In this document: positions 1 to 64,000 of the stretch, one piece after another
How positions within the stretch are numbered: the stretch's first letter is position 1
Layout of the letters: the number at the start of each line of letters is the position of its first letter
Origin: Pseudomonas baltica
GTDB lineage: Bacteria; Pseudomonadota; Gammaproteobacteria; Pseudomonadales; Pseudomonadaceae
Assembly: GCF_031880315.1 (NCBI RefSeq)
Contig: NZ_CP134771.1
Coordinates: 4,770,501-4,834,500 of the forward strand
DNA: 64,000 nt
Direction of reading: 5' to 3'
The notes under the pieces: model-generated
What the model was told of the DNA's origin: nothing
What the model saw: only the letters and a program-made list of their open reading frames with translations
Database searches by the model: none
Translations under genes and position numbers: made by a program

Positions 1-534
1 GTTCAGCGGTAGCAACTCCTTGATCGCGTTGATCAACGCCATGCCGTAGGCCTTGACCTCGTCGGTGGGCTCGATGGGCTGTTGCGGGTATTCGACCTCC
101 ACCAGATAGGGCGGCCGATGGTGTTTGAGCCACGTGCGAATACGCACCCGCGACAGGCCCTGCGCAACGAACTGCAACTTGCCGTCTTCACGGCTGGCAT
201 GGTGGATTTTCACCAGAGTGCCGTACAGCGGCAGCGCGGACGTATCGAAATGCCGCGGATCTTCAGGGGGCGTTTCCATGAAGAACAGCGCGAGCGAGTG
301 ATGTGGGGTCTTGGCGACCAGATCGAGGGTTTCGGCCCACGGTTCTTCGTTGACGATGACCGGCAGCACTTGCGCCGGGAAGAACGGCCGGTTGTGGATC
401 GGGATGACATACACCTTGTCCGGCAGATTCTGGCCGGGCAAGGTCAACTCGGTGCTGGAGGTGGTGGAGTGTTCGATGTGTTCCGATTCCAGATGTTCGT
501 CTGGAGTTTCCGCGTAATCCTGCTGGTCGCTCAT
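1..534 (-). CDS. lon: Lon-type ATP-dependent protease, N-terminal part
   Basis: The reading frame enters from the left edge; 178 N-terminal residues are visible, starting at the ATG whose first base is 534. They form a LON substrate-binding domain: an acidic, low-complexity lead of about 35 residues (starting MSDQQDYAE), then the typical VYVIPIHNRPFFPAQVLPV strand region and a VKIHHASREDGKLQFVAQG segment. The AAA+ and Ser-Lys protease domains lie outside the window. The acidic lead and wording resemble the second Pseudomonas Lon paralogue (AsrA/PA0779-like) rather than the classical Lon, which begins directly with the LPLLPLRD strand. The family degrades misfolded and regulatory proteins in the cytoplasm. 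The paralogue assignment is from memory. Confidence 0.88.
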   Translation of the reverse strand, partial: MSDQQDYAETPDEHLESEHIEHSTTSSTELTLPGQNLPDKVYVIPIHNRPFFPAQVLPVIVNEEPWAETLDLVAKTPHHSLALFFMETPPEDPRHFDTSALPLYGTLVKIHHASREDGKLQFVAQGLSRVRIRTWLKHHRPPYLVEVEYPQQPIEPTDEVKAYGMALINAIKELLPLN

Positions 535-848
535 GGGGCACCTGCGCAATGGTCTATGCAGGTTAGATGGGGTACCCGACCACTCGTTTCAATCCCGACC
601 CTCCAGCTTTACCCGAAGTTGACGATAACCTGAGCAGAAGCCACTACGCTGTATTCATGCGAGCCATAGATCGGTACGGGTTCGGCCCCCTGCCCAGACG
701 GTCTGAAGCCCGGTGGCCCATGGCTGAGGTGAATAGTGGCAATACGCCTAGTTGTGGACGTGAATGATTCGTTACTGATCGTTTCTCCGGTTTGACCGCT
801 GTGCAGGTCAAACCGCGCGATCTTTCACTCGTTGTCAGGTGCCTTGCA
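535..848. other. Intergenic region between lon and the cupredoxin operon
   Basis: This is a divergent gap of 314 bases between the lon start (minus strand) and the cupredoxin gene (plus strand), so it must hold both promoters. I see no convincing sigma-70 or sigma-54 match, hairpin or gene. Short open frames here have no coding character. Confidence 0.5.
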
Positions 849-1526
849 ATGCCTAAAATCTTCTGCGGCGCGACCATCATCGTGGGTGCACTGCTGTACA
901 CCACGTTGGCCACCGCCGCGCCGTTCATCGCCCAGGTCGTGGATCAGCAAGGCCAGCCCGTGGCGGATGCCGTGCTCACCCTGCAGGGGCCGCCTGGCAA
1001 AAGCCCGATCAGCACCAAAGCGGACATGGACCAGCGCAACAAGGAGTTCGTGCCCCACGTGCTGGCCGTGCACAGCAACACCAACGTGACGTTCCCCAAC
1101 AGCGACAACATTCGCCATCAGGTCTATTCGTTTTCGCCCACCAAACGCTTCGAGCTCAAGCTGTATGAAGGCATCCCTGCAGCTCAAGTCTTCGACAAGG
1201 CTGGGATCGTGGTGCTGGGCTGCAATATCCATGACTGGATGCTCGGTTACATTTATGTCACCGATGACCCCTGGTTCGCCGTCAGCGATGCCAAGGGCCA
1301 GATCACTTTCGACCTGCCCGCCGGCCACTACAACGTCACCCTCTGGCACCCACAGCATGCCGACATGGCCACGCAAAACGGTGGCGAGCTGGTGATGGCC
1401 GACAAGGCCGTGCAAAAGAGCTACAGCATGACCCTTGAACCCCTGTCTGCCGATGCCCCGAGCGCCCCCGCGCCTAGCGCCTTCGGGGATGCTTTCGGCA
1501 AGGCTGTGCGTGAAACTGAGAAGTAG
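849..1526 (+). CDS. Periplasmic cupredoxin-like protein (methylamine utilization family)
   Basis: The 225-residue protein starts with a signal peptide (MPKIFCGATIIVGALLYTTL then ATAAP), which is why the ATG at 849 is preferred over the in-frame start at 792. The mature part reads as a cupredoxin fold with a plausible type-1 copper set: His in NIRHQVYSF near residue 93, and Cys, His and Met in VVLGCNIHDWMLG near residues 120-127. It would bind copper in the periplasm as an electron carrier or redox sensor. The annotation 'methylamine utilization protein' is inherited; no mau genes are present. The stop overlaps the next gene by 17 bases, so the phosphodiesterase downstream is probably co-translated. 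Confidence 0.78.
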   Translation: MPKIFCGATIIVGALLYTTLATAAPFIAQVVDQQGQPVADAVLTLQGPPGKSPISTKADMDQRNKEFVPHVLAVHSNTNVTFPNSDNIRHQVYSFSPTKRFELKLYEGIPAAQVFDKAGIVVLGCNIHDWMLGYIYVTDDPWFAVSDAKGQITFDLPAGHYNVTLWHPQHADMATQNGGELVMADKAVQKSYSMTLEPLSADAPSAPAPSAFGDAFGKAVRETEK

Positions 1527-3864
1527 CTTTCAGGCGCGTATTGCCTGCGTCCTCATTCTCCTGCTACTGGTTGTGGTCGCAGCGCTGACGCTCGCCGTCA
1601 AAGTAGCCACCAACGAGGCCGTGCGCGGCCAGGCGGCGGAGCAACTGGAGGTGGGTACACGGGTGTTCGAGCGTTTGCTGGATGTGCGCGGGCGGCGCTT
1701 GCGTGACGGCTTGCAGATACTGTCTTCGGACTTCGGTTTTCGCGATGCGATCGCCAGTGGCGATTCGGCGACCATTCGTTCGGCGCTGCTCAACCACGGT
1801 GCGCGGATCGGCGCCAGTGACATGTTCGTACTGGGGATGGACGGCAAAGTCATCTCCAGTACCGCTGACGATGTCGCCGATGGCACCCCGTTCGCCTACG
1901 ATCAGGCTTTGCGTGACGCTCGGCGCAGCAAGCAGACCATGCTCATCGTGCCACTCAATGGCCAGCCGCACCTGCTGGTCGAGGCCCAGGTGCTGGCGCC
2001 ATTGCCCATCGCCCGCGTGGTGATGGGCTTTACCATGGATGCGGCCTTTGCTCAGGAGCTGCATTCGCTGAGCAATCTGCAGGTGTCGTTCCTGACCCAG
2101 ACCCGCGACGGCGTCGGCCAACTGGTCAGTACCCAGGCGCCCGAGCTGCATGCCAGCATCAGCGAGTGGATGCAGCACAACAAGGATGGCCGCCGGGTGA
2201 CGCTGACCGTCCACGAGCAGCAAAGCTTCCTCAATGAACCCCTGATGCTGGCGAGCGACAGCGCCAGTGGCGGCAAAGTCATCGCCTTGCTGCAAAGCCC
2301 CCTCGACGACGCCATGAAGGCCTTCGCGCCGCTGGACCACAACATCATCTATATCGCCATGGCCTCCTTGCTGGCCTCGCTGGTCGGCGCGCTGCTGCTG
2401 GCCCGCAGCGTGTCGCAGCCCGTACAGGCCCTGGCCGAAGCCGCCGACCGTATCGGCCAGGGCGACTATCAGACGCCAGTGTTGCTCAAGCGCAGCGACG
2501 AGCTGGGCGCCTTGGCCGGTGCGATCAACCTCATGCAGGCGGGTATCGCCGAGCGCGAACTGCAACTGGCCCACAACGCCTTGCACGACAGCCTCACCGG
2601 CTTGCCCAACCGCGCCCTGGCCACCGAGCGTCTGGGCAGTGCGATTGCCGCCGAGCGGCCGGTGGCGGTGCTCTATCTGAACATCGACAACCTGCGCGAG
2701 CTGGGCGAGAACGGCGGCCCGGTGCTGGTCGACGGCATTCTGCAGCGCGCCGGGGAGCTGCTGCAGGAGGTGTTGCGCCCCGGCGATACCCTGGCCCATC
2801 TGATCGCCGGTGAATTTCTCCTGCTGCTGGAAAACTTCAACAGTGACAGCGCCGTGGCCACCGCCGACCGTATCCAGCAGTTCATGACGGTACAACAGCA
2901 TGTGGGCAGCCATGACATTGCCATGGAGTGCCTGATCGGCATCGCTGCCTACCCAGTGGATGGCCAGATCGCCGAAGAGCTGCTGTCGCGCGCCTCCATT
3001 GCCATGAGCGATGCCAAAACCCTGCCCGGGCGCTTGCAGGTTTACCAGCAGGGGCGCGACCTGGCCCACCAGCGCCAGATCAGCCTGATCCGCGATTTGC
3101 GCCATGCGGCGGCCAACAACGAGCTGATCCTCAACTATCAACCCAAGCTCGACATTCGCAACGGCCAGGTGCGCCAGGCCGAGGCGCTGTTACGTTGGCA
3201 TCACCCGCAGTTCGGCATGGTCTCGCCGGCGGAGTTCATCATCCTGGCCGAGCGTACCGGCAGCATTCAGACACTGACCCGCTGGGTGATCGAAGAGGGC
3301 ATTCGTCAGCTCAGCGAGTGGAATCAACGCGGGCTGCGCGTGCAGCTGTCGTTGAATATTTCTGCCGACGACCTGCACGGCCAAGACCTGCCCGAACAGG
3401 CCTCGCGGCTGCTGCGCCAGTACCGCGTACCCGCTGAGCAGATCATTTTCGAGATTACCGAAAGCGCGGTGATGCGCGAGCCGCAGGCCGCCCTCAAGGT
3501 GCTGCACCGCTTGCGCGAATGTGGCATCAGCCTGTCGGTAGACGATTTCGGCACGGGTTATTCGTCGCTGGCGCACCTCAAGCGTATGCCTGTGCAGGAA
3601 CTCAAGATCGACCAGTCTTTCGTGCGCAATCTGGACGAAACCAGCGAAGACGCGGTGATCGTCCGTTCGACCATCGAGATGAGCCACAACCTGGGGCTCA
3701 AGGTGGTCGCCGAAGGCGTCGAATACGAACACAGCCTGCGCTTGCTCGAGCGCTGGCACTGCGACACGGCCCAGGGCTATCTGATCAGTCGACCGCTCAC
3801 GGCAGCGGCGTTTGAAGTCTGGGTCAAGCAACCATTGGCAACGCCGTCCTTGATGGTCCACTGA
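1510..3864 (+). CDS. Membrane c-di-GMP phosphodiesterase (HAMP-GGDEF-EAL)
   Basis: The 784-residue protein starts at GTG 1510 (VKLRSSF), giving the first membrane helix right after a short basic tail; the earlier ATG at 1435 lies inside the upstream gene. Order: helix near residues 10-31, periplasmic sensor of about 240 residues, second helix near 280-300, HAMP, GGDEF-like domain, EAL domain. The GGDEF signature is degraded to IAGEF, so cyclase activity is unlikely. The EAL domain keeps EALLRW, a NISADDL Asn, the FEITES Glu, DDFGTGYSSL, KIDQSFV and VAEGVE, so it should hydrolyse c-di-GMP. It sits between a cupredoxin and an outer-membrane protein, suggesting that redox or ligand state in the periplasm sets local c-di-GMP. 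Confidence 0.9.
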   Translation: MKLRSSFQARIACVLILLLLVVVAALTLAVKVATNEAVRGQAAEQLEVGTRVFERLLDVRGRRLRDGLQILSSDFGFRDAIASGDSATIRSALLNHGARIGASDMFVLGMDGKVISSTADDVADGTPFAYDQALRDARRSKQTMLIVPLNGQPHLLVEAQVLAPLPIARVVMGFTMDAAFAQELHSLSNLQVSFLTQTRDGVGQLVSTQAPELHASISEWMQHNKDGRRVTLTVHEQQSFLNEPLMLASDSASGGKVIALLQSPLDDAMKAFAPLDHNIIYIAMASLLASLVGALLLARSVSQPVQALAEAADRIGQGDYQTPVLLKRSDELGALAGAINLMQAGIAERELQLAHNALHDSLTGLPNRALATERLGSAIAAERPVAVLYLNIDNLRELGENGGPVLVDGILQRAGELLQEVLRPGDTLAHLIAGEFLLLLENFNSDSAVATADRIQQFMTVQQHVGSHDIAMECLIGIAAYPVDGQIAEELLSRASIAMSDAKTLPGRLQVYQQGRDLAHQRQISLIRDLRHAAANNELILNYQPKLDIRNGQVRQAEALLRWHHPQFGMVSPAEFIILAERTGSIQTLTRWVIEEGIRQLSEWNQRGLRVQLSLNISADDLHGQDLPEQASRLLRQYRVPAEQIIFEITESAVMREPQAALKVLHRLRECGISLSVDDFGTGYSSLAHLKRMPVQELKIDQSFVRNLDETSEDAVIVRSTIEMSHNLGLKVVAEGVEYEHSLRLLERWHCDTAQGYLISRPLTAAAFEVWVKQPLATPSLMVH

Positions 3865-3865
3865 T

Positions 3866-4729
3866 ATGAAACATCGAATTCCCTTGCTATTGAGTTCGTT
3901 GGCGCTGCTGTGTGCCGACCCGGTGCTGGCCGGCGACGGTCGGTTGATCGCCACCGGTGGCGCGACCAGTGTCGAAGGTGCTGCAGGCGGCGGCCTGATC
4001 CCGTGGGCGGTGATTTCCGGCTACAGCGAGCAGGGGCAGTGGAGTAGCACGGTATTCGGCACCCATGTGGACTTGCCGGATTACAACCTGGATGTGACCG
4101 GGATGTCGGCGTCCTACGGTAATCGCGTGGAATTTTCCTACGCTAGGCAGCGCTTTGACCTAGGCACTTTGGCGAAGAAGCTGAGCCTGCCAGAGAACAG
4201 CCTGAGCCAGGACATCTTTGGCGTGAAAGTGCGGCTGTTCGGTGACTTGATCTATGACCAGCTGCCGCAAGTCTCGGCCGGGCTGGAGTACAAGCATCAG
4301 CGCGACTTTTTGATCCCCAGCCTGGTGGGCGCCAGGCGCGATCACGATGTGGAAGGCTATATCACCGCTAGCCGCTTGTTCATGGGCGCGGCGTTCGGCT
4401 ACAACCTGGTGGTCAACGGCGGCGTGCGCTACAGCCGCGCCAACGAGATGGGTGTGCTCGGATTTGGCGGTGATCGCCGTGATACCCGCAGCGTGTTGAA
4501 GGAAGGCTCGGTGGCCGTGCTGTTCAATCCCCGCTGGGCATTGGGCGTGGAGTACCGGGAGAAGCCGGACAACCTGTCGTTCGCGGGGGAGAGTGATTGG
4601 GCGGACATGTTTTTGGGGTACTTCCCCAACAAGCATGTGGCCTTTGTGCTGGCCTATGCGCGGCTGGGGGAGATTGCCACGCTGGATAACCAGAACGGCA
4701 CGTATCTGTCTGTGCAGGGGAGTTTCTGA
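3866..4729 (+). CDS. DUF3034 family outer-membrane protein
   Basis: 287 residues with a signal peptide (MKHRIPLLLSSLALLCADPV then LAGDG). The rest alternates polar and aromatic residues as in a small beta-barrel and ends in VQGSF, with a C-terminal Phe typical of outer-membrane proteins. I recognise it as DUF3034; the function is unknown. It starts 2 bases after the phosphodiesterase stop, and its own stop overlaps the next start (TGATG), so all four genes probably form one transcript. Confidence 0.75.
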   Translation: MKHRIPLLLSSLALLCADPVLAGDGRLIATGGATSVEGAAGGGLIPWAVISGYSEQGQWSSTVFGTHVDLPDYNLDVTGMSASYGNRVEFSYARQRFDLGTLAKKLSLPENSLSQDIFGVKVRLFGDLIYDQLPQVSAGLEYKHQRDFLIPSLVGARRDHDVEGYITASRLFMGAAFGYNLVVNGGVRYSRANEMGVLGFGGDRRDTRSVLKEGSVAVLFNPRWALGVEYREKPDNLSFAGESDWADMFLGYFPNKHVAFVLAYARLGEIATLDNQNGTYLSVQGSF

Positions 4730-5163
4730 TGAAGCGCCTGTTCGTTGCGATTACCGTTTTTGCCTTGTTGGCGGCCTGTGCCAGCAAGACCTTGCCACCT
4801 GCTGCCGATGACAGCCTGTATCAGGCGTTGGGCCAGAAGCCCGGCATCAACCGGATCGTCGAGGGCATGTTGCTGATCGTGGTCAAGGATCCGCGCATCG
4901 GCGCGCACTTTCGCAACGTCGATCCGGTGATGCTGCGCGACAAGTTGGTGGAGAAGTTCTGCGTCGAGGCGGGCGGGCCGTGCACCTATACCGGGGTGGA
5001 TATGGCTGAGGCCCATAAGGGCCAGCACATCGATCCGAGTGAGTTCAATGCGCTGGTGGAAGATCTGATCAAGTCCATGGACAGTCAGCAGGTGCCCGTG
5101 CCGGTGCAGAACCGTTTGCTGGCCCGGTTGGCAGCGCAGCGAGGGGAGGTCATACGTAAGTAA
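4729..5163 (+). CDS. Group I truncated haemoglobin, lipoprotein
   Basis: 144 residues. A lipobox (LLAACAS, Cys about residue 17) predicts a lipid-anchored periplasmic protein. The body matches a group I truncated globin: SLYQALGQKPGINRIVEGML for the A/B helices, DPRIGAHFRNVD, and the proximal-His segment EAHKGQHIDPSEFNALVEDL. Such globins bind O2 or NO; most are cytoplasmic, so an exported one is notable. It is the last gene of the cupredoxin-phosphodiesterase-DUF3034 unit and overlaps its neighbour by one base. A gas-sensing or NO-detoxifying role linked to c-di-GMP is an inference. Confidence 0.8.
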   Translation: MKRLFVAITVFALLAACASKTLPPAADDSLYQALGQKPGINRIVEGMLLIVVKDPRIGAHFRNVDPVMLRDKLVEKFCVEAGGPCTYTGVDMAEAHKGQHIDPSEFNALVEDLIKSMDSQQVPVPVQNRLLARLAAQRGEVIRK

Positions 5164-5175
5164 GGTGCCACGCAA

Positions 5176-6126
5176 TCATTTGCGCCTGATCTGTGCACTG
5201 GCGTCTGCTGCGCTGACTTGACTGCCTGCTAACACGTGAACGGGGGCGTCAGATAATCTTTCTCTCGCGGCTATAAATCGCTGTCGAGGCGTAAGAGCAT
5301 CCAGGTCAGGCAAGACATCCCTTTGGATGCCTGCTGAAGTACCTACTGGTTTGAGGTTCGCTTGCCCACCTCTAAGGATACCTGCGAGCAGGTCCCGAGG
5401 CGTACCGCCATGGTTCAGTTGCGTTCCCGTAAAGCGCACAGGGCTCGGAGGCCTTGGCGGTGGTGGTGGTCCCGCTATTACCTGGGCATAGGTCACGCCA
5501 ATCTCGCGTCTCGTAACGGGATGTGCCTGAGTGGGGCTGTCAGCCCGCTGAAATCGCCCGAAAACAGGCATATCCCTATCAACCGATATCGACCCGAGGT
5601 CAGCCGGGGCACTCGTGCGCCTTCGCATCCGTGCACCCAAGGCCGAGCCTGCACCCACTGGGGCGGCTACCAATCGACCGGCATGGCGCATCTGATGAGC
5701 GACCCCCCGGCCTATCAGAACCCCAAGAAGCAACATAAAACCTGCCAAGGAACCGAAGAGGATTTCATCTCGCTTCGAGTTATCCGCGTGCCCGCTCGGA
5801 TCGCTTCTGTTCACCGGCTCCGCTCGGCAGTACGCATAACAGTTCAACCCCCCACCGCCAAACGGGCTGTAGCTGTCCGGTGCATTGAAGCGTCCCAGCT
5901 TCGGTCGGTATTCCCGGTAGCCATGGCCGAGCAGGTAACCCCCATCACGCTCTAGATGTTGCCCGTTGTAGCCCGGCCCAGTGTCGTCATCCACCTCGGG
6001 CGAACGGTGGCCAAACGGGCTATGGGCGAATGCGATGGTGCCTTCGGTCGTGGTGCTGCCGGTCACGCTATTGGCCCAGTCACAGGCGAGCAGTTTGATG
6101 TGTGGAACTGGCTTGATACTGGCCAT
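5176..6126 (-). CDS. Orphan RHS-repeat core protein with variable C-terminus
   Basis: 316 residues from ATG 6126 (MASIKPVPHIKLLACD), which has a purine-rich AAGGGA about 8 bases upstream; 21 more residues are open upstream but look non-coding. Residues about 10-110 are a single RHS core: AHSPFGHRSPE, YLLGHGYREYRPKLGRFNAPDSYSPF and LNCYAYCRAEPVNRSDPSGH. The DPSGH motif marks the boundary to a variable C-terminal domain that begins with a hydrophobic helix (about 122-142) and a Pro/Ala-rich stretch. These short proteins are common in fluorescent pseudomonads as detached RHS tips, often toxin-like. No immunity gene is visible next to it. The C-terminal function is not recognised. Confidence 0.75.
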   Translation of the reverse strand: MASIKPVPHIKLLACDWANSVTGSTTTEGTIAFAHSPFGHRSPEVDDDTGPGYNGQHLERDGGYLLGHGYREYRPKLGRFNAPDSYSPFGGGGLNCYAYCRAEPVNRSDPSGHADNSKRDEILFGSLAGFMLLLGVLIGRGVAHQMRHAGRLVAAPVGAGSALGARMRRRTSAPADLGSISVDRDMPVFGRFQRADSPTQAHPVTRREIGVTYAQVIAGPPPPPRPPSPVRFTGTQLNHGGTPRDLLAGILRGGQANLKPVGTSAGIQRDVLPDLDALTPRQRFIAARERLSDAPVHVLAGSQVSAADASAQIRRK

Positions 6127-6234
6127 CGGATCATCCCTTTCAGGTAAATGTGAAAGATCGATCAGACGACGTTCCAGGCCACTCCACAACTCTCAGATCT
6201 GATAGGTCTGGACGTTCCTGGCCTTCGATAAAGC

Positions 6235-6263
6235 AAAAAAATGGCCCCCCGCAGGGAGCCATT
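6235..6263 (-). terminator. Rho-independent terminator after the first PQQ dehydrogenase
   Basis: Read on the minus strand, AATGGCTCCC and GGGGCCATT arms close a GC-rich stem, followed by a run of seven T. It lies about 20 bases past the dehydrogenase stop. Confidence 0.8.
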
Positions 6264-6283
6264 CTCAGTCTTGCTTCAAGCCA

Positions 6284-8704
6284 TCACTGGGCCAATTTAT
6301 AGGCAATGATGTAATCGCCCATCTTGGTGCCCAGCGAGCCATGGCCACCGACGGTCGCGAGGATGTACTGCGTACCGTCCTTGCCGGTGTAGCTCATCGG
6401 CGTAGCCTGGCCACCTGCTGGCAAACGGCTGGACCACAGGTTTTTACCTGTGCGCACGTCGTAGGCGCGCAGATACTGGTCAAGCGTACCGCTCAGGAAG
6501 CCAACGCCGCCGGCAGTGACCATCGAACCGCCCATGCTCGGCACGCCGAGGTTGACGCCGATCGGCACGGGCGAGCTGTCACGGCTGGTGCCGTTCTTGT
6601 GCTTCCACACCACTTTGGCGGTGGTCATGTCGATACCGGCCACGTAGCCCCAGGCAGGTGCCTGGCACGGTACGCCGAACGGCGACATCAGCGGATGCAT
6701 GATCACCGCATACGGCGCACCGGCGTTCGGCTGCACGCCGCTGGTTTCGCTTTCGCGCTTGCTGCCAGCGGCCACTTCGGCACGCGGCACCAGTTTGGAC
6801 ACGAACGCCATGTAGTTCGGGCTGGTGAACATCAGCTGACGAACTGGATCGATCGATACCGCGCCCCAGTTGAACACACCGACGTTACCTGGGTAGATGA
6901 TGCTGCCCTGGGTCGACGGCGGGGTGTACTGGCCTTCATAACGCAGCGACTTGAACTGGATGCGGCACAGCAGTTGGTCGAACGGCGTGACCCCCCACAT
7001 GGCTTTTTCATCCAGCTTGGGTGGCAGCAGGTTCAGCTCGGAGCGTGCCTGAGTCGGCGAACTGTGGTCGCCTTCTACAGCACCGCTAGGCACCGGGATT
7101 TCCTGGATCGGCACGATCGGCGTACCGGTCTTGCGATCGAGGACGTACAGGCTGCCTTGCTTGGTGGGCTGGATCAGCGCCTGCTTGACGCCTTCGGCGG
7201 TCTTGATGTCCATCAGCGTTGGCTGAGCCGGCACGTCCATGTCCCACAGGTCGTGGTGAGTGAACTGATAGTTCCAGCGCACTTTGCCGGTGTCGATGTC
7301 CAGCGCGACGGTACCGGCGCTGAATTTTTCGCTGCCGGCGGTGCGGTTGGCGCCCCACTGGTCAGGCATCTGGTTGCCCAATGGCAGGTAGACCAGGCCC
7401 AGCTTCTCGTCGACGCTGGCCAGCGACCACATGTTTGGCGAGTTGCGGGTGTAGGTCTGGCCGGCTGGCAGCGGGGTGGTTTCGTCGGGGTTGCCGGCGT
7501 CCCAGTTCCAGACCAGGTGACCGTCATGCACGTCGAACGCACGGATCACGCCAGACGGTTCGCTGGTGGATTCGTTGTCGGTCACGTGGCCACCGATGAT
7601 CACCAGGTTGCGGGTGATAGCGGCGGGCGAGGTGGCGTAGTAGCCGCCTGGAGTGAACGGGCCTTCGCTGGTACGCAGGCTGACAGTGCCTTTGTCACCG
7701 AAGGACTCGCAGACTTTACCGGTGTCGGCGTTGAGCGCGATCAGGCGCGCATCGGCGGTCGGCAGGAACAGGCGACGAGGGCACTCGGCAGCCATGGCCT
7801 TGCCTTGATCCGACAAAGCGGCCGGAGTGCTGATGGCGTCGGACTTGCTGAAGTTGGCTTCGTCGTAGTACGACACGCCACGACAGGTCATGTGCGCCCA
7901 GCCAGTGAAATCGTTGTTGTTAGGCCCTTGGATCTGCGGGTCGTAACGCCAGATTTCCTTGCCGGTGTCCGGGTCCAGCGCCAGTACCTTGCTGTGCGGC
8001 GTGCAGGCATAGAGCATGCCGTTGACCTTGAGCGGGGTGTTCTGGTCGGTGATTTCTACCGGGTCCTTGTCGGTCTTCATGTCACCGGTACGGATGCGCC
8101 AGGCTTCCTGCAGCTTGCCCACGTTGGCGGTGGTGATCTGCTTGAGCGGCGAGTAGCGCTCACCGAATTCGGTGCGGCCGTAGGACTGCCAGTCGCCGTC
8201 AGGCTGAGCCGGGGCAGCGCTGGCGAGATCGCCACCGTCGCGGCCGATATCGCCGTTGATTTCACCGGGGTTGGTGAACTGCGAGATGAGGGCGCAGGCA
8301 CCGGCCAGGATCACCGCCACGCCCAAGGCGCGGGTGGCGAACGGCGCAGGCGCGCGGCGTACCAACGGGTTGCGGAACAGCGGCAGCCACAGCAGCAGGC
8401 CGAGCACGAACCACAGCGACAGGCGCGGCACCAGCTGCCACCAGTCGAAGCCGATTTCGTACAGCGACCAGACGGTGCTGGCAAACAGCACCACGGCATA
8501 CAAGCCGATGGCCGAAGAGCGCCCGGCCAGCAACAGCAGGCCGGTGACGAGGATGCCAAGGCCGGCGATCACGTAGTACAGCGAGCCGCCCAGGCTGGCG
8601 AGCTTGACGCCCAGTACCAGCAGGATCAGGCCCATCACGGCGAATACCAGGCCCAACAGGCTGGGCCACAGGCGTGTTCTACTCAAAGCACCATCAGTGC
8701 TCAT
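6284..8704 (-). CDS. Membrane-bound PQQ-dependent dehydrogenase (glucose/quinate/shikimate family)
   Basis: 806 residues. Five membrane helices occupy about residues 12-150, ending at FTNPGEINGD. The remainder is an eight-bladed quinoprotein domain in the periplasm: DWQSYGRTEFGERYSPLKQI, TPLKVNGMLYACTPHSKVLALDPDTGKEIW, GWAHMTCRGVSYYDE, GNQMPDQWGANRT and HHDLWDMD. The family oxidises aldoses or cyclic polyols and passes electrons to ubiquinone. It lies 485 bases downstream of a close paralogue in the same orientation, each with its own terminator, so the pair looks like a tandem duplication. Which copy is the glucose enzyme cannot be read with certainty; the substrate of this one is open. Confidence 0.85.
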   Translation of the reverse strand: MSTDGALSRTRLWPSLLGLVFAVMGLILLVLGVKLASLGGSLYYVIAGLGILVTGLLLLAGRSSAIGLYAVVLFASTVWSLYEIGFDWWQLVPRLSLWFVLGLLLWLPLFRNPLVRRAPAPFATRALGVAVILAGACALISQFTNPGEINGDIGRDGGDLASAAPAQPDGDWQSYGRTEFGERYSPLKQITTANVGKLQEAWRIRTGDMKTDKDPVEITDQNTPLKVNGMLYACTPHSKVLALDPDTGKEIWRYDPQIQGPNNNDFTGWAHMTCRGVSYYDEANFSKSDAISTPAALSDQGKAMAAECPRRLFLPTADARLIALNADTGKVCESFGDKGTVSLRTSEGPFTPGGYYATSPAAITRNLVIIGGHVTDNESTSEPSGVIRAFDVHDGHLVWNWDAGNPDETTPLPAGQTYTRNSPNMWSLASVDEKLGLVYLPLGNQMPDQWGANRTAGSEKFSAGTVALDIDTGKVRWNYQFTHHDLWDMDVPAQPTLMDIKTAEGVKQALIQPTKQGSLYVLDRKTGTPIVPIQEIPVPSGAVEGDHSSPTQARSELNLLPPKLDEKAMWGVTPFDQLLCRIQFKSLRYEGQYTPPSTQGSIIYPGNVGVFNWGAVSIDPVRQLMFTSPNYMAFVSKLVPRAEVAAGSKRESETSGVQPNAGAPYAVIMHPLMSPFGVPCQAPAWGYVAGIDMTTAKVVWKHKNGTSRDSSPVPIGVNLGVPSMGGSMVTAGGVGFLSGTLDQYLRAYDVRTGKNLWSSRLPAGGQATPMSYTGKDGTQYILATVGGHGSLGTKMGDYIIAYKLAQ

Positions 8705-9146
8705 AGGTCTTTTCTCCGAGGTGTATCAGCATATTTCAGTCGTTCGAGCATAGTTCAGGAATTAACCTGCGCTCGGTAAATGGGCGTCGTGCCACGTTAT
8801 GGGGAGTTGCAAAATCGGCGGCGACGGAGCACCGAGGATGAAGATCGCAAAGACGAGACTGCTAACTGTTCAATGCCGTTTGCCGAGAGAGAAAAAAGTA
8901 TTCGGGCAAAATGTATGGATTATTACGAAAAGTTAAACGTTTCAGTGGTCTTCGGCGGGCAGATTATAGATATTTTTTTATTATTAACAGATCGAGTAAC
9001 GGGATTCATCTTTGTTTAATTTGCAACAGTGCTCTTCGCGGCCGAGCCCGCATCGTGGCTCCCACAGGCGTGCGACTCAGGACCTGCCGACACTGTAGGG
9101 GCCACGATGCGCGTTCGGCGGCGAAGAGGGCCGCATGGACACCATC
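8705..9146. other. AT-rich spacer between tandem dehydrogenases
   Basis: This gap of about 440 bases contains the promoter region of the downstream dehydrogenase, an AT-rich stretch at about 8880-9020 unlike the flanking DNA, and a REP-like inverted pair at 9031-9129. No convincing gene is present; a 79-codon frame starting near 8780 lacks any recognisable feature. Confidence 0.5.
9031..9129. repeat. Diverged REP inverted pair
   Basis: The left arm GCTCTTCGCGGCCGAGCCCG is mirrored by a right arm ending CGGCGGCGAAGAGG, with CATCGTGGCTCCCACAG against CTGTAGGGGCCACGATG inside. It is the same REP class as those at 14332 and 44066 but more diverged. Confidence 0.75.
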
Positions 9147-9170
9147 AAAAACGGCCCCCGAAGGAGCCGT
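9147..9170 (-). terminator. Rho-independent terminator after the second PQQ dehydrogenase
   Basis: On the minus strand, ACGGCTCC-TTCG-GGGGCCGT followed by TTTT, with a UUCG-type tetraloop. It lies about 20 bases after the stop at 9190. Confidence 0.82.
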
Positions 9171-9189
9171 TCATTTATCGCAGCGCTGC

Positions 9190-11622
9190 TTATTTTTTCG
9201 GCAGCGCGTAGGCGATCACATAGTCGCCCTGTTTGGTACCCAGCGAGCCGTGACCCCCAGCCATTACCAGCACGTACTGGCGGCCATCCTTGCCGGTGTA
9301 AGTCATCGGCGTGGTCTGGCCACCCGCAGGCAGGCGGCCTTCCCACAGCTGCTTGCCGTTGCGCATGTCATAGGCGCGCAGGTACTGGTCCAGGGTGCCA
9401 CTCAGGAAGCCCACGCCACTGGCGGTGACAAAGGTCCCGCCCAGGCTCGGCACGCCCATGGTCAGCGGGATCGGTACCGGCGAGCTGTCACGCACGGTGC
9501 CGTTCTTGTGCTTCCAGATCGTCTGGTGGGTGGTCAGGTCGACGGCCGCCACGTAACCCCAGGCCGGAGCCTGGCAAGGCAGGCCCATGGGCGACAGCAA
9601 CGCTTCGAGGATCACCCCGTACGGCGCGCCCTTGTTGGGCTGCACGCCTTCGGTTTCGCTCTTGCGGCCAGGGCCGCTGGCAGCATCGGCAGCCGGTACC
9701 AGCCTGGAACGGAAGGCCATGTAGCTCGGGTTGACGAAGGCGATCTGGCGCACCGGATCGACCGAAATACCGCCCCAGTCGAACACCCCGAAGTTGCCGG
9801 GGTAGACGATCGAGCCCTGCAACGATGGCGGGGTGAACGGCCCGTCATAGCGCAGCGACTTGAAGTCGATACGGCAGAGCATCTGGTCGAACGGCGTCAC
9901 GCCCCACATGTCGCGCTCCTTGAGCGGCGGCGGCATGAAATTGAGCTCGGACTTGGGTTGCGTCTGCGAGGTGTGGTCGCCTTCCACCGCGCCCTGCGGC
10001 ACGGGCACTTCATCGATCGGTACGATGGGCTTGCCGTTGCTGCGGTCGAGCACGTAGATGCTGCCCTGCTTGGTCGAGGCCAGCAGCGCCGGCTTGATGC
10101 CCTCGCTGGTTTTCATGTCGAGCAGGCTCGGCTGGCCGCCGACGTCCATGTCCCACAGGTCGTGGTGGGTGAACTGGAAGGTCCAGCGCACGTGGCCGGT
10201 GTTGATGTCCAGAGCGGTGACGCCGGCGCTGTATTTCTCGGATTCAGGGGTGCGATTGCCGCCCCACTGGTCGGGCATCTGGTTGCCCATGGGCAGGTAG
10301 AGCATGCCGAGTTTTTCGTCGACGCTCATCAGCGACCACATGTTCGGCGAGTTGCGGGTGTAGTGCTCGCCCGCCGCGATCGGGGTGGTGACGTCGGGGT
10401 TGCCGCTGTCCCAGTTCCACACCAGGTGGCCGTCATGCACGTCAAACGCGCGGACCACGCCGGAAGGCTCGTCGGTGGACACGTTGTCGGTGACGTGACC
10501 GCCGATGACCACCAGGTTGCGCGTAACGGCCGGTGGTGAAGTGGAATAGTAACCGCCGGCGGCGAAGCTGCCGATGTTGGTGCTGAGGTCGATCTGGCCT
10601 TTGTCGCCGAAGTCTTCGCACATCTTGCCGGTATCGGCGTTGAGGGCGATCAGGCGGGTGTCGGCGGTGGGTACGAAGATGCGTTTAGGGCAGCTGCTGG
10701 CGACCGGCGTACTGGCCTCGACCACAGGGACCGGGCTGGCCTCGGTGGTGCTCGGTGCGCTGGCGGCGTAGGCGGCGTCATCATAGTAGGAGACGCCGCG
10801 GCAGGTCATGTGTGCCCAGCCCTTGAAATTAGCGGCTTTCTGGGTGCTGATTTTTGGATCGAAGCGCCAGATTTCCTTGCCGGTGTCCGGGTCCAGAGCG
10901 ATCACCTGGCTGTGCGGCGTGCATACATAGAGCATGCCGTTGACCTTGAGCGGGGTGTTTTCGGCGGTGGTTTCCATCGGGTCGTTGGGCCCGGGGATGT
11001 CGCCGGTACGGAAGGTCCAGGCCGGCTCGAGCTGGCTGGCGTTGTCCGGTGTGATCTGCGCCAGCGGCGAATAGCGATCGGCAAAACCGCTGCGGCCGTA
11101 AGACTGCCAGTCGCCCTCGGGCATGGCCGGTGCGCCACTGACGGTGCCGGCGCTGTCGCGGTCGAGTTGGCCTTTGATTTCGCCGGGGTTGGTGAACTGG
11201 CTGGCCAGGGCGGTAAGGCCGGCCAGCACCACGGCGACGGTCAGGCCCTTGCTGCCCAGGTTCGAGGTTTGATCCCACAGCAGCGGGCGACGGAACCACG
11301 GCAACAGCAGGACGATGCCCAAAGCGAACCACAGCGCCAGACGCGGCACCAGCTGCCACCAGTCCAGGCCAACTTCCCACAGCGACCAGAGGTTGCTGGC
11401 GAACAGTACGATGGCATACAGGCCCAATGCGGCGGCGCGTCCGGCCAGCAACAGGAAGCCGACCAGCAGGATGCCGATGCCGGTGATCAGGTAGTAGAGC
11501 GAACCGCCGTTGCTGGCAAGCTTGATGCCGCCAACCAGCAGGGCCAGGCCCATGAGTAGAAACACCAGCCCCAAGAGGCTAGGCAGTAGCCGCTTGCGAC
11601 TGTTTGTCCCGTCGTTGTTCAT
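9190..11622 (-). CDS. gcd: PQQ-dependent membrane glucose dehydrogenase, probable
   Basis: 810 residues with the same plan as its tandem partner: five N-terminal helices (LLPSLLGLVFLLMGLALLV onward) and a periplasmic quinoprotein propeller with GWAHMTCRGVSYYDD, GNQMPDQWGGNRT and HHDLWDMDVGG. It contains an Ala/Pro/Ser-rich insert (SAPSTTEASPVPVVEASTPV, around residues 290-310) absent from typical members. Gcd oxidises glucose to gluconate in the periplasm and drives acidification and phosphate solubilisation. I favour gcd for this copy because its membrane region resembles the Pseudomonas putida enzyme as I remember it and the locus is near a second-Lon gene. Quinate dehydrogenase is the main alternative. 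Confidence 0.78.
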   Translation of the reverse strand: MNNDGTNSRKRLLPSLLGLVFLLMGLALLVGGIKLASNGGSLYYLITGIGILLVGFLLLAGRAAALGLYAIVLFASNLWSLWEVGLDWWQLVPRLALWFALGIVLLLPWFRRPLLWDQTSNLGSKGLTVAVVLAGLTALASQFTNPGEIKGQLDRDSAGTVSGAPAMPEGDWQSYGRSGFADRYSPLAQITPDNASQLEPAWTFRTGDIPGPNDPMETTAENTPLKVNGMLYVCTPHSQVIALDPDTGKEIWRFDPKISTQKAANFKGWAHMTCRGVSYYDDAAYAASAPSTTEASPVPVVEASTPVASSCPKRIFVPTADTRLIALNADTGKMCEDFGDKGQIDLSTNIGSFAAGGYYSTSPPAVTRNLVVIGGHVTDNVSTDEPSGVVRAFDVHDGHLVWNWDSGNPDVTTPIAAGEHYTRNSPNMWSLMSVDEKLGMLYLPMGNQMPDQWGGNRTPESEKYSAGVTALDINTGHVRWTFQFTHHDLWDMDVGGQPSLLDMKTSEGIKPALLASTKQGSIYVLDRSNGKPIVPIDEVPVPQGAVEGDHTSQTQPKSELNFMPPPLKERDMWGVTPFDQMLCRIDFKSLRYDGPFTPPSLQGSIVYPGNFGVFDWGGISVDPVRQIAFVNPSYMAFRSRLVPAADAASGPGRKSETEGVQPNKGAPYGVILEALLSPMGLPCQAPAWGYVAAVDLTTHQTIWKHKNGTVRDSSPVPIPLTMGVPSLGGTFVTASGVGFLSGTLDQYLRAYDMRNGKQLWEGRLPAGGQTTPMTYTGKDGRQYVLVMAGGHGSLGTKQGDYVIAYALPKK

Positions 11623-11916
11623 CGTGGGGAAACTCCATCGTGCGTTAATTATTGGTATCGGGTTCGAATGTCCCGAGTCATGCGTAGAGCCGTTAGGGGG
11701 CTATTTAGTTTCAGAATATGTCGCCGCAAGGCGCAAAATCCCTTCACGAGCCCGCCGTCGGCAGCGGCGCGGTGCTATGAGAACGTGTGCGCCGGGTGAA
11801 GATTTATTCGCGACACCCCCGTTCAGCGCTTTGCGCTATCGTGGCTCTAGGCTAAGGTTGCCGCTTTGCCGAGACTGGACCATCAAGATGACTCTTTGCC
11901 CATCGAGCGCCGCGCT

Positions 11917-12141
11917 GTGACTGCTTCCGATTCCGATCCGCTGCACGGCGTCACTCTCGAACACATCCTCACCACGCTGGTCGAGCACTACGCGTGGTCG
12001 GGGCTGGCCGAGCGTATCGATATCCGCTGCTTCAAGAGCGACCCCAGCATCAAGTCGAGCCTGACCTTCCTGCGGCGCACGCCGTGGGCGCGGGAGAAGG
12101 TCGAGCGCCTCTACGTCAAACTGCAACGCACCAAGCGCTGA
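11917..12141 (+). CDS. VF530 family DNA-binding protein (DUF2132)
   Basis: About 74 residues from the GTG at 11917 ([20 protein letters not shown]). The motifs [13 protein letters not shown] [32 protein letters not shown] and [11 protein letters not shown] are the hallmark of VF530. The family is a small helical protein thought to bind DNA; its function is poorly known. The GTG lies inside TGTGA, whose TGA ends a 10-codon frame starting at ATG 11887, so translation may be coupled to a leader peptide; this is only an observation. A longer start at 11866 is possible. Confidence 0.8.
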
Positions 12142-12159
12142 GTGGATAACGGACATCGC

Positions 12160-12810
12160 ATGGGTGGGCTATATGGCGAGCGTTTGCATCTTGCCGTGCT
12201 GACGGTGGCCTGCGTGGCCTGGTTCGGGCTGGGGTTGCAGTTGTACCTGATACTGTTCTCCCGCTGGCAGGAGCAGGCCAGTCTGCTGGGCGGGTTGATG
12301 GCCTTCCTGAGTTTTTTCACCGTGTTGAGCAATACCCTGGCGGCGGCGGTGCTGACGGCTGCTACCAGTCGGCATCAGGGCTGCATGGCTCGTTGGTTTC
12401 GCATGCCGTGGGTGATTGCCGGGGTGACCACCAGCATCGTATTGGTAGGGATTGCCTACAACGTGTTGCTGCGCGACCTCTGGGACCCGCGTGGCTGGCA
12501 ATGGCTGGCCAACGAGATTCTCCATGATGTGATGCCCTTGGTGTTTCTGGGGTATTGGCTGGCATGGGTGCCCAAGGGGCATCTGCGGGTGTGGCATCTG
12601 CCGCTGTGGGCGCTATACCCGACGGCGTATTTCGCCTGCATCCTGATTCGCGGGGATACGCTGGGGGTTTACCCGTATCCGTTCGTGGATGTGCTGAAGC
12701 TGGGGTATTGGCAGGTGTGGATGAATGCGTTCGGGGTGCTGGGCGGGTTTTTAGCGATCGGTGGGTTGGTCATAGTGATTGACCGTCTGATCGCCAAGCG
12801 GCTTCGGTAG
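12160..12810 (+). CDS. Pr6Pr family integral membrane protein
   Basis: 216 residues from ATG 12160 (MGGLYGERLH); an in-frame GTG at 12142 directly after the VF530 stop is an alternative. Six hydrophobic helices with conserved LSFFTVLSNTLAA, GIAYNVLLRDLWDP, LHDVMPLVFLGYWL, YPTAYFACILIRG and YPYPFVDV fit the Pr6Pr family. The role is unknown. It follows VF530 with almost no gap and may share its transcript. Confidence 0.78.
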   Translation: MGGLYGERLHLAVLTVACVAWFGLGLQLYLILFSRWQEQASLLGGLMAFLSFFTVLSNTLAAAVLTAATSRHQGCMARWFRMPWVIAGVTTSIVLVGIAYNVLLRDLWDPRGWQWLANEILHDVMPLVFLGYWLAWVPKGHLRVWHLPLWALYPTAYFACILIRGDTLGVYPYPFVDVLKLGYWQVWMNAFGVLGGFLAIGGLVIVIDRLIAKRLR

Positions 12811-12825
12811 GCGGGTGTGGCCTCT

Positions 12826-12854
12826 TCGCGTCAGGCCGCGAAGGGGCCAGCGAG
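12826..12854. repeat. REP-derived hairpin between convergent genes
   Basis: GGCCTCTTCGCG and CCGCGAAGGGGCC form a compact inverted repeat built from REP arms. It sits between the Pr6Pr stop and the convergent ferric reductase stop and may serve as a bidirectional transcript end. Confidence 0.6.
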
Positions 12855-12874
12855 ACTGGCCTCGATCTTTCCGG

Positions 12875-13663
12875 TTACTCCTCGTCATCCCCCTCGACGC
12901 GCCAGTAACCGGCGACCTTCAGCGCCTGGTCATCGACCTTGTGCTCATCCAGCAAGATCCGCCGCAGTTTGCGAGACAACGAAGCTTCGGTGGCCACCCA
13001 GCTATATAGCGTGCCCGCAGGCAAGGTCAGCTGGCTTACCACGTCGGTCAGTTGCGCGCTGTGCCGCTCCACCCAGATCACTTCGACATCAGCCGCGCTG
13101 AGCAGCGGCTGGCGCTCGCTGGCGTCTTCGATTTCTATCACCGCGATTGCCCGGCGCCCGGCCGGCAGTTCTTCCAGTCGACGGGCGATGGCGGGGATGG
13201 CGGTTTCGTCACCGATCAGCAGATAGCTGTCAAAGCTGTCCGGAACAATGTTCGAGCTGCGTGGGCCGCCGATGTACAGCGATTGGCCGGGCGCCGCCTG
13301 GGCTGCCCAGGTGGAGGCAGGGCCGTCGCCATGCAGGACGAAGTCGATGTCCAGCTCGCCGGCTTGCAGATCGATGCGCCGCGGGGTGTAGTCGCGCATC
13401 GCAGGTTTCGGGCCGTCGCCCTTGGCGCCGAGCGTCAAGGTCTCCAGCGCGGCCTGTTCCTCGGGCGTGGTCGCGAACAACAACTTGATGTGGTCGTCGG
13501 CGCCCAGGCTGAGGAAACCGGCCAGCTCGGCGCCGCCGACGGTGATGCGGCGCATGCGCGGGGTCAGGTCGGTGACCCGCAGCACGTCGAGGCGACGGCG
13601 TTTGATGTCGTGCATGACGCGGTGGATGCCATAGGGGCTTTCGGCGTGTTGATCGGCTTTCAT
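12875..13663 (-). CDS. yqjH: Siderophore-interacting FAD/NAD(P)H ferric-chelate reductase
   Basis: 262 residues. The N-terminal FAD-binding half has a RITVGG-like MRRITVGGAELAGF segment and the RDYTPRR motif (near residue 90) that holds FAD. The C-terminal half has a SIP domain with LLIGDETAIPAIARRLEELP and a VEVIWVERH strand. The family reduces ferric siderophores in the cytoplasm. The start overlaps the PadR-type regulator by four bases (ATGA), reproducing the E. coli yqjI-yqjH pairing. Regulation is expected through that repressor and iron. Confidence 0.85.
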   Translation of the reverse strand: MKADQHAESPYGIHRVMHDIKRRRLDVLRVTDLTPRMRRITVGGAELAGFLSLGADDHIKLLFATTPEEQAALETLTLGAKGDGPKPAMRDYTPRRIDLQAGELDIDFVLHGDGPASTWAAQAAPGQSLYIGGPRSSNIVPDSFDSYLLIGDETAIPAIARRLEELPAGRRAIAVIEIEDASERQPLLSAADVEVIWVERHSAQLTDVVSQLTLPAGTLYSWVATEASLSRKLRRILLDEHKVDDQALKVAGYWRVEGDDEE

Positions 13664-14223
13664 TGGGCAGAGTCCTGAGCGGGGGAATTCATGTCGGGGC
13701 CGTCGACGATGGCCTGGGCGGTGGTGTTGAGCAGGTCGCGCACGCGGCGGATTTCTTCTGCGCTCCAGCGCCCATGGTGCAGCTGCAGGGCGTGGCGCAG
13801 GTTGTGCACCGCTTCGTGGATTTGGGGTGGGCGATCATGGCCGCGCAGCGAGCGCTTGCTGACATCGATACGGGTGCGAACACCTTCGAGGGCCACGGCT
13901 TGCTCGATCAGCATCTGGTGACCGGGGTCGGTCGCGGTGTAGAGCTTCTTGCCGCCCTGGGCGTCGCCGGTGACCAGCTCGCTCTCTTCCAGAAACGTCA
14001 GGGTTGGGTAGATGACCCCGGGGCTGGGGCTGTAGGCCCCGTCGAACAGGCCTTCGATGCGGCGGATCAGGTCGTATCCGTGGCAGGGCTGTTCGGCGAC
14101 CAGCGCCAGCAACAGCAGTTTGAGGTCGCCTGAGGCGAATACGCGGGGGCCGCGGCCACCGCCTTTGTGGCGGTCGAAGCCATCGCGGCCACCGCCGAAT
14201 TCCTGGGGTCTGTGTTCTCTCAT
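13660..14223 (-). CDS. yqjI: PadR-family metal-responsive repressor, YqjI-like
   Basis: 187 residues. A Gly/Arg/His-containing tail of about 30 residues precedes a PadR winged helix: GDLKLLLLALVAEQPCHGYDLIRRIEGLF, SPSPGVIYPTLTFLEESELV and GGKKLYTATDPG. The C-terminal helical part dimerises. E. coli YqjI has a much longer His/Cys-rich tail that binds nickel; here only a few His are left, so the metal specificity may differ. Two palindromes at 14245-14270, directly upstream, are the probable autoregulatory operator. It is co-transcribed with the reductase. Confidence 0.85.
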   Translation of the reverse strand: MREHRPQEFGGGRDGFDRHKGGGRGPRVFASGDLKLLLLALVAEQPCHGYDLIRRIEGLFDGAYSPSPGVIYPTLTFLEESELVTGDAQGGKKLYTATDPGHQMLIEQAVALEGVRTRIDVSKRSLRGHDRPPQIHEAVHNLRHALQLHHGRWSAEEIRRVRDLLNTTAQAIVDGPDMNSPAQDSAQ

Positions 14224-14244
14224 TTTCTCTTCTCTCGCGTTCGT

Positions 14245-14270
14245 TAAGATATACCTTAAGATATATCTTA
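14245..14270. promoter_or_regulatory. Twin YqjI-type operator
   Basis: There are two overlapping palindromes on a 12-base step: TAAGATATACCTTA (14245-14258, one imperfect pair) and TAAGATATATCTTA (14257-14270, perfect). They lie 22-47 bases upstream of the repressor start. PadR proteins of this type bind such TATA-centred palindromes. Confidence 0.75.
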
Positions 14271-14288
14271 GTGCTCGGCAAGAGGATA

Positions 14289-14307
14289 GTGAGAATTGTT
14301 ATCAATG
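14289..14307. promoter_or_regulatory. Probable Fur box
   Basis: GTGAGAATTGTTATCAATG resembles Pseudomonas Fur boxes (the GAGAATT-A-TTATCA type). It lies just upstream of the twin YqjI operator, so iron and the second metal may both control the reductase. Confidence 0.55.
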
Positions 14308-14331
14308 TGATGGTTGGTGGGTGAATGTACC

Positions 14332-14420
14332 GGCCTCTTCGCGGGCAAGCCCTGCTCCCACTGGGCAGGCTGATCCAGCGGCGTACACCTGTGGGAGCAG
14401 GGCTTGCCCGCGAAGAGGCC
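14332..14420. repeat. REP pair (REPIN) with perfect 30-bp arms
   Basis: The arm at 14332-14361 (begins GGCCTCTTCGCGGGCAAGCC) and its exact reverse complement at 14391-14420 flank a 29-base centre. This is the cleanest member of the REP family seen six to seven times in the window. It sits between the yqjI promoter and the stop of the penicillin-binding protein. Confidence 0.92.
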
Positions 14421-14439
14421 CTTCAAGCCGCAGAAAATC

Positions 14440-17400
14440 CTATTGAATAACCCCATTGTCCGCAGTACACAGGCTGCGGGCCCCCGGTTGCACATACGGC
14501 GCCAGCATCGGCGCCATGCCCTTGAGTACCTGCACCGGCAAGGCTGAGGTGAAGCTGAAGTTCTGCGCCGTGCGCCCCGGCACGAAGGCAGTCAAAGTGC
14601 CGAAGTGATGCTCGCCGATGAAGAACACGAAGGTCGCCGTGCGGTTGATCGCCTTGGACGCGATGATCCGCCCACCCGCGCCGAAGCTCTGCAGGCGGTT
14701 GTCACCGGTGCCGGTCTTGCCGCCCATGGCCAGTGGCGTGCCGTCGGCTTGGGTGAAGCTGCCGTTGACGCGCCTGGCCGTACCGTCGCTGACCACCTTC
14801 GCCAGCGCCCCGCGCAACGCCGCTGCGACTTCGCTGGGCATCACCCGCTCGGCCTGATCGGGCGCGCTGCTCAGTTGCGTGTCGTAAGGGGTGCCGGCAG
14901 CGAAGTGCAGGCTGTCGACGCGCAATGTCGGCAAGCGCACGCCATCGTTCTGAATGATCCCGAGCAGTTCGGCCAGCGCCGCCGGGCGATCGCCCGAGCT
15001 GCCGATGGCGGTGGCCAGCGATGGCACCAGATGGTCGAAGGGGTAGCCGACGCTTTTCCAGCGTTGATGGATATCGAGGAACGCTTCGATCTCGACCATG
15101 GTGCGGATGCGGCTGTCGCGGGCGCTCTTGTGCTTGCTCTTGAACAGCCAGCCATAAACTTCCTGGCGCTGCTGTTCGCTGGCCTTGATCGCGTCATTGA
15201 GGCTGGCGTCAGGGCGCTGCAGCAAAAAGCCCAGCAGCCACAGGTCCAGCGGATGGGAGCGCGCGATATAGCCTTGATCCGGCAAATCATAGGCACCCGC
15301 GCCGTAGGTGCGGTACATCTCGCCCAGGCGCTTGTCGGTGACGGTGGTGGTTTTCAGGTGGTCGCGCACAAAGGCGTTGAAGGTCGCCTGATCGGCGCTG
15401 GGGAACAGGTAGCGATGCACGGCTGCCAAGCGAATCGGCGTGACGTTCATGCCGTCGATGAAGGTATCGAGGCGATCGTCCGAGCTCTTGTCCTGATACT
15501 TGCGCCAGAAGCGCCTTAGAAATTCCGTACCCTCACGATCGGCGAAACGGGCGAGGTATTCCTGACGACGCGGGTCGTCATCGTCCTTGAGCAGCTGCGC
15601 ACTGTTGTTATCGCCCTGGTAGGTGCTGTAGCGCAACAGGTCGCGCATCAAGCGAATGAACGACAGGTTGATGGATTCCTGCAGCGCGACCTTGAGGGTC
15701 GGATTCTGGCTGTCGTCCTGGCGGCGAAAGTTCTTGAAGGTGTGCACGCCGCCACCGGTGAAGAAACTTTCGGCGGGGCTGGCCGAGTACTGGCGCTCCA
15801 GGGCGGCATCGAGCATGGCCGGCAAGTTGCGGTCTGCGTGCTGGATCAGGTAGTCGATCGCCCAGCGGGTAATGCGGTCGGGCTCTGCCACCGGCACTTT
15901 GCGCAGTTGCGCGGGGGGCTGCCCGGCGAAGCGGTCGTGCAGCTCGGCGATAATCTGCAGGTAACTGGTGAGCACGCGCACCTTGGCGGTGGAGCCCAAT
16001 TCCAGTTTGCTGCCCTCGTTGATGTCGAACGGCTGGTCGGTGCTGTCGGTCTGGGCCCTCACGCGAAAACCATCGCCGGTGGTTTCGAACAGGGTAAAGC
16101 TGTAGCTGACCTTGGCGGTGTCGGCGGCGCCGAGCAGATGGTCGCCGAGCAGGCCGATCTGCTGAGCGAAGGCGGGGTCGGCGAGTTTTTTCAGGTAGGC
16201 GCTGGCCTGCTGCTGCAAGTCGCCTTGCAAGGTGCTGGTGGCGGCCAGGTCGAGGCGGTCGAGATCATACAGCGGGCGTTCGAGCAGAAAGCCCAGGCGG
16301 CTGCGGGCGACGCTGATGCCTTTGTTGGTTTCATTGGCTTGCAGGGTGGGCTGTTGCGCCCAGTCGCGGAAGGTCAATTGGCTGGCGAGGGCTGCCTGGG
16401 CCAGGTCCGCCGTGATGACGTTGTTCTGTTGCAGCAGGCGGATGTGGCTGTCGGTGAGTTGCGCCAATTCCTTGTGGCTTTTGGCAAGAAAGTGCGAGGG
16501 GCGGCGCTGGGCGATCATCAACGACAGCACCTCGCGCAGAGCCTGGCCGCGTTCGGCGATCGGCGCGGCAGTGTCGCTCAACACCCGGTTGATCTGCTGG
16601 AAGTCGGCGCCATACCAGACCCGCAGACCTTCGGCCAGGCCATGCACTTCGCCATGCCCCGGCACCGCTGACAGCGGTACGCTGTTGAGGTAGTCGCGCA
16701 CCACGATCTGCCGCGCGGGCAGGGTCTGTGGGCCGCCTTGATAGGCGCGCACGCTGGCGGAAATCATCTGACGAATCTTCTCGGCGCCGGACAGCGTGAG
16801 GCCGTCGGGCGAGTGGCGGTATTTTTCCAGCTGTGTGGCCAGGGTGCTGCCGCCGGCCGACTGCCCCGGCAGGGCAAGGAGCTTGGCGACCTGGGACCAG
16901 GCGGCCTTGAAGAAGCGGGGCCAGTCGACCGCCGGATTGAGCTGCGGCGCGTCGACAGACAGCAGGTCGCGGTTTTCGATAAACAGCAAGCTGTCGACGA
17001 TCACCGGCGGGATATCGCTGAACTGCTCGTAGAGCTGCTGCGGGTAGCGGTACTGATACAGCGTGTCCGCCTTGCAATCGGTGATCAGCAGGCCGCCTTG
17101 GCTCTTTTCGGCGTAGGGCACGAACAGGCCGTGGTCGGTGTAGCTCATCAAGGCGGGCGAGAAGCGCACCTGCCGGATGATACGGTAATCGTGATCCAGC
17201 AGGCGTGGCAGGAAGGTGCCCAGGCTGCTGTAGCCCAGACGTTTGTCGAACGGCCCGTCGCCAGGGTAGACGATGGCATCGCTGGGGCCGTCGTCGAGGT
17301 GCCAGGTGAGGGTGCTGGCCAGGCGGCTGAATTGCTGGGCTTGCAGGCGTGAGGTGCGGCTTTCGATCAGTGCCGCATAGGCAAGAATGGCCATGAGTAC

Positions 17401-17547
17401 CAGCAGCACTGCGCTGGTGACCCACAGCCAGGTGGCACGTCGTTTGGGCTGGCGAGGAAGATCAGGGCGACGGGGCGTTTGCAGATCGTCGGCCGGTGCC
17501 GCGGTCTTTGGAGGTTCGGTTTGCCACAGCGCGCCCATAGTGTTCAA
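14440..17547 (-). CDS. Bifunctional class A-like penicillin-binding protein
   Basis: 1035 residues: cytoplasmic tail, one membrane helix (about 42-62), a GT51 glycosyltransferase domain and a transpeptidase domain. GT51 marks: the ENRDL box (ENRDLLSVDAP) and GGSTLATQLEKYR. Transpeptidase marks: LGSTAKVRVL (SxxK), a likely SxN in ESINLSF, and GGKTGTGDNR (KTG). It would polymerise and crosslink peptidoglycan in the periplasm. Length and spacing differ from PBP1A, PBP1B and PbpC, so I give no symbol. In the ENRxxF-type box Phe is replaced by Leu. No operon partner is evident; REP pairs flank both ends. Confidence 0.85.
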   Translation of the reverse strand: MNTMGALWQTEPPKTAAPADDLQTPRRPDLPRQPKRRATWLWVTSAVLLVLMAILAYAALIESRTSRLQAQQFSRLASTLTWHLDDGPSDAIVYPGDGPFDKRLGYSSLGTFLPRLLDHDYRIIRQVRFSPALMSYTDHGLFVPYAEKSQGGLLITDCKADTLYQYRYPQQLYEQFSDIPPVIVDSLLFIENRDLLSVDAPQLNPAVDWPRFFKAAWSQVAKLLALPGQSAGGSTLATQLEKYRHSPDGLTLSGAEKIRQMISASVRAYQGGPQTLPARQIVVRDYLNSVPLSAVPGHGEVHGLAEGLRVWYGADFQQINRVLSDTAAPIAERGQALREVLSLMIAQRRPSHFLAKSHKELAQLTDSHIRLLQQNNVITADLAQAALASQLTFRDWAQQPTLQANETNKGISVARSRLGFLLERPLYDLDRLDLAATSTLQGDLQQQASAYLKKLADPAFAQQIGLLGDHLLGAADTAKVSYSFTLFETTGDGFRVRAQTDSTDQPFDINEGSKLELGSTAKVRVLTSYLQIIAELHDRFAGQPPAQLRKVPVAEPDRITRWAIDYLIQHADRNLPAMLDAALERQYSASPAESFFTGGGVHTFKNFRRQDDSQNPTLKVALQESINLSFIRLMRDLLRYSTYQGDNNSAQLLKDDDDPRRQEYLARFADREGTEFLRRFWRKYQDKSSDDRLDTFIDGMNVTPIRLAAVHRYLFPSADQATFNAFVRDHLKTTTVTDKRLGEMYRTYGAGAYDLPDQGYIARSHPLDLWLLGFLLQRPDASLNDAIKASEQQRQEVYGWLFKSKHKSARDSRIRTMVEIEAFLDIHQRWKSVGYPFDHLVPSLATAIGSSGDRPAALAELLGIIQNDGVRLPTLRVDSLHFAAGTPYDTQLSSAPDQAERVMPSEVAAALRGALAKVVSDGTARRVNGSFTQADGTPLAMGGKTGTGDNRLQSFGAGGRIIASKAINRTATFVFFIGEHHFGTLTAFVPGRTAQNFSFTSALPVQVLKGMAPMLAPYVQPGARSLCTADNGVIQ

Positions 17548-17651
17548 CCCGGTTACGGAAAATCATCGCACTTGGTTGGAGTCTAGACGCTGGGCGGGGA
17601 GGGGGCGGGAAATGTGGATTGGCTGCTGGATCTGAGTTGGCGGCTCGGGCC

Positions 17652-17726
17652 CCTTCGCCAGCAAGCTGTGCTCCCACAGGTGTATGCAGTACACACACCT
17701 GTGGGGGCACAGCTTGCTGGCGAAGG
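17652..17726. repeat. REP pair (GCCAGCAAGC variant)
   Basis: The 32-base arms (17652-17683 and 17695-17726) match at 31 of 32 positions; the left arm begins CCTTCGCCAGCAAGCTGTGC. This is a second REP subtype, with CCAGCAAG in place of GGGCAAG. Confidence 0.9.
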
Positions 17727-17830
17727 CGGCGGTGCAGCTTGCCCAAAACCCTGGAATCTCCCATAAGCGTGCGGTTTCAGCAGCCCCGCTGTACATTCGG
17801 CCCGCAAGGGGCCAATGCGGGCAGAGCGAT

Positions 17831-19258
17831 CTACATCATGTCCTTGACCGTGCGTTGCAACTCGCGCAGGTCCTTCTCCCGCGCATCGATGCGCGAAGCC
17901 AGCTGGAAGTTCGGGGCCTGGCGCTTGGCAATCTCGAGTTGCTGCATGGCCTGGTCGAAGTCCCCCACCAAGGCAAAGTACTCGGCGCGGGCCTGGTGCA
18001 GCCCGATGATATTGCCGTTCAAGCCACGCGTATCAGCCACCATGCTCCATACATCCGGATCGTTGGGGCGGGTCTTGAGCAAGGCGTCCAGGCCTTTTTC
18101 GGCCTCGGCATTGCGGTTCTGCTTGAGCAATACCGTGATGCGCATCTGGTTGAGCGGATAGTTGCCCGGGTATTGCACGAGCATCTTGTCGACCCGCGCC
18201 TGGGCGTCGGGCAGGCGGTTGTTGGTGACGTCCAGCTCGATCTGGGCGAGGTTGAAGGTCACGTCATCGGGCGCCTTGTCGAGCAAGCCCTTGAGGCCCG
18301 CGCGGGCTTCGTTGAGTTGACCGGCCTTGATCTGCGCGATCGCCAGGCCGTAACGCGCCGGTATCGAGCCGGGTGTCTCGTCCAGCTGCGCGCGGAAACG
18401 CTTGGCGGCGATGCCTGGGGTTTCCTCATAAAACAGCTGGGTGCGCGCTTTCATCAGTTGAAACCACTGGCTGTCCTCTTTGCCGCCCTTGGGCATCTGT
18501 TCGGCGCGGTTACGGGTGTCGGCGATACGCTCATCGGTGACCGGGTGAGTGGAGAGGAATTCCGGTGGCGAGGCATCGAACTTGTAGACCCGCGCCAGGC
18601 GCTCGAACATCTCCGGCATGTTGCGCGGATCGTAACCGGCCTTTTCAAGGTTGAGGATGCCGATACGGTCGGCTTCGGCTTCGTTCTGCCGCGAAAACGT
18701 GCGCTGGGCCTGGATGGCAGCCGCCTGGCTGCCAGCGATCAGACCGATGCCCGCATCGCCGCCGCCCGCCGCCGCCAGCACCACGCCGGCCAGCAGCGCG
18801 GCCATGACCGGTATCTGCATGCGCTGGGAGGCTTCCACTCCACGGGCAAAGTGGCGTTGCGACAAGTGCGCCAGTTCGTGGGCGAGCACGCCGGCGAATT
18901 CACCCTCGGTGTCGGCGTTGAGAAACAGCCCGCCGTTGACGCCGACGATGCCCCCAGGCGCCGCGAAGGCGTTGAGCTCCTTGCTGTTGATCAGGATGAA
19001 TTCGAGCCGACGATCCTGCAGTTGGCTGGTCTCGGCCAGGCGATACACGGTGGTTTCGACGAAATCCTTGAGCTGCGGGTCGGACAGCTGCCCGACCTCG
19101 CTGCGCAGCAGGCTCAACCAGGCGCGGCCCAGGTCGTGTTCCTGTTGCGGGGAGACGATGGCTGAACTGGCGTCGCCGAGCGATGGCAGATCGTCAGCGT
19201 GGGCAGGTACCGCCAGCAGGCAGGCCAGGGCGATCACCAGGGGGCGCAATGAATTCAT
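17831..19258 (-). CDS. bepA: Periplasmic M48 metalloprotease/chaperone BepA
   Basis: 475 residues from ATG 19258, which opens a signal peptide (MNSLRPLVIALACLLAVPAHA); the longer upstream frame is not needed. The zinc motif HELAHLSQRHF lies near residues 135-145, followed by the glycine-rich helical plug region and the downstream Glu region EAEADRIGILNLEKAGYDP. The C-terminal half (about 290-475) carries TPR repeats. BepA degrades or assists folding of outer-membrane proteins such as LptD and BamA substrates. It is divergent from the TusA-like gene, an arrangement conserved in Pseudomonas. Confidence 0.9.
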   Translation of the reverse strand: MNSLRPLVIALACLLAVPAHADDLPSLGDASSAIVSPQQEHDLGRAWLSLLRSEVGQLSDPQLKDFVETTVYRLAETSQLQDRRLEFILINSKELNAFAAPGGIVGVNGGLFLNADTEGEFAGVLAHELAHLSQRHFARGVEASQRMQIPVMAALLAGVVLAAAGGGDAGIGLIAGSQAAAIQAQRTFSRQNEAEADRIGILNLEKAGYDPRNMPEMFERLARVYKFDASPPEFLSTHPVTDERIADTRNRAEQMPKGGKEDSQWFQLMKARTQLFYEETPGIAAKRFRAQLDETPGSIPARYGLAIAQIKAGQLNEARAGLKGLLDKAPDDVTFNLAQIELDVTNNRLPDAQARVDKMLVQYPGNYPLNQMRITVLLKQNRNAEAEKGLDALLKTRPNDPDVWSMVADTRGLNGNIIGLHQARAEYFALVGDFDQAMQQLEIAKRQAPNFQLASRIDAREKDLRELQRTVKDMM

Positions 19259-19403
19259 GCACACTGCTCTTGTCGGCAAATGGGCTACTGTAGCCGGGAC
19301 CGTGCGTGGCGACCAGCGCTGTGCGCTTGCGGTATGCTTGGCAGTCGCTGGCCGCTTGTGCCTCGTCAGCGCACCAGAGCCCCCCCCGCAGGAGAAAAAA
19401 CCG

Positions 19404-19643
19404 ATGACCGACCTCCCGGAATGTGACGCCGAGCTCGACGCCAGCGGTCTGAACTGTCCATTGCCGTTACTCAAGGCCAAGTTGCAGCTCAATCAGCTGG
19501 CCAGCGGCGCAGTGCTCAAGGTCATCGCTACCGATGCCGGGTCGCAGCGCGATTTCCGTACATTTGCCAAACTTTCTGGCAACCTGCTGTTACAAGAAAA
19601 GGCTGAAGCCGGCGTCTATCGCTATTGGTTGCAGAAGGCCTGA
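19404..19643 (+). CDS. TusA-family sulfur-carrier protein
   Basis: 79 residues from ATG 19404, preceded by GCAGGAG at good spacing. The sulfur-accepting Cys is in the diagnostic NCPLPLLKAK motif near residue 18. The family relays persulfide sulfur. The neighbourhood (bepA divergent, perM downstream) matches P. aeruginosa PA1006, a TusA-like protein reported to be needed for molybdenum cofactor and nitrate respiration; that link rests on orthology by context. It probably shares a transcript with the transporter 31 bases downstream. Confidence 0.88.
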   Translation: MTDLPECDAELDASGLNCPLPLLKAKLQLNQLASGAVLKVIATDAGSQRDFRTFAKLSGNLLLQEKAEAGVYRYWLQKA

Positions 19644-19674
19644 TCGCCGTACGTGCATTCATAAGGGATTTTCG

Positions 19675-20745
19675 ATGTTCAAGGTGGCTCAAGACTGGAT
19701 TCAGCGGTATTTCTCCGACGAGGAGGCCGTCGTCCTCGGCGTATTGCTGGTGCTGGCCTTCACCGCCGTGCTGACGCTGGGCGGCATCATGGCGCCAGTG
19801 CTGGCGGGCATGGTGCTGTCGTTCCTGATGCATGGCCTGGTCATGACGCTCGAGCGATTGCGCGTCCCCAGCTGGCTGGCGGTGGCTATTGTGTTCGCCC
19901 TGTTCATGGGCGCCCTGGCGCTGTTCGTGCTGGTGCTGGTGCCATTGCTCTGGCACCAGTTGATCGCCTTGTTCAACGAACTGCCGGGCATGCTTGGCAA
20001 GTGGCAGTCGCTGCTGTTGCTGTTGCCCGAGCGCTATCCGCATCTGGTCTCGGACGAGCAGGTGCTGCAGGCCATCGACGTGGCGAGGGGCGAGGTCGGC
20101 AAGTTCGGCCAATGGGTGCTGACCGTCTCGCTGACCAGTCTGCGCCTGGCGGTCAACATCATGATCTACTTCGTGCTGGTGCCGATCCTGGTGTTCTTCT
20201 TTCTCAAGGACCGCGAGATCATCGGCCGCTGGATGCGCGGCTACCTGCCGCGCAACCGGGCCTTGCTGACTCGGGTTGCGAAGGTCATGAACCGCCAGAT
20301 CGCCAACTATATCCGCGGCAAGGTTATCGAGATCTTCATCTGCGGGATCGCCACCTATATCGGCTTCATCGCCCTGGGCCTCAATTACGCTGCCTTGCTG
20401 GCGCTGCTGGTGGGCTTGTCGGTGGTGGTGCCTTACGTCGGCACCGTGGTGGTCACCGTACCGGTGGCGTTCATCGCGTTGTTCCAGTGGGGCTGGAGCG
20501 ACCAGTTCATCTACCTGATGGCGGTGTACGGGATCATCCAGGCACTGGACGGCAACGTGCTGGTGCCCCTGCTGTTCGCCGAGGCGGTGAGCCTGCACCC
20601 GGTGGCGATCATCTGCGCGGTGCTGCTGTTCGGCGGGCTGTGGGGCTTCTGGGGGGTGTTCTTCGCGATTCCGCTGGCGACTCTGGTGAAGGCGGTGCTA
20701 GATGCCTGGCCGCGCAACGAGCCGACGGTTTCGCCGATGATCTGA
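19675..20745 (+). CDS. AI-2E family transporter (PerM-like)
   Basis: 356 residues from ATG 19675 (MFKVAQDWIQRYFSDEEAV). There are about eight membrane helices, a central helix-rich soluble segment (LFNELPGMLGKWQ), and the family pattern NYIRGKVIEIFICGIATYIGF, ALLVGLSVVVPYVGTVV and PVAIICAVLLFGGLWGFWGVFFAIPLATLVKA. The family includes TqsA and PerM; the substrate here is unknown. Confidence 0.85.
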   Translation: MFKVAQDWIQRYFSDEEAVVLGVLLVLAFTAVLTLGGIMAPVLAGMVLSFLMHGLVMTLERLRVPSWLAVAIVFALFMGALALFVLVLVPLLWHQLIALFNELPGMLGKWQSLLLLLPERYPHLVSDEQVLQAIDVARGEVGKFGQWVLTVSLTSLRLAVNIMIYFVLVPILVFFFLKDREIIGRWMRGYLPRNRALLTRVAKVMNRQIANYIRGKVIEIFICGIATYIGFIALGLNYAALLALLVGLSVVVPYVGTVVVTVPVAFIALFQWGWSDQFIYLMAVYGIIQALDGNVLVPLLFAEAVSLHPVAIICAVLLFGGLWGFWGVFFAIPLATLVKAVLDAWPRNEPTVSPMI

Positions 20746-20849
20746 GGCTTCGCAGTGTGCCCGCCAGTGATACCTAACAGTTCTGATAGCTAGTGCGTCG
20801 GGTTTTAGCTGCTTATGGTGAAGTGCCTTGAGACAACCGGTACTTCACC

Positions 20850-21656
20850 ATGAAATCGAGCTCTACAAATTTGTTGGTCACTGACGCCCCAGGTACTGTA
20901 TTGCGCAATGCGCGACGGTCTCAGGCATTTGCCCCATTCGGTGCTGGCGGGCATCCAGGCCCCGCCTTCAACGGTGAATGGCTTGAGCCAAAGCTAGGGC
21001 AATATCTGCTAGGTCAGGGCTATCGTACGTTCAATCCGCAGTTGATGCGATTTACCAGCCCGGACAGCTTCAGCCCTTTTGACGCAGGGGGCTTGAATGC
21101 ATATGTGTATTGCCTGGGAGACCCGGTGAACAGGGTGGATCCGACGGGGCATATTCCGTATCTATCCAGATTCTGGGCTTGGTTGCGTAGACGCGGTAGA
21201 TCCAAGGCCACTATGGTGAGCAAGCCTACCGCGGGCTCTGCGGTCTTTAATAGCAGTTCTGCACTGCCTCGTAACGCCATCAGCTTCAAGCCCATGGCGT
21301 CTGGCAGTACCGTGGCGGCGCCCCTGTCTGCTAGCACCTTACCAGCCCCGGCATTAAAGGCTCCCCCTCTACCATCGAGCTCAAACGCTTTCAGAGCGGG
21401 CAGGGCTTACGAGGTGGGCGATATCAATTATGTCGTTCAGACCGCAAGAACGGATATCCATCTGAAGAATGGAACAACGTTCACGACTGAAAGAATAACT
21501 ACCCATCACTCGAGCGGTCCTGCCGCAAAAATCGTCCGAACTGAAAACGGTCAGGAACTTGTGGCGGTTGGCAGAGCAGATATGAACCAGTTTCAATCAG
21601 TGCCCGGCTATATCTACAAGAAGAGCACCGCAGTACGGCGCACTTCATGGAGCTGA
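20850..21656 (+). CDS. Orphan RHS-repeat core protein, second copy
   Basis: 268 residues. An RHS core (about 30-100) contains FAPFGAGG, YLLGQGYRTFNPQLMRFTSPDSFSPF, LNAYVYCLGDPVNRVDPTGH and the DPTGH boundary motif. The C-terminus differs wholly from the copy at 5176: a basic patch, an Ala/Pro/Ser linker and a final approximately 80-residue domain (YEVGDINYVVQTARTDIHL onward) that I do not recognise. It is inserted between perM and bcp, genes usually adjacent in Pseudomonas, and its 3' part is less GC-rich than its neighbours, which argues for acquisition. No immunity gene is obvious. Confidence 0.75.
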   Translation: MKSSSTNLLVTDAPGTVLRNARRSQAFAPFGAGGHPGPAFNGEWLEPKLGQYLLGQGYRTFNPQLMRFTSPDSFSPFDAGGLNAYVYCLGDPVNRVDPTGHIPYLSRFWAWLRRRGRSKATMVSKPTAGSAVFNSSSALPRNAISFKPMASGSTVAAPLSASTLPAPALKAPPLPSSSNAFRAGRAYEVGDINYVVQTARTDIHLKNGTTFTTERITTHHSSGPAAKIVRTENGQELVAVGRADMNQFQSVPGYIYKKSTAVRRTSWS

Positions 21657-21711
21657 CCATTTACAATTATATTCCCAGGCTAGACGGCATCACGTGAGCC
21701 TGGTTCAGCGC

Positions 21712-22185
21712 TCAACCCTTGTTCAACGCCTGCGCCGCCGCCAGCACCGCATCCACATGCCCTGGCACCTTCACCCCGCGCCATTCCTGGCGCAGCACGC
21801 CGTCCTTGTCGATAAGGAAGGTGCTGCGGTCGACGCCCATGTATTCCTTGCCATACAGCTTCTTCAACTTGATCACGTCGAAGTGCTCGCACAGCTCTTC
21901 GGTCTTGTCGCTGATCAGTTCGAAGGGAAAGCCTTGCTTGGCCTTGAAGTTCTCGTGGGTCTTGAGGCTGTCGCGGGACACGCCGATGACTTCGGTGTTG
22001 GCGGCCTTGAAGGCGTCGTACTGGTCACGGAAGCCCTGGCCCTGAGTGGTGCAGCCCGGGGTGTTGTCCTTCGGGTAGAAATACACCACCACCTGACGGC
22101 CCTTGAGCGCGGCGAGGGTGACGGTCTGGCCGCTGGTGGCCGCGGCGGTGAAGTCGGCTACCGGCTGGTCGACGGATACGGTCAT
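21712..22185 (-). CDS. bcp: Thioredoxin-dependent peroxiredoxin Bcp
   Basis: 157 residues with an AhpC/TSA fold: the peroxidatic Cys in YFYPKDNTPGCTTQGQGF (about residue 45), and RSTFLIDKDG downstream. The resolving Cys five residues later in E. coli Bcp is replaced (GCTTQGQG), so this enzyme must use a different Cys (one is at EELCEHF) or act as a 1-Cys type. It reduces peroxides in the cytoplasm. It lies 41 bases from gcvR on the same strand and is likely co-transcribed. Confidence 0.92.
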   Translation of the reverse strand: MTVSVDQPVADFTAAATSGQTVTLAALKGRQVVVYFYPKDNTPGCTTQGQGFRDQYDAFKAANTEVIGVSRDSLKTHENFKAKQGFPFELISDKTEELCEHFDVIKLKKLYGKEYMGVDRSTFLIDKDGVLRQEWRGVKVPGHVDAVLAAAQALNKG

Positions 22186-22226
22186 CGGGTTGGTTCCTTT
22201 TCAATGCAGATCTGATTCGAGCGGGC

Positions 22227-22787
22227 TCACGCAGGATTCTGTGGGCGCCACGGCTCGATCAATGCGTCGAGGTTGAGCGCGTCGGCGAAATCCAGAAACT
22301 GATCGCGCAGCCAGCTGATCTGCACGCCCGGCGGCAAGGTCACGGTGAAGGTGGCGTTGAGCATGGTGCCGCCGGTTTGCGGTGCCTGATAGGTGTCGCA
22401 GGTCAGGTTCTCGAGCTCGACGTTGTGGTCGATGAAGAACTGGCACAGCTCGTTGACGATGTCCGAGCGATACGCGGCGCTGATGTAGGCCACGTACGGC
22501 AAGGCCTGCGGGCGGTTTTCCAGCGGCGCACTGCGCACCACGTTGACCGTGAAACCATGCTTTTTAGCCATGGGCGCCAGGCCGGTTTCGAGGCGGGCCA
22601 GGGCGTCCCAGGTGCCGGAAATCTCCAGCACCAGCGCGCTGCACTCGCCGTGGCGGGTCAGGCGTGAGGTCACGACCGAGCAGCGGCTGTCGTGGGCCGC
22701 ACGGCACAGGACGTTGGTCAGCTCCATCGGATTAGGGCCAAGAGCACTGATGACAAGCAATTGTTCGCGAACGGTGGGGGTGGACAT
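22227..22787 (-). CDS. gcvR: Glycine cleavage system transcriptional repressor-type ACT protein
   Basis: 186 residues with two ACT domains: REQLLVISALGPNPMELTNVL at the start, and YVAYISAAYRSDIVNELCQFF from about residue 97. This is the GcvR-like protein that neighbours dapA and bcp across Pseudomonas. E. coli GcvR senses glycine and binds GcvA; whether the Pseudomonas version does the same is not established. It is divergent from dapA. Confidence 0.85.
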   Translation of the reverse strand: MSTPTVREQLLVISALGPNPMELTNVLCRAAHDSRCSVVTSRLTRHGECSALVLEISGTWDALARLETGLAPMAKKHGFTVNVVRSAPLENRPQALPYVAYISAAYRSDIVNELCQFFIDHNVELENLTCDTYQAPQTGGTMLNATFTVTLPPGVQISWLRDQFLDFADALNLDALIEPWRPQNPA

Positions 22788-23115
22788 GCAGCCTCTCTAA
22801 AACGATGAGCGGTCGGCACGGGAGTCATGAAGCTGAGTTGCTGTGCGCGTGTCGGTCGTCTCCCGATCGCCGGCGCCAAGGCCGGCCATTGCCGCCAAAG
22901 CACTGCTGTGGCGGGCCGCAAGGCTCAGGATCAGGGGTCTGGAGGACGATTGTTCACGCCGCAAGCGAGTCAGCGGGCTTGCCCGTACCGATCAAAGTCT
23001 GAAGGGTAGCGAAATCCGGCGCTGAGGGGAATGCTCGTAGCGCGGTACTTCGCTTGTGCAAGCCCGAAGGCGCCAGTACCATTACCGCTCTCTTTTTCCG
23101 GCAGGAGCGGTTGGC
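22788..23115. other. Divergent gcvR-dapA intergenic region
   Basis: A 328-base divergent promoter region with GC-rich segments. A GCAGGAG ribosome site for dapA lies at 23101. I see no gene, REP unit or recognisable operator. Confidence 0.5.
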
Positions 23116-23994
23116 ATGATTTCGGGCAGTATGGTGGCATTGGTCACACCCATGGATGCACAGGGCCGTCTCGATTGGGACAGCCTGAGCAAACTGGTGG
23201 ACTTCCACCTGCAAGAAGGCACCCATGCCATCGTTGCGGTCGGAACCACCGGTGAGTCGGCAACCCTTGATGTCAACGAGCACATCGAGGTCATTCGTCG
23301 CGTCGTCGATCAGGTCGCCGGGCGCATCCCGGTCATCGCCGGCACGGGCGCCAACTCCACCCGCGAAGCCGTCGAGCTGACCACCAACGCCAAAAACGCC
23401 GGTGCCGACGCCTGCCTGCTGGTAACCCCGTATTACAACAAGCCGACCCAGGAAGGCCTGTACCAGCACTTCAAGCACGTCGCCGAGGCCGTGGCGATCC
23501 CGCAGATCCTCTACAACGTGCCGGGCCGCACCGCCTGCGACATGCTCGCCGACACGGTCATCCGCCTGTCCACCGTGCCGAACATCATCGGCATCAAGGA
23601 AGCCACCGGCGACATCGACCGCGCCAAGGCCATCATCGCCGGTGTTGCCAGCGACTTCCTGGTGCTCTCCGGTGACGACCTGACCGCTGTCGAGCTGATC
23701 CTGGCCGGTGGCAAGGGCAACATCTCGGTCACCGCCAACGTCGCGCCGCGCGCCATTGCCGACCTGTGCACCGCCGCCCTCAACGGTGACGCCGCGCTGG
23801 CCCGCGCCATCAACGACAAACTGATGCCGCTGCACAAGAATCTGTTCCTCGAAGCCAACCCGATCCCGGTCAAGTGGGCTTTGCATGAAATGGGCCTGAT
23901 GCCCGAAGGCATTCGCCTGCCGCTCACCTGGTTGAGCGCTGACTATCACGAACCGCTGCGGCAGGCCTTGCGCCAGTCCGGCGTCCTGGTTTGA
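23116..23994 (+). CDS. dapA: 4-hydroxy-tetrahydrodipicolinate synthase
   Basis: 292 residues. The ATG at 23116 ([14 protein letters not shown]) has AGGAG upstream and matches the normal N-terminus; the frame is open 20 codons earlier. It condenses pyruvate with aspartate semialdehyde in lysine and meso-DAP synthesis. Seen motifs: [25 protein letters not shown] with the catalytic Tyr, YNVPGRT, and the Schiff-base Lys in IGIKEATG. It is followed 17 bases later by bamC, as in other gammaproteobacteria. Confidence 0.97.
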
Positions 23995-24011
23995 TTGAGG
24001 AAGAACGACGC

Positions 24012-25127
24012 ATGAAGCGATTGGCCGGTCTTAGTGCTCTTGCCGTGGTTATTTCGAGCACGAGCGGTTGTGGATGGCTCTGGGGCGACCAGGGTTATTT
24101 CCGCGACCGCGGCAATGATTATCTGGAGGCCAATCAGGCCCCAGCGATGCAAGTTCCACCCGACCTGACCCTGAGCAAGCGTCTCGACCCTCTGCTGCCG
24201 ATCCCGCGCAACGTCGCGGACGATACCGACAAGCTCCACTTCGAAGTGCCGCGTCCGCTGCCCCTGCAAGTGGCGGCTGCGGCCAGCGACTACTCGCTGC
24301 AACGCACCGGTAGCGGCAGCTGGATCCTGGCCCAGAAAACCCCCGCCGAAGTCTGGCCCGTGGCGCATCAGTTCTTCGAGGACAACGGCTTCCGTATCGC
24401 CGACGATCACCCGCAAACCGGTGAGTTCAGCACCACCTGGCAGCGTTTCGACGAGCTTTCTGCTGGCATGGCCGACCGCCTGCGCAGCAGCGCCAGCAGT
24501 GCTGATGGCCAGGCGCGCGTGCACGTGCGCATCGAGCCCGGCGTGCAGCGCAACACCAGCGAGATCTATGTGAGCAGCGCCGAGCGCCCGGCCGGCAGCA
24601 CAGCCGACACCGCGTTCCCGGCACGCAGCGCCAACACCGGACTGGATTCGGTGCTGGTCGACCAGATGCTCGCCAACCTGACCCGCGAAGCCGAGAAGGG
24701 CGGTTCGGTGTCCTTGCTCGCCGCCCGCGATTTCGACGCCCCGAGCCGCGTCAGCCTGGTCGAAGACGGCAACGGCAGCCTGGTGCTCAACGTCGGCTCC
24801 GACATCGACCGCGCCTGGTCGAGCGTCGGCCGTGCATTGGACAAGGGCCAATGGCGCGTCGAAGACATCAACCGCAGCCTGGGCCTGTACTACATCAACC
24901 TCGCGGAAAAAGCCGACACGCCAGACAACAAGCCGGGCTTCTTCGGTCGTCTGTTCGGCCACGAGGCCAGCAAGGAAGAGATCGAGGCTCGTGCCCAGCG
25001 CTATCAAGTGCGCCTGAGCAAGGTCGGCGACAGCGTCCAGGTCACCGTCGAGAAAAACATCAACACCTTGGCCCCGGCCGATATCGCCCGCCGTGTGCTG
25101 AGCGTGATTCAGGACAACCTGGGTTAA
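24012..25127 (+). CDS. bamC: Outer-membrane assembly lipoprotein BamC
   Basis: 371 residues from ATG 24012. The signal ends in STSGCGW, with the lipidated Cys near residue 20. The N-terminal unstructured segment that clamps BamD is present (YLEANQAPAMQVPPDLTLSK), followed by two helix-grip domains. BamC belongs to the BAM complex that inserts beta-barrels. It sits between dapA and the MBL gene, whose GTG starts immediately after its stop. Confidence 0.92.
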   Translation: MKRLAGLSALAVVISSTSGCGWLWGDQGYFRDRGNDYLEANQAPAMQVPPDLTLSKRLDPLLPIPRNVADDTDKLHFEVPRPLPLQVAAAASDYSLQRTGSGSWILAQKTPAEVWPVAHQFFEDNGFRIADDHPQTGEFSTTWQRFDELSAGMADRLRSSASSADGQARVHVRIEPGVQRNTSEIYVSSAERPAGSTADTAFPARSANTGLDSVLVDQMLANLTREAEKGGSVSLLAARDFDAPSRVSLVEDGNGSLVLNVGSDIDRAWSSVGRALDKGQWRVEDINRSLGLYYINLAEKADTPDNKPGFFGRLFGHEASKEEIEARAQRYQVRLSKVGDSVQVTVEKNINTLAPADIARRVLSVIQDNLG

Positions 25128-25886
25128 GTGCGCTTCGCCGTACTGGGAAGCGGAAGCCAAGGGAATGGCACACTGATCGCGAGCGAAGACACTCTGGTGC
25201 TGGTCGACTGCGGTTTCTCGTTGCGCGAAACCGAACGGCGGCTGGCCCGCCTGGGCGTTGCAGCGGCACAATTGAGCGCCATCCTGGTGACCCACGAACA
25301 TGCCGACCACGTGCATGGCGTGGGTTTGCTGTCTCGGCGCTACAATATACCGGTCTACCTCAGCCAGGGGACCTTGCGCGGGATGCGCAAGCCGGTCGAG
25401 GTGGCAGGCCATGTGGTCTGCGGACAGCAACTGGAAATCGGTGCCTTGCGCATCGACGTGGTCCGCGTGGCGCACGATGCGCTGGAGCCGACCCAATATG
25501 TATTCAATGATGGTCGGCGACGTTTTGGTCTGCTCACGGATCTGGGCTCCTGGTGCCCCCGTGTACGGGACCACTATGAGGGCTGTGATGCCCTGATGAT
25601 CGAAGCCAACCATTGCCGCGATCTGCTCGCGCGCGGCCACTACCCGAACTTTCTCAAGCTGCGGGTAGGCGGCAGCGAAGGACATCTGAACAACCACCAG
25701 GCCGCCGACCTAGTGGCCGAGCTAGGCTGGAAACACCTGCAACACCTGGTACTGGCCCACCTCAGCAGCAAGAACAACCTGCCGCAGCTGGCCCGGCAAC
25801 AATTCGTCGACACCCTCGGGTGCGACCCGGCCTGGCTGCAACTGGCCGATCAAGATTCAGGGCTCGACTGGCGCCATATCGCCTAG
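25128..25886 (+). CDS. MBL-fold metallo-hydrolase (YycJ/PA1012-like)
   Basis: 252 residues starting at the GTG directly abutting the bamC stop (TAAGTG). The di-metal motif is VTHEHADHVHG, with further ligands in VRVAHDALEP, LLTDLGSW, MIEANH and LAHLSSKNN. The short beta-lactamase-like fold resembles YycJ/VicX hydrolases, which act on nucleic acids or phosphoesters; the substrate is unknown. It is conserved between bamC and purC in Pseudomonas, so translational coupling with bamC is likely. Confidence 0.88.
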   Translation: MRFAVLGSGSQGNGTLIASEDTLVLVDCGFSLRETERRLARLGVAAAQLSAILVTHEHADHVHGVGLLSRRYNIPVYLSQGTLRGMRKPVEVAGHVVCGQQLEIGALRIDVVRVAHDALEPTQYVFNDGRRRFGLLTDLGSWCPRVRDHYEGCDALMIEANHCRDLLARGHYPNFLKLRVGGSEGHLNNHQAADLVAELGWKHLQHLVLAHLSSKNNLPQLARQQFVDTLGCDPAWLQLADQDSGLDWRHIA

Positions 25887-25914
25887 CCCACCTACTTAGC
25901 AAGCGGAGCCCATC

Positions 25915-26628
25915 ATGGAAAAACGTGAAGAACTCTACCGCGGCAAAGCCAAATCGGTATACAAGACCGACGACGCCGACCGCTTGATCCTGCTGTTTCG
26001 CAACGACACCTCGGCGTTCGACGGCAAGCGCATCGAACAGCTCGACCGCAAGGGCATGGTGAACAACAAGTTCAACGCGTTCATCATGCAAAAGCTCGAA
26101 GCGGCCGGCATCCCGACCCAATTCGACAAGCTGCTGGCCGACAACGAAGTGCTGGTCAAGAAGCTCGACATGATCCCGGTCGAATGCGTCGTGCGTAACT
26201 ACGCCGCCGGCAGCCTGGTCAAGCGCCTGGGCGTCGAGGAAGGCCTCAAGCTCAACCCCTACACCTTCGAGCTGTTCCTCAAGGACGACGCCAAAGGCGA
26301 CCCGTTCATCAACGAATCCCACGTGGTGGCGTTCGGTTGGGGCACCGCCGAGCAGTTGGCGAAGATGAAAGAGCTGTCCCTGAAGGTCAACGAGGTGCTC
26401 AGCAAGCTGTTCGACGACGCCGGCCTGCTGCTGGTCGACTTCAAGCTGGAGTTCGGCGTGTTCAGCGACGGCTCCATCGTCCTGGGCGACGAATTCAGCC
26501 CTGACGGCTGCCGCCTGTGGGACAAGGACACCAAGAAGAAAATGGACAAGGACCGCTTCCGCCAGGGCCTCGGTGACGTCATCGAAGCCTACGAAGAAGT
26601 CGCCCATCGCCTGGGTGTACCGCTGTAA
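25915..26628 (+). CDS. purC: SAICAR synthetase (phosphoribosylaminoimidazole-succinocarboxamide synthase)
   Basis: 237 residues, the usual bacterial length. Start [20 protein letters not shown] contains the ATP-binding GKAKSVY; also [31 protein letters not shown] and LVDFKLEFG. It catalyses the aspartate-ligation step of purine synthesis. It is the last gene before tRNA-Ser. Confidence 0.97.
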
Positions 26629-26722
26629 AGTGTTGTCTGCGCGCAAGCATTTGATAGCACGGAAATTTTTTTGCATTGGGGGCTTCGCTTCCGGGCAATA
26701 GCTTGATATGATGCGCGCCGTT

Positions 26723-26812
26723 GGAGAGATGCCGGAGTGGCCGAACGGGACGGATTCGAAATCCGTTGTACTGGTGACAGTACCTAGGGTTCAAATCCCT
26801 ATCTCTCCGCCA
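26723..26812 (+). tRNA. tRNA-Ser(CGA)
   Basis: 90 bases. The acceptor arms GGAGAGA/TCTCTCC pair fully; discriminator G and encoded CCA are present. Anticodon stem ACGGA/TCCGT encloses the loop TTCGAAA, giving anticodon CGA (reads UCG). A long variable arm (TACTGGTGACAGTA) and the T-loop GGTTCAAATCC complete a class II serine tRNA. Such tRNAs are common integration sites, and degraded mobile DNA follows. Confidence 0.97.
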
Positions 26813-26820
26813 TTACATAT

Positions 26821-26857
26821 AAAGCCTCGTAAGTCTTTGATTTACGGGGCTTTTTTG
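26821..26857 (+). terminator. Rho-independent terminator after tRNA-Ser
   Basis: AAAGCC-TCGTAA pairs with TTACG-GGGCTTTTTT across a short loop and ends in six T, eight bases past the tRNA CCA. Confidence 0.85.
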
Positions 26858-27275
26858 TGCCCGATGGTTTTTCACTTTGCCCACTCGGTTTGCCCACTCC
26901 AATCGTCAGCGCCGCTGACGGGAGTTAACACCAAAGCTGGCGCTTTGAACGGTGTGCACGAAAGCGGTCAGCTTTCGGCGTGATTGCACGTCATAGCGAT
27001 TCACTCGCCCACTGCAACGCCATCACCCTTCCTGCCGTACCTCGGCCAGTAATACAGAATCCCCAATCCGCTTTTTGCCTTGCTTCACCCGCTCTTCAGC
27101 TTGCTCGTGCAAGGCCTTGCTACATCTGTCTTTCTACATCTGTCTTTCTACTTCTGTCTTATTAAATACTCTGTCTCACTACTGGTGCATCCTGCCCCAT
27201 TCCGGATAGGTCATATTGAGCTACTGCACAGGGCAGGCTGACCTATGCCGAGGATCACCTGGACCACCACGTAGC
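26858..27275. other. Gene-poor spacer at the start of the island remnant
   Basis: This 418-base stretch has no convincing gene. It holds the tandem 14-mers at 27121-27162. A 22-codon frame on the minus strand (27211-27279) overlaps the stop of the IS-broken gene as ATGA and may be the leftover start of a deleted neighbour. I searched by eye for a second copy of the tRNA 3' end (att site) and found none here. Confidence 0.5.
27121..27162. repeat. Three tandem 14-bp repeats (iteron-like)
   Basis: TACATCTGTCTTTC occurs twice exactly (27121-27134, 27135-27148), then as TACTTCTGTCTTAT (27149-27162). Regular spacing of just over one helical turn is what initiator-binding iterons show, though this short array could also be a chance microsatellite. 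Confidence 0.7.
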
Positions 27276-27654
27276 TCATGCTGCACCACGCATCCACTCG
27301 GGCGAGTCGTCGTAAGCGTCATCGTCCAAGTCCTGAATTGGCGGCAGCATCACTGGTTTCGTCCTGGCTTTCGCCACCTCTGGCAGAACGATTGGAGCGT
27401 ACTCAGGCATACGCTCATGCTCTGGCGCTACCACCGCCACAACAGGCTTCGGAATCGCCTTCCGCGCCGCCACAGGGGCCAGAATCAAGTCCTGAGTGAT
27501 GGTCATCGAGTTTGAGAATGCACAGCCGTGAATTTTGCGTTTCTCAATCACCAAATACCCATGAGTGGTCATCTTGGCAATGAAGCGCTTTGAACGAGCC
27601 CCATGAAAGACAGGACACCGTTCCCCCCTTAAGATAAGGGATAGGCAAACGGGT

Positions 27655-28047
27655 ATGTTTATGACTAACAGCAACGATAAGGGTGGCGAGCTGCTCGGCC
27701 AGGAACGCCGACGCCGCTGGAGCACCGACCAGAAGCTGGCCATGGTTCGCGAGAGCCTCGAACCCGGACAAAGTGTATCCGTGGTGGCCCGGCGCAACGG
27801 CATCAATGCCAACCAGCTGTTCTTATGGCGCAAACTGTACCAGGACGGAAGCCTGTCGGCGGTGAGTGCTGGCGAAGCGGTGGTACCAGCGTCGGAGCTG
27901 AGCGACGCGCTCAAGCAGATCCGAGAATTACAGCGGATGTTGGGCAAGAAGACGATGGAAGCCGAAGTCCTCAAAGAGGCCGTGGAGATCGCCCGGTCGC
28001 GAAAATGGATTGCGCACTCACCCTTGTTGCCGGGGGACGACCAGTGA
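27655..28047 (+). CDS. IS2-group transposase OrfA (HTH and leucine zipper)
   Basis: 130 residues. An HTH_Tnp_1-type helix-turn-helix ([20 protein letters not shown], then [22 protein letters not shown]) is followed by a leucine-zipper-like helix ([20 protein letters not shown]). It binds IS ends and provides the N-terminus of the OrfAB transposase if frameshifting occurs. It overlaps OrfB by 43 bases. The A6G slippery run known from IS2 is not evident, so how the fusion is made here is unclear. Confidence 0.9.
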
Positions 28048-28880
28048 AACTGGTCAGCGAATGTCTCGGTGTGTCGCGCTCGCAATTAACGGTTCGAATC
28101 AAGCAATCGGCATCGCCCAAAGTACGGCGACGTCGGCTCGTGAACGATACGGAGTTGGTCGCCGAGATTAAGCAGCAAGTCAGCGAGTTGCCAAGTTATG
28201 GCTACCGCCGGGTTTGGGGGTTGCTGCGCCGCGAGCGTGAAGTCCAGTTACTGGCCCCGATCAATGTGAAGCGGGTTTATCGCGTCATGCGCGATCACAA
28301 TCTGTTGCTGGAACGACGCATCAAGCAGCCTGGCGTGCAGCGTCGGCATGAAGGCCGAATTGCCGTTAGTACCAGCGATACCCGCTGGTGCTCAGACGGC
28401 TTCGAGTTCCGTTGCGACGACGGTGCAAAGTTGAGCGTGACCTTCGCCCTGGACTGCTGTGATCGCGAAGCCATCGGCTGGGTCGCCAGCCCGACAGGCT
28501 ACAGCGGCGATGACATACGAGACTTGATGTTGGAAAGCGTGGAGAAGCGATTTGGGGATCAATTACCGAGCACTCCAGTGCAATGGTTGAGCGATAACGG
28601 TTCGGCCTATATCGCCGAACAGACGCGTCTGTTTGCCCGTCAGATCGGCTTGCAGCCGGTGACCACACCAGTACGCAGCCCGCAAAGCAACGGCATGGCA
28701 GAGAGCTTTGTGAAGACGATCAAGCGAGATTACGTGGCGCACATGCCCAAGCCGGATCGAGAAACAGCGCTGCGCAATCTGACGATTGCCTTCGAGCATT
28801 ACAACGAGCAGCATCCGCACAGCGCTTTGAAATATCGGTCGCCGCGAGAATTTAGGCGTCTGGCAGCAGCATCAATTTAA
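28005..28880 (+). CDS. IS2-group transposase OrfB (DDE integrase core)
   Basis: 291 residues from ATG 28005 ([11 protein letters not shown]), chosen because homologous OrfB proteins begin about here; the frame is open from 27825. An HTH_21 segment ([18 protein letters not shown]) leads into the rve integrase core. The first Asp is in [13 protein letters not shown], the second in [14 protein letters not shown], and the Glu in [19 protein letters not shown]. All catalytic residues are intact. Confidence 0.92.
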
Positions 28881-29440
28881 CGGGGAGTTGGTGTCCGGTC
28901 TGGTAGGGGCAAGTCCACGCTTCACGGTGCTTAGGTCGCAGCCGCAGGGGTAGGCTAGATCGGCTTGGTTGTCGAACCAATCGTTACCCAGCCGCTTGAA
29001 ATAATCGTGACGATCCTTCAACCACACCCACAGGATTTTATCCTGGGCGTTGAACATGATGGGTTCGCCAATAAGTCGGCTGATGATGTGTTTGGCTTGG
29101 AGAAGGGTGTGCGTGATTTTGCAGAAAGTATCGAGCGTGGCGGGGCGCTCCTTGTAGTCAGTTCGTTATGTGAGTCACTTCCTTCGGCGCTGGGCGCCGC
29201 GTTTGGGTGGTTCGCCAGTAATGGCGATGGGGTGGAATATACGGGAGGGGTGCGACGTTTTGCCAATATTTTGGGGTTGACAATTTTGAAAGCGTATTTC
29301 CAGGGCTTGGGAGGGTCGCACGTAACCGACGCCTTGTTTTCCGTGATACACACAGCGATTTCGCGAAAATAGCGTGGTCGACGTCACAGGCGCCTTACGG
29401 CAGGCATCAAAAAGCGCAATTCAGGAAAAAATTTTCCCCC

Positions 29441-29537
29441 GTCCTACAAAGCTGTCGAAAAGTCCTACACCAGTTAGCTCAAGGGCTACAGCGTTTCACG
29501 CACGCCACACACACACTTTACCCACACGTTATCCACA
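29441..29537. other. Possible replication-origin remnant (DnaA box and direct repeats)
   Basis: A perfect DnaA box TTATCCACA lies at 29529-29537, with two GTCCTACA direct repeats at 29441-29448 and 29462-29469, one helical step of 21 bases apart, next to an A/T-rich run (29425-29436). With the 14-mer array at 27121 and a winged-helix gene between, this resembles an inactive plasmid or satellite origin. A single DnaA box can occur by chance. Confidence 0.4.
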
Positions 29538-29698
29538 GACACGACTGGTTGCATTACCCCTGATGGCGCTTTATCTTGTATCCCAAGCGCAGAAAACCAC
29601 TACATGTTGGGTTTTCGGACTTTTGTGCTGGATGCTTATCCTGAACGGATAGCGGAAGGAAAGACTACGGATGAACACGCGAAGTTTGGTCACAGAAC

Positions 29699-29863
29699 GT
29701 GTTCACCCGCATCACCCCCGAAGCTGGCATTCGAAAACGCATGACTCTGGAGCGAGCGCCATTAAGCCAACAGCGTGACGGTTTCGTCAACAGTTGGCGA
29801 TCAGTGGGGCGTTCTCCAGATGAATGCACACCTTTGCAATTCAGTAGAGAATTACCCATATGA
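29699..29863 (+). CDS. Small hypothetical protein, upstream of a coupled pair
   Basis: 54 residues from GTG 29699 or 40 from ATG 29741 (MTLERAPLSQQRDGFVNSWR). The frame is closed by TGA at 29861-29863, which overlaps the next start (ATATGA). Composition is coding-like (Arg/Ser/Gln, few rare codons). Eight further codons are open upstream to a TGA at 29672, and a one-base shift would join them to an ATG at 29671, so the start may be damaged. Function unknown; typical of small ORFs in phage satellites. Confidence 0.4.
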   Translation: MFTRITPEAGIRKRMTLERAPLSQQRDGFVNSWRSVGRSPDECTPLQFSRELPI

Positions 29864-30012
29864 TCACGCAAAATCGCAGAACCCGCCGCACGTCCCGCCA
29901 ACGCGTCAAATCTATTTACGTGCATGCCTATCCCCGGTGGCGCTTTGGCCGCTGGGAGCATGTGCGGCAGCATTTCCGTAGCCCTCCACAGCAGTTGAGC
30001 TTCGAGTTCTAA
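29860..30012 (+). CDS. Small basic hypothetical protein (50 aa)
   Basis: 50 residues, Arg-rich and aromatic: MITQNRRTRRTSRQRVKS, then IYVHAYPRWRFGRWEHVRQH and a QQLSFEF end. The start overlaps the preceding stop by four bases (ATGA), and a strong terminator follows 7 bases after the stop, so the pair behaves like a real small operon. A nucleic-acid-binding role is plausible from charge only. I recognise no family. Confidence 0.6.
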   Translation: MITQNRRTRRTSRQRVKSIYVHAYPRWRFGRWEHVRQHFRSPPQQLSFEF

Positions 30013-30018
30013 CAGCCC

Positions 30019-30051
30019 ATGCCCTTTGCCACACGGCAAGGGGCATTTTTC
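30019..30051 (+). terminator. Rho-independent terminator of the small-ORF operon
   Basis: ATGCCCTTTGCC and GGCAAGGGGCAT arms (12 bp, one G-T) around ACAC, followed by TTTTT. Confidence 0.85.
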
Positions 30052-30323
30052 TGTGACAACCACCCCCGCCGCCGAAAAGAAAGGTTGCACAACAAGGGTA
30101 GTCCCTGCGTCACCAGAAAAAGTAACCAGAGACGGCATCTGTACCAGAGCGGCTAAGCGCCCGGCTCTACCTCGCTGTGTGAAGGTGAGTGATTTTCTAA
30201 TAAGTTGCGCGGGTTCGCTGGCCATGGGCGGGCTGGAATCATCGCTGAGCGCGATGGATTTCACTCGTTGGCCCAGGTGTAACCAGTGACGAAGGAGCAT
30301 CAGCACCAGTTGGAAGCGCTGTA

Positions 30324-31039
30324 TCAGGCAGGAAGCGACAGACCAAGACGGGACATCAAGCGACTGACAGTCATCGCACTGAACACGCTCCCACGGTCCG
30401 TGGTAACACCCTTGGCATTCAAACATGCAGCGATTGCAGAGTATGTCGGTTTACCATCGTACAAGCATGCCTTTAGCTCAGCTTCCAGCACCTTGGCACG
30501 AGCAGCAGCGTTAACAGCCTTTGCAGCGACAGCAGCCCCGTTACCTACCGCCCATGCCGCTTTACGGCCTGCATCGCGGTTGGCAATCTTCTGGCGGGCC
30601 TCTTCACCCTCTGGCGTGTCGGCGAGTGCGAGCGCTTTCAACTCTGCTAGCCAGTCTTGGTCCGCTGGCGAATCTTCACCAGTTCTCCTTCTGCCAACAG
30701 GGACTAGATGTTGCGGACGAGGCCAGAGCCGTGAACGTCTTCTGCTTCGATGAAGGTGTACTTCTTTTGCAGGGTTACGAAGTGGGTGTGGTCACGTGTT
30801 AGTCGGTCAACACGGTGGATAACCACCGGGCAATCCAGTGCTTTGGCCTTGGCCAGAGCCAAACGGCATTGTGAGCGCTCTTGTGGATCGATGGAGCCTG
30901 ACACACCTTCGTAGGTGAATTGGGCAACGATGTCCCAACCGTTCGCCTCGGCAGCGATGCGGATAGCAGCGAATTGACCAGCGACCGAAAGACATTGATC
31001 GTCTGTCGACATCCTTGCATACGCCACTACTGGTTTCAT
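30324..31039 (-). pseudogene. Serine recombinase (resolvase family), frameshifted
   Basis: The N-terminal catalytic domain runs from 31039: MKPVVAYARMSTDDQCLSVA (nucleophile Ser in the YARMSTDDQ motif), then YEGVSGS and VVIHRVDRLTRDHTHF. The frame hits a TAG near 30704, continues as SLLAEGELVKIRQRTK, then needs a one-base shift near 30650 to reach DWLAELKALALADTPEGEE and the C-terminal HTH-like end (PTYSAIAACLNAKGV, MTVSRLMSRLGLSLPA). A stop plus a frameshift make it non-functional. Full length would be about 238 residues, a size typical of small phage or transposon resolvases. Confidence 0.8.
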
Positions 31040-31119
31040 CGCTCGCCCTTGATTTCGCTGGTGATGGGCATCTTAGATATTGCTGACGGTAGGCAGCGAA
31101 ACGTTAAGGCCATTCGTCG

Positions 31120-31464
31120 CTATCGGAACGTGTCTGAAAGGTCTTGGCCCTTGGGAGTGAGCACTGGGTGAACTATTTCGCCGATAGCGGTTAACTCAGG
31201 CGTGGGAATACCGCCGACATTGTCGATGGTCAGGTAACCACCAAGGATCAAGCCCGGCAGCAACGCTTCAACTGGTCGGCCAAGTTCAACCGGGCGCCCC
31301 TCTGCTGCACATTGCAGAATCTCAAGGGTTATTGACTGGGGCGGGTCATGACTGGCGTTCCTTTGCTGAAAACGATGATTCTGGCCGGTTCGACCGTTTT
31401 TGCCGTCCTGAATCGTTAGGAAACTACCTTTCAACGTGCCCGGCTTATCCATGTTCGAGCACAA
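31120..31464 (-). CDS. Small hypothetical protein, winged-helix-like
   Basis: 114 residues in the open frame. The convincing part is from about residue 38: SITLEILQCAAEGRPVELGR, then LLPGLILGGYLTIDNVGG and VHPVLTPKGQDLSDTF, a pattern like winged-helix mini-proteins (compare the gene at 43823). An AAGGA-spaced ATG at 31349 would start it naturally, but needs one extra C in the CCGCCCCAG run to enter this frame, so the gene may be a single-base-deletion pseudogene. Otherwise translation starts at 31464 or 31452. Confidence 0.4.
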   Translation of the reverse strand: MCSNMDKPGTLKGSFLTIQDGKNGRTGQNHRFQQRNASHDPPQSITLEILQCAAEGRPVELGRPVEALLPGLILGGYLTIDNVGGIPTPELTAIGEIVHPVLTPKGQDLSDTFR

Positions 31465-31642
31465 GGCCCGGAAATGCTGGGCCGTGGCGTGGTGAACACA
31501 TCAGACGTACCCGTCTGCGAGGGAATAAACGGCAGGTTTTCGCATGGTTTCTGGGAGTTTAAAGCGAATTATCATCACTCATTGTTCCAAGGCGTGAAGC
31601 GCCGCCATAATGGCCATCAGGCTCAGACCATGGAACGCTGCA

Positions 31643-32272
31643 ATGGACAATACTGGACGGTCCTCGCTCGACCTGTTTGCATCATCGGGCACGTACTACC
31701 TGCGGATACTCGAATCCCTTGCCAGCGAGCAGGGGGCGCCCCAGACGTTACGGAATGACTGGGAAGCTATTTGCCGGTGGGTGGGCAGTAGAGACGTACT
31801 GTCACTGGCCAATGAGCAAAGAATCAATGCCGCGTGGCAAGCGTATCTGGCTGTTGGGCTGGCGCCCTCGGTGAACCTGCAACCCGCCTTCGATTATGCA
31901 CATGGCAAATGGGGCAAGACGAATAGTAGCGATAAGCCGCCCACGTACGTAATGGATGCATTCGACAGGATGCTGGCAACGGACAAGGAGATTGCCCACA
32001 AGCGGGCGCTTGACGTGAAAGCAGAGGGCGAGAAGTTCGCTGGGATAATGCACCGCAATCAGGGATGGTGGAGAAGCAAGCCGAAGGCGTTTCGAGCGTG
32101 GTTGTTCATCTGCCCTGTATGGGCTGTCTTCTGGTTCTTCAGTATTCGTTTGTTCGATCCCTTCGACTGGGGCGGCTTCTACGCCGAGGAGGCGCGGAGA
32201 ACGGCAGGGATCATGCTGATCCCTTTCTTTGCTGGCATTGTGTACTGGGCGTACAGGAAGGTGACCCAATAG
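31643..32272 (+). CDS. Hypothetical protein with C-terminal membrane hairpin
   Basis: 209 residues from ATG 31643 (MDNTGRSSLDLFASSGTYYL); 31610 is an in-frame alternative. The first about 145 residues are helical and soluble (WEAICRWVGSRDVLSLANEQ); two membrane helices follow (AWLFICPVWAVFWFFSIRLF and GIMLIPFFAGIVYWAYRKV). No family is recognised. It lies in the island remnant, isolated from other plus-strand genes; lower GC than the core genes suggests transfer. Confidence 0.6.
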   Translation: MDNTGRSSLDLFASSGTYYLRILESLASEQGAPQTLRNDWEAICRWVGSRDVLSLANEQRINAAWQAYLAVGLAPSVNLQPAFDYAHGKWGKTNSSDKPPTYVMDAFDRMLATDKEIAHKRALDVKAEGEKFAGIMHRNQGWWRSKPKAFRAWLFICPVWAVFWFFSIRLFDPFDWGGFYAEEARRTAGIMLIPFFAGIVYWAYRKVTQ

Positions 32273-32416
32273 CTTGATAGCACCGCTATCGGTGTGAACC
32301 ACTCATAGCGTGCATCGCTTCGCTCGCTTGGCCGCCAACCTACACCCGAAGGCTCAACTGTCACAGTTAGTTACTGCAGCCACACAATATAAATTTTCAC
32401 GCAGTATGGAGCTCAT

Positions 32417-33025
32417 ATGCTTATTATCATGTTTTTCATCGCTGTTATATTTATTTTTCTAACAGTGGCAACTGTATGCAAATTATTTAAAATGCCACGC
32501 CACAAGCTGGTAGTTGTTTCAACATTGGCTACGCTAGCACTATGCAGCACCGATATATTATGTTTTATTAAATTCACTCAAGAATGCAGTGATGCAGGTA
32601 CTCATTTGTATTCTTCTCACGAAGTAGACGGTTTTTATGCAAAAGGGTGGAGGATTAGAGATGCAGAAAATTATATTCGTCGAGGCTACGCATATGTAGA
32701 GATTGACTCAGGAGACGGCCGCTACATAAAAGTACAACGTAGCGGAACAACTGCTTCTGACATCAAAGCAAGCCAATATTCAATCGTGCATTTTCATAAA
32801 TATTTTAAACTTGGCGCTTGGGCTCGCGGGGCGATTATTGAAGATTCAAATAAAGCTAAAATTGCCGATGTAACAATTGTGGCCACACAGGGTGGGTATA
32901 TTTATCACGCCATATGGAATAAATTCGCTCAGGGAGCAGTTTCCGAAGTATGCATGGGTAGAAATAGCTCTGTCGGCGACATTATAATTGCAGCATTACC
33001 ACCCAGAAAGGAAATTAAAGAATGA
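32417..33025 (+). CDS. AT-rich hypothetical membrane protein
   Basis: 200 residues; GGAG lies six bases before the ATG. Two N-terminal membrane helices (MLIIMFFIAVIFIFLTVATV and VVVSTLATLALCSTDILCFI) precede a soluble domain of about 140 residues rich in Tyr and Ile (GYAYVEIDSGDGRYIKVQRS). Codon use is strikingly A/T-rich compared with the rest of the window, indicating recent transfer from a low-GC source. The stop overlaps the next small ORF (ATGA). Function unknown. Confidence 0.7.
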   Translation: MLIIMFFIAVIFIFLTVATVCKLFKMPRHKLVVVSTLATLALCSTDILCFIKFTQECSDAGTHLYSSHEVDGFYAKGWRIRDAENYIRRGYAYVEIDSGDGRYIKVQRSGTTASDIKASQYSIVHFHKYFKLGAWARGAIIEDSNKAKIADVTIVATQGGYIYHAIWNKFAQGAVSEVCMGRNSSVGDIIIAALPPRKEIKE

Positions 33026-33150
33026 CCGAGCATGAAGCGGCACTTTACGGCATGGTTGCGGATGCGGTATGGCGAATATCAGGCCTCCATACAGGTCAAC
33101 CAAGGGTTGATGCACGGTCAAGGCAGATGAACACTACAGCGGCGCTGTAA
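33022..33150 (+). CDS. Short ORF coupled to the AT-rich gene
   Basis: 42 residues (MTEHEAALYGMVADAVWRIS start), overlapping the upstream stop by four bases. Codon use returns to high GC, unlike its partner. The frame continues past its TAA for about 26 coding-like codons, so it may be the truncated start of a longer lost gene. Confidence 0.4.
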   Translation: MTEHEAALYGMVADAVWRISGLHTGQPRVDARSRQMNTTAAL

Positions 33151-33630
33151 AGTCATTCACCATTGAGGGTTTATCCCTACCTCACGGTGGACGAATCGAC
33201 CTATGACCTGCGGTCGAACACTATCCAATAAATGAAATTACAGAAAATCTGTCTTTGATCTTGATCTTCTGTTTTCGTGCAGAACACGAAGTGCGGTAGC
33301 AATCGTCGCCCACGAAAGAGGTGATAACCCGTATGCCGAGCATACGATTCAGAGCAAAGGCAACAGCAAGAGCGGTTTTTGTGTCGACTACGTTTATTGG
33401 AAGGCGATCCTGTGCTGATGTCTTCAGTGGTGCGGAGTCACCAGAATGTAACCTTCAGACGTTGACGTCTGGCTGTCAGTGAATACGGCTAATAGCTTTC
33501 TATATCCGACCGTATTACTTTTCGCAGTGTCCCTACAGGACGCATGTCATTCTTGAACATGATGCACCTCCGAATAATCGGTAATTTCAACGACGCCGCT
33601 GATCGATTGACTCTAAGCAATCTACTCCCA
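33151..33630. other. Non-coding or decayed end of the island remnant
   Basis: No complete gene is seen in 480 bases. Two small hairpins are visible (CGTATGCCGAGCATACG near 33333; CAGACGT-TG-ACGTCTG near 33457). A minus-strand stop-to-stop frame (about 33475 to 33240) has protein-like composition but no N-terminal start, and may be gene debris. Confidence 0.5.
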
Positions 33631-34917
33631 TTACCGAGCTACCCCAAGCAAGCACACCTCCACACAAAGCCCGCCACCTTCACGCTCACTCAGCGTCAGC
33701 CTGCCACCCAGCGCAGTCGCCAGTTGCTCAGCAATGGCCAGCCCCAGGCCGGTGCCTCCCGTTTCTCGGCCGCGCGAACTTTCGATCCGATAAAAGGGTT
33801 TGACCACCTCGGCCAATTCATCACTCGCAATACCCGGCCCTCGGTCCAGCACCTTGATCGACAGGCTGCCATCCCCCCCCCGACTCACTTCAATCTCAGC
33901 CGCCCCGGCAAACTTCACCGCGTTATCCAGCAGATTGGCCAGTATCCGCCGCAGCCCCTGTGGCCGGGTATCCAGCAGCGCCGCGGTACTGCCACGCAAC
34001 TCGACGTTCTGACCGACATCCTGATAGTCAAACACCAGGCTCTGCAAAAACGCATCCACATCAATCCGCCGACTCGCTTCAGTCGCACCATGGCTGCTGC
34101 GCGCATAAGCGATGCCTTCGCGGACCAGATGCTCGATCTCCCCTAGATCATGGGTGAGTTTGTCTTTTTCCACCGACTCATCCATGAACTCGGCGCGCAG
34201 TTTCATGCGGGTGATGGGGGTTTGCAGGTCGTGGGAAATCGCCCCGAGGATCTGCATGCGCTCCTTGAGGTAGTCGGCGATGCGTTGCTGCATGGCATTG
34301 AACGCCGTGGCAGCGTGGGCGACTTCTCGCGGACCGGTTTCCTCCAGGGGCTTGCCGGGGGTGTTCGGGTCCAGCGTTTCGGCGGCCCGCGCCAGATTGG
34401 CCAAGGGCCGTATGGCAATGCGCACCGCCACCCAGATCAACAGCAACAGCAGGGCGAACTGGATGGCCAGTGCCACCGGTAGCCACAACGCGACGGGCAG
34501 GTCGCGGGGCTCGACATCAAGGCTGATCGACTGGCCGTCGTGCAGCGCCAGATGGACCCGGAAATGCGCGGATGAGCCTGTAAAGGTGGGCTGGTATTGT
34601 CTCAACGCATTGGCGATGGCCTGGGCCGCGGGGGGCAGCGGATCCAGCGCGGGTCCCGCTTCAGTGGCGCCCATCTCATAGCGATAACTACGGCCTTGCA
34701 GGCGCTCCAGCCAGGCGCCACGCTCGCTGGCGGGCAAGCGATCGAGCACCGCCACGCTGACCCCCACTTCGCGCTCGATGATCGAGTTGATCATGCTCGA
34801 CGAGCTTTGATAGCGCTCGTAGAACTGCGAGCCGAAGGACAGCCCGTAAGCAAGGACCAGGCCGATGAAAAAGATCAGCGACAGCTGGGCGGTGAGAGTG
34901 CGCGGCAGGCGCATCAT
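33631..34917 (-). CDS. Sensor histidine kinase (EnvZ-like)
   Basis: 428 residues. Helix 1 (LTAQLSLIFFIGLVLAYGLS), a periplasmic sensor of about 125 residues, helix 2 (LWLPVALAIQFALLLLLIWV), HAMP, then the kinase core: H-box ISHDLQTPITRMKLR, N-box NLLDNAVKFAG, G1 DRGPGIASDE, G2 GGTGLGLAIAEQL. The start overlaps the response-regulator stop by four bases. The input signal is not recognisable. The divergent neighbour is a secreted hydrolase, a possible target. Confidence 0.9.
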   Translation of the reverse strand: MMRLPRTLTAQLSLIFFIGLVLAYGLSFGSQFYERYQSSSSMINSIIEREVGVSVAVLDRLPASERGAWLERLQGRSYRYEMGATEAGPALDPLPPAAQAIANALRQYQPTFTGSSAHFRVHLALHDGQSISLDVEPRDLPVALWLPVALAIQFALLLLLIWVAVRIAIRPLANLARAAETLDPNTPGKPLEETGPREVAHAATAFNAMQQRIADYLKERMQILGAISHDLQTPITRMKLRAEFMDESVEKDKLTHDLGEIEHLVREGIAYARSSHGATEASRRIDVDAFLQSLVFDYQDVGQNVELRGSTAALLDTRPQGLRRILANLLDNAVKFAGAAEIEVSRGGDGSLSIKVLDRGPGIASDELAEVVKPFYRIESSRGRETGGTGLGLAIAEQLATALGGRLTLSEREGGGLCVEVCLLGVAR

Positions 34918-35654
34918 GGCGTGGCGCTCAGGGTTTCGACACTCATGGAAAACACATAACCCTCGCTGCGCACCGTCTTGATGTAGGCGGGCTCGCGGGC
35001 ATCGTCCTGCAAGCGTTGGCGCAGGCGGCTGACCAGCAGGTCAATGGAGCGGTCGAACAGATCGGCGTCGCGGCCTTGGGTGAGATTGAGCAGTTGATCG
35101 CGGTTGAGCACTCGCTGCGGGTGATCGAGAAACACCTTGAGCAGCCGATATTCGGCACCGCTCAGGGCCACCAGGGTGTCCTGGGCGTCGAGCAGATGGC
35201 GGGCGATGGTGTCCAGGCGCCATTTGCCGAAGGACAGCAGATGTCCTTTGTCCGTGGCCTGCAGGTTGGGTGGCAACATTCGAGTGCGGCGCAGCACGGC
35301 ATTGATGCGCGCCAGCAGTTCGCGGGCCGAGAACGGTTTGGTCAGGTAGTCATCGGCGCCCATCTCCAGGCCGATGATGCGGTCGGTCTCGTCGTCGCGC
35401 GCGGTCAACATCAGGATCGGTGTCGCCCGGTGCTTGCCCGCCCGCAGCTCGCGGCACAGCAGCAGGCCGTCGTCGCCGGGCATCATGATGTCGAGCACGA
35501 TCAAGTCGACCGGCGTGCCGTCCAGAAACTTGCGCATCGCACGGCCATCGGCCGCGACGCTGGTGCGCAGTCCGTTCTTCTTCAGGTAATTGCCGATCAG
35601 CTCGCGGATTTCGCGGTCGTCGTCGACGATCAGAATGTGGTCCACATGGTCCAT
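34914..35654 (-). CDS. OmpR/PhoB-family response regulator
   Basis: 246 residues. The receiver domain has the acidic pair IVDDD, phospho-acceptor Asp in LIVLDIMMPGDDG and Lys in YLTKPFSARELLARI. A C-terminal winged helix follows (LSGAEYRLLKVFLDHPQRVL, SIDLLVSRLRQRL, IKTVRSEGYVF). It is co-transcribed with the kinase by a four-base overlap. The 244-base gap to the divergent hydrolase holds both promoters; I find no clear repeat operator there. Confidence 0.93.
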   Translation of the reverse strand: MDHVDHILIVDDDREIRELIGNYLKKNGLRTSVAADGRAMRKFLDGTPVDLIVLDIMMPGDDGLLLCRELRAGKHRATPILMLTARDDETDRIIGLEMGADDYLTKPFSARELLARINAVLRRTRMLPPNLQATDKGHLLSFGKWRLDTIARHLLDAQDTLVALSGAEYRLLKVFLDHPQRVLNRDQLLNLTQGRDADLFDRSIDLLVSRLRQRLQDDAREPAYIKTVRSEGYVFSMSVETLSATP

Positions 35655-35898
35655 GGGTGACGCCTCTCAGCCCTTGCCGGGCGGTTACGCACTACAAGGT
35701 GACGGCAAAGGCGGGGAATTTCCAGCGGCTTTGTATCGAACTGTATCTGGGTGCCTCGTCGATACGTTGTGATTGATTGCCGACCCGCCACGACACATTG
35801 CAGATACGTCCAGAGCATTCAATGGCTCCACGGCGAAACGCAGCGCCACGGCCTGCCAAGCCTCTCCCGAACCCTGAACGCACACCGAGGAAGCCCCC

Positions 35899-36681
35899 AT
35901 GAACATCTTCAAGAAAACCTTGCTATCGAGCGCTTTTATCGCTGCCGGCCTGGCCTTGGGCATCAGCAACGCCAGCGCCGCGCAAGCCGCGCCGGTAAAG
36001 AATATCGTGCTGGTGCACGGCGCCTTCGTGAACGGCTCGGGCTGGAAACCGGTCTACGACATCCTGGTCAAGGACGGCTACCACGTGTCGGTCGCCGAAC
36101 ACCCGCTGACCTCGTTTGCCGATGACGTGACCGCGGTCAAGCGCATCGTCGACCAGCAAGACGGCCCCACTATTCTGGTCGGCCACAGCTACGGCGGCGC
36201 GATCATCACCGATGTCGGCAATGACGAGCATGTCACCGGCCTGGTCTATATCGCCGCTCATGCCCTCGATCAGGGGGAGACCGAAGCGCAGAACGGCAAG
36301 CTGTACCCCAACGCGACCAAGGCGGTGAAGAAAACCGACGACGGCTTCCTCTATCTGGACCCGGCCTTCTACCCCGCGGATTTCGCCGCCGACCTGCCCA
36401 AGGCCCAAGCCGAGTTCGAAGCCAATGCCCAAGAGCTGACTGCAGCCTCGGTATTCACCACCCCGGCGGGCGTCCCAGCCTGGAAAACCAAACCTAGCTG
36501 GTACGCTGTGGCTCAGGCTGACCGCATCATCAACCCGGACCTGGAGCGCATGTATGCCAAACGGGCGAACAGCCATACCATCGAGATCAAGGGCGCCAGT
36601 CACTCGGTGTATGAATCGCATCCCAAAGAAGTGGCGGCGTTGATCGAGCAGGCGGCGCTGCATGCGGCGGACAAGGGCTGA
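35899..36681 (+). CDS. Secreted alpha/beta hydrolase
   Basis: 260 residues. Signal peptide MNIFKKTLLSSAFIAAGLAL to about residue 26 (SASAAQA-like SNASAAQAAP). Oxyanion region LVHGAFVNGSGW, nucleophile Ser in VGHSYGGAII, and catalytic His in GASHSVYESHP. It resembles small extracytoplasmic esterase-like proteins seen in pseudomonads; the substrate is unknown. It is divergent from the two-component pair and followed by its own terminator. Confidence 0.85.
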   Translation: MNIFKKTLLSSAFIAAGLALGISNASAAQAAPVKNIVLVHGAFVNGSGWKPVYDILVKDGYHVSVAEHPLTSFADDVTAVKRIVDQQDGPTILVGHSYGGAIITDVGNDEHVTGLVYIAAHALDQGETEAQNGKLYPNATKAVKKTDDGFLYLDPAFYPADFAADLPKAQAEFEANAQELTAASVFTTPAGVPAWKTKPSWYAVAQADRIINPDLERMYAKRANSHTIEIKGASHSVYESHPKEVAALIEQAALHAADKG

Positions 36682-36734
36682 GCGGCTATCAGTTCTGCCG
36701 AAATAGCCGGGTTACGGTGAGTTGAAGTGATTTG

Positions 36735-36761
36735 AACCCCAGCGCAGTGCTGGGGCTTTTG
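36735..36761 (+). terminator. Rho-independent terminator after the hydrolase
   Basis: CCCCAGC-GCAGT-GCTGGGG stem followed by CTTTT, about 55 bases past the stop. Confidence 0.82.
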
Positions 36762-36909
36762 TGATCATTCGACGGCGATGTAGCCAGCGGTCCACCCCCA
36801 TGCTTGGCTGATCATCTGCGGAAATGATTTGGGCCACTCGCCAGTATGTTTCGGTCTCCCAGCCTGACCTACTCTACCCGGCACTCTGGTCACTGGAAGG
36901 GAATTGCTC

Positions 36910-37788
36910 ATGTGGAAACACGCCATACCACGGCTGCTCGTCTGTATTGCTTTGCTCGGCACCGCCGTCGTGAGTCTGGCAGCGCCACCGCTGCAACTGG
37001 ACGTCTATAACCCAGGCGCGACGGCAGCCTTCCCCGTGAGTTCGGTGCTGGTCAGCGGCGAGAGGGACGCCATCCTCATCGATGCGCAGTTCGCCAGGCC
37101 CCAGGCTGAGCAATTGGTCGCGAAGATCCGCCACAGCGGCAAGAACCTCACCACCATCTACATCAGCCATGGCGATCCGGATTACTACTTCGGCCTGGAG
37201 GCGCTCACAGGGGCCTTCCCCCAGGCCAAGGTCGTCGCCAGTGCGCCGACTGTCGCCCATATCAAGGCCACCATGGCCGCCAAACTGGCGTATTGGGGGC
37301 CGCAGATGGGCGATGGCGCACCCGACAAAGTGATCGTCCCTGAGTTGATGCAGGGTAGTGCGCTCACCCTGGAAGGCCATGAACTGCAGGTCATTGGCCT
37401 GGATGGGCCGCAACCGGAGCGCAGCTTCGTATGGATCCCTTCGATAAAAGCCGTGGTGGGTGGGGTGGTGCTGTCAAACAACATCCACGTGTGGATGGCC
37501 GACACCCAAAGTGCGGCTTCCCATCAGGATTGGCTGGCGACCTTGGCCCGGATCGAAAGCCTCGAACCGGTCACGGTCGTCCCTGGCCACTTCCTGCCTG
37601 GCAAGCTCGATTCCCGCGACGCTGCCGAGTTTACAGCGGGCTACATCAAGGCCTTCGACGCCCAGGCCGCTCAGGTTAAAGACGCGGCAGAGCTGATCGT
37701 GGCGATGCAGGCCCTGTATCCCGATCTGGCCGAGGAATCGTCACTCGAGATCAGCGCCAAGGTGGCCAAGGGTGAAATGCAGTGGTGA
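36910..37788 (+). CDS. Secreted MBL-fold metallo-hydrolase, variant motif
   Basis: 292 residues from ATG 36910, with GGAAGGG eight bases upstream. Signal peptide MWKHAIPRLLVCIALLGTAV ending near SLAAP. The usual HxHxDH metal motif is replaced by SHGDPDYYFG (near residue 83), which keeps the first His and two Asp but loses two His; a later His is in VVPGHFLPG. I believe this variant recurs in a family of exported MBL proteins, so it may bind one metal. The substrate is unknown. It stands alone between two secreted-protein genes. Confidence 0.75.
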   Translation: MWKHAIPRLLVCIALLGTAVVSLAAPPLQLDVYNPGATAAFPVSSVLVSGERDAILIDAQFARPQAEQLVAKIRHSGKNLTTIYISHGDPDYYFGLEALTGAFPQAKVVASAPTVAHIKATMAAKLAYWGPQMGDGAPDKVIVPELMQGSALTLEGHELQVIGLDGPQPERSFVWIPSIKAVVGGVVLSNNIHVWMADTQSAASHQDWLATLARIESLEPVTVVPGHFLPGKLDSRDAAEFTAGYIKAFDAQAAQVKDAAELIVAMQALYPDLAEESSLEISAKVAKGEMQW

Positions 37789-37935
37789 GTTGACGCCACC
37801 CGATACCGTCCGTGGAAGCGACTGGCAGCCCAAAGCGCTTACCTCCCATCGATTGCCATTGAATGATCAAGCCATTCTCAGGTCGATTCCTCCTGCAAGC
37901 GATGAATCCTCGACTCTCTTTAAAGGAATGACCAG

Positions 37936-40476
37936 ATGGCGAATTCATTCAATGTCAAAGACTTCGGCGCCGTGGGCGACGGGCACAGTGACGACACCCT
38001 GGCGTTGCAAGCTGCGATCGACGCCGCATCGGCCGCAGGGGGCGGAACGGTGGTGATCCCCAGCGGCACCTATATCGTCAGCGCCCAGGCCTCCGGCAAC
38101 GCGCTGATACTCAAGGACAACGTTCTGCTCGAAGGCGACACCACTGATCGGCCGACGCTGAAACTGGCAAACGGTTCCAGCGCTGATATCGACGGCATCC
38201 TGCGCGCTGATGGTAATGCGGTCGGCGTCAGCAGTCTGGTTATCGACGGCAACCGCGCGCATACCACGGGCGTGGTCAGCGATTTATCGCTGGGCGACGG
38301 CGCGCAACTGACGCTGAATTACGTCCAGGCCACCAACGCGTCCGGCTACGGCCTCGATCTACGCGCTGAGGGCGGTCAGGTCCAGTCCGACAAGGCCTAC
38401 GTGGATTACAACGGGCAGGGCGGCGTGATCACGGCGGGGCTGGTCGGCAGTGCGCTCGATGACCTGATCGTCACGGACAACGATGGCAACGGTCTCACCA
38501 CTCAAGGTGCGGTGAGGGTGCAAGACATCACCAGCACCAGTAATCAGGGCTATGGCGTCGCCGTTGTGGGTGACGCTGATGGCCATGCGGCGCAGTTGAT
38601 CAGTGGATCGATCACCAGCAACCGCACCAGTGGAGTATTGATCGACAAGGCCAGCGACGCGGTGGTCGATCACCTGTCCATCTCGTACAACCGCCTGTTG
38701 GCCATCGAGGTACGCGATTCCCAGGGTACCCAGATCAGCACCAATCATATCGATGGCAGCTACCTGGACGCCAACCACTCCTACGTGCTTGTGCAAGACA
38801 GCACCGGCACCGAAGTGCGTGGCAACGTGATTGGCGCAACGGGCTATTATGACGGCGCGAGGTCTACCTACGGCGTCGAGGAGCGCGGCCAGAGCAACGA
38901 CAACCGTATTGGTGACAACTTCATCGGCAACGCCACCGAGGGCGACGTCAAGGTGGTCGGCGCCACGACCGCAGTGTTCGATAACACCGACGCGTTGACC
39001 ACCTACGGCTCCACGGGTGACGACGTGATCTCCGAATATGCCCGGGCTTACAACACTGTGTTGTATGGCGGTGCTGGTGACGACGTGATAATGGGTGGGG
39101 ACCTCGACAATGAGTTGATCGGCGGTGCCGGCGTGGACCAGCTCGTGGGTGCGCAGCGCCACGATACCTTCCGATTCACCCAGCTGACCGACAGCTATCG
39201 CACTGCAAGCGCGAGCTTTGCCGATACCATCAGCGCGTTCGATGTCAGCAAGGACAGCATCGATGTCACCAGCCTGGGGCTTAGCGGCCTGGGCAATGGC
39301 CACAACGGCACGTTGGACCTGACCTACAACGCCGACAAGGACCTTACCTACCTCAAGAGCTATGACGCCGACGCTCAAGGCCAGCGCTTCGAGCTGATCC
39401 TCAAAGGCGACTACCGCACCAGCCTGACCGCGGATAATTTCCTCCCGCTCACCAACGGCACATCCGGCGACGACAGCCTGCAAGGCACCACTCACGGCCG
39501 TGACACTCTGGTAGGCGGCGATGGCCGCGACGTGCTTTCGGGCCGCGGCGACGATGATCGCCTGGACGGCGGTGGCGGTGCCGATCGGCTGATCGGCGGT
39601 CAGGGCGCGGATACCTTCGTCTATAACCACCTGACCGACAGCCAGGTCGATGCCGCCGGGAAGGATCAGGGCCGCGACCTGATCGTCGACTTCAACAGTG
39701 CCGACCACGACCAGATCGACGTCTCTGCCTTGGGGTTCACCGGTTTCGGCGATGGTTACGGCACCACACTGAGCCTGACCTACGACAGCGCCAACGACAT
39801 CACTCGCCTCAGCTCAAAAGAGCTGGACAGCGCCGGCAATCGTTTCCAGGTCGCCCTGAACGGCGACCATGTGCTTGACCTGGGCGCCAACGCTGTCGAG
39901 TTCGCCCGGGCTGACAGCCCGCAAGAAACCAGCACCTATCCGGGGCAGATCTTGACCACCGGCACGGCGGCGAGCGACAGGCTCATCGGCTCGGCAGACG
40001 CGGACCGTCTCTATGGGCTGGACGGTGACGATGTGCTGCAGGGGGGCGCCAATAGCGATTTCCTGCTCGGTGGCCATGGCGCTGACAAACTTACCGGCGG
40101 CAGCGGTAGTGATTACTTCGTGTTCCAGAGCGTCGAGGACAGCTACCGCACCGCTGACCAGAGCCATACCGACCTGATCACCGATTTCAATCAGGGCTAC
40201 GACAGCCTCTCCGTCAGCGCACTGGGCTACACCGATATCGGCGATGGCTTCAACGGCACCTTGAAGATCGACTACAACGCCGCCCTTGACCGCACCTATG
40301 TCCGCGACCTGCAGGGCGACGACCAGGGGCGGTTTTTCCAGATCGCCCTGAGCGGCGATCAGACCCAGAACCTGCGGTACAACAACATGGGCTTCGCGGA
40401 TCGCGATGTGTCGGCGGATGTCGCGCCGATCGAGGTGGTGGGTGTGGCTACTCATGCCGATCATGCTGTTGGGTGA
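37936..40476 (+). CDS. AlgE-like mannuronan C5-epimerase, catalytic residues lost
   Basis: 846 residues; AAAGGA precedes the ATG and there is no signal peptide, as for AlgE-type proteins exported by type I secretion. Residues 1-355 form a parallel beta-helix A-module (FNVKDFGAVGDGHSDDTLAL). Three R-modules follow (about 365-500, 510-660, 675-830), each with RTX nonapeptides (GGAGDDVIMGG, GGRGDD-like) and a DTFRF-type tail. By manual alignment to AlgE4, Tyr149 is kept (Y138), but the DPHE box reads DLRA (His154 to R143), Asp178 becomes A167 and Arg195 becomes G184. Epimerase activity is therefore doubtful; an alginate-binding or structural role is possible. No secretion genes are adjacent. Confidence 0.85.
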   Translation: MANSFNVKDFGAVGDGHSDDTLALQAAIDAASAAGGGTVVIPSGTYIVSAQASGNALILKDNVLLEGDTTDRPTLKLANGSSADIDGILRADGNAVGVSSLVIDGNRAHTTGVVSDLSLGDGAQLTLNYVQATNASGYGLDLRAEGGQVQSDKAYVDYNGQGGVITAGLVGSALDDLIVTDNDGNGLTTQGAVRVQDITSTSNQGYGVAVVGDADGHAAQLISGSITSNRTSGVLIDKASDAVVDHLSISYNRLLAIEVRDSQGTQISTNHIDGSYLDANHSYVLVQDSTGTEVRGNVIGATGYYDGARSTYGVEERGQSNDNRIGDNFIGNATEGDVKVVGATTAVFDNTDALTTYGSTGDDVISEYARAYNTVLYGGAGDDVIMGGDLDNELIGGAGVDQLVGAQRHDTFRFTQLTDSYRTASASFADTISAFDVSKDSIDVTSLGLSGLGNGHNGTLDLTYNADKDLTYLKSYDADAQGQRFELILKGDYRTSLTADNFLPLTNGTSGDDSLQGTTHGRDTLVGGDGRDVLSGRGDDDRLDGGGGADRLIGGQGADTFVYNHLTDSQVDAAGKDQGRDLIVDFNSADHDQIDVSALGFTGFGDGYGTTLSLTYDSANDITRLSSKELDSAGNRFQVALNGDHVLDLGANAVEFARADSPQETSTYPGQILTTGTAASDRLIGSADADRLYGLDGDDVLQGGANSDFLLGGHGADKLTGGSGSDYFVFQSVEDSYRTADQSHTDLITDFNQGYDSLSVSALGYTDIGDGFNGTLKIDYNAALDRTYVRDLQGDDQGRFFQIALSGDQTQNLRYNNMGFADRDVSADVAPIEVVGVATHADHAVG

Positions 40477-40485
40477 TCAAGGCAC

Positions 40486-40513
40486 AACCCCGCTCACTCA
40501 ATGATGCGGGGTT
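40486..40513. terminator. Possible terminator after the epimerase-like gene
   Basis: AACCCCGC (40486-40493) pairs with GCGGGGTT (40506-40513) around a 12-base loop. There is no T-run, so the function is uncertain. Confidence 0.4.
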
Positions 40514-40633
40514 CACTGGTCACGACTGCACACTTTCTCGGCATTACCACCCTCTAATCCCCTCAAGCTTTCCCACCCCCGGCCGTTAAATGTACAGGAC
40601 CCGATACATTCATATAGAGAATGGACAAATCTC

Positions 40634-42217
40634 ATGACGGCCATTACATCTGCCAGCCTGCCCCTGACGACCAGCCTCACCGCCATCACGCCGATCACCA
40701 GTGTGCCGGCGGCCACGACCCTGATCTCCACCACGGCGACCACAGCCGCGGATTCACCCGCGGCGGTGGTATCCCTGGGCAACGCCATCACCACGGCAGT
40801 GGACCTGTACTCCTCCCGGGGCACGCTGGCTGATGCGCCGCCCGCTCTGATGTGGGAAAACACCACGCAGAACAAGGTCACCAGCACCATTGCCGGCAAC
40901 CTGAACTCGCAGGACGCATCGACGCGCTTCAAGGGCCTCGGCGCGGCACTGTTGACGCAGTTCGCCAACAGCGGTAGCGGTTTTTCGCAGTCGGTGCTGC
41001 AGCCGACCGGTAATGCCACGCCTTCTGCTTCGGCGCTGACCGCCCTGCAGTCCAACCTGCATGCCAATGCCGAAAACGCCGTGAGCCTGACCATCAAGAC
41101 CGCCAGCGGCGCCACGGTGACGCTGAGCCTGAGCAGCAGCGACACGGGCCTGGGGGCGCAGGTCAGCGTGACGGGTGGCAAGCTCAACGACAGTGAACTG
41201 GCGGCCGTGAGCAAGCTGGCAGATGGTTTTCAGAGCGCCATCGATGGCCTGGGGGCCAAGCCGCCCAAGCTGAATCTGGACGGGCTGACCCAGTTCGACA
41301 AGAGTGCGCTGACCTCCGTGGACTTCACGGCCAAGCTGGCGGGCGGTGATATCCAGACGCTGAGTTTTTCGGCCGACGCCAATAAACGCAGCGTCAGCAT
41401 GACCGGTGTGGTGGGCGATCTCAACTTGAGCGTCGACACCCGCAACACCGCGATTCTGGGCAACGCCGCGCAGCAAGCCAAGGCGTTGCAGACCTACCTG
41501 ACGAAGTTCGATTCAGCCCGTGCCCGCGGTCACGGCGACGAAGAGTTGATGGGCATGTTCAAGGACGCGTTCACCACCTTCAATACCAATGTCGGTAGCG
41601 CGGCGGCTACCACGAGCGGGGCGGTGTTGAACGATACCGACCATGCGATGTTGACCGGCCTTGCGGATTTCAGCGCGTCCATCAGCCAGCACGCGCAGTC
41701 GGTCAACCCGATGCGCACCAACGAGGTGGACACCTTCGCCTACACCGTGTCGCAGTCGACCCAGGCCAAGGGCGCGCAGGCCAATCGCAGCATCGATCAG
41801 CAGCAGCAGTCGCAGCTCAGTGCCAGCTATCACCAGGCGCTATACCCGGGCACCAGCTTGAACCTGACCCTGGACAAAGACTCGCAGAACTACACCTATT
41901 TCAAGATTGCCGACAGCGCCAGCAGCTCGTCGAGCATCGCCTACAGCAAGAACGCAATCATTTCGGCGGCACTGTCGCAGTCGTCCACGCAGTCCAAGAC
42001 CGCGCTTACCTATGTGCTCGGGCAGTTGCAGTCGACCGTCACCACACCCAAGCAGGTGGCGCAGGCGAGCAGTGTCAAGGACTTGCTGGAGGATGCCCTC
42101 AAGCAGGACAAAGCCTCGGGCTTTGGTGGCAGTGGCAATGGCCCGGCATACAAGGCCGCCATCAACGGCATTCACGAGCGCGTGCTGGGTGCGTTGGACA
42201 TCGCTACGTCAAATTGA
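40634..42217 (+). CDS. Ser/Thr/Ala-rich hypothetical protein
   Basis: 527 residues, low complexity at the start (Thr/Ala-rich first 50), no clear signal peptide or membrane helix. The body alternates amphipathic beta-like segments (VSLTIKTASGATVTLSLSSS, LTSVDFTAKLAGGDIQTLSF) and helices near the end (LTYVLGQLQSTVTTPKQVAQ). The composition (few Cys, many Ser/Thr/Asn/Gly) is that of secreted or surface proteins; being next to an RTX-type protein fits. I recognise no domain. Confidence 0.65.
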   Translation: MTAITSASLPLTTSLTAITPITSVPAATTLISTTATTAADSPAAVVSLGNAITTAVDLYSSRGTLADAPPALMWENTTQNKVTSTIAGNLNSQDASTRFKGLGAALLTQFANSGSGFSQSVLQPTGNATPSASALTALQSNLHANAENAVSLTIKTASGATVTLSLSSSDTGLGAQVSVTGGKLNDSELAAVSKLADGFQSAIDGLGAKPPKLNLDGLTQFDKSALTSVDFTAKLAGGDIQTLSFSADANKRSVSMTGVVGDLNLSVDTRNTAILGNAAQQAKALQTYLTKFDSARARGHGDEELMGMFKDAFTTFNTNVGSAAATTSGAVLNDTDHAMLTGLADFSASISQHAQSVNPMRTNEVDTFAYTVSQSTQAKGAQANRSIDQQQQSQLSASYHQALYPGTSLNLTLDKDSQNYTYFKIADSASSSSSIAYSKNAIISAALSQSSTQSKTALTYVLGQLQSTVTTPKQVAQASSVKDLLEDALKQDKASGFGGSGNGPAYKAAINGIHERVLGALDIATSN

Positions 42218-42225
42218 CAGCGTAT

Positions 42226-42250
42226 GCGCCGGGGCACAGGGCCCCGGTGC
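42226..42250. terminator. Stem-loop between convergent genes
   Basis: GCGCCGGGGC and GGCCCCGGTGC form a very stable stem with an ACA loop exactly between the convergent stops at 42217 and 42257. No T-tract, so at most a weak bidirectional terminator. Confidence 0.5.
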
Positions 42251-42256
42251 GGCGTG

Positions 42257-42961
42257 TCAAGCCAGGGTGCAACCGGCGAACGCGGTCTGTTCCTGAATCG
42301 CGGTGGCAATGCTCTTGCGCGTGGCCACATGTTCGACGCCATGGCTGTCGGTAAACACCGCAGGCACGAGCACTTCTTTCTCTTCTTCGTCCATTTCGAT
42401 GCTGAAACCCAGCAGCGCGAACGCTTCGCCATCCTGGCTGAGATTGGCTGCCGGGCGCCCGACGCGGATCGGGAACGGCAGGCTGACCTCACCGTTGCTG
42501 AGGGTGAAGACTTCCATCTCTTTTTTCGGGCGCGAGGCCTTGGCCTTGCCGCCGGGCTCTTTCATGGCCAGGTGGGTGTGGTTGAGCACCTTCAGGGCCA
42601 GGCCGTAGATGATGTTCTCGAACGCCGGATCGTTACGGAAATTGTGCAGGATCTGCGAAATCGAGAAACGGCTGCTCAGGTCTTCCAGGGCCGTGGCGTT
42701 GGCTTGCTCGATGTCCTTGATCTGCTTGAGTTCGCCCATCAGCTCATGGGCGCGATCGTCGTCGGTATCGTCCATCGCCTTGCGGATGGCGGCCCGCAGT
42801 TCACGGATCTTCTCGCTTTCGCCACTGGTATTGAAGGCATCGAGCACCATCTCGCTGATGTTCTTGGCCTGTGGCAGATGCTCGGAGCGATTGATCGCGT
42901 GTTCGTATTCGTCTTTGGGCGCCAGGGCGTGTGCAGCGGTCTCGGTGTTCGTGCTTTGCAT
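42257..42961 (-). CDS. Hypothetical protein, charged helical with C-terminal beta domain
   Basis: 234 residues from ATG 42961 (MQSTNTETAAHALAPKDEYE); the frame is open 54 codons further upstream without coding character. Residues 30-110 are charged and helical, probably coiled coil (IRELRAAIRKAMDDTDDDRA, HELMGELKQIKDIEQA). A basic hinge (KAKASRPKKE) leads to a C-terminal domain (GEVSLPFPIRVGRP, LLGFSIEMDEEEKEVLVP). Cytoplasmic by composition. No family recognised. Confidence 0.65.
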   Translation of the reverse strand: MQSTNTETAAHALAPKDEYEHAINRSEHLPQAKNISEMVLDAFNTSGESEKIRELRAAIRKAMDDTDDDRAHELMGELKQIKDIEQANATALEDLSSRFSISQILHNFRNDPAFENIIYGLALKVLNHTHLAMKEPGGKAKASRPKKEMEVFTLSNGEVSLPFPIRVGRPAANLSQDGEAFALLGFSIEMDEEEKEVLVPAVFTDSHGVEHVATRKSIATAIQEQTAFAGCTLA

Positions 42962-43179
42962 TGTCGATCCATGTATCGGGTGAAGGGCGTGCAAGGTCGC
43001 GATGCCGGGTCGCGACGGTGCCGGGCAGGCATTAAATTCGCTTCTGGCCAGGAGTGCAATGGTGGCGGTGGTCGCAGGGCACTGGCCGAGACCAGTGGGC
43101 ACCGCCCATCCATTGCGCTGCACTTTGTGCCGCCTTTGCCACTCACAACTTCATGAACCCATGATCGAGTGAGGATTGT

Positions 43180-43608
43180 ATGGCTACGCACAAGCAAGAA
43201 CATCGCCCGGTAGACGACGTATCCCAGGACCTCAACGAGGTACCACCCGAAGGCATCGAGCCGGACCTGACCCCCGCGCCGGGCACTCAGCGCGGGATTC
43301 CCGATGCCGAGCCGGCCCGTACTCAGCACGAGGCTCCAGCCTCGGCTACAAGCCCGGCGCCTGGCTTTAGCCAAAGCCAAGGCCAAGGCCAAGGCCAAGG
43401 CGAGAGTCAGACACAGAGCCAGAGCCAGAGCCCCGGCCAGACCCAAAGCCAGACGCAGAAAGATCTAGGTTTTGACCCGGATTCGCCGGATGTGGCCGAT
43501 CCCCAGGTCGATCCGGTCGGGCCCGCACAGATTCCTGATGATGCCCCCGGCATGCAAGTGAAGAAGCGCGTCAATGACGATGAATACCCGCCTTATAACA
43601 AGCCGTAA
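43180..43608 (+). CDS. Hydrophilic disordered protein with Gln/Ser repeats
   Basis: 142 residues, almost entirely polar: Pro/Glu-rich start (VDDVSQDLNEVPPEGIEPDL), a central run of SQ/GQ/TQ dipeptides (about residues 62-94) encoded by hexamer-like repeats, and an acidic end (NDDEYPPYNKP). Predicted disordered and probably stress-related by composition, similar to small hydrophilic orphan proteins of Pseudomonas. It is divergent from the gene at 42257 across 218 bases. Confidence 0.6.
   Translation: MATHKQEHRPVDDVSQDLNEVPPEGIEPDLTPAPGTQRGIPDAEPARTQHEAPASATSPAPGFSQSQGQGQGQGESQTQSQSQSPGQTQSQTQKDLGFDPDSPDVADPQVDPVGPAQIPDDAPGMQVKKRVNDDEYPPYNKP
43369..43458 (+). repeat. Imperfect hexamer repeats inside the disordered protein
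   Basis: GCCAAG/GCCAAA/GCCAGA units repeat over about 90 bases, including four near-identical GCCAAG units in a row from about 43377. Likely length-variable between strains by slippage, in steps that keep the frame. Confidence 0.75.
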
Positions 43609-43822
43609 GCGGCCGTCATTGTTACAAGATCAAGTCCCGACGACCCTTGTTTGTGTCTTGGCGATAACCGGTATATGCCACGCAGCCCACGAAAACCGCT
43701 GCCTGGCGCCGCGAGCCGCAGCCCAGACGCCTGGCGATGCCGGCCCAGGGCTGTACACGGACGCAGCCTGTTCTACACTCAGGCTGAAAACAACAAGAGT
43801 CCCAACCATAAGGGAAATCGTC

Positions 43823-44035
43823 ATGATCGATTACAAGACCGAAAACCGTTGCTTGCTGTCCACCATCGCATCCGGGGAGATGCAGATCACCGGCAGGACT
43901 TCTCAGACTGTCACCGCGCTTATCCTGGCGGGTTTTCTGGCGGACCAGAAGACCTGCGAACCTGATGGCATGATGATGCATCGCGTCAGCCTGACGCCGG
44001 CAGGGCACCGATTACTGGAGGGTTTGTGGTACTGA
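43823..44035 (+). CDS. Small winged-helix-like hypothetical protein
   Basis: 70 residues; AAGGGAA lies eight bases before the ATG. Pattern: helix (TENRCLLSTIASGEMQIT), recognition-like helix (SQTVTALILAGFLADQK) and a strand-loop ending VSLTPAGHRLLEGLWY, as in minimal winged helices. Similar in plan to the fragment at 31120. Regulatory function is a guess. Confidence 0.6.
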   Translation: MIDYKTENRCLLSTIASGEMQITGRTSQTVTALILAGFLADQKTCEPDGMMMHRVSLTPAGHRLLEGLWY

Positions 44036-44065
44036 AGCGTTTGATGATTTTGCGCTGACTGTACC

Positions 44066-44154
44066 GGCCTCTTCGCGGGCAAGCCTTGCTCCCACGGTGT
44101 TTAATGTTTCATCTTCATCCACCAGTGGTAGCAAGGCTTGCTCGCGAAGAGGCC
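44066..44154. repeat. REP pair
   Basis: The left arm at 44066-44095 (GGCCTCTTCGCGGGCAAGCC start) and right arm at 44125-44154 match with three mismatches around a 29-base centre, the same spacing as the pair at 14332. Confidence 0.9.
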
Positions 44155-44211
44155 CAAAACATCACCTCGTTGACTGCGGTTATACTCGTGTTTTTTCTCC
44201 GCAGGCTGCCC

Positions 44212-44829
44212 ATGACCGACCCCCATCGCCTTCCCGTTCCCCTCGCCAAAGCCTATCGATTGCTCAACCATGGCCCGACCGTACTGGTCAGCGCTGCCCA
44301 TGACGGCGCGCGCAATATCATGGCGGCCGCCTGGTCGGTGCCCATCGATTTCGACCCGCCCAAGGTCGCGGTGGTGCTCGACAAGTCGACCTGGACCCGC
44401 AAGCTGCTGGAAGCCTCGGGCACCTTTGTGCTGCAGGTACCGGTGGTGACCCAGGCCAATCTGGTCGAAACCGTCGGCTCGGTGTCCGGCTTGGCGCTGG
44501 ATGAAGCCGGCGATGGCGACAAGTTCGAGCGCTACGGTCTGCAGACATTTGCCGGCGCGGTGATCGATGCGCCGTTGCTGGAAGGCTGCGTGGCCTGGCT
44601 CGAATGCCGACTGATCCCTGAGCCGCACAATCAGGAGACCTACGACCTGTTCCTCGGCGAAGTCGTCGCCGCCCATGCCGATTCGCGGGTGTTCAAGGAG
44701 GGCCACTGGGACTTTACCGGCCACGATGAGCTGCGCACCCTGCACCATATCGCCGGTGGGCATTTCCTGGTGATTGGCGAGGCGGTGCAGGGCAGTGAGC
44801 AGCCGCCGTTGCCTCCCAGCGGAGCCTGA
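44212..44829 (+). CDS. Flavin reductase family protein
   Basis: 205 residues from ATG 44212. A split-barrel flavin-binding domain: GPTVLVSAAHDGARNIMAAA, then WSVPIDFDPPKVAVVLDKST with the flavin-contacting loop, and a YDLFLGEVVAAHADSRVF strand. The family uses FMN with NAD(P)H to supply reduced flavin or acts as an orphan FMN protein. It is not linked to the rut genes 6 kb away and differs from RutF. Confidence 0.82.
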   Translation: MTDPHRLPVPLAKAYRLLNHGPTVLVSAAHDGARNIMAAAWSVPIDFDPPKVAVVLDKSTWTRKLLEASGTFVLQVPVVTQANLVETVGSVSGLALDEAGDGDKFERYGLQTFAGAVIDAPLLEGCVAWLECRLIPEPHNQETYDLFLGEVVAAHADSRVFKEGHWDFTGHDELRTLHHIAGGHFLVIGEAVQGSEQPPLPPSGA

Positions 44830-44948
44830 ACGGGCCGGACGGTACAGAGAATTTTGTAACCAAGGCTGTCCAATACCGCATGTTGGAGGCCTCAGCGCTA
44901 TGCTCCGCGACGTCAAACGGAATTAATCATCACTACAGGCCGCTTTTC

Positions 44949-45140
44949 ATGTCTACCCATTCTTTCTTCGATCGCGAGGTTGTAGAGCGCGCGGCAAAAA
45001 AAATGATGGAACACAAAAATGGCTCGAGTGCGCCGGGTTTGTCCCTCGAGCTTAAAGTCGCTATTGGCTGGAAGGAAAAAACAGAGGAGCAAATCCAGGC
45101 AGCATTCCGCGAAGCGGTGCTAAAGCTGCGTCGTGGCTGA
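44949..45140 (+). CDS. Small hypothetical protein
   Basis: 63 residues (MSTHSFFDREVVERAAKKMM), charged and helical, ending in AAFREAVLKLRRG. The low-GC first half (AAAAAAAATGATG near 44997) contrasts with the surroundings. It overlaps the next ORF by eight bases, so the two may be a coupled pair of foreign origin. Function unknown. Confidence 0.5.
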   Translation: MSTHSFFDREVVERAAKKMMEHKNGSSAPGLSLELKVAIGWKEKTEEQIQAAFREAVLKLRRG

Positions 45141-45276
45141 TTCGGTACCGGATTTCTCGAACGGCGAGGGCGATTACAATTTCATCTACACCAAGTTGAT
45201 GGACAACGAGAACGACGTTATCGGTGTCGTCGCCTATTCAGTCTCAGCTGGCAGCGAGATCACCGAAGCAGGCTGA
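45133..45276 (+). CDS. Short ORF, probably truncated
   Basis: 47 residues from GTG 45133: VADSVPDFSNGEGDYNFIYT, then KLMDNENDVIGVVAYSVSAG. The segment NFIYTKLM...DVIGVVAYS resembles the N-terminus of longer membrane-associated proteins in which a KQxKIEF-like helix follows; here the frame ends soon after, suggesting truncation or a frameshift. Low confidence. Confidence 0.35.
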   Translation: MADSVPDFSNGEGDYNFIYTKLMDNENDVIGVVAYSVSAGSEITEAG

Positions 45277-45297
45277 TCTCTCATCCCCGCTCGATAT

Positions 45298-46875
45298 TCA
45301 CCACTCAAACGCCGGCCGCCGCACCATCTGCGCGGCCCGTTCGATGTCGGGTGCAAGCCAGCGATCCTCGTCATAGGCCGGCACCTCGTTGCGTAACAGT
45401 CGCCAGGCCCGGTCGGTTCCCGTCCCCAAACGCTGCGGCTGAAGAAACTCGAACGCCTGCGCCGCCAGCAAATACTCGATGGCCAGCACCTGAGTGGTGT
45501 TGTCGATGACCTTGAGCAGCTTCAGCGTGGCACCGGTGCCCAGGCTCAAGTGGTCTTCCTGCAGGGCCGAGGTGACGAAGTTGTCGACCACCGCCGGCTG
45601 TGCCAAATGGCGATTTTCCCCGACCAGCGCGGCCGCCACATACTGGGTGATCATCATCCCCGAATTGACCCCCGGCTGGCTCACCAGAAACGCCGGCAGG
45701 CCACTGACCAACGGGTTGATCAGCCGATCCAGACGGCGCTCGGCCACGCCTGCCAACTCCGCGACCGCAATGCACATCAGGTCCGCCGCCATGGCCAGCG
45801 ATTCGCCGTGGGGATTGGCCTGGGACAGCACGCGATACGCCTCTGGAGTACCGACCACCAGCGGATTGTCGGTGACCGAGGCCAGTTCGGCATCGATCTG
45901 CCGCTCGGCGTGTTTGAACTGATCACGGCATGCGCCATGAATCTGAGGGATGGAGCGAATGCTCATGGCGTCTTGGGTGCGAATCCCGCGGCTGTTGGCG
46001 ATGACTTCGCTGCCCGCCAGCAGGGTGCGCAGGTTTTGGCCGACGGTCTGCACGCCGGGATGCACCTTGAGCGACAGCACGGCCTCGTCGAAGGCGTCGA
46101 TCTGCCCGCGCAGAGCCTCGAAGCTCATGGCGCCGATGATATCCGCCCATTGCGCCAGGTTGCTGGCATCGGCCAATGCCAGGCTGGCCAGGCCGGTCAT
46201 GCAGGGCGTGCCGTTGACCAGGCTGAGGCCGTCCTTGGCTTGCAGTTCGACCACCGCGAGGCCCGTCTGATCCAGCGCCTGGGCGGCGCTCATCAGCAGG
46301 CCGCCGTGGGACACCTGGCCGATGCCGAGCAGGGCGATGCCGATATGGGCCATATGGGTGAGGTAGCCGACCGAGCCCTGGGACGGCACGCAGGGGGTGA
46401 TGTCGTGGTTGAGCAGGTCCAGCAGACGTTGCACCACCGCCGGGCTGATGCCAGAGCGGCCGTGAGCATAGTTGTTGATGGCGGCGCAGATGATCGCGCG
46501 GGTCTGCTCGACTTTCAGCACCGGGCCGACCCCGCAGGCGTGGCTGAGCAGGGTGTTGCGCGACAGTTTGGCCAACTGCGGGCCTTGCAAGGCGATATCG
46601 CTGAGGGCGCCCAGGCCGGTGCTGATGCCGTAGGCACGCTCGCCGCGCTCGACGATATGGTCGACGATGGCGCGGGCATTGGCGATCTGCGCCCACACGC
46701 TGTCGGCCAGTTCCAGCCGCGCGCCGTGCCGCGCCACGGCCACGACCTGGCGCCAATCAAGAGGCTGATCGCCGCGGTGCACCGGCGGGCAATGCGCGCT
46801 GTTGGCAGCCGGACGCGCGGAAGTGGGGTCCTGGAGGGTCACGTTAGGATCCGTAGCAAGGGGAACCGCGCTCAT
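45298..46875 (-). CDS. Histidine ammonia-lyase homologue lacking the MIO triad
   Basis: 525 residues, full HAL/PAL length. It keeps YGISTGLG (catalytic Tyr), [18 protein letters not shown] (Asn), the Arg of QDAMSIR and QEDHLSLG (Glu). But the Ala-Ser-Gly that cyclises to MIO is missing: where HutH has GSVG-ASG-DLAPLAHM, this protein reads GSVG (167-170) directly followed by YLTHMAHIG (171-179), a clean three-residue gap. The Tyr of QDPYSLR is Met. Normal deamination by MIO is not possible; the activity is unknown. Last gene of an amino-acid ABC transporter operon with a HutC-like operator; it overlaps the ATPase gene by four bases. Not a decayed gene: the frame and most motifs are intact. Confidence 0.88.
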
Positions 46876-47663
46876 TCGGCGTTCCTCTGTTGATGGCTGG
46901 AAACGAACTGGCGAAAGCGCTCGGTGGGCAGGCCTTCGAACAATTCTGCCGGGCTGCCTTGGGCATCGATCACGCCGTTGGCCATGAACACCACGCGGTT
47001 GGAAACGTGGCGAGCGAAGCCCATCTCATGGGTGACCACCAGCATGGTGCGGCCTTCTTCGGCCAGCGAGCGCATGACCCGCAGCACCTCGCCGACCAGT
47101 TCCGGGTCGAGGGCCGAGGTGGGCTCATCGAACAGCATTACCTGCGGGTTCATGGCCAGCGCCCGGGCAATGGCCACGCGCTGCTGCTGGCCGCCGGAAA
47201 GGTGCGCCGGGTAATAGTCGCGGCGGTCGAACAGCCCGACCTTGTGCAACAGTTGCTCGGCTTCTTCACGGCACTCGGCCGCCGAACGCTTGAGCACCCG
47301 CAGCGGGCCTTCCATGACGTTCTGCAGCACGGTCATGTGCGACCACAGGTTGAAGCTCTGGAACACCATGCCCAACTGGCTGCGCATGCGCTCGACCTGG
47401 CGCTTGTTGCCGGGCACTTGGCGGCCGTCGCGCTGGCGTTTCATTTCGATCAATTCGCCGTCGAGGCTGATGCTGCCTTCGTCCGGGGTTTCGAGCAGAT
47501 TGATACAGCGCAGGAAGGTACTCTTGCCCGAGCCGCTGGCGCCCAGGATCGACACCACGTCACCCTTGTGCGCTTCCAGCGAGATGCCCTTGAGCACCTG
47601 CACCTGGCCAAAGGATTTTTGCAGGTTGGCGACCGACAATGCGGCCGATGAAGGCGTATTCAT
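46872..47663 (-). CDS. Polar amino-acid ABC transporter ATPase
   Basis: 263 residues from ATG 47663 ([20 protein letters not shown]). Walker [11 protein letters not shown]-loop [11 protein letters not shown], signature LSGGQQQR, Walker [13 protein letters not shown], switch His VVTHEMGFA. It matches the HisP/GlnQ class. It lies 17 bases behind the permease gene and overlaps the lyase start, so transporter and lyase are translationally linked. Confidence 0.93.
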
Positions 47664-47679
47664 GAGGGCTCCAGGTGAT

Positions 47680-48423
47680 TTATTCGGGGGAGGGGCTGGC
47701 GGTTTCGGTGGCGAGCGCGGCGCTCGGGCCATGCGGGCGCTCGCGCAGATGCGGCGTCAGGCGATGCTCGAGCCAGCCAATGGCCCGCACGATCAGGAAA
47801 TTGAGCAGCAGGTAGATCACCGCCGCGCAGGCGAATACTTCCATGGTCCGGTAGGTGCGCTGGATGATTTGCTGGGCCACGCCAGTCACATCCCACACCG
47901 TTACCAGACTCGCCAATGCGGTGGACTTGACCAGCAACACGGCCTCGGTGGAATACGCCGGCAGGGCCTGGCGCAGTGTCACCGGGGCGATGATCCGGCG
48001 CAGCAGCGTCCAGCGCGACATGCCGATGGCCAGCCCTGCTTCGATCTGGCCGTGAGGTACGCTAAGCAGGCCGCCGCGGATGATCTCAGCGGTGTAGCCG
48101 GCGGTGCACAGCGCCAGCGACACCACTGCACAGCCATAGGGCGAGCGCAGCACCACCCAGGCGAAACTGTCACGGATGGCCGGGAACTGCCCCAGGCCGT
48201 AGTAGATGAGGAACATCTGGATCAGCAGCGGCGTGCCGCGAAACAGCATGATGTAGAAGCGTGCCGGGTAACTGAGCAGCGGCCAGCGGCTGACCCGCAG
48301 GCTGACGATACCCAGCGACAAGGTCAGGCCCAGCGCCAGCGAAGTGAAGAACAACGTCAGCGTGGTCGGCAATGCCGCCAGCAGCTTGAGCATGGTGTCG
48401 GCAAGAAAGGTGAAATCGATCAT
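47680..48423 (-). CDS. Amino-acid ABC transporter permease (HisM/ArtM-like)
   Basis: 247 residues, five membrane helices, with the EAA-type loop [20 protein letters not shown]. The start [20 protein letters not shown] and [20 protein letters not shown] are typical of the His/Glu/Arg/opine permease family. It pairs with the next gene upstream to form the heterodimeric channel. Confidence 0.92.
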
Positions 48424-48438
48424 GGCAGGCGTCCGCAG

Positions 48439-49155
48439 TCAGGGGATCTGGCGACGCTGGGTGCGTCGTACGCGGGCTTCGGCAAAGCCGAACAGCCGAC
48501 CCGAAAGGCCCGTCAGGATCAGGTAGAGCACCGCCCCGACGATGTAAAAGGTGAAGTACTGGCGCGTCGAACCGGCAGCCACCTGGCTGGCGCGCATCAG
48601 CTCCACCAGGCCGATCACCGAAATCAGCGCCGAGTCCTTGAGGCTCATCTGCAGCACATTGCCCAGGCCCGGTAATGCGTAGCGCATGACCTGCGGCACC
48701 AGCACCCGGCGAAAGCGCATCGCCGTGCTCATGCCGATCGCCAAGGCAGCCTCCAGCTCGCCCTTGGCCACTGCCAGATACGCACCGCGAAACACTTCGG
48801 CCTGGTATGACCCGGAGATCAGCCCCACCGCCAGGGCGCCGACCAGGAACGGCGGCACATTGATATAGCCTTCGCCGCCAAACCAATGCCCCACCGCCGA
48901 CACCACGCTGGCGCCGCCAAAATAGAACAGATAGATCACCAGCAACTCGGGAATGCCGCGGAACAGGATCGAATACAGGTCGCCCAGCCAGCGCAGGCTG
49001 CGCCGCCGTGACAGCTTGGCGGCAGCCACGAGGCTGCCGAACACCGCGCCGACCAGCAGCGCGGCGAACGTCAGCAGGATGGTCATGCCGGCGGCCTTGA
49101 GCAGGGCCATGCCCCAACCGGTATCACCGAAGCTGAGCAGTTGCAGGATATTCAT
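48439..49155 (-). CDS. Amino-acid ABC transporter permease (HisQ/ArtQ-like)
   Basis: 238 residues, five membrane helices; LYSILFRGIPELLVIYLFYF and the EAA loop EVFRGAYLAVAKGELEAALA, continuing AIGMSTAMRFRRVLVPQVMR. The GIPELLV wording is close to histidine/octopine permeases. It is second in the operon, 95 bases after the binding-protein gene. Confidence 0.92.
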   Translation of the reverse strand: MNILQLLSFGDTGWGMALLKAAGMTILLTFAALLVGAVFGSLVAAAKLSRRRSLRWLGDLYSILFRGIPELLVIYLFYFGGASVVSAVGHWFGGEGYINVPPFLVGALAVGLISGSYQAEVFRGAYLAVAKGELEAALAIGMSTAMRFRRVLVPQVMRYALPGLGNVLQMSLKDSALISVIGLVELMRASQVAAGSTRQYFTFYIVGAVLYLILTGLSGRLFGFAEARVRRTQRRQIP

Positions 49156-49250
49156 CAGGGTTGCCTCTCAGGGCGCTGGCTATGCACCCAAACGTGGGCG
49201 AGCCGAGGAACTGCCTCGCCAGCACACGGCTGGCGAGGCGCCAGGGCGAC

Positions 49251-50114
49251 TCAGGACTTGGGTGTCAGGTCGACCTTGAACCACTTCTCGCTGAGCTTCT
49301 TCACCGTCCCGTCGGCCAGGGCGTCCTTGAGGGCCGCGTCGAACCGAGCCTTGAGGTCGGCGTCCTGCTTGCGAAAGCCCAGGGCTTCGCCGTCGCCGAA
49401 GATCGGCCCTTTGATTTCCGGACCGGTGTAGGCCAGGCCTTTGTTCTCGTCCTTGGCCATCAGCGAGTTGAGGAAGGTCACGTCGTCGAACACCACGTCG
49501 ATACGACCGGCTTGCAAGTCGAGCACCGCCTCGGCGGACGAACCGTATTCGCGCACGGTGGCGATGTCCTTGAACTGCTCGTCGATAAACGGCGTGTAGA
49601 CGGTGCCCGAAGCGATGCCGATGGTCTTGCCTTTGAGCGCTGCCTTGACGCTGGCCATCGCAGCGCTGGTCTTGGCACTGTCGGTACCCAGGGTCAGGGC
49701 GGCGGCCTCGCCCGGTGTGCCGGGGAGAGCCTTGGCATCGAGGGCAACGAAGCTGGCCGGGGTGCTGGCGTAGGGGATGGAGAAGTCCATCACCTGCTTG
49801 CGCTCGTCAGTGATGACAATGGCGTCCATCAGCACATCGAACTTGCCGGCGTTGAGGCTGGCGATCATGCCGTCCCAGTTCTGCACCGCGATGTTGCATT
49901 TGAGCTTCATGCGCTGGCAGAGAATATCCATCAATTCCGGCTCGAAGCCGCTGATCTTGCCACCGGGCAGGGTCAGGTTCCACGGCTCGTAGGAGCCTTC
50001 GGTGGCGATGTTGACGCTGGTCCAGTCCTTGGCCTGCGCCATCGGCAGGAACGCCATCAGCGCGGCGCCCAGGGTAGCTGCTGTAAACCAACCGGTTTTG
50101 CTGGAATGTGTCAT
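49251..50114 (-). CDS. Periplasmic amino-acid-binding protein of the ABC transporter
   Basis: 287 residues. Signal peptide ends at PMAQAKD near residue 29. SBP_bac_3 features: IATEGSYEPWNLTLPGGKIS, FEPELMDILCQRMKLKC, DVLMDAIVITDERKQVMDFS and IGIASGTVYTPFIDEQF. Closest in pattern to lysine/arginine/ornithine, histidine and octopine binding proteins. First gene of the operon; the ligand is unknown but the HutC-type control suggests histidine, urocanate or a related imidazole. Confidence 0.9.
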   Translation of the reverse strand: MTHSSKTGWFTAATLGAALMAFLPMAQAKDWTSVNIATEGSYEPWNLTLPGGKISGFEPELMDILCQRMKLKCNIAVQNWDGMIASLNAGKFDVLMDAIVITDERKQVMDFSIPYASTPASFVALDAKALPGTPGEAAALTLGTDSAKTSAAMASVKAALKGKTIGIASGTVYTPFIDEQFKDIATVREYGSSAEAVLDLQAGRIDVVFDDVTFLNSLMAKDENKGLAYTGPEIKGPIFGDGEALGFRKQDADLKARFDAALKDALADGTVKKLSEKWFKVDLTPKS

Positions 50115-50167
50115 GTGTCCCGCCCTGATTATTGGTCTGGTTGTAGGGGATGACTGAGTCCCCTATG

Positions 50168-50181
50168 CTTGTACATACAAG
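50168..50181. promoter_or_regulatory. HutC-type operator of the transporter-lyase operon
   Basis: CTTGTACATACAAG is a perfect TGTA-N2-TACA palindrome, the recognition pattern described for HutC, the urocanate-responsive GntR repressor of Pseudomonas hut genes. It covers the expected transcription start of the sigma-54 promoter at 50186-50201, a position that would block initiation. Confidence 0.72.
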
Positions 50182-50185
50182 TACT

Positions 50186-50201
50186 AGCAATTAAAAGGCC
50201 A
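50186..50201 (-). promoter_or_regulatory. Sigma-54 promoter of the transporter-lyase operon
   Basis: Minus strand TGGCCTTTTAATTGCT: GG and GC separated by exactly 10 bases, with a perfect TTGCT at -12. The start point would fall near 50175, 60 bases before the binding-protein ATG. The rest of the 304-base gap to rutF (50115-50418) holds no gene; one TGTTAC half-site at 50329-50334 might serve a CbrB-type activator. Confidence 0.65.
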
Positions 50202-50418
50202 GAATCGCCCGGGCGTTGGACAAACTCCTAACTCGTTGTTTCACATTGTTTTGCCGCGCTGCGAGGCCTTGCCTGCGCAATGCTGAAGCTGCGCGCGTGT
50301 GCACTTTCGGAGCGGCTTTATGACCAAGTGTTACCTGCTGGTGCGCTAAGCCGGTGCTAGGTCGGCGCTACTTCGACGCAGAGTTGCCGCCGAGTCGGCG
50401 CCCAATCCGCGTCGGTCC

Positions 50419-50943
50419 TCAAACCGGCCGGGCAGTCACCCCATGGTACTGGCGATCGAAATACACCAGTCCCGCAGCCTCGCCCTGACGTTCCAGCGCC
50501 ACCACCTCGCAGAACAGGATGTCGTGGGTGCCCACGCTTACCGTCTTGCTGACGCGGCAATCGAACGACGCTGCCGCACCCTCCAGCACTGGCGCCCCGG
50601 TTACCCAGGTGTGCCACTGCGCGGCGGCGAAACGCTCGGTCATGTCCGTCTTGCCGCCGAACAGATTGGACAGCTCGTGTTGACCGTGGGCCAAGGTATT
50701 CACACACAGCGTAGCGTTGGCGCTGAACGCCGCATGCACCGAGGCCGAGCGGTTCAGGCACACCAGCAAGGTAGGCGGATCGTCGGTGACGCTGCACACC
50801 GCCGTGGCGGTAAAGCCCGCGCGTCCGCCAGGGCCATCGCTGGTGATGACATTGACCGCTGCTGCCAGGCCGGCCATGGCGTGACGAAAATCGTCGCGGG
50901 TTACGACTTCCTGAATAAACGGCGTTGATTCTGACGCTTGCAT
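50419..50943 (-). CDS. rutF: Pyrimidine-utilisation flavin reductase RutF
   Basis: 174 residues from ATG 50943. A split-barrel flavin reductase: [20 protein letters not shown], then [20 protein letters not shown], and the end of the fold [20 protein letters not shown]. It regenerates FMNH2 for the RutA monooxygenase with NADH. It is last in the rut operon here, 13 bases after rutD; rutE and rutG are absent. Confidence 0.92.
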
Positions 50944-50956
50944 GACAAGGCTCCCC

Positions 50957-51736
50957 TCACGCCTGACGCGTGAGATAGTCCAGTAGAACGCGATTGAAAG
51001 TGGCTGGATCGCTGACGCTGGAGGCATGGCCGCCGTATTCGAGCAGTGCCAGTTCACCGTTAGGCAAAGCATCCGCCAGATGCTGGGAGCGCTGCCATGG
51101 CACGAGCATGTCGTCGCGGTTGGCAATCAGCAGGGTCGGGGTCTGAATGGTGCTCAAGTGCGCTTCGACATCGAAGCCCTGCAACGCGGCAATGCGCTTG
51201 AGCAAATTCTGTGGCTCGGGGAAGTGCGCCAGGGCATGGGCATCGTCCTCGGCCAATTGCGCGCTGTTGGCGGCGATCCAGTCGGCGGGATACAAAAACA
51301 GCGCCTGGGCCTGCACATAGGCCGCCGGGCCGCTGTCGCGCAGCAGGTTCTTGCGCACCGCAAAGCAGCGTGCACTGTGCGGATTGGGGCTGCTCCAGGC
51401 GTTGATCAGCACCTGGCTTTGCAGCAACTGTGGGCGCTGCAGGGCCAGCTCCAGGCCGACCAGTCCACCCAACGCGTGACCGATGAAATGGCAGCGCTGC
51501 ACTTCGATGCCATCGAGCAGCGTCAGCAGTTCGCGGGCCATATCGGCGATCGAATAATCATCCGCCAATGTTGCCGGGCTGCGGCCGCTGCCGGCCTGAT
51601 CGTAGACCACCACGCGATAGTGATCGGTCAGCACAGGCAGTTGCGGGCCCCAGAAACGTGCCGAGCCACCCAGGCCCGAGCTGAGCACCAGGGTCGGCGC
51701 AGCGGCGTCTTGGCGACCGAGAATTTCGTGATACAT
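50957..51736 (-). CDS. rutD: RutD, alpha/beta-fold aminoacrylate/carbamate-pathway protein
   Basis: 259 residues with an alpha/beta-hydrolase fold. The nucleophile elbow reads [11 protein letters not shown], Ala instead of Ser; as I recall, E. coli RutD also has GHALG, so this is a family trait, not a local defect. Other marks: [43 protein letters not shown] and the final His EYGGHASSV. It is thought to speed carbamate or aminoacrylate breakdown in the uracil pathway. Confidence 0.92.
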
Positions 51737-51787
51737 GCAAGGCTCCAGTGCGGGCCCTCAGGGCCCGTCCAGGTGGAAGAGGGCGCT

Positions 51788-52177
51788 TTAGCCGATATGG
51801 GCAATGCTGGCGATTTCGATCAGCGCCTCGGGTTTGACCAGGCCGCATTGGATGCAGTAGCGCGCGGGCTTTTCGCCGGCGAAGTACTCGGCGTACACCG
51901 CGTTGATCTTCGGATAGTCGGCCCAGTCGCGGAGCATGATCATGTTGAAGGTGACGTCGTCCATCGTGCCGCCGGCGGTCTCGATTACCCCTTTGATGGT
52001 CTCCAGCACGTGGCGGGTCTGGCCGGTGGCATCGCCTACATGCACCACGTTGTTGTCCTTGTCGAAGGGCAGGGTGCCAGACACGTACAGAATGCCGTCG
52101 GCCATGGAACCCGGCACGAACGGGGCGATGGGAACGCCGGTGCCGGCAGGGATGATTGCTTTCTTGCTCATGGTCAC
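51788..52177 (-). CDS. rutC: RutC, Rid-family aminoacrylate deaminase
   Basis: 129 residues of the YjgF/RidA fold: [20 protein letters not shown], then [34 protein letters not shown] and the Arg-containing [10 protein letters not shown]. It deaminates 3-aminoacrylate in uracil degradation. It is 12 bases after rutB. Confidence 0.95.
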
Positions 52178-52189
52178 ACTCCTTGATGA

Positions 52190-52918
52190 TCAGTCTTGAG
52201 GGGTAAAGGTGGCGCAGAAGTCATCGACGCTGGCGACCCAGCCGAAGAAGGTCTCGATGTTGAACAGCGCGGCCTGTTGAGCAAATGCCGGGCCAGCCTG
52301 GTGGGTGGCATCGGCGAGCACCACGCCGAAGTACTCGAGGAAAAACCCATCGCGCAGGGTCGATTCCACGCACACGTTGGTGGCGATGCCGGTGAACACC
52401 AGATTGCGAATGCCGCGGCTGCGCATCAGGCTGTCGAAGTTGGTGTTGAAAAAGCCGCTGTAGCGGGTCTTGGGCACCACCATGTCGCCGGGCTGCGGCT
52501 TGAGCTCGTCCACCAACTCATAGTCCCAGCCGCCCTTGGCCAGTAACGTGCCGTGAAGCTCAGGGCGCGAGCGCATGGTTTTCAGCGCGTTGGACTTGTG
52601 CCAGTTGGGCGAGCCGGGGCCGCCGGCCTCGACGTATTCCGGGTCCCAGCCGTTCTGGAAGAACACCACCGGCATGCCGGCAGCGCGAGCGGTGGTCAGG
52701 GCTTTCTGGATATTGGCGATCACTGGGCCCGTGGTGCTGACGTCGAAACCGGCCAGGTCCAGATAGCCACCCAGGCTGGAATAGGCATTCTGCATGTCGA
52801 CCACCACCAGCGCGGTTTCGCTGGCCTTCAGGCTCAGGGCCTCCGGGCGGGCGGGCAGGGTGCGGGAGGGCTGGCTGTCCTGGGGCAGGCTGTAACCGGA
52901 AACGGGGGCGTTCATCAT
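52190..52918 (-). CDS. rutB: RutB, ureidoacrylate amidohydrolase
   Basis: 242 residues of the isochorismatase-like hydrolase family, with the catalytic triad visible as Asp in [10 protein letters not shown], Lys in [11 protein letters not shown] and Cys in [11 protein letters not shown]. It cleaves the ureidoacrylate made by RutA. The start overlaps the rutA stop by four bases (ATGA). Confidence 0.95.
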
Positions 52919-53997
52919 GCGGACTCCTGCAAGGTATTGATGTGTTGGCGCGAGTGCATCAGGGGCTGGATCTTGCTGCCGAAGTCCTCGACGCCCTTGA
53001 TGAAGTCGTCGAACACCAGCATCACGCCCTGGGTGCCGGGCACCGTGGCGACCTCATCGAGCATGCGTGCCACCGAGGCCCATGAGCCCACCAGGGTGCC
53101 CATGTTGATGTTCACCGCTGAGGTCGGGTCGGCCATCTGGCGCATGTTCGACCCCGGGCTCTGATCGGCGGCGCCTTTCTCGCCGAGCCAGGCGATGGCT
53201 TCCTGATCGGCACCGGCCTTGATGAATTCCCAGCGCTCGCGGGCGGCGTCATCGGTGTCGTCGGCGATGATCATGAACAACGCGCAGGCGGTGACGTTAC
53301 GCCCGGTCCTGGCATTGGCTTCGACCAGCTTGGCAGCGGTCGGGGCGAAGGCGGTGGGGGTGTTGACGCCCTTGCCGAAGCAGAAGTTGTAGTCCGCGTA
53401 CTGCGACGAGAAGGCCATGCCGGTTTCGCTCTGGCCAGCGCAGATGATCTTCATGTCGGCCTGGGGCTGCGGGCTGACGCGGCAGTCGTCCATGGTGAAG
53501 TACTTGCCCTTCAGGTTGCTGTGCCCGGTGGTCCACAGGTCGCGCAGCACCTGAGTGTATTCGGCGAGGTAGTCATAGCGCGTCGAGAAGAACTCGTCGC
53601 CGGGCCACAGGCCCATCTGCTCGTACTCGGGCTTTTGCCAGCCGGTCACCAGGTTGACGCCGAAGCGGCCGTTGGAGATGGAGTCGATGGTCGCCGCCAT
53701 GCGCGCGACGATCGCCGGCGGCAGGGTCAGGGTGGCGGCGGTGGCGAACAACTGGATGCGGCTGGTGACCGCTGCCAGGCCGGCCATCAGGGTGAAGGAT
53801 TCAAGGTTGTGCTCCCAGAACCCGGTCTTGCCCCCAAAGCCGCGCAACTTGATCATCGACAGGGCGAATTCAAAGCCGTAGTGCTCGGCCTTTTGCACGA
53901 TCTGCTTGTTGAGTTCGAAACTGGGCATGTATTGCGGTGCGTTTTCCGAGATCAGCCAACCGTTGTTGCCGATCGGGATGAAAATGCCAATGTCCAT
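52915..53997 (-). CDS. rutA: RutA, pyrimidine monooxygenase
   Basis: 360 residues from ATG 53997 ([20 protein letters not shown]), the family's normal start; the frame is open 26 codons earlier. A luciferase-like FMN monooxygenase that opens the uracil or thymine ring between N3 and C4. Marks: [58 protein letters not shown]. It is first in rutABCDF and driven by the sigma-54/NtrC/RutR region upstream. Confidence 0.96.
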
Positions 53998-54075
53998 GTG
54001 CGTGGCCTCTTTGATACGGTGCTTCGTTCGAGTTAAGGCGCCTCTGGTGCAGCAGGCGATTGACGAGAGACACAA

Positions 54076-54091
54076 AGCATTAAGCAGGCCA
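54076..54091 (-). promoter_or_regulatory. Sigma-54 promoter of rutA
   Basis: Minus strand TGGCCTGCTTAATGCT has GG-N10-GC spacing. It lies about 80 bases upstream of the rutA ATG and about 90 bases downstream of the NtrC-like site at 54167, a normal enhancer distance. Confidence 0.6.
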
Positions 54092-54145
54092 GTTTTCTAA
54101 ATCTGTTATTAAACAACGGCTTGTATAATCTTTAGGTTTATTTCG

Positions 54146-54184
54146 GACCATTTGGTCTGAACTAGAGCACTTGGTTTGTGCATG
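54146..54184 (-). promoter_or_regulatory. RutR box plus NtrC-like site upstream of rutA (module copy A)
   Basis: GACCATTTGGTC (54146-54157) is a perfect GACCA-N2-TGGTC palindrome, the RutR core. GCACTTGGTTTGTGC (54167-54181) has the GCAC-N7-GTGC pattern of NtrC sites. The 39-base unit recurs inverted at 55201-55239 with 35 of 39 positions identical; both copies have the same orientation relative to their own downstream gene. Confidence 0.75.
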
Positions 54185-54288
54185 CTGCACAGCAATGGGG
54201 CAATTTGGGCGTGATGGGTATCAATACCAGCCCGAGGATGTCGCCGCCGCTGCGCTCGGGTTAGAGTGCGCGGGTATTCCAGCTGGAA

Positions 54289-55128
54289 ATGGTCATCGAC
54301 GTGAATAACGAAACCCCTGCCAAGGCATCGGATGCTGGCAAAGCCGGCACTCGCAAGATCAAGTCCGGCGTGGCTAAAAGCGCGCCTGCGCCCAAACCCC
54401 CTGCGCCCAAACCCAAGACGCCTGCCTCACGCACTGCCAAGCCCGCCGCGAAAGCCAGGCCCGCCGCTTCAGCCAAGGTCGCAAAGACCCCGCGCGAACC
54501 CAGCGCCACCACGGTGAGCCGGCGCATGCGGCTGGTCGAGGGCAAGCGCACAGCCATTCTGGAGGCCGCGCTGGAGATCTTTTCCCGCTTCGGTCTGCAC
54601 GGCACCAGCCTCGACCAGGTCGCCAGCATGGCCGACGTGTCGAAGACCAACCTGCTGTATTACTTCAGCAGCAAGGAAGAGCTCTACATCAGTGTGCTGC
54701 GCCAGTTGCTGGAAGTCTGGCTGCTGCCGTTGCGCGGCTTCAGCGTCGACCAGGATCCGGTCCAGGCGATCAGCGAGTACATCCGCGTCAAGCTGGAGTT
54801 GTCTCGCGATCATCCGGCCGAATCGCGGCTGTTCTGCCTGGAGATCATCCAAGGCGCGCCGTTGTTGCTGACCGAGCTGGAGCAGCCGCTGCGCGATATC
54901 GTCGAAGCTAAAGTGGCGGTGATTCAGGCGTGGATAGATGCCGGCAAGCTGGCGCCGGTCGAGCCGCATCACTTGATATTTTCGCTGTGGGCGACGACCC
55001 AGCATTACGCTGACTTCCGCGCGCAGATCGACGCGGTGACGGGCAAGACGCTGGACGATCCGCTGTTCTTCAATGAGGTGCTGGGCAATCTGCAGGGTTT
55101 GATTCTGAACGGTATTCGGCCGCGCTGA
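54289..55128 (+). CDS. rutR: TetR-family regulator RutR with long basic N-tail
   Basis: 279 residues. An unusual Ala/Lys/Pro-rich tail of about 75 residues (AKSAPAPKPPAPKPKTPASR) precedes a RutR-type repressor: KRTAILEAALEIFSRFGLHG, SLDQVASMADVSKTNLLYYF, SSKEELYISVLRQLLEVWLL, and a C-terminal ligand domain (ESRLFCLEIIQGAPLLLTEL). E. coli RutR, 212 residues, lacks the tail; it releases DNA on binding uracil or thymine. A GTG at 54301 is an alternative start. It lies between the two regulatory module copies that it probably binds. Confidence 0.88.
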   Translation: MVIDVNNETPAKASDAGKAGTRKIKSGVAKSAPAPKPPAPKPKTPASRTAKPAAKARPAASAKVAKTPREPSATTVSRRMRLVEGKRTAILEAALEIFSRFGLHGTSLDQVASMADVSKTNLLYYFSSKEELYISVLRQLLEVWLLPLRGFSVDQDPVQAISEYIRVKLELSRDHPAESRLFCLEIIQGAPLLLTELEQPLRDIVEAKVAVIQAWIDAGKLAPVEPHHLIFSLWATTQHYADFRAQIDAVTGKTLDDPLFFNEVLGNLQGLILNGIRPR

Positions 55129-55200
55129 ATCAGGGAGATTGGCGGCGAAGGGGCCGGTGCGGGCAACCTCGATACAAACACCGCCCGCTTTTCGTGCTCC

Positions 55201-55239
55201 CATGCACAAACCAAGTGCTCTATTTCAGACCATTTGATC
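55201..55239 (+). promoter_or_regulatory. RutR box plus NtrC-like site, module copy B
   Basis: GCACAAACCAAGTGC (55204-55218) is the GCAC-N7-GTGC element; GACCATTTGATC (55228-55239) is the RutR core with one mismatch. It is the inverted copy of the unit at 54146-54184 and directs the oxygenase operon. Confidence 0.73.
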
Positions 55240-55283
55240 CGCCAAAATAACTAACCATCTGATACAGATCACTATTTAGAGAG

Positions 55284-55299
55284 TGGCACAGTTTCTGCT
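55284..55299 (+). promoter_or_regulatory. Sigma-54 promoter of the oxygenase-transporter operon
   Basis: TGGCACAGTTTCTGCT has a perfect TGGCAC at -24, GG-N10-GC spacing and CTGCT at -12. It is about 75 bases upstream of the oxygenase ATG and about 70-80 downstream of the NtrC-like site. The strongest sigma-54 match in the window. Confidence 0.8.
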
Positions 55300-55371
55300 T
55301 TTCTCCGGACACCAACTCTGCCGGGTGTCCCGGTGCATCGTCCACGTTGCATCAAGAGAGAGGATTGTCGA

Positions 55372-56385
55372 ATGACCCTGCAATACGTGCCCATCATCGA
55401 TCTCGCTCCATACTTCTCCGGCCAGCCTGAGGGCAAGGCCGCCGTGGCACAGGCCGTGCGCCAGGCGTGCAAGGACATCGGTTTTCTGGTGATCACCGAG
55501 CACCAGATCCCGGCCGAGTTGATCCAGCGGGTGTCCGCGCAAACCCGCGCGTTCTTCGACATGCCCCTGGCTGAAAAGCGCAAGGTCGATCGCCCCAGCC
55601 CCGAGATGGTGCGCGGTTACAGTGCAGTCGCCGAAGAAAGTCTGTCGTACTCGCTGGAAGAAAGCGCGCCAGGCGACCTCAAGGAATCCTTCTCCATCGG
55701 CCCCAGCGACGTGCCCGCCGATGACTACTACCACAACGCCGTCGCGGGCCCGCATTTCGCCCCCAACGTGTGGCCGGCCGAGCATTTGCTGCCGGGTTTC
55801 CAGCGTGCCTATCGCGAATACTTCAGCGCCATGAGCGAACTGGCGCAGTCGCTCATGCGCCTGTTCGCCTTGGCGCTCGAGCTCGACGAGCATTTTTTCG
55901 ACGACAAGATCGACCGCCACATCAGCATGTTCCGCAGCCTCAGTTATCCGGACATCAAGACCGAGGTCGAGGCCGGGCAGATGCGCGCCAGTGCCCACAC
56001 CGATTACGGCAGCCTGACCATCGTGCGCCCGGACAACGCCCTGGGTGGCCTGCAAGTGCGCAACCGCCAGGGCGAGTGGGTCGACGTGCCCTATGTGGCC
56101 GACGGCTTTGTGGTCAATATCGGCGACCTGATGATGCAGTGGACCAACGACGAGTGGATCTCCACGCTGCACCGCGTGGTCAATCCGCCGCTGGCCAGCG
56201 CCACCGACAACCGCCGCCAGTCGCTGGTGTTCTTTCACCAGCCCAACTACGACACCCTGATCGAATGCCTCCCCGGTTGCCTGCCCGCGGGTAGCGTACC
56301 GCGTCATGCGGCGGTGACCTCGGGCGATCACTTGCTGGCGAAGTTCGTCAAGCAGACTACTTTCGGCGGCAGCAAGGTGGCGTGA
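55372..56385 (+). CDS. 2OG-Fe(II) dioxygenase, isopenicillin N synthase-like
   Basis: 337 residues from ATG 55372. DIOX_N domain (YVPIIDLAPYFSGQPEGKAA, FLVITEHQIPAELIQRV) and the double-stranded beta-helix with iron ligands His and Asp in SAHTDYGSLTIV, the distal His in ISTLHRVVNPP, and the 2OG-binding Arg in NRRQSLVFFHQP. The family hydroxylates or desaturates small molecules; fungal thymine-7-hydroxylase belongs to it. First in an operon with a VOC protein and a nucleoside-type ABC importer, under a RutR/NtrC module. Action on a nucleobase or nucleoside is an inference. Confidence 0.88.
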   Translation: MTLQYVPIIDLAPYFSGQPEGKAAVAQAVRQACKDIGFLVITEHQIPAELIQRVSAQTRAFFDMPLAEKRKVDRPSPEMVRGYSAVAEESLSYSLEESAPGDLKESFSIGPSDVPADDYYHNAVAGPHFAPNVWPAEHLLPGFQRAYREYFSAMSELAQSLMRLFALALELDEHFFDDKIDRHISMFRSLSYPDIKTEVEAGQMRASAHTDYGSLTIVRPDNALGGLQVRNRQGEWVDVPYVADGFVVNIGDLMMQWTNDEWISTLHRVVNPPLASATDNRRQSLVFFHQPNYDTLIECLPGCLPAGSVPRHAAVTSGDHLLAKFVKQTTFGGSKVA

Positions 56386-56771
56386 TGAATACCCTCTCGT
56401 ACGTCAATGTTTTCGCCCAGGACATCGAAGCGCTGAGCGGTTTTTATGCGCAGCTGTTCGGCTTCGAGGAGATCCAGGCGATCCGTTCGCCGATCTTTCG
56501 CGGCCTCGACACGGGCAAGTCGTGTATCGGCTTCAATGCTCCCCAGGCTTATGCATTGTTGGGTCTGGAACAGTTCGCCGGCAGCACCGGCGCCAGGTTC
56601 CTGCTCAACATCGACGTCGCCAGCCAGGCCGAAGTGGATCGCCTGGTACCCCTGGCCGTGGCCAGTGGCGCGACGTTGGTCAAGGCGCCTTACCAGACTT
56701 ACTACCACTGGTATCAGGCGGTGTTGCTCGATCCCGAACAAAACGTATTCCGCATCAACTTCATGGGTTGA
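56385..56771 (+). CDS. VOC/glyoxalase-like protein
   Basis: 128 residues from ATG 56385, one base overlapping the oxygenase stop (TGATG). One VOC module: SYVNVFAQDIEALSGFYAQL, FGFEEIQAIRSPIFRGLDTG and a C-terminal LLDPEQNVFRINFMG ending with the metal-position Arg/Asn rather than Glu. The function is unknown; coupling to the oxygenase suggests it processes or protects its product. Confidence 0.82.
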   Translation: MNTLSYVNVFAQDIEALSGFYAQLFGFEEIQAIRSPIFRGLDTGKSCIGFNAPQAYALLGLEQFAGSTGARFLLNIDVASQAEVDRLVPLAVASGATLVKAPYQTYYHWYQAVLLDPEQNVFRINFMG

Positions 56772-56817
56772 ATGCCGGTAATTGCCTTCGCTGTCCAACC
56801 ATCAGGAAATAGACTCG

Positions 56818-57909
56818 ATGCTCAACGGATTTCGTAAAAATGCTGTGGCGGTTGCAATCGGCCTTGGGGTGGCCAGTGGCGCGATGGCGGAAGGCCTGAC
56901 CCTGGAAAAACCAGCGAAGATCGCCATGGTGTACATCAGCCCGCGCAACGACGGCGGGTGGACCCAGGCGTTCGACGAAGCTCGGGTCAAGCTGGAAAAA
57001 GACCTCGACACCAAGATCCAGTACGTCGAAAGCGTCCCGGAAAACGCCGCCGCCATCACCCCCGTGGTCGACCGCCTGATCGCCCGTGGCGCCAACGTCA
57101 TCATCGGCACTGCGTTCGGCTACTCCGACACCTTCCTGGAACTGGCAAAAAAATACCCGAAAGTGGCCTTCCTCAACGGCTCGGGTACCACCAATGCGCC
57201 GAACCTCGAATCCTTCTACGGCCGCACTTACGAGAGCCAGTACCTGTGTGGCATGGCCGCCGGCGCCGCGTCGAAAACCGGCAAGCTGGGCTTCGTTGCC
57301 GCCAACCCCTTCGGCCAGGTCAACTGGACCGTCAACGCCTACGAACTGGGCGCCTTGCAGATCAACCCCAAGGCCACCGTCAACGTGATTTTCACGGGTG
57401 CCTGGAACGACCCGGTCAAGGAGCGCGCCGCGAGCATGGCGCTGATCGACAGCGGCGCCGATGTGATCGGCCAGCACGTCGACACCCCGACACCGCAGAT
57501 CGTCGCTCAGGAACGCGGCGTGCTCGGCACCGGCCATCACCGCGACCTCAGCGAGTTCGCCCCCAAGGCCACGGTGTGCTCGTCGGAGTGGGTGTGGGAT
57601 CGCTTCCTCGGCCCGGAATTGAAAAAGATCATCGCCGGCAACTGGATGCCGCCGGCCAATGGCGCGCTGCTGTCTATGCAGCAGGGCGGTACCGACATCA
57701 CGCTCAAACCCGGCGACAAGATCTCCGCCGCCGATCAGGCGAAAATCATGGCCGCGCGCGACAAGCTGCTCAAGGGCGAACTGCTGATCTACAGCGGGCC
57801 GATGAGCGACCGTGATGGCAAGGAACGCATCGCCGCCGGTCAGCACCTGGCCGATCCGGACCTGTGGAAGATGGACTGGTTCGTCAAGGGAGTGATCTCC
57901 CAGCAATGA
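56818..57909 (+). CDS. BMP-family nucleoside ABC transporter binding protein
   Basis: 363 residues from ATG 56818 with a signal peptide (NAVAVAIGLGVASGAMAEGL), no lipobox. BMP/Med fold: KIAMVYISPRNDGGWTQAFD, ANVIIGTAFGYSDTFLELAK, GRTYESQYLCGMAAGAASK and ADVIGQHVDTP. BMP proteins bind purine nucleosides, bases or autoinducers. The stop overlaps the ATPase start (ATGA). Confidence 0.9.
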   Translation: MLNGFRKNAVAVAIGLGVASGAMAEGLTLEKPAKIAMVYISPRNDGGWTQAFDEARVKLEKDLDTKIQYVESVPENAAAITPVVDRLIARGANVIIGTAFGYSDTFLELAKKYPKVAFLNGSGTTNAPNLESFYGRTYESQYLCGMAAGAASKTGKLGFVAANPFGQVNWTVNAYELGALQINPKATVNVIFTGAWNDPVKERAASMALIDSGADVIGQHVDTPTPQIVAQERGVLGTGHHRDLSEFAPKATVCSSEWVWDRFLGPELKKIIAGNWMPPANGALLSMQQGGTDITLKPGDKISAADQAKIMAARDKLLKGELLIYSGPMSDRDGKERIAAGQHLADPDLWKMDWFVKGVISQQ

Positions 57910-59420
57910 GCCAGATCAACGCGATTCAGCTGACCGGCATCAACAAGTCGTTCGATGGCTTCCAGGCGCTGAGCGATGCCAGTTTTACCGCCTGCTGGGG
58001 CGAGGTGCATGCGTTGCTCGGCGAGAACGGCGCGGGCAAGTCCTCGCTGATGAACATCGCTGCCGGTCTGTATGCACCGGAAAGCGGGTCGCTGTTGATC
58101 AACGACAACCTGGTGCGGCTCAAGGGCCCGAGCGATGCCAGCGGGCATCGGATCGGCATGGTGCACCAGCATTTCAAGCTGGTGCGGCCCTTTACCGTGG
58201 CCCAGAACATCATCCTCGGCTTGCCGGCCGAGCCCGGCGCTGGCAGCTACAGCAAGCGCCTCAAACACCTCGAAGCACAGATCACCGCCAAGGCGGCGGA
58301 ACTGGGCTTCGCCATCGACCCGCGGCAGATCGTCGAGACCTTGTCGGTCGCCGAGCAGCAGCGTGTGGAAATCCTCAAGGTGTTGATGGCCGGGGCGCGC
58401 ATTCTGATTCTCGACGAGCCCACCGCCGTGCTCACCGATCAGGAGGCCGAACGCCTGCTGGCGACCGTGCAGTCGTTCGCTCGCCAAGGCGCGGCAGTGG
58501 TGTTGGTGACGCACAAGATGGCCGACGTCAAACGCTATGCCGACCGCGTTACGGTGATGCGCGGCGGTCGGACGGTGCAGACGCTCGCCCCGCAAGGCGT
58601 TTCGATCGAGCAACTGGTGCGCCTGACCGTCGGTGAGTCCGCGCCTACCGCCGAATATCAGGCCGCCAGCCCCGGCGAAGCGCGCCTGGTGGTGCGTGAT
58701 CTGCGCTCCCCAGCCGGGCAGGGGCCCTTGCGCGGTATCGACATGACCCTGCACGCCGGGCAGATCTACGGGATCGCCGGGGTCGGCGGCAACGGCCAGA
58801 GCGAATTGGCCAATGCGTTGATGGGCCTGGCGCAGGCGACCGAGGGCGAAATCCTTTTGCAGGGCTTTGGTGACCTGCGCACCGCCAGCAGCGAGTCGCG
58901 CCGGGCTTTGGGCATCGCCTCGATTCCCGCCGACCGCTACGGTGCGGCACTGGCCGGCAGCCTGTCGGTGGCGGAAAACTTCGGCATCGGCCAGATCCAC
59001 AGCGGGCGCTATGGGCCCTTTGCCTTTCTGCGCGGTAAACGGTTGCAGGAGGACGCTGCGGCCGCGATCGAAGCTTTCGACGTGCAGGGCGTGCGCTCGC
59101 TCAAGCAAAAGGCCGCGCTGTTGTCGGGCGGCAATGCGCAAAAACTGGTGATCGCCCGCGAGTTCAGCCGCGAGCCGCAGTTGGTGCTGGTGCACAGCCC
59201 CAGCCGTGGCCTGGATGTGCGCGCCACGCAAGCGGTGCACGGGCGTTTGCGCGCCGCCCGCGATGCTGGCGCGGCGGTGTTGGTGATCAGCGAAGACCTC
59301 GATGAAGTGCTGGCCCTGGCCGACCGCATCGGGGTCATGAACGGCGGCCGTATCGTCGCGCAATTCGAACGCCCTGCCGATCGCCAGGCGATTGGTCGGG
59401 CCATGGTGAGTCATGACTGA
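57906..59420 (+). CDS. Nucleoside ABC transporter ATPase, two domains
   Basis: 504 residues from ATG 57906. Domain 1: Walker A GENGAGKSS, signature LSVAEQQR, Walker B ILILDEPTAVL. Domain 2: Walker A degenerate (GVGGNGQSE), signature LSGGNAQK, Walker B LVLVHSPSRGLD with Glu replaced by Ser. The asymmetric pair is usual for the BMP/sugar-type fused ATPases. It energises import through the two permeases downstream. Confidence 0.92.
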   Translation: MSQINAIQLTGINKSFDGFQALSDASFTACWGEVHALLGENGAGKSSLMNIAAGLYAPESGSLLINDNLVRLKGPSDASGHRIGMVHQHFKLVRPFTVAQNIILGLPAEPGAGSYSKRLKHLEAQITAKAAELGFAIDPRQIVETLSVAEQQRVEILKVLMAGARILILDEPTAVLTDQEAERLLATVQSFARQGAAVVLVTHKMADVKRYADRVTVMRGGRTVQTLAPQGVSIEQLVRLTVGESAPTAEYQAASPGEARLVVRDLRSPAGQGPLRGIDMTLHAGQIYGIAGVGGNGQSELANALMGLAQATEGEILLQGFGDLRTASSESRRALGIASIPADRYGAALAGSLSVAENFGIGQIHSGRYGPFAFLRGKRLQEDAAAAIEAFDVQGVRSLKQKAALLSGGNAQKLVIAREFSREPQLVLVHSPSRGLDVRATQAVHGRLRAARDAGAAVLVISEDLDEVLALADRIGVMNGGRIVAQFERPADRQAIGRAMVSHD

Positions 59421-60564
59421 GACAACGATGGCTGCTTCTCCCGATACGGGCGCCCCGGCCGCTGCAGGTGCGCGTCAGCCCTGGCTGGCGCGGCGCTACA
59501 CCCTGGAAATTCGCCAGCAACTGGGCTGGGGCTGGCAGGCGCTGATCATCGCTCTGGCGCTGGTGGTCGGCCTGGCGATCTGTGCGGCGATCCTGATCGG
59601 CGCCGGCGTGCCGGCCGCGCAGTTGCTCGACGAGTTCGTGGTGCTCACGGTGCTCGATCCGCAGAACTTCAAGGCGGTGCTGTTTCAGGCGGCACCGATG
59701 ATCATGGTCGGCCTCGCCGGCTGCATGGCGTTTCGCGCGCGCTTCTGGAACCTGGGCCTTGAAGGGCAGATGATCTGGGGCGGGATTGGCGCCACGGCGG
59801 TGTCGTTGTTCGACATCGGCCCGGACAGCCTGCGCCTGCCGCTGATGCTGGTGGTGGCAATGCTTTGCGGCATGCTCTGGACGCTAGCGCCGGTGCTGCT
59901 GAAGTTGCGCTTGAAGGTCAACGAGATCATCTCGACGCTGATGCTCAACTACATCGCCGCCAACTTCCTCCTGCACCTGCTGTACGGCAGCTGGAAGGAC
60001 CCGCGCGACAACTTTCCGTATTCGCCGCCCTACCGGGCTTTCGAGCGCCTGCCGGATCTGTTCGATGGCTTCAATGCCGCCATCGTCCTGGCCTTGGTAG
60101 TCACGCTGCTGGCGCTTTGGTTCATCGGGATCTCGCGGGCCGGGCTGTACCTGCGCTTCGTCGACGCCAACCCGCGGGTCGCCGGCGCGGTCGGCGTGCC
60201 GGTGCGCAAGATGATCGTCGGCACGGTGTTGTTGTCCGGGGCGCTGGCGGGCATCGCCGGGTTCATGGTCACGGCTGGGCAGGAAGGGCGCCTGACTCAG
60301 GCGTTCTATCAGGGCTACGGTTTTTCCGGGATTTTGATTGCCTTTCTGGCGCGCAACAACCCGCTGGCGGCGACCCTCGTTGCACTGCTGGTGGCCATGC
60401 TGTTCGTCACCGGGCGCAGCCTGCAGGTGTTCTATCAGATTCCGTTTTCGATGGTGCAACTGATCCAGGCGATCCTGGTGATCTGCGTGGCCTCGTCGGA
60501 CTTTTTCATTCGCCACCGCATGCGGCGTATCCAGGGCAGTGACGCCCCAAGCGGAGAACTGTGA
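59413..60564 (+). CDS. Nucleoside ABC transporter permease 1
   Basis: 383 residues; starts inside the ATPase gene (ATGACTGAG), with a second ATG at 59428. A 35-residue cytoplasmic lead, then about eight to ten helices with the BPD_transp_2 patterns MIMVGLAGCMAFRARFWNLG, LEGQMIWGGIGATAVSL, LKVNEIISTLMLNYIAANFL and GFSGILIAFLARNNPLAATL. Fits the YufP/NupP type. Confidence 0.92.
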   Translation: MTETTMAASPDTGAPAAAGARQPWLARRYTLEIRQQLGWGWQALIIALALVVGLAICAAILIGAGVPAAQLLDEFVVLTVLDPQNFKAVLFQAAPMIMVGLAGCMAFRARFWNLGLEGQMIWGGIGATAVSLFDIGPDSLRLPLMLVVAMLCGMLWTLAPVLLKLRLKVNEIISTLMLNYIAANFLLHLLYGSWKDPRDNFPYSPPYRAFERLPDLFDGFNAAIVLALVVTLLALWFIGISRAGLYLRFVDANPRVAGAVGVPVRKMIVGTVLLSGALAGIAGFMVTAGQEGRLTQAFYQGYGFSGILIAFLARNNPLAATLVALLVAMLFVTGRSLQVFYQIPFSMVQLIQAILVICVASSDFFIRHRMRRIQGSDAPSGEL

Positions 60565-61490
60565 TGGACCTGATCGCCAACTGGTTGGGCAACTCGCCGG
60601 ATTTCGCCGTGCCGTTCGCTTTGGCTGCGCTGGGTTTGATCATCACCGAGCGGGCCGGGGTGCTGGCGTTGGGTGCCGAAGGGCTGATGCTGGTCGGCGC
60701 GCTGGCCGGGATCGGTGCGCAGATGAAATTCGGCACGCCGATGATTTCGCTGCTGATAGCCATGCTCGCGGCCAGCGTGGTATCGCTGCTGTTCGCGTTG
60801 ATGGTGATCGTGTTGCGCATCAACCAGGTGATCGCGGGGCTGGCGCTGGTGTTTTTCTGTCAGGGCCTGACCGGCTTGCTCGGCACCTTGCTGGAGTGGA
60901 CCAACCACCCGGTCAGTGGCCTGGCGGCGGTGCATCTCTGGCCACTGTCGGAGCTGCCGCTGGTGGGCAAGTTGTTCGTGCAGAACCCGGTGGTGTACCT
61001 CACGGGGCTGATCTTTTTGGCAGTGGTGGCGTTTCTGGAGCGCACTCAGGGCGGGCTGCGCTTGCGGGCCGTGGGCGAGAATCCCCAGGCGGCCGACGCG
61101 GCGGGGATTTCGGTGTTCAATTACCGGTTGGCGGCGATTCTGGCGGGCGGCGCGCTGATCGGTTTGGCGGGGGGTTATATTTCGGTGCTGAGCACCAAGA
61201 TGTGGATCGCCGACATGACCGGCGGCCGGGGCTGGATCGCGGTATCGCTGGTGATTTTCGCGCGCTGGTCGCCATGGCGGGCGCTGGCGGGCGCGATTCT
61301 GTTCGGCTGCATCGAGGCGTTGATTCCGCAGCTGGCCGCCACTGGCGTGCGCTTGCCGCAGTATTTCGTGCAGATGACGCCCTATGCGGTGACCTTGCTG
61401 GTGATGATCTGGGTGGCCATGGGCAAGCGCCAGTCGGGCAGTCAGCCAGGGGCGCTGGGCGAGCCGTTCATTCGCGAAGAACGGCGTTGA
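60564..61490 (+). CDS. Nucleoside ABC transporter permease 2
   Basis: 308 residues from ATG 60564, overlapping the upstream stop by one base. BPD_transp_2: FALAALGLIITERAGVLALG, AEGLMLVGALAGIGAQMKFG, LRAVGENPQAADAAGISVFN and ISVLSTKMWIADMTGGRGWI. Last gene of the RutR/NtrC-linked operon; a REP pair follows. Confidence 0.92.
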   Translation: MDLIANWLGNSPDFAVPFALAALGLIITERAGVLALGAEGLMLVGALAGIGAQMKFGTPMISLLIAMLAASVVSLLFALMVIVLRINQVIAGLALVFFCQGLTGLLGTLLEWTNHPVSGLAAVHLWPLSELPLVGKLFVQNPVVYLTGLIFLAVVAFLERTQGGLRLRAVGENPQAADAAGISVFNYRLAAILAGGALIGLAGGYISVLSTKMWIADMTGGRGWIAVSLVIFARWSPWRALAGAILFGCIEALIPQLAATGVRLPQYFVQMTPYAVTLLVMIWVAMGKRQSGSQPGALGEPFIREERR

Positions 61491-61497
61491 AGCCGCG

Positions 61498-61586
61498 GGC
61501 CCTTTCGCGGGTAAGCCCTGTTCCCACACGTGTACGGCCCTGGAGCTGTGTGCATTGTGGGAGCAAGGCTTGCCCGCGAAGAGGCC
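61498..61586. repeat. REP pair
   Basis: The left arm 61498-61527 (GGCCCTTTCGCGGGTAAGCC start) and right arm 61557-61586 (ending GCCCGCGAAGAGGCC) sit around a 29-base centre, in the gap between the transporter operon and the convergent DUF465 gene. Confidence 0.88.
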
Positions 61587-61610
61587 GGTAAATCCAACAC
61601 ACATCCGCCG

Positions 61611-61868
61611 CTAGAGGTTCTTCGCCGCCCCACGAGTACCTGGATTCTCCAGTCGCTGAACGATCCTGTCCTTGATCAGCAAGCGCTTTTCCTTGAGCTT
61701 CCGGACCGTGTCGTCCGCTGCCGCGTTGGCCTCGGCCTGTACCACCTCGGCATCGATGCTGTCGTATTCGCCGAGCAGACTGTTGAGCAGGGCATCGGTC
61801 TGCCTGTGCTTGGCGACCTCTTCCTTGCTGAGTTTCAGGTCTTCGAACAGATTGTGCTTCACTGGCAT
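61611..61868 (-). CDS. DUF465/YdcH family small protein
   Basis: 85 residues from ATG 61868 (MPVKHNLFEDLKLSKEEVAK), with five optional codons upstream. Helical hairpin: HRQTDALLNSLLGEYDSIDA and VRKLKEKRLLIKDRIVQRLE. The KEKRLxLKDRI motif defines YdcH-type proteins; function unknown, cytoplasmic. Confidence 0.85.
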   Translation of the reverse strand: MPVKHNLFEDLKLSKEEVAKHRQTDALLNSLLGEYDSIDAEVVQAEANAAADDTVRKLKEKRLLIKDRIVQRLENPGTRGAAKNL

Positions 61869-62030
61869 CTCGTTTACCTCCACGGGATGGTTGAGGGGGA
61901 TATCGCCACCTGAGAATAGTCACGATTGAGCGTTGGACCCCGTATTTCACTCGGATCGTTCCCTTGGGGTTGTGTATGCTGTGACCAACGTCACTCCAAC
62001 CATCTCACACCTTCGAATGCAGGGACCGCC

Positions 62031-62396
62031 ATGCCGCATCTTCACCTCGAATACACCCGCAACCTGCCGCTGCCCGATGTCGACGCCTTGTTGCTGCGCC
62101 TCAATCACGCATTGATGGCCACCGGGCAGATCGCCAACGAAGCCGATATCAAGAGCCGCGCCCTGGAACTGCAGACTTTCAGAGTAGGGACTGCGCCGGG
62201 CGAACGCGGCTTTTTGTACGCCAAGCTGGCGTTGCTGGCCGGGCGCTCGCCAGAGACCAAGAAGCACCTGTCCGATGCCCTGATCGCGGTGCTGAAAGAG
62301 GCGGCGGTTTGGCCCAAAGGTGTCGACATTCAGTTCGGGGTGGAGATCGTCGATATGCAGCGCGAGAGTTATGGCAAGGAGCGGCTGCAGTCCTGA
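62031..62396 (+). CDS. 5-carboxymethyl-2-hydroxymuconate delta-isomerase family protein
   Basis: 121 residues from ATG 62031. The tautomerase N-terminal Pro is at position 2 (MPHLHLEYTRNLPLPDVDAL), which fixes the start. Further: ALELQTFRVGTAPGERGFLY and VDIQFGVEIVDMQRESYGK. CHMI acts in homoprotocatechuate breakdown, but no other hpa/hpc genes are here, so the substrate may differ. Confidence 0.88.
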   Translation: MPHLHLEYTRNLPLPDVDALLLRLNHALMATGQIANEADIKSRALELQTFRVGTAPGERGFLYAKLALLAGRSPETKKHLSDALIAVLKEAAVWPKGVDIQFGVEIVDMQRESYGKERLQS

Positions 62397-62416
62397 AGGT
62401 GATGTGCACGTTTCAA

Positions 62417-62505
62417 GGGCGTCTTCGCGAGCAGGGGTTGCTCCCACAGTGCACGGTGCCTGCGCCGTATATTTGGGGAAGCCCGGCTTGCCCGCGAAGA
62501 CGCCC
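62417..62505. repeat. REP pair, diverged left arm
   Basis: GGGCGTCTTCGCGAGCAGGG pairs with a right arm ending GCCCGCGAAGACGCCC; the CCTC start of other copies is GTC here with a compensating GAC, so pairing has been kept while the sequence drifted. Confidence 0.82.
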
Positions 62506-62539
62506 GTGGCATCGACAACCTATGCAAGAGGAATAGTCA

Positions 62540-63160
62540 GTGGATTTCGGCTGGCAGATTGGTCAATACGGTGGCATCACCGTGATGTTTCCCGCAGCCA
62601 TCGTCGTGGCGGTATGGTTGTGGGTGGCCAGTTGCCGGCGCGTCGGCCTGGAATGGCTGCTGACCCTGGCCATCGCCTATACCTTGGTGGGCGTCAGCAA
62701 GATTGCCTTCAAGGGCTGGGGCATCGGTTTCGAGACCCTGGATATCGCTGTGCTCAGCGGCCACGCGATGAACACCTCGCTGGTGGTCATCGTCTCCCTC
62801 AGCCTGCTGGCGCGGCAGATCGATCCACGCTGGCGGTGGCCGGTCGCGGTGGGCGCTACGCTGTGGACCTGGTGGTTCGCGGTCAAATGCGTGGCACCGG
62901 TCATTCATCCGTTGTCTGAAGCGGTGGCCGGTGCGCTGGTCGGCTCGGTGGGGGCCTGGTTGTTCCTGCGCCGCCTCGAACAGTTCGAGGTGCGCCGACT
63001 GGCGACGCCGGCCCTGGCGGCCGGCTTGATGCTGATGATGATCGCCGCGTCGTTGCCCAAGTACACCGCCGAACACCTGCTCAACCACTTCGCCATTTCG
63101 CTGTCCGGCGCCGAGCGTCCGCACCTGACGCCGCCCTGGCGTGAACCGCCGGAGTCCTGA
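62540..63160 (+). CDS. PAP2-like membrane phosphatase
   Basis: 206 residues from GTG 62540 with GAGGAA upstream. About six membrane helices. PAP2 core is partly visible: KIAFKGWGIGFETLDI for the first motif, the SGH of VLSGHAMNTSL, and a weakened third motif around HPLSEAVAGALVG. The Arg-rich KxxxxxxRP is not intact, so activity is uncertain. Probably inner membrane, acting on lipid phosphates if active. Confidence 0.7.
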   Translation: MDFGWQIGQYGGITVMFPAAIVVAVWLWVASCRRVGLEWLLTLAIAYTLVGVSKIAFKGWGIGFETLDIAVLSGHAMNTSLVVIVSLSLLARQIDPRWRWPVAVGATLWTWWFAVKCVAPVIHPLSEAVAGALVGSVGAWLFLRRLEQFEVRRLATPALAAGLMLMMIAASLPKYTAEHLLNHFAISLSGAERPHLTPPWREPPES

Positions 63161-63231
63161 TTGCCGAGTTAATGCCCCAGCAGGCTCTCGCATCGATATA
63201 TACTGCGCGCCATTATTCAAGGGAGAGCCTT

Positions 63232-64000
63232 GTGTCTATCGACATTCACTGGATCCGCGACAACGACAGCCTCGCCCGGCATTGCGCCCTGTGGCAGAGC
63301 CTGCCATTCGTAGCCGTCGACACCGAATTCATGCGGGTCGACACGTTTTACCCGATCGCCGGTTTGATCCAGGTCGGCGACGGCCAGAGTGCTTATCTCA
63401 TCGACCCGTTGACTGTCAGCCAGTGGCAGCCCCTGGCGCAACTGCTGGAAAACCCCGCAGTGATCAAGGTCCTGCACGCGTGCAGCGAAGACCTCGAAGT
63501 CCTGCTGCGCCTGACCGGCAGCCTGCCCGCACCCCTGTTCGACACCCAACTGGCCGCCGGCTACCTCAACCTGGGTTTTTCGATGGGCTATTCGCGCTTG
63601 GTGCAGGCGGTGCTCGACATCGAACTGCCCAAGGGCGAGACCCGCTCCGACTGGCTGCAGCGCCCGCTGTCCGACACCCAGGTCAGTTACGCCGCCGAAG
63701 ACGCGGTGCACCTGGCCGAAGTCTTCCGCAGCCTGCGACCGCAACTGTCTGACGAAAAATACGCCTGGGTGCTGGAAGACGGAGCCGAACTGGTTGCGCA
63801 ATTGCGCCGCGAAATCGACCCGCGCGAGGTGTACCGCGAGGGCAAGCTGGCCTGGAAACTGGCCCCGCAGCAACTGGCGGTCTTGCGCGAACTCTACACC
63901 TGGCGCGAGCGCGAGGCCCGTGCCCGTGACGTGCCGCGCAACCGTATTCTGCGTGAAAACTCCTTGTGGCCGCTGGCCAAGACCCAGCCCGACAACCTGT
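63232..64000 (+). CDS. rnd: Ribonuclease D, N-terminal part
   Basis: The frame runs off the right edge; 256 residues are visible from GTG 63232 with GGGAGAG upstream. DEDD exonuclease: FVAVDTEFMRVDTFYP (first Asp, Glu), VLHACSEDLEVL (second Asp) and YAAEDAVHLAEVF (Tyr and last Asp), followed by the beginning of an HRDC domain (LAPQQLAVLRELYTWREREA). It trims 3' ends of tRNA and other stable RNAs. Confidence 0.95.
   Translation, partial: MSIDIHWIRDNDSLARHCALWQSLPFVAVDTEFMRVDTFYPIAGLIQVGDGQSAYLIDPLTVSQWQPLAQLLENPAVIKVLHACSEDLEVLLRLTGSLPAPLFDTQLAAGYLNLGFSMGYSRLVQAVLDIELPKGETRSDWLQRPLSDTQVSYAAEDAVHLAEVFRSLRPQLSDEKYAWVLEDGAELVAQLRREIDPREVYREGKLAWKLAPQQLAVLRELYTWREREARARDVPRNRILRENSLWPLAKTQPDNL

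What the first reader, a model, noticed from the sequence alone, without database searches (positions are those of the whole stretch)
45298..46875. HutH homologue with the MIO triad cleanly deleted, in a HutC-type transporter operon
Seen: between GSVG (167-170) and YLTHMAHIG the three residues Ala-Ser-Gly present in every MIO ammonia-lyase are missing, while flanks, length, active-site Tyr (YGISTG), Asn (VNGT), Arg and Glu (QEDH) remain; the Tyr of QDPYSLR is Met. Known: MIO is required for HAL/PAL/TAL chemistry. Inference: the protein has a new activity or acts as a binding or regulatory protein for an imidazole or amino-acid ligand imported by the co-transcribed ABC system.
Basis: partly seen in the sequence, partly recalled or inferred. 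Interest (0 to 1): 0.85.

Follow-up and report, generated by a model that had tools for sequence, protein, structure and literature searches.

The report
Histidase relative that lost its cofactor
A protein filed as a histidine-degrading enzyme has lost the built-in chemical group such enzymes need; it belongs to a widespread, well-preserved bacterial family that sits next to nutrient importers and probably strips trimethylamine from a methylated histidine instead.

Summary
Confirmed. The 525-aa ORF at 45298-46875(-) is a PF00221 lyase in which GSVG is followed directly by Tyr, so the Ala-Ser-Gly triad that forms MIO is missing. It is no private defect. The deletion defines a clade (GS[VA]GY, here HutH') found in 53 of 80 fetched loci and 23 of 398 same-phylum genomes. 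It is separate from MIO histidases and ergothionase, and under purifying selection (dN/dS 0.07-0.17). It includes Pseudomonas hutH1 and Sinorhizobium hutH2. The imidazole/carboxylate half of the histidase site is kept (Y53, H83, N195, R283, E414; 44 of 44). The amine half is rebuilt: no MIO, Y280 to Leu/Met (ergothionase: Leu), F329 to Pro/Ala. In 83 of 89 loci an importer lies directly upstream: glycine-betaine-type HutXW (53), BCCT (7) or opine-type ABC (23, the window's type). Hut genes are within 9 kb in 78 of 89. A canonical HutH coexists in 25 of 26 genomes. Best explanation (0.5): an importer-coupled, MIO-free lyase releasing trimethylamine from hercynine (Nα-trimethylhistidine) to give urocanate. 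MIO is dispensable because the leaving group is already quaternised. A MIO-free relative (ergothionase) is known, so this is a new variant. The substrate is inferred, not shown.

The parts
45298..46875 (-). HutH' (hutH1-like): MIO-less histidine ammonia-lyase homologue, 525 aa
   Evidence: start codon overlaps the stop of the upstream ATPase gene (ATGA)
46363..46377 (-). GSVG-Y junction where the MIO triad Ala-Ser-Gly is absent (residues 167-171)
45964..45966 (-). Met304 in place of the Tyr280 of canonical HutH (Leu in 42 of 44 clade members, Met in 2)
46872..47732 (-). ABC importer ATPase (HisP/GlnQ-like); true start may be downstream of 47732
47680..48423 (-). ABC importer permease 2 (ArtM/HisM-like)
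48439..49155 (-). ABC importer permease 1 (ArtQ/HisQ-like)
49251..50114 (-). Periplasmic binding protein, family 3; closest solved structures bind octopine and nopaline

Best explanation
HutH' is a working, MIO-free lyase coupled to an importer. The importer brings in a quaternary (Nα-methylated) histidine, most likely hercynine (Nα,Nα,Nα-trimethylhistidine). HutH' holds imidazole and carboxylate as histidase does and eliminates trimethylamine to give urocanate, which enters HutU/HutI/HutG. Histidase needs MIO to make the poor leaving group ammonia leave; trimethylamine is already a quaternary, good leaving group, so the MIO triad is dispensable and the freed space (triad, Tyr280, Phe329) can take the methyl groups. 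Shown: the deletion, the clade, purifying selection, retained and lost residues, gene linkage, coexistence with canonical HutH. Inferred: the substrate, the products and catalysis itself.
For: Conserved clade of 30 thinned rows, SH-aLRT 100 in the 77-row tree. dN/dS 0.067-0.172 in four pairs. Y53, H83, N195, Q277, R283 and E414 equivalents kept in 44 of 44. MIO triad and Tyr280 vary together: Tyr in 71 of 71 ASG proteins; Leu/Met in 44 of 45 GS[VA]GY; Leu/Val/Glu in 16 of 16 other MIO-less rows, ergothionase included. Ergothionase, MIO-free, releases trimethylamine from a histidine betaine (PMC13405746, passages). Importer directly upstream in 83 of 89 loci; 60 of 89 are quaternary-amine classes, HutXW (OpuAC) 53 and BCCT 7. 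HutX keeps the three aromatic-box Trp of ProX in 53 of 53 loci (51 distinct sequences); the BCCT genes have Trp/Tyr at six of seven compared BetP cage places in 11 of 11 loci, some of them the same gene fetched twice (cage residues recalled). Hut genes within 9 kb in 78 of 89. A canonical ASG HutH coexists in 25 of 26 genomes. P. [quoted passage not shown] SolA-like N-methyl-amino-acid oxidase gene directly downstream in 5 of 89 loci; the one scored passes the N-methyl-L-tryptophan oxidase cut-off.
Against: The window's own importer is not of a quaternary-amine class. Its binding protein is opine/LAO type and keeps the Asp that in LAO/HisJ contacts a free α-ammonium (23 of 23 loci, 20 distinct; role recalled). 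The HutX and BCCT representatives fall well under the NCBIfam cut-offs of the named betaine transporters (79.8 and 110.8 of 215; 335 of 650), and the closest solved structure to the BCCT is a trimethylamine transporter, so it may move trimethylamine rather than hercynine. HutXWV is reported for histidine, proline and betaines (Boncompagni 2000, recalled), so an aromatic box does not exclude histidine; I also recall that a S. meliloti hutH2 mutant grew about 30% less on histidine. In genome G315 the hut cluster has HutH' and a second MIO-less lyase but the genome shows no canonical HutH, which could mean that HutH' handles histidine. Aureimonas L159 has only HutH' inside its plasmid hut operon, chromosome not seen. 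The clade does not group with ergothionase (AU p 0.02), so shared chemistry would be convergent.
Confidence: 0.5

Rival explanations
1. MIO-free lyase for another Nα-substituted histidine, such as an opine (histopine), mono- or dimethylhistidine, or another imidazole compound with a good leaving group; different importers could mean different substrates in different subclades.
For: The window-type binding protein is closest to octopine/nopaline-binding proteins; SolA-like oxidase neighbours in 5 of 89 loci; three importer classes.
Against: Secondary or tertiary amines are poor leaving groups without MIO (chemistry, general knowledge); 60 of 89 importers are of quaternary-amine classes.
Confidence: 0.18
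2. Non-catalytic: a pseudoenzyme that binds an imidazole ligand, or a partner subunit that regulates canonical HutH or the importer.
For: MIO, Tyr280 and Phe329 are lost; coexistence with canonical HutH in 25 of 26 genomes (and earlier); hutH1 is dispensable on histidine.
Against: Tyr53, Asn195, Arg283 and Glu414 equivalents invariant in 44 of 44; G315 shows no canonical HutH to partner; in several polar-ABC loci (L001, L003, L036, L041, L154, L155) no canonical HutH gene was found in the stretch held.
Confidence: 0.17
3. An ergothionase: acts on ergothioneine rather than hercynine.
Against: The ergothionase row sits in another MIO-less group; one joint clade is rejected at AU p 0.02; SSIGEGDI motif absent; no HutH' locus shows a second, diverged urocanase, and the single HutU present is 77% or more identical to the one reference used (itself from a HutH' cluster).
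Confidence: 0.08
4. A histidase that works on histidine without MIO.
For: The G315 genome and the Aureimonas plasmid hut operon L159 contain HutH' and no canonical HutH was seen (Aureimonas chromosome not seen).
Against: [quoted passage not shown] canonical HutH coexists in 25 of 26 genomes (and earlier); MIO is needed to expel ammonia (general knowledge).
Confidence: 0.05

Closest known systems
Canonical MIO histidine ammonia-lyase HutH (P. putida HAL, 1b8f; T. acidophilum, 7tqr)
   Different: No Ala-Ser-Gly, Tyr280 to Leu/Met, Phe329 to Pro/Ala, separate clade, importer-coupled, usually coexists with HutH
Ergothionase of Treponema denticola (6s7j)
   Different: SSIGEGDI instead of GSVGY, Ser at the Asn195 place in this alignment, different clade (AU p 0.02), 26% identity
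Pseudomonas fluorescens SBW25 hutH1 / Sinorhizobium meliloti hutH2 (hutXWV module)
   Same: Same clade by position and motif: Pseudomonas hut loci with HutXW and the S. meliloti pSymB locus carry GSVGY; the SBW25 gene itself was not read
   Different: There linked to HutXWV; in the window linked to an opine-type polar-amino-acid ABC system, with no hut gene among the ORFs of 38000-54000 that were assigned

Membership tests
MIO ammonia-lyase / histidase (HutH) | PF00221 fold and profile | tested here: met
MIO ammonia-lyase / histidase (HutH) | Ala-Ser-Gly triad that forms MIO | tested here: not met
   GSVG-Y
MIO ammonia-lyase / histidase (HutH) | Tyr280 (QDPYSLR) | tested here: not met
   Met304; Leu/Met in 44 of 44
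MIO ammonia-lyase / histidase (HutH) | Tyr53, Asn195, Arg283, Glu414 | tested here: met
   44 of 44
MIO ammonia-lyase / histidase (HutH) | NCBIfam hutH equivalog TIGR01225 cut-off | tested here: not met
   525.4 bits, cut-off 539.15; the broader PRK09367 subfamily is met (542.7 over 524)
MIO ammonia-lyase / histidase (HutH) | Releases ammonia from histidine | not testable with these tools
   needs enzyme assay
Ergothionase | No MIO triad | tested here: met
Ergothionase | Same clade as 6s7j | tested here: not met
   joint clade with the ergothionase group rejected at AU p 0.02, a moderate result from a quick tree; long ergothionase branch
Ergothionase | Trimethylamine release from ergothioneine | not testable with these tools
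   needs enzyme assay
hutH1/hutH2 (GS[VA]GY) clade | GS[VA]GY and Leu/Met at 280 | tested here: met
hutH1/hutH2 (GS[VA]GY) clade | Importer genes directly upstream, same strand | tested here: met
   window polar ABC; 83 of 89 other loci

The most novel reading that the evidence does not exclude
Loss of MIO is a recurrent route to amine lyases for pre-quaternised substrates: the methyl groups take over the job of the cofactor. HutH' is a hercynine trimethylamine-lyase, an unrecognised second entrance to the Hut pathway (imported hercynine to urocanate plus trimethylamine) in Pseudomonas, Halomonas and rhizobia. Separately derived MIO-less groups (ergothionase and its GxGA-xDL kin) do the same with other betaines; in G315 both kinds sit in one hut cluster, each beside a betaine-type importer gene.
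Probability: 0.4. Interest if true: 0.78.

Novelty: new variant of a known kind. Interest (0 to 1): 0.64.

Why it matters
Databases call these proteins histidine ammonia-lyase, yet they lack the group that makes one. If right, this explains why hutH1 is dispensable on histidine, why a betaine-type importer (HutXWV) sits in hut operons, and adds a new bacterial source of trimethylamine. It also shows how an enzyme family can discard its cofactor when the substrate is pre-activated. The claim is directly testable with one compound and a laboratory strain.

Tried and rejected
Private defect or base error: rejected (53 of 80 loci; dN/dS). Simple reassignment to ergothionase: rejected as a clade. 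Solved relatives: one search lists 39 PDB sequences and showed alignments for two (7tqr, 6v6h); both have a modified MIO residue at the site. The other 37 were not read for the deletion, save 6s7j. Binding-protein residues as a test for a quaternary ligand: inconclusive, and the retained Asp speaks mildly against. Link to the adjacent rut (uracil) genes: among the loci RutA was a neighbour only in L001 (in L002 the stretch held is too short to tell), so I treat it as chance. A GFP-like or alternative self-made cofactor from SVG-Y: considered, no evidence. A genus-wide PF00221 survey (115 of 119 genomes with a match) was run without loci and is not used for any count. Literature: nothing on the missing triad in HutH1/HutH2 or on a hercynine lyase was seen in the listings of searches (open-licence library only; one search listed 20 of 59 papers, 15 of 2,086, 15 of 21). 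Zhang & Rainey 2007, Maurer 2019, Zhang & Rainey 2008 and Bender 2012 are not held. Boncompagni 2000 is recalled and was not looked up. PMC3903478 was seen in the listing only.

Limits: the first context search used a motif that missed GYLSH genes; three such loci (L211, L213, L215) were added by hand. One search found 89 distinct proteins and used 86 with enough upstream sequence; the three left out are L049, L111 and L181, the last being the window's own copy. 86 plus the three added loci give the 89 used here. They include the divergent Rieske-linked paralogue L221/L127, which keeps Tyr280 and is placed elsewhere in the tree; one clade with it is not rejected (AU p 0.17). Trees are quick IQ-TREE searches on 85 and 77 thinned rows of 132; in the 85-row tree, with the longest rows in, the same clade had SH-aLRT 93. 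The AlphaFold model is a monomer made from 18 sequences (mean pLDDT 83.9; residues 431-442 under 50), while the active site of HAL is formed by several chains (recalled).

Full report
Observation. The minus-strand ORF 45298-46875 encodes 525 aa. Its DNA reads GSVG directly followed by Tyr171, where the canonical HutH of the same genome reads GSVG-ASG-DL. The protein matches PF00221 over its whole length (538.6 bits). It passes the broad NCBIfam histidase subfamily but falls short of the hutH equivalog cut-off (525.4 against 539.15). The start codon overlaps the stop of an ABC ATPase gene, and two permease genes and a binding protein gene precede it.

Not private. In a scan of one genome per species, 53 of the 80 loci kept hold a GS[VA]GY gene. 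In 398 evenly drawn same-phylum genomes, the window's own included, 25 have a match at E 1e-100 or better, and 23 of these 25 are GS[VA]GY. Of 7371 protein matches, 120 were listed; the eight that I retrieved all have GSVGY. dN/dS between the window gene and four relatives is 0.078, 0.067, 0.086 and 0.172. This is a maintained protein.

Clade. Of 132 representatives (90% clustering), 71 have ASG, 45 have GS[VA]GY and 16 have other MIO-less versions. In the 77-row tree, built without the trait's own columns, 30 GS[VA]GY rows form one clade (SH-aLRT 100); putting them together with the ergothionase group is rejected (AU p 0.02). In the 85-row tree the same clade has SH-aLRT 93. MIO was therefore probably lost more than once. 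One divergent row, L127, has the same gap but keeps Tyr280 and falls elsewhere; one clade with it is not rejected (p 0.17).

Active site. Using the P. aeruginosa PA7 HutH, whose positions reproduce the numbering Y53, H83, A142, N195, Y280, R283, F329, E414, I compared 44 clade members with 45 canonical HutH. Y53, the Ser before H83, N195, Q277, R283 and E414 are identical in all of both sets, and so is H83. Changed: A142-S143-G144 to a gap with Tyr (44 of 44); Y280 to Leu (42) or Met (2, the window included); F329 to Pro (30) or Ala (14). Tyr280 and the triad vary together: Tyr in 71 of 71 ASG proteins, not Tyr in 44 of 45 GS[VA]GY and 16 of 16 other MIO-less rows, among them ergothionase with Leu. 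So the part that holds imidazole and carboxylate is kept and the part around the amine is rebuilt (roles of residues recalled from HAL literature; Y280F, F329A/G and D145A mutants of P. putida HAL appear in PDB titles).

Context. For 89 loci with enough upstream sequence (the window's own copy not counted) an importer lies directly upstream on the same strand in 83: HutXW of the glycine-betaine class in 53, polar-amino-acid ABC in 23, BCCT in 7; 6 have none of the types sought. Hut genes lie within 9 kb in 78 of 89 (53 of 53, 16 of 23, 7 of 7, 2 of 6). BCCT and OpuAC were assigned by Pfam on one representative each; both fall under the NCBIfam cut-offs of the named betaine transporters, and the solved structure closest to the BCCT is a trimethylamine transporter. 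The three Trp that line the ProX box align with Trp in 53 of 53 HutX loci (51 distinct); of seven BetP cage places compared, six are Trp or Tyr in 11 of 11 BCCT loci (repeats of some genes included) and one is Ile (cage residues recalled). The window-type binding protein is closest to octopine- and nopaline-binding proteins and keeps the Asp that contacts the α-ammonium in LAO/HisJ in 23 of 23 loci (20 distinct), which does not favour a quaternary ligand. A SolA-like oxidase lies directly downstream in 5 of 89; the one scored passes the N-methyl-L-tryptophan oxidase cut-off (415.9 over 257). Annotated plasmid records show importer genes before the lyase, for example R. etli p42e, S. meliloti pSymB and Erwinia; Aureimonas pAU20c and two rhizobial records do not.

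Coexistence. Of 26 genomes with HutH' that were searched for PF00221, 25 also hold a canonical HutH whose ASG triad was read. The exception, G315 (same order as the window's genome, estimated 100% complete), has a hut cluster with HutH' behind a BCCT gene and a second MIO-less lyase (GSLGAADL) next to an OpuAC-type binding protein, and no canonical HutH; its one ASG protein is of the YGITTGYGD/NQDK type. Either HutH' can serve histidine there, or this hut pathway is fed by betaines; I cannot tell.

Literature. [quoted passage not shown] Passages of another paper say that ergothionase lacks MIO and releases trimethylamine from ergothioneine (PMC13405746). Passages of PMC9732360 describe an ergothioneine importer akin to OpuBC/OpuCC with an aromatic cage and very weak hercynine binding. 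I saw no paper on the missing triad of HutH1/HutH2 or on hercynine cleavage in the listings of the searches named under Tried and rejected.

Verdict. A MIO-free relative is known, so it is a new variant of a known kind, with a sharp, testable prediction.

Noticed in passing
L142-L149, L212, L255-L259: Several further MIO-less PF00221 groups (GSIGA-ADL, GSIGA-GDL, GSIGC-ADI, GTLGE-GDL), some in the ergothionase group of the tree; L144 and L212 members have an ornithine cyclodeaminase-like neighbour, and the L148/L149 members lie within about 5 kb of a diverged urocanase (51-52% to the HutU reference), possibly a thiourocanate hydratase.
   Followed up: partly
L150-L153, L179: A very divergent PF00221 group with GQGGA-GEI and no recognisable MIO site (family matches broken around profile positions 140-174).
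   Followed up: no
L212 (G315:C26:51000-68000): One hut cluster holds two different MIO-less lyases, each beside a betaine-type importer gene, in a genome where no canonical HutH was found.
   Followed up: partly
L127/L221 (G062): A GSVGYLGPEGH paralogue that keeps Tyr280, behind an opine-type ABC importer and a Rieske (VanA_C) oxygenase with its reductase.
   Followed up: partly
L003:3761-4546: HalD-like 2OG-Fe(II) oxygenase gene directly upstream of the importer genes of the P. fluorescens HK44 HutH' operon.
   Followed up: no
window 50419-54075: A rutABCDF pyrimidine-degradation cluster lies upstream of the importer operon on the same strand; among the context loci RutA was found as a neighbour only in L001.
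   Followed up: partly
PMC12772324 (passages) and L031: The paper labels PA5093 as hutG; in the P. aeruginosa PA7 locus (L031) the order is HutX, HutW, ATPase, MIO-less HutH', HutI, HutG, so PA5093 may be the HutH' gene (PAO1 numbering recalled).
   Followed up: no
PMC3410850 (passage): hutH2 is listed among putative targets of selection in Sinorhizobium meliloti/medicae population genomics.
   Followed up: no
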